8,179 bases of DNA, taken from assembly GCA_002791215.1 (NCBI GenBank), contig PFWQ01000015.1, positions 1-8,179 on the forward strand, written 5' to 3'. The DNA comes from a candidate division SR1 bacterium CG_4_9_14_3_um_filter_40_9 (GTDB lineage: Bacteria; Patescibacteriota; Gracilibacteria; Absconditabacterales; Absconditicoccaceae). Positions within the stretch are counted from its first letter, which is position 1. Every line of letters begins with the position of its first letter. The notes beneath the pieces were generated by a model that saw nothing but the letters and a program-made list of their open reading frames with translations, made no database searches and was not told where the DNA came from. The translations under genes were made by a program, and so were the position numbers. Below, piece by piece: positions 1 to 8,179 of the stretch.

Positions 1-2
1 AT

Positions 3-56
3 ACACGGAAATTTAAAGGCAAAATAGACAAGAGGGCGAGGTTTGATGTCGACTAG
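3..56 (+). CDS. Possible 3' end of an upstream gene (partial)
   Basis: One frame is open from the left edge to a TAG at 54-56 and encodes a very basic 17-residue tail ending RARFDVD. The other two plus-strand frames close within the first 27 bases. A basic C-terminus followed at once by two stem-loops would suit the end of a plus-strand gene, but 54 bases is short enough to be chance and I do not recognise a family. The TAG lies in the loop of the first stem-loop. Confidence 0.3.
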   Translation, partial: TRKFKGKIDKRARFDVD

Positions 57-94
57 ACCTCTTTATTACTTTCTGGGGAAATGCCAGAAAGTAA
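38..94 (+). other. Two consecutive stem-loops upstream of rlmN
   Basis: The first stem pairs GAGGT (38-42) with ACCTC (57-61) around a loop holding the palindrome GTCGAC. The second is a perfect 11-bp stem, TTACTTTCTGG (66-76) with CCAGAAAGTAA (84-94), and a 7-base loop. There is no clean T-run after the second stem, so it is not a textbook terminator. It could be the 3' end of the upstream transcript, a structured leader of rlmN, or part of a small RNA. The remaining bases up to 141 are AT-rich and show no Shine-Dalgarno sequence. Confidence 0.5.
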
Positions 95-141
95 GGCAAG
101 AAGCGCCGCAGGCATGAGAAATTTTAATACATTACATTACT

Positions 142-1314
142 ATGAAACAATCCATCCTCAATCCAAATAACCTCCAGACCTTCGCAAAAGAGCACAAGCT
201 CCAGCCTTTTAGGGTAAAACAAATAATCCAGGAGATCTACGACAATCAGAACATCAGATTTGAGGATATGACCACCCTTTCCAAGGATTTGAGACAGCAA
301 CTCGACGAAAATTTTGAAATACTCTCCATCATCCCGGAGACCATATTGGAGAGTGAAGACAATATAAAAATCTGATTCAAAACTCATGATAACTTCACCA
401 TCGAAGCGGTAATTCTCTTCCACCGAAGCAAACATGAAAAAGAGTCCATAAAGTCGAAAGTCCATAAAGTCGAAAGTCAAAACAAATGACCTGATGACCT
501 TACGACCTTATGACCTGATAGACCCCTTAATAGGATAACATTGTGCGTCTCTTCACAAATCGGCTGCCCCGTCAATTGTGTTTTCTGCGTCACTGGCAAA
601 CTCGGAATCAAGAGAGATTTGACTCGAAATGAGATCATTTCCCAGCTTCTCTTCGCGAACAATTTCATCAAGACGAAATTCGGTAAAAAAGATGACCAAA
701 CGCTCCGAGCAGTCAGAAATGTCGTTTTTATGGGTATGGGTGAACCACTCATAAACTATCAAAACGTAAAAAAATCCATAGAAATCATGATCGCGCAAGC
801 AGGCGGATTTTCTCTAGGCAAAAGACATATTACCATCTCGACAGCAGGCATCATCCCTGGCATCGAGCAACTTATCAAGGACGACATACCAGTCAAATTG
901 GCGATTTCCCTTCATGCTCCGAATCAGAAACTCCGTGAAGAACTCATGCCGATAGCCAAAGTCTACACGCTCGACAAGCTCATGAAAACGATAGACGACT
1001 ATGTCAAAGTCTCCGACAATAGAATCTTTTATGAATATATCATGATCAAGAACAAGACAGATAAGCCTGAACTTGCAACACAACTAGCAGATCTCCTTCA
1101 CGGCAGACTCGCTCATGTAAATCTGATTCCTTACAACATGAATCCAGCCATCAAACTTGAAGAAAGCGACGAAAGAACGATCAGAGCATTCAAAGATATC
1201 CTCGAAAAGAAAGGCATCACGGTGACCATCAGAGATTCTTTGGGAAGGGATTTGAAATCTGCCTGCGGACAATTATGATACGAGAAGATTGCTAACCGTC
1301 ATTGCGAGGAGTAG
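142..1314 (+). CDS. rlmN: Dual-specificity RNA methyltransferase RlmN (UGA read as Gly)
   Basis: Radical SAM enzyme that methylates C2 of adenosine at 23S rRNA A2503 and, in well-studied members, at tRNA A37. Read with UGA as glycine (residues 78, 116, 124, 379) it gives 390 aa from ATG 142 to TAG 1312-1314. The 4Fe-4S cluster motif CX3CX2C is C142/C146/C149. The two mechanistic cysteines of the family match C135 (LCVSSQ) and C375 (ACGQL). GMGEPL and the SAM-binding core follow in normal order. The helical N-terminal domain ends near residue 98. Residues about 99-131 are an insertion encoded by short tandem repeats, where other RlmN proteins have only a short linker before the cysteine motif. 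The last residues after CGQL are encoded by a dispersed repeat that also supplies the stop. Under the standard code the gene would be two pieces with no intact enzyme. Confidence 0.95.
444..526 (+). repeat. Tandem repeats inside rlmN (16-bp x2 and 8-bp x4)
   Basis: A 16-bp unit, GTCCATAAAGTCGAAA, occurs at 444-459 and again at 460-475, followed by the start of a third copy. From 487 to 518 comes an 8-bp unit, YGACCTKA, four times in tandem, with a decayed fifth copy (TAGACCCC) to 526. Neither unit length is a multiple of three, yet the rlmN frame stays open through the block. Two of the four rlmN UGA codons lie inside the 8-bp units. The block has the look of intergenic repeat DNA that has landed in a coding region. 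Confidence 0.85.
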
Positions 1315-1350
1315 GGGCACATTGCATGTGTCTCACGACGAAGCAATCTA
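1297..1350 (+). repeat. GTCATTGCGAG-type dispersed repeat at the 3' end of rlmN
   Basis: Begins CGTCATTGCGAGGAG and ends ACGAAGCAATCTAA, the two arms typical of a dispersed bacterial repeat found in many genomes. The interior contains a CACAT/ATGTG mini-hairpin. The rlmN stop codon (1312-1314) lies inside it, so the repeat supplies the C-terminal tail. A related copy is at 6549-6585 and an inverted copy at 6490-6520. It may also help terminate or stabilise the rlmN transcript. Confidence 0.7.
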
Positions 1351-1379
1351 AATCTCCTTTTACGTCTTTTACGAATCTC

Positions 1380-2099
1380 ATGCAATTTATTCCTATCAAA
1401 ACACGCCCACTCTTGCCGCCCAAAGACAATCTTTTTGAAGTTCTGGACACCTACGTGACAGACGTTCAGGATTGAGATATTATTTTTATTACTTCCAAAA
1501 TTCTCGCCATTCATCAAGGGAAATGCATCAAAGCTACAGAAATCAACAAAAAAGACTTGGTTGAACAAGAAGCGGATAAACGGATACGCACAGATGTAAT
1601 GCCGGGAAAAGACACCTATCTCACCATCAAAAATGATATTCTGATTCCATCAGCGGGCATCGACGAAAGCAACGCAAACGGCTACTATATTCTCTGGCCG
1701 GATAATTTGCCGACATTCAGTAAAGAAATCCACGATTATATCTGTAAAAAACACCAAGTGAAAAATATAGGAATCATCATCACAGACAGCACAACCAGAC
1801 CATTGAAATGGTGAGTGGTAGGAATATGAATTTATGCCTACGGCATCCAACCACTGATAGATAAAAGAGGAGTCAAAGACATCTTTGGGAAAGCGTTGGA
1901 AATCACCCAAGTAAATGTCGTCGATGCACTTAGCGCCATGGCAGTATATCTGATGGGCGAAGCAGCAGAATGCCAGCCTATTGTCATAGGAAGAAATATT
2001 CCTTGAATAGAATATGCCGATACCTATACCTTTGAAGCGACAAAAATTCCGCCTGAGAATGATTTGTATAGACCATTGCTCAAGCCACTCATGGAATAA
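1380..2099 (+). CDS. CofE-like F420-0:gamma-glutamyl ligase family protein (UGA read as Gly)
   Basis: 239 aa from ATG 1380 to TAA 2097-2099, with UGA glycines at residues 32, 145, 150 and 209. It resembles the CofE/FbiB ligase domain along its length: a GDIIFITSKILA start-of-domain motif, AGIDESN near residue 100, an IIITDSTTRP segment, then KWGVVGIGIYAYG, and DKRG followed by a DIFGKALEIT segment. CofE adds glutamate to F420-0 with GTP. No other F420 genes are present here and CPR genomes are not known for F420 synthesis, so the substrate is probably different or unknown. The ORF that ends at 1814 under the standard code stops exactly at the TGG-TGA of the conserved W-G pair. Only 14 bases separate it from the next gene, suggesting co-transcription. 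There is no Shine-Dalgarno sequence; the leader is pyrimidine-rich. Confidence 0.85.
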
Positions 2100-2113
2100 T
2101 TTTATATGGTAAT

Positions 2114-2776
2114 ATGCCGAGAATGAAAAACATCAATAAATTAGATTTATTATTCGGAGTTTATATATTCTGCGTAATAGTTTCAGAGCTCATGGGAGCA
2201 AAAGTATTTAATATCGTGCATTTAGGGAGTTATCAATTACGCGCCAGCGTAGCAATTTTCCTAATCCCTGTGGTCTATTCTATCAACGATGTCATCTGTG
2301 AAGTTCATGGCAAAGAAAAGATGAGATGATATATCAAGATATCATTGATTATCATCACATTATTGATCTTAGCAGCTGCACTCTTTACACGATTACCAGC
2401 AGCTACGCGCTTCTTGCCTACAGAAGCAGCATACGATACTATATTCTCCATGTCAGTCAGGATGTCCATAGCAAGCTTAGTAGCATTCGCAGTAGCAGAC
2501 TTTTTGGATCTCTATATCTTCGCCAAACTCAAAGCGAAATTACACAGATATGGATTGTGGTTTAGAAACAATGCGTCCAATTTCCTTTCAGAATGAATAG
2601 ATTCCATCGTGTTTATGTTCCTTGCCTTTTATTCGCTTCAGCAAGGATTCGGATCAAATGTAAGTTTTCTTTTCAGCCTGATCTTTCCATACCGAGCACT
2701 CAAATGCCTCATGTCCGTGATAGGAACGCCTTTGGTCTATGCATGAGTCAAACGATTGAGAAAAAAGTCTGATTAA
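2114..2776 (+). CDS. yhhQ: Queuosine precursor transporter, YhhQ/DUF165 family (UGA read as Gly)
   Basis: 220-aa integral membrane protein with UGA glycines at residues 72, 161 and 211. Members import 7-deazaguanine precursors (preQ0/preQ1 or queuine-type bases) for queuosine in the tRNA anticodon. Family signatures are visible: an early segment ending SELMGAKVF, then PVVYSINDVICEVHG, RMSIASLVAFAVADFLDLYIFAKLK (written here as key features: R, AD, D, YIFAKLK), the WFRNNASNFLSE loop, and GID at the next UGA leading into a further helix. I count about six hydrophobic segments, and the protein ends in a basic tail RLRKKSD before TAA. ATG 2123 is an alternative start. It probably forms a transcription unit with the CofE-like gene just upstream. 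A salvage transporter fits an organism with reduced biosynthesis. Confidence 0.87.
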
Positions 2777-2867
2777 GGACGGATACAAGAGCATAAAAGA
2801 TCATGCTAGCTAAGATACAATTATAAATTAATCTGTTTTCCGTTTATCCATTATACATGTATCATCC

Positions 2868-3614
2868 ATGAAAAAACTATCCATCATCATACCATTTTTC
2901 AATGAAGAAAAAACTATACTCCATGTCGTAAACGACGTTCTAGCAGTCGATCTAGAGACTCTCGGATACACCAAAGAGATAATTTTGGTTAATGATGGCA
3001 GTACTGATAAAAGCAAATGAGTAATACAATGATTTTTAGGTTCACATCATCCTCACGTTGAAATACAATACCTTGAAAACAGCAAGAGATCATGAAAAGG
3101 ATTTTCTCTCAAAAGGGGTTTCGCGCAAGCAAACTGAGATCTGATGATTGTCCAGGATGCAGATAGGGAATATACGCCTAGTGATTATATCCCTCTGATC
3201 AAAGAGCTTGAAGAAAAAAACTTAGATTTTATCTATGGATCTAGACCCAGAAAGATAATCAGATTGGGGAGTCATTATTCCAGACTCTCAGCTATAATAT
3301 CACTGATAACGGGCGGGCTTCGAATCAATTTGCTAGCATCTTTGCTTACACTAAGACTCATTACTGATGCACCTACGTGTTACAAAATGTTCAAAAAGAA
3401 GCTGAAACCAGATCTTCTTGTTCCTCCAGAAAACGCTTTTGATCGAGAACCTGCGGTCACCATGCTCTTGTTGAGAAAATGATACAAATATGGCGAATCA
3501 CCAATCCACTACACACAGAGAAGAGTAAGTGAATGAAAAAAATTTAAACGACGACGAGATTGAATAATAGCTACAATTACCTTATTCAAATGGAGATTTA
3601 AAAAAATTCAATAA
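2868..3614 (+). CDS. GT2 family glycosyltransferase, DPM1/dolichyl-phosphate-sugar synthase-like (UGA read as Gly)
   Basis: 248 aa, seven UGA glycines (residues 51, 55, 76, 90, 205, 223, 232). Such enzymes move a sugar from a nucleotide-sugar to a polyprenyl or dolichyl phosphate on the cytoplasmic membrane face. The GT-A fold motifs are present: SIIIPFFNEE at the N-terminus, VNDGSTD at 41-47 for nucleotide binding, and the metal-binding DAD at 97-99. DAPTCYKMF is the acceptor-side motif usual in this subfamily, and the C-terminal EGKKFKRRRDGI segment is also typical. There is no C-terminal membrane anchor, so it is the short, soluble or peripheral form. The upstream 91-base gap holds the palindrome ATACATGTAT (2853-2862) six bases before the start codon, and no Shine-Dalgarno sequence. 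The exact sugar cannot be told from sequence. Confidence 0.9.
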
Positions 3615-3620
3615 GAAAAA

Positions 3621-3660
3621 GCCGGAATCCCATCCGACCTATTTTCTTATTTTTCATTTT
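3621..3660 (+). terminator. Candidate intrinsic terminator of the glycosyltransferase gene
   Basis: Six bases after the stop, 3621-3626 pairs with 3633-3638 (one mismatch, core CGGA/TCCG, 6-base loop). A T-rich tract runs on to 3660. The stem is short, so strength is uncertain. It lies at the convergent junction of the two gene blocks. Confidence 0.45.
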
Positions 3661-3662
3661 GG

Positions 3663-3718
3663 CTCCCTTGTGAAAGGGAGAGGGAGCGAAGCGGAAGAGG
3701 GATTTGTTCACGCATCCC
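3663..3718. repeat. Three-hairpin repeat, copy 1 (convergent junction)
   Basis: Hairpin one is CTCCCTT (3663-3669) with AAGGGAG (3674-3680). A GAA triloop flanked by GC pairs follows (3686-3692). Hairpin three pairs GGGAT (3699-3703) with ATCCC (3714-3718) around a TTTGTTCACGC-like loop. A second element at 4334-4387 has the same order, spacing and loop sequences with different but still complementary stems. It could serve as a bidirectional terminator between the convergent genes. Confidence 0.7.
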
Positions 3719-3721
3719 GTT

Positions 3722-4291
3722 CTATTTAACTAATTCACCTCGATCCCCCATTTTTAACCCCGCCGCATTCGCTTCTTCGATATCGAGATGACAATCAAGT
3801 TCGTAGGTATCTTTTGCTCTGACTTCGACATTTTCAAACACCAAACCTCTTTCTCATCAGACTTTGATGTTGATATTCTGACCACTTTCTAGTCACAGAT
3901 CCTGAGCTTCTTTGACGCTACAATGCAAATGTCTTTTGGCAACAATAGCGCCAAAAGGAAGATCCACTTCGCCTGCAGATCAGATAAGTTTGAGTCCTGG
4001 AGTGCCTTGTAAATTTCCAGAAATTCTAACCATAGGTTCTATCCCAAGCGCAAAAGTGTCGCTTATCGAAAGCTCCACTTGGGTGAATTTTCTCACGGGC
4101 ATAAGTACTCTGACATGTTCTATTTTTCCCTTAGGTCACTGAAGAATAAGTGTATCCTTCGTTGCCTTTTCTCCAGGCTGAGTAAGATCTTTGACAACCT
4201 CAAAAACATGTCATTTACCGAAAAGTTTATCAGCATCGATCTGCGATAAATGCACATGCCTATTGGAAATTCAAATCGGAATTCTCACCAT
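3722..4291 (-). CDS. pduL: PduL-type phosphate acyltransferase / phosphotransacetylase (UGA read as Gly)
   Basis: Interconverts acyl-CoA plus phosphate with acyl-phosphate plus CoA; in cytosolic roles usually acetyl-CoA to acetyl-phosphate, which acetate kinase can turn into ATP. 189 aa, starting at ATG 4289-4291 and ending at TAG 3722-3724, close to the usual size of the two-barrel PduL domain. Seven UGA glycines lie at 7, 27, 52, 104, 133, 145 and 146. The zinc-site histidine motifs are intact: SNRHVHLS (H12, H14) and AKRHLHCS (H121, H123). PVRKFTQVE, GTPG and GGERGLVF are also family motifs, the last beginning with two consecutive UGA codons. There is no N-terminal encapsulation peptide and there are no shell genes nearby, so a microcompartment role is unlikely. 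It is the last gene of the minus-strand block, 84 bases after the kinase gene. Confidence 0.93.
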
Positions 4292-4333
4292 AATAAATTT
4301 GAAAATATAAAACTATTTTCTTCCTTTTTTTGT

Positions 4334-4387
4334 CCCTCCTGAGAAGGAGGGGGGACCCGAAGGGTGGGAGGTTTGTTAACGCGTCCC
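4334..4387. repeat. Three-hairpin repeat, copy 2 (overlaps kinase 3' end)
   Basis: Hairpin one is CCCTCCT (4334-4340) with AGGAGGG (4345-4351). Hairpin two is ACCC-GAA-GGGT (4355-4365). Hairpin three pairs GGGA (4366-4369) with TCCC (4384-4387) around a TTTGTTAACGC-containing loop. It matches copy 1 in architecture. The last three codons and the stop of the minus-strand kinase gene (4376-4378) are made from this element. Confidence 0.7.
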
Positions 4388-4927
4388 TATCGCTTCATCA
4401 ACCTGTCTATAAAAATCTTCAAATGTTCAATCATTTCTAAGTTTGTAGTCAGACATTTCAATGCATGCGGGAAGATTTATCTTGGAGGGATCATCACTGC
4501 CTTGTAATTCTCTTGCCTCATTTGAGACAAATGTTTCAAAATCAATCTGGTCTTTGACGCTGTTGCGCAAACGGATTCTGTCATATCTCAGTTTTTGATC
4601 CGCATCCACAGAGAGCAAAACAAAGTCATCCAATTTTTTGAGTGATACAGCTTCTCAAGGAGATCTTATACTTTCTATGACAGCATCTTTTCATTCTGTC
4701 TTTGCTTTCTTATACAATTCTTTGACGATAAAATCTGGTCAGAATTTCTGTTTCAGATCCCATCCGACGGTATACATGCTGTCTCTATTGACCTCCAGTC
4801 CTCTTTTTTTTATTTCTTCTACAATATAGTCACTCACTGAGTAGTGATTGAATCATTTTTTGACGAGATAGTCTGAGATAGTACCTTTCCCAGCTCATAA
4901 AGTGCCAGTTATTCCAACAATTAACAT
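4376..4927 (-). CDS. P-loop kinase, dephospho-CoA kinase / nucleoside monophosphate kinase-like (UGA read as Gly)
   Basis: 183 aa, with UGA glycines at 11, 25, 63, 79, 91 and 167. The N-terminus is a Walker A P-loop, GTLGAGKGT (residues 8-16), in which G11 is a UGA codon. HYSVSDYI and VNRD follow in the substrate-binding region. An AVIESIRSPGE segment holds a conserved central strand, then LLSVDAD and a lid-like arginine-rich helix (RYDRIRLR, 114-121). The end has the helical finish of this family (TFEDFYRQVDEAI). The overall layout is that of small nucleotide or dephospho-CoA kinases of the AAA_18/CoaE type, often annotated simply as AAA family ATPase in candidate phyla. Which nucleotide or coenzyme it phosphorylates cannot be read from sequence. 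The start is ATG 4925-4927, with an AT-rich leader and no Shine-Dalgarno sequence. Confidence 0.75.
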
Positions 4928-4957
4928 CAAATGTTAAATTTAAAATTTAAAATTCAA

Positions 4958-5046
4958 TTTTTATCGCATTAGCGTTTATCGCGAGCCCCAAATCGGGGCG
5001 AACTTTTATCCCCCGCTATACAGCGGAGTTTTATCACACGAAGTGT
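4958..5046. repeat. Array of four mini-hairpins separated by TTTATC
   Basis: Four short stem-loops follow one another: CGC-ATTA-GCG (4965-4974), GCCCC-AAATC-GGGGC (4985-4999), CCGCT-ATAC-AGCGG (5013-5026) and ACAC-GAA-GTGT (5036-5046). Each is introduced by a copy of TTTTATC or GTTTATC (at 4959, 4974, 5004 and 5029). On the minus strand each hairpin is followed by GATAAA(A). The array lies directly after the pyruvate kinase-like stop codon and before the kinase start, so termination or mRNA 3'-end protection is possible. The stems differ in sequence, so this is a structural rather than a sequence repeat. Confidence 0.7.
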
Positions 5047-5048
5047 TT

Positions 5049-6458
5049 TTATATATTCTTAAATTTATAAAGCTCCAAACCATTGATCATATCTGTCCTT
5101 TCGTCTTTGACGGATTCATTTGCCTGAACGATGATAATCTTATCATCAAGCGAAATATTTCATTTGAACATGATTCTAATCATCTCTTTTCCTATCCTTT
5201 TCAGATTTTCATAGTTGAAGGATTGGGAGATTTTATAGCCTCTGACTCATCGAAGCAAGTTCAAATATCTATATGTTTCATCGATTTTAGTGAAAGCGAT
5301 GACTGGCACCATCGGCGCAAGAGAGGACAGTCTTCATGTAGTATATCCATTCTCGGTAAATGACACCATAGCTCTGACATCAAGTTCTCTGGTGATCCTA
5401 TAGGCGTTGTAAATAATATAATCTCTGACTTCATAATCACTATCATCCTCGTAGAAACGATCAAGCTTGTTGTCTTCAAGTTTGAGTTCGTGTTTCTCGA
5501 GCATTTCAAACAATTCCGTCACGATTTCTAGTGGATCATCTTCTCTGATCATCGTATCAATCATATATCCATCTACGGCGAGTGAACAGAATCTCTTCAC
5601 AGCGGCCTCATTGATCAATTTATATTTTCCTGCACTTCGAGTGCCGACAAAGGTGACCATGACTGGTTTCCCCACATTCTTGGATTTTTTGATAAGTGCT
5701 CTTTCATCAATTTTTTTGGCCTTCATCGCTTCAGATATTTTATCAAAACACAAAATAATTCCATCTGATATTTCAATAATATCATCAATATTCTTCAGCG
5801 CTTCTTCCGTTTCAATCTTCGCCAAAATTTTCATTTTGTTAGCATTTTGTGAAGTAAGGAAATTTTTCATCTCCATGATATCAGACTTAGTCTTCACCAT
5901 AGAAGCGATGACCATATTCACTCCATATTCCAATCCCCAGAGGATATCTTTCTTGTCTTTTTCTGTCATAAAAGGGATTTCCACTTCATATTTATCGAAT
6001 AAGACTCTATCAAATTGGACGACTTCACCTCATTTGACGACCTCGCAATTAATGGCTTCAGCAGTGATTTCTTTCACCTTCAATACTACTCCGCTTTGTT
6101 CAAATTTGATTTTGTTGCCTTTTGGAAGATCACGCAAAAATGGCGCATCGATGAAAATTTTCTTATTATGCTCTTGAGCATATTCAGAATATTCCACGGC
6201 GATGATATTACCTTCCTTGGCTTTCACGTTCAACACATTTTTTACTCTGAGATCGAGTCCTCTCATCTCGAGCATGACAGTCTTGCTATTATCCAGCTTC
6301 ATGATAGTGTCGATGTATTTTTTATTGTTATCGTCAAATCCCTGAGAAAGCGTAATCCTGAATGCATCTACCATATTGATGATTTTGGAAAGCACCGTTT
6401 CTTTTGCCAATGTCGGACCTACACCAGCGATGATTTTTGCAAAGTGGAAATTGTTCAT
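5049..6458 (-). CDS. pyk: Divergent pyruvate kinase homologue (UGA read as Gly)
   Basis: 469 aa from ATG 6456-6458 to TAA 5049-5051, with UGA glycines at 143, 375, 404 and 433. The length and domain order are those of pyruvate kinase, which makes ATP and pyruvate from phosphoenolpyruvate. AKIIAGVGPT matches the first strand. FRITLSQG matches the RxNxSHG loop with N and H replaced. A B-domain-like stretch covers about 70-145. MTEKDKKDI (164-172) leads into the second half of the barrel. ILAKIETEEA (211-220) keeps the catalytic Lys214 and Glu216. The metal-site RGDLG motif is missing (DGIILCFDKISE instead), LDTKGPEIR has become LEMRGLDLR, and the ATQML and SGETA motifs are not recognisable. The C-terminal domain retains PVIAFT, where it ends an alternating strand pattern. 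It is therefore a true homologue, but activity is doubtful; a changed substrate or a regulatory role is possible. Confidence 0.8.
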
Positions 6459-6464
6459 ACAGAT

Positions 6465-6493
6465 ATTTTAAAGTGATAAAAGGTCATACTCAA
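6465..6493 (-). promoter_or_regulatory. Candidate sigma70-like promoter of the pyruvate kinase-like gene
   Basis: On the minus strand TTGAGT (6488-6493) and TAAAAT (6465-6470) are separated by exactly 17 bases. Transcription would start about seven bases past the -10 box, which falls on or next to the A of the ATG at 6458. The message would then be leaderless, in keeping with the missing Shine-Dalgarno sequence. Confidence 0.4.
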
Positions 6494-6593
6494 ATTACCA
6501 CGCTTCGCTCGTAATGACGAGCATGGGTAACCAGTATAATGTGCGACTGTCATTGCGAGAAGTACAACGACGTGGCAATCTAGTCGCATTATA
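6490..6593. repeat. Inverted pair of GTCATTGCGAG-type repeats between the PilT-KH and pyk genes
   Basis: One copy reads on the minus strand (6520 to 6490: CGTCATTACGAGCGAAGCG, then TGGTAATTTGAG) and one on the plus strand (6549-6585: TGTCATTGCGAGAAG to GTGGCAATCTAG). The second is enclosed by an inverted repeat, TATAATGTGCGACT (from 6535) against AGTCGCATTATA (6582-6593), which match apart from two inserted bases. The stop codon of the PilT-KH gene (6589-6591) falls in the right arm. The structure may terminate that gene on the minus strand. Confidence 0.65.
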
Positions 6594-8028
6594 GTTTCTC
6601 AAGATCAACAATGACAAATCATTTCTTCTGGATGGTCTTAGTCATGGATTTATCTTTGATAGTGATGATAGCATTGATGTCGGCAGTGAAATACACAAGA
6701 TCTTCACCAATCATCAGACACAATACTTTACCGGCGTATTGATCTGGGAATGCAATATCTAGACGAGCATTTTTCTTGGATTCACTGATATCGGTTTTGA
6801 CATCAAGCAGTGGTAAATTTTCAAATGATTTGACGTTGATACTCATTCACACAGTCTTTTCTAAGTCACCGATACTTGCTCATGCTTTACCGATGATACG
6901 TCATTTATAGAAATCAGGGACATAGAGATCCAAGCCATTGCCCTTCACCTTGATGAAGAAATCACACGGCAACAATTGCGCAAGTTTTTTGTGAATAGCT
7001 TCTTTAGCATATTCCGAAATTGCACTTTTTCCCTTACTCGTAACGCGTCACTCGTTACTCGACCCCTCAGCTCCGCTGAGTGGCATGACGACAATCTGTT
7101 CACCGAAAGTATAAATTTCATATTCTACAGCCTTAGTCAGAAAACTTGTTACAATAATCACCGGGCGAGCAAGATCTTCTGATTCCATTCACTCTGGAAT
7201 TTTCACGGTAAGCTGTAAATTATATACTTCTTTGACTTCTCATTTGTCGATATAGATGACAGTATCCAATACCTGCGGAATAATCCCCATCTCAATGGTC
7301 CCCAGAAATCTCTGAATACTATCCACAGGTCTCGTAGCATGAATCACTCACACCAAACCGATTCCCGTCAATCTCAAATCTTTATAGAGTTCAAAATCAG
7401 AGGTATTTCTTACTTCATCATACACGGTATAGTCAGGTCTAGAAAGCAATAAGATATCTCTTACTTCATCATGCGTTCCGTAGGTGAAACTATATTGCAC
7501 GACATCATCAGATACCAAGAGATCACGTGGGGATTCGACCGTCTTGATGATATGATTGTCTCTATGGAAAAGACCGATAAGAGCCTGAGCGAATGTCGTT
7601 TTTCCGCTTCCTGGCGAGCCTGAAATAAGAATTCCTTTAGCCTTATTTCTCAGGAGATCGAAGACTTCCGGAGTCAATTTATAATCCTCTATTTCCAAAG
7701 TTTTGATAGGTTTGACGACGGTCATTTCCATCCCATCAGATAAGGGCGGATGCACGATGACGATTCTGTATGGTCCGAGCTGAAGCACCTTGGAAAGTTT
7801 CCTATCGATTTCCAAGAATCCGTCATCTCTATTGTCGATTTCTTTATAGATAGCATCTACCAAATCAGCGAATGCTTTTTTATCCAAACTTCATCATTCG
7901 ATCACTGGTTTCCAGCTTCCCGGATGTCATTTCTTTTTGAGGATTGGTCTGCCTTCCTTGATATGCAACGACATCGTCGTCTCATCAAAGAATTTGTCCA
8001 ATATAGAATTCCCAATAATTTCTTTCAT
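6589..8028 (-). CDS. PilT/VirB11-like ATPase with C-terminal KH domain, lacking a PIN domain (UGA read as Gly)
   Basis: 479 aa from ATG 8026-8028 (in-frame TAA just upstream at 8038-8040) to TAA 6589-6591, with 11 UGA glycines. Residues about 10-30 ([14 protein letters not shown]) and [13 protein letters not shown], with [10 protein letters not shown], match the region before the ATPase core of the archaeal-type PIN-PilT-KH family (COG1855-like). Walker A is GSPGSGKT at 137-144, VESPRDL follows, and [18 protein letters not shown] carries the acidic Walker B-like pair D204/E205. [20 protein letters not shown] is the conserved downstream box. The KH domain contains the GRIIGKAG loop (376-383), whose first and last glycines are UGA. 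KH implies RNA or single-stranded DNA binding. Archaeal relatives begin with a PIN nuclease domain of roughly 130 residues that is absent here. Residues about 317-331 are encoded by short repeats. The cellular role is unknown. It starts 23 bases after the stop of the preceding gene, so the two are probably co-transcribed. Confidence 0.88.
7034..7080. repeat. Tandem 7-bp repeat and hairpin inside the PilT-KH gene
   Basis: Four tandem 7-bp units (TTACTCG, TAACGCG, TCACTCG, TTACTCG) fill 7034-7061. A perfect 6-bp hairpin, CTCAGC-TCC-GCTGAG, sits at 7066-7080. The block encodes a small polar loop rich in Ser, Gly and Glu between the ATPase core and the KH domain. The unit is not a multiple of three, but the frame is kept, with one unit's TGA (minus strand) read as Gly327. 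Confidence 0.75.
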
Positions 8029-8051
8029 AAAGAATATTTAGGGGTTAAAAG

Positions 8052-8179
8052 TTATTTAATAGCGAATCGACTAAGTGCATTAGTGATTGTTTCATTCAAG
8101 AGTGCAGCATATTCGGTATTTGTGGCGACATTGTCGGTATAATAATTGATGATATTCTCTGGCTTTAATTTGTGATTAG
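8052..8179 (-). CDS. 3' end of an unrecognised gene (partial, runs off the right edge)
   Basis: The last 42 complete codons of a minus-strand frame open to the window edge, ending at TAA 8052-8054. The tail is soluble and mostly helical in appearance, with NIINYYTDN early and ALSRFAIK at the end. I do not recognise a family. It is 23 bases upstream of the PilT-KH start and very likely in the same operon. The fragment does not look like a PIN domain, although only the C-terminus is visible. Confidence 0.65.
   Translation of the reverse strand, partial: NHKLKPENIINYYTDNVATNTEYAALLNETITNALSRFAIK

Follow-up and report, generated by a model that had tools for sequence, protein, structure and literature searches.

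Pyruvate kinase (EC 2.7.1.40; PF00224 and PF02887) holds its metal through the Glu of the KIE motif and the Asp of RGDLG, and its K+ site is formed by the Asn and Ser of RxNxS together with the Asp and Thr of LDT. Glycolytic enzymes that sit in RNA degradosomes are catalytically working proteins. They offer a described case of a glycolytic enzyme within a nucleic-acid machine (in the parts of PMC5289998 and PMC8152036 drawn on here). Inactive versions of glycolytic enzymes have also been predicted. According to part of their description (PMC11836677), the predicted carbohydrate-enzyme pseudoenzymes of Drosophila, Pyk-like paralogues among them, occur beside a canonical enzyme and are mostly testis-restricted insect paralogues. 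The prozyme of AdoMetDC and the dead DHS paralogue are dead paralogues under selection that regulate their own active paralogue, as set out in portions of the relevant literature.

For the bacteria and the second gene family considered here, what follows comes from parts of the cited papers. Pyruvate kinase is patchy in a survey of the CPR (PMC7304191), relatives in culture prey on other bacteria (PMC11452946), and the ATP supply of the related Vampirococcus lugosii has been argued to depend on EC 2.7.1.40 (PMC8080830). The archaeal PINA/COG1855 ATPase (PMC8775617) has ATPase and KH parts, and COG1855 has been listed among archaea-specific proteins (PMC1852104).

Here we describe a degenerate pyruvate kinase homologue (DIV) in a stretch of 8,179 nucleotides from an Absconditabacterales genome (hereafter the window). 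Compared with pyruvate kinase, DIV lacks RGDLG, ATQML, SGETA and SHG, and its conservation is inverted. It resembles the Drosophila proteins as a predicted inactive glycolytic paralogue beside a canonical one. Unlike them, it is found family-wide in bacteria, and its early-branching orthologues retain RGDLG; it also has a usual neighbour, and in some genomes no pyruvate kinase besides it was detected. With the prozyme and the dead DHS paralogue it would share the state of a dead paralogue under selection, but its likely partner is an unrelated ATPase. In contrast to the degradosome enzymes, DIV has likely given up catalysis. The neighbouring ATPase has the ATPase and KH parts in common with PINA, yet the models' N-terminal part is absent from it and its score falls below the PINA equivalog cut-off. 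We found no description of DIV in the open-access literature. Predicted glycolytic pseudoenzymes are known already; this bacterial one, with its usual ATPase neighbour, appears to be new.

Our reading, to which we give an even chance, is that DIV is a former pyruvate kinase that likely no longer turns PEP into pyruvate and serves as a non-catalytic partner of the ATPase. If true, these genomes hold a living series from a core enzyme to a pseudoenzyme in which the proposed partner preceded the loss of catalysis, and central metabolism would be linked to a nucleic-acid machine in these bacteria.

Reading frame, fold and motifs

A first-pass annotation had placed a pyruvate kinase homologue at positions that proved exact (Table 1), and the gene lies on the minus strand; a plus-strand reading is ruled out by several stops. 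The frame is uninterrupted over its full length only with genetic code 25 (TGA/UGA = Gly). With table 11 it is broken by four TGA codons, at residues 143, 375, 404 and 433. Code 25 accounts for these codons and thereby rules out a frameshift or assembly fault. A sequencing fault behind the motif loss is likewise ruled out, as the same loss occurs in dozens of genomes. Some public protein sets seem to read UGA as Trp, giving W at conserved glycines (e.g. RWDLG in P0121 and P0122).

DIV is a pyruvate kinase homologue, as that annotation had said, and it has kept the fold. The Pfam barrel match (116.2 bits, cut-off 30) and the PK_C match (57.9 bits, cut-off 28) both exceed their thresholds, while the NCBIfam pyruv_kin model TIGR01064 gives 190.9 bits, short of the 306.4 set as its equivalog cut-off. 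Claims about the active site are based on sequence alignments and secondary structure. RGDLG, LDTKGPEIR, ATQML and SGETA had been called missing or heavily changed and the RxNxSHG loop had been read as RxTxSQG; the alignments agree on all five, and they also retain the KIETEEA signature of the earlier reading in its KIE core. The register at RGD is identical in a profile-profile alignment. Of the two metal ligands, the window protein keeps the Glu and has Lys at the Asp position. The Thr of ATQML is replaced by Phe, a gap falls at the Ser of SGETA, and the four K+ site positions read T, S, E and M.

Table 1. Features of the window (positions on the whole stretch of 8,179 nucleotides)
Feature	Position	Strand	Basis or remark
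Degenerate pyruvate kinase homologue (DIV)	5049..6458	minus	469 aa, code 25
N-terminal block (residues 1-74), highly conserved among degenerate orthologues	6237..6458	minus	mean 0.90, start-to-b3 segment
C domain (PK_C; residues 337-469), highly conserved among degenerate orthologues	5052..5450	minus	PF02887 match, conservation
RITLSQG, replaces RxNxSHG	6339..6359	minus	motif alignments
LEMRGLDLR, replaces LDTKGPEIR	6246..6272	minus	motif alignments
KIE, Lys and Glu retained (KIETEE)	5811..5819	minus	motif alignments
FDKIS, replaces RGDLG; Lys at Asp position	5733..5747	minus	motif and profile-profile alignment
TFVGT, replaces ATQML	5640..5654	minus	motif alignments
DTM, remnant of SGETA with two-residue gap	5550..5558	minus	motif alignments
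PIN-less PINA-like (COG1855/PRK13764) ATPase with C-terminal KH domain	6589..8028	minus	479 aa, upstream of DIV
Walker A GSPGSGKT of ATPase, residue 137	7597..7620	minus	sequence motif
KH GxxG loop GRIIGKAG of ATPase, residue 376	6880..6903	minus	sequence motif
PduL-type phosphate propanoyltransferase	3722..4291	minus	PF06130
F420-0:gamma-glutamyl ligase family protein	1302..2099	plus	PF01996

Distribution, loss of the active site and selection

DIV orthologues occur in 46 of the 49 genomes of one Absconditabacterales family; none was found in G071 (100% complete), G162 (65%) or G168 (70%). Most names attached to close homologues point to Absconditabacterales/SR1, and one named homologue carries the label Gracilibacteria. 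Searching 353 genomes of the class with a profile of the degenerate form gave 46 places at or above 254 bits, one for each DIV-bearing genome of the family, and no orthologue in other families. The next match scored 138.4 bits, so the family border is sharp. A contig labelled as a Spirochaetia MAG (SABI01000261.1, L005) carries the first 35 residues of DIV at 83% identity and is probably a mis-binned Absconditabacterales contig.

In a tree of 105 rows, DIV orthologues are separate from the canonical pyruvate kinases of the same genomes. The latter fall among relatives from the class, except for the long canonical enzyme of G153, which groups with pyruvate kinases from outside it. This tree omits 24 DIV sequences, eight short and two long canonical rows and 12 class reference genomes (near-duplicates, fragments, size); of two long canonical G155 rows it contains one. 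A rooted tree of 63 rows takes in 13 of the 120 homologues listed and 11 outgroup rows and leaves aside the DIV of G150, G147, G145, G149, G171, G169 and G164. In it the 52 orthologue rows are monophyletic (support 100/100). Ten of them branch early and keep RGDLG, and the 42 rows without the motif form a single clade (98/98). RGDLG was lost a single time among the orthologues. A tree built after deletion of seven motif segments still requires one change for this loss (96/95), and five for that of the SH dipeptide. Long end branches lead to G065, P0163, G042, G152 and P0161, whose exact places are unsure.

Several stages of the change coexist. The family genomes with an RGDLG-keeping DIV are G050, G161, G163 and G164; all checked motifs are kept in the G161 orthologue, and ATQML is already changed in that of G050. 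Intermediates, which have an RxNxxHG loop and no RGDLG, are found in G107 and G157-G160 (one genus) and in G078.

We compared 18 active-site positions over 69 canonical, four early-branching and 42 degenerate rows (the canonical rows of G141, G065 and G144 and one DIV fragment of 107 aa are not among them). The Asp of RGDLG is present in 69/69 canonical rows and in 4/4 early-branching orthologues from the family genomes, and in 3/42 degenerate rows, 25 of which have K there. On these residue losses, pyruvate kinase activity has very probably gone from the degenerate DIV. Of the 42 degenerate rows, 38 retain the Lys of KIE and 37 its Glu; 28 have the Arg of the RxNxS loop and 37 that of LDTKGPEIR. 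As KIE and the two Arg mostly persist, the degenerate form may have a remnant ligand site; their retention is as compatible with ligand binding or other chemistry as with a plain scaffold.

Conservation along the protein is inverted relative to the ordinary pyruvate kinases tested, with the N-terminal part and the C domain above the late barrel. That is, degenerate rows score 0.90 from the start to b3, 0.814 in the C domain and 0.602 in the late barrel, and canonical rows of the same family 0.72, 0.63 and 0.81. The difference between C domain and late barrel is +0.21 [0.16, 0.26] in 27 degenerate rows, against -0.18 [-0.23, -0.14] in 16 canonical rows of the family and -0.15 in ten class relatives (27 of 47 DIV and 16 of 18 long canonical sequences entered this test, besides the ten from the class). 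Across 53 sequences, with W counted as G, 60 of the 133 C-domain residues are fully conserved.

The earlier statement that the frame is maintained is supported by the dN/dS check it had called for. Three close degenerate pairs give 0.031, 0.040 and 0.056, which indicates purifying selection and speaks against recent decay. The comparison covered 30 of the 46 genomes with DIV, and 11 pairs had dS below 1.2. Seven distant pairs (dN 0.70-0.81, ratios 0.61-0.76) were set aside with dS taken as saturated and unreliable, as was the pair G163-G164 (0.10), which keeps RGDLG. The open frame is full length in nearly all 46 loci, with a broken copy in G171. DIV thus shows the pattern of a pseudoenzyme: catalytic residues lost, fold intact, purifying selection.

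The first-pass annotation had left the choice between a pseudoenzyme and an enzyme with a new substrate. On the second option, the barrel with its KIE Lys and Glu and two Arg would act on another 2-oxo acid or enol, in the manner of HpcH/HpaI lyases, whose barrel is related. The kept K, E and R residues counted above are in its favour, and residues 169-235 give a weak, partial match to HpcH_HpaI (25.1 bits, cut-off 25). We nevertheless consider it unlikely. The Glu is missing in five degenerate rows and the Lys in four, and no new invariant acidic residue has appeared at the RGDLG Asp position. Moreover, conservation is lowest in the late barrel, which makes up a large share of the pocket. With this minimum falling in the active-site half of the barrel, we prefer the pseudoenzyme; the retained KIE and two Arg leave the new substrate as the less favoured option.

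Canonical pyruvate kinases and enolase in the family

The genome of the window (922,604 bases in 95 contigs, 88.5% complete) has two pyruvate kinase genes. The canonical one encodes a barrel-only protein of 333 aa on contig 64 (G000:C64, L001:1459-2460, minus strand) with KIE, RGDLG and SGETA present and RFNFPHY in place of the RxNxSHG loop. An enolase and matches to PPDK_N (a domain of PEP synthase/PPDK) are also present. The description of this lineage as one of very reduced carbon metabolism therefore does not hold for lower glycolysis here, and simple loss of that pathway is rejected for this genome by the enolase and the canonical enzyme.

The survey of relatives for a second, canonical gene, suggested earlier, found one in 34 of the 49 family genomes. 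Enolase occurs in 30, all of which have canonical pyruvate kinase, and the 15 genomes without the canonical enzyme are all without enolase. Four genomes (G151, G152, G154 and G065) have canonical pyruvate kinase and no detected enolase. Over the 49 genomes the two co-occur with a Fisher p of 2e-9, and DIV has no association with enolase (p 1.0), in both cases by a statistic that ignores the kinship of the genomes. Of the 15 genomes that lack canonical pyruvate kinase, 14 have DIV, which is the only match to the Pfam pyruvate kinase model in each of these 14; in ten of them (completeness 59-96%) it has the degenerate form. The remaining one, G071, is a single contig and 100% complete, and it has neither a pyruvate kinase nor an enolase match. 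Among the RGDLG-keeping genomes G050, G161, G163 and G164, no enolase and no PPDK_N match was detected; the missing enolase makes even the ancestral role of DIV less certain.

Canonical enzymes come in two lengths. A clade of about 333-366 aa without a C domain occurs in 22 family genomes, including that of the window (24 short rows, two of them fragments), and a long row of at least 458 aa in 16. In family f10 (G041, G057, G083 and G064), frames of 235-248 aa match the pyruvate kinase barrel at 3 to about 70 and then at about 178-328 of the model, with almost no DNA between the two matches. They are apparently pyruvate kinases that lack a B domain and whose length leaves no room for a C domain.

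The short canonical form brings up a second alternative, in which DIV is a regulatory subunit of the canonical enzyme and supplies an effector site in trans within a mixed enzyme. The only PK_C domain detected in the genome of the window is that of DIV, the canonical enzyme being barrel-only, and activation by a catalytically dead paralogue has been described in other systems (parts of PMC5201418 and PMC3663545). But the ten genomes with degenerate DIV and no other detected pyruvate kinase disfavour this as a general role, 16 genomes have a canonical enzyme of full length, and the gene neighbours of DIV in the locus map are not recognisably glycolytic. We judge it quite improbable.

Far less credible still is the idea that DIV works as a pyruvate kinase with substitutes for the lost ligands close by, such as the acidic residue just before the RGDLG Asp in the role of metal ligand. 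The fold is kept and the Gly position of RGDLG is D or E in 34/42 degenerate rows, as this would have it. Against it, the Thr of ATQML, the His of SHG and the Ser of SGETA, each kept in 69/69 canonical rows, are retained in 5/42, 7/42 and 2/42 degenerate rows, and in the model of DIV a helix begins at residue 238, where the RGDLG loop belongs.

Public records label five proteins as 'pyruvate kinase' (P0015, P0028, P0061, P0068 and P0081) in all of which RGDLG is absent. In energy models of this group, a check for RGDLG is advisable before a pyruvate kinase is counted.

The neighbouring ATPase and the proposed role of DIV

The gene upstream of DIV encodes an ATPase that matches the PRK13764 equivalog NF010335 with 511 bits (cut-off 340) over model positions 141-592 of 613. 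It reaches 399.8 of the 800 bits set for the PINA equivalog NF053733, matching from position 122 of 502, and it matches the structure PDB 5f4h PINc (E 2.8e-96). The first 140 positions of PRK13764, which are unmatched, we take to be the place of the PIN part in PINA. KH_1 is matched at residues 369-401 (E 3.2e-4) with 20.9 bits, slightly below the cut-off of 21.5; the orthologue at L174 lies above it with 24.5 bits. A strict GxxG motif is present in 34 of the 40 family ATPases examined, and was not found in five from genus g12 or in that of G124. The KH domain of PINA reportedly contacts the helicase Hjm. The AlphaFold2 model of the window ATPase is weak (pLDDT 66, pTM 0.44).

The ATPase was found in 46 of the 49 family genomes, and its gene was not detected in G163, G164 and G168, the first two of which keep RGDLG in DIV. 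Outside the family, strong matches were limited to G002 and G012 among 145 genomes of the class. In 39 of 46 loci it lies upstream of DIV and shares its strand; two more are cut by contig ends, and in five (G167, G152, G065, G163 and G164) the genes are not adjacent. The median gap over the 39 loci is 113 bp, with more than 550 bp in G149, G156, G107 and G159, which makes co-transcription no more than possible. In a wider map of 25 loci (nzgw385 is probably a duplicate of G112), the ATPase is followed by DIV in 18 of the 21 loci that bear DIV, and the genes downstream mostly vary. On the far side of the ATPase there are often two divergent genes, c2 and c3, hydrophobic by eye. Neither has a Pfam match or an NCBIfam match above cut-off, and c3 also has no PDB match. 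DIV is at the usual place in G065 with the ATPase elsewhere. In the complete genome G071 the ATPase is at the usual place without DIV, so it can work without it.

That such losses and separations (G071, G065) and the broken copy of G171 mark an operon bystander, the vestige of a gene that chance or a hidden element keeps where it is, can hardly be believed, given dN/dS of 0.03-0.06, full-length frames in nearly all loci and 60 fully conserved C-domain residues. A partnership between DIV and the ATPase is suggested by gene order, which by itself does not prove contact, and seems to us about evenly poised. Two RGDLG-keeping orthologues, in G161 and G050, already lie behind the ATPase, which makes moonlighting first and loss of catalysis second the likely order.

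For the preferred non-catalytic partner we propose the following course. A full-length ancestral pyruvate kinase would have become associated with the KH ATPase, and catalysis would then have been lost on one branch of the family. DIV may now be kept for a role in which its N-terminal and C-domain faces bind the ATPase. Through its retained Lys, Glu and Arg, DIV may still bind PEP or another ligand with a phosphate or carboxylate group, and it could report metabolic state to the nucleic-acid-remodelling machine. We put metabolite sensing forward tentatively, as a possibility rather than an expectation. The same tentative standing applies to the full scenario, in which a glycolytic enzyme turns stepwise into a non-catalytic, metabolite-sensing subunit of a KH ATPase, with kept-site, half-lost and fully lost forms coexisting.

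Two further genes of the window may be mentioned. A PduL-type phosphate propanoyltransferase is encoded two genes downstream of DIV; it is not beside DIV in the relatives' loci examined, which have short flanks. The plus strand carries a gene for an F420-0:gamma-glutamyl ligase family protein, in what is a small genome.
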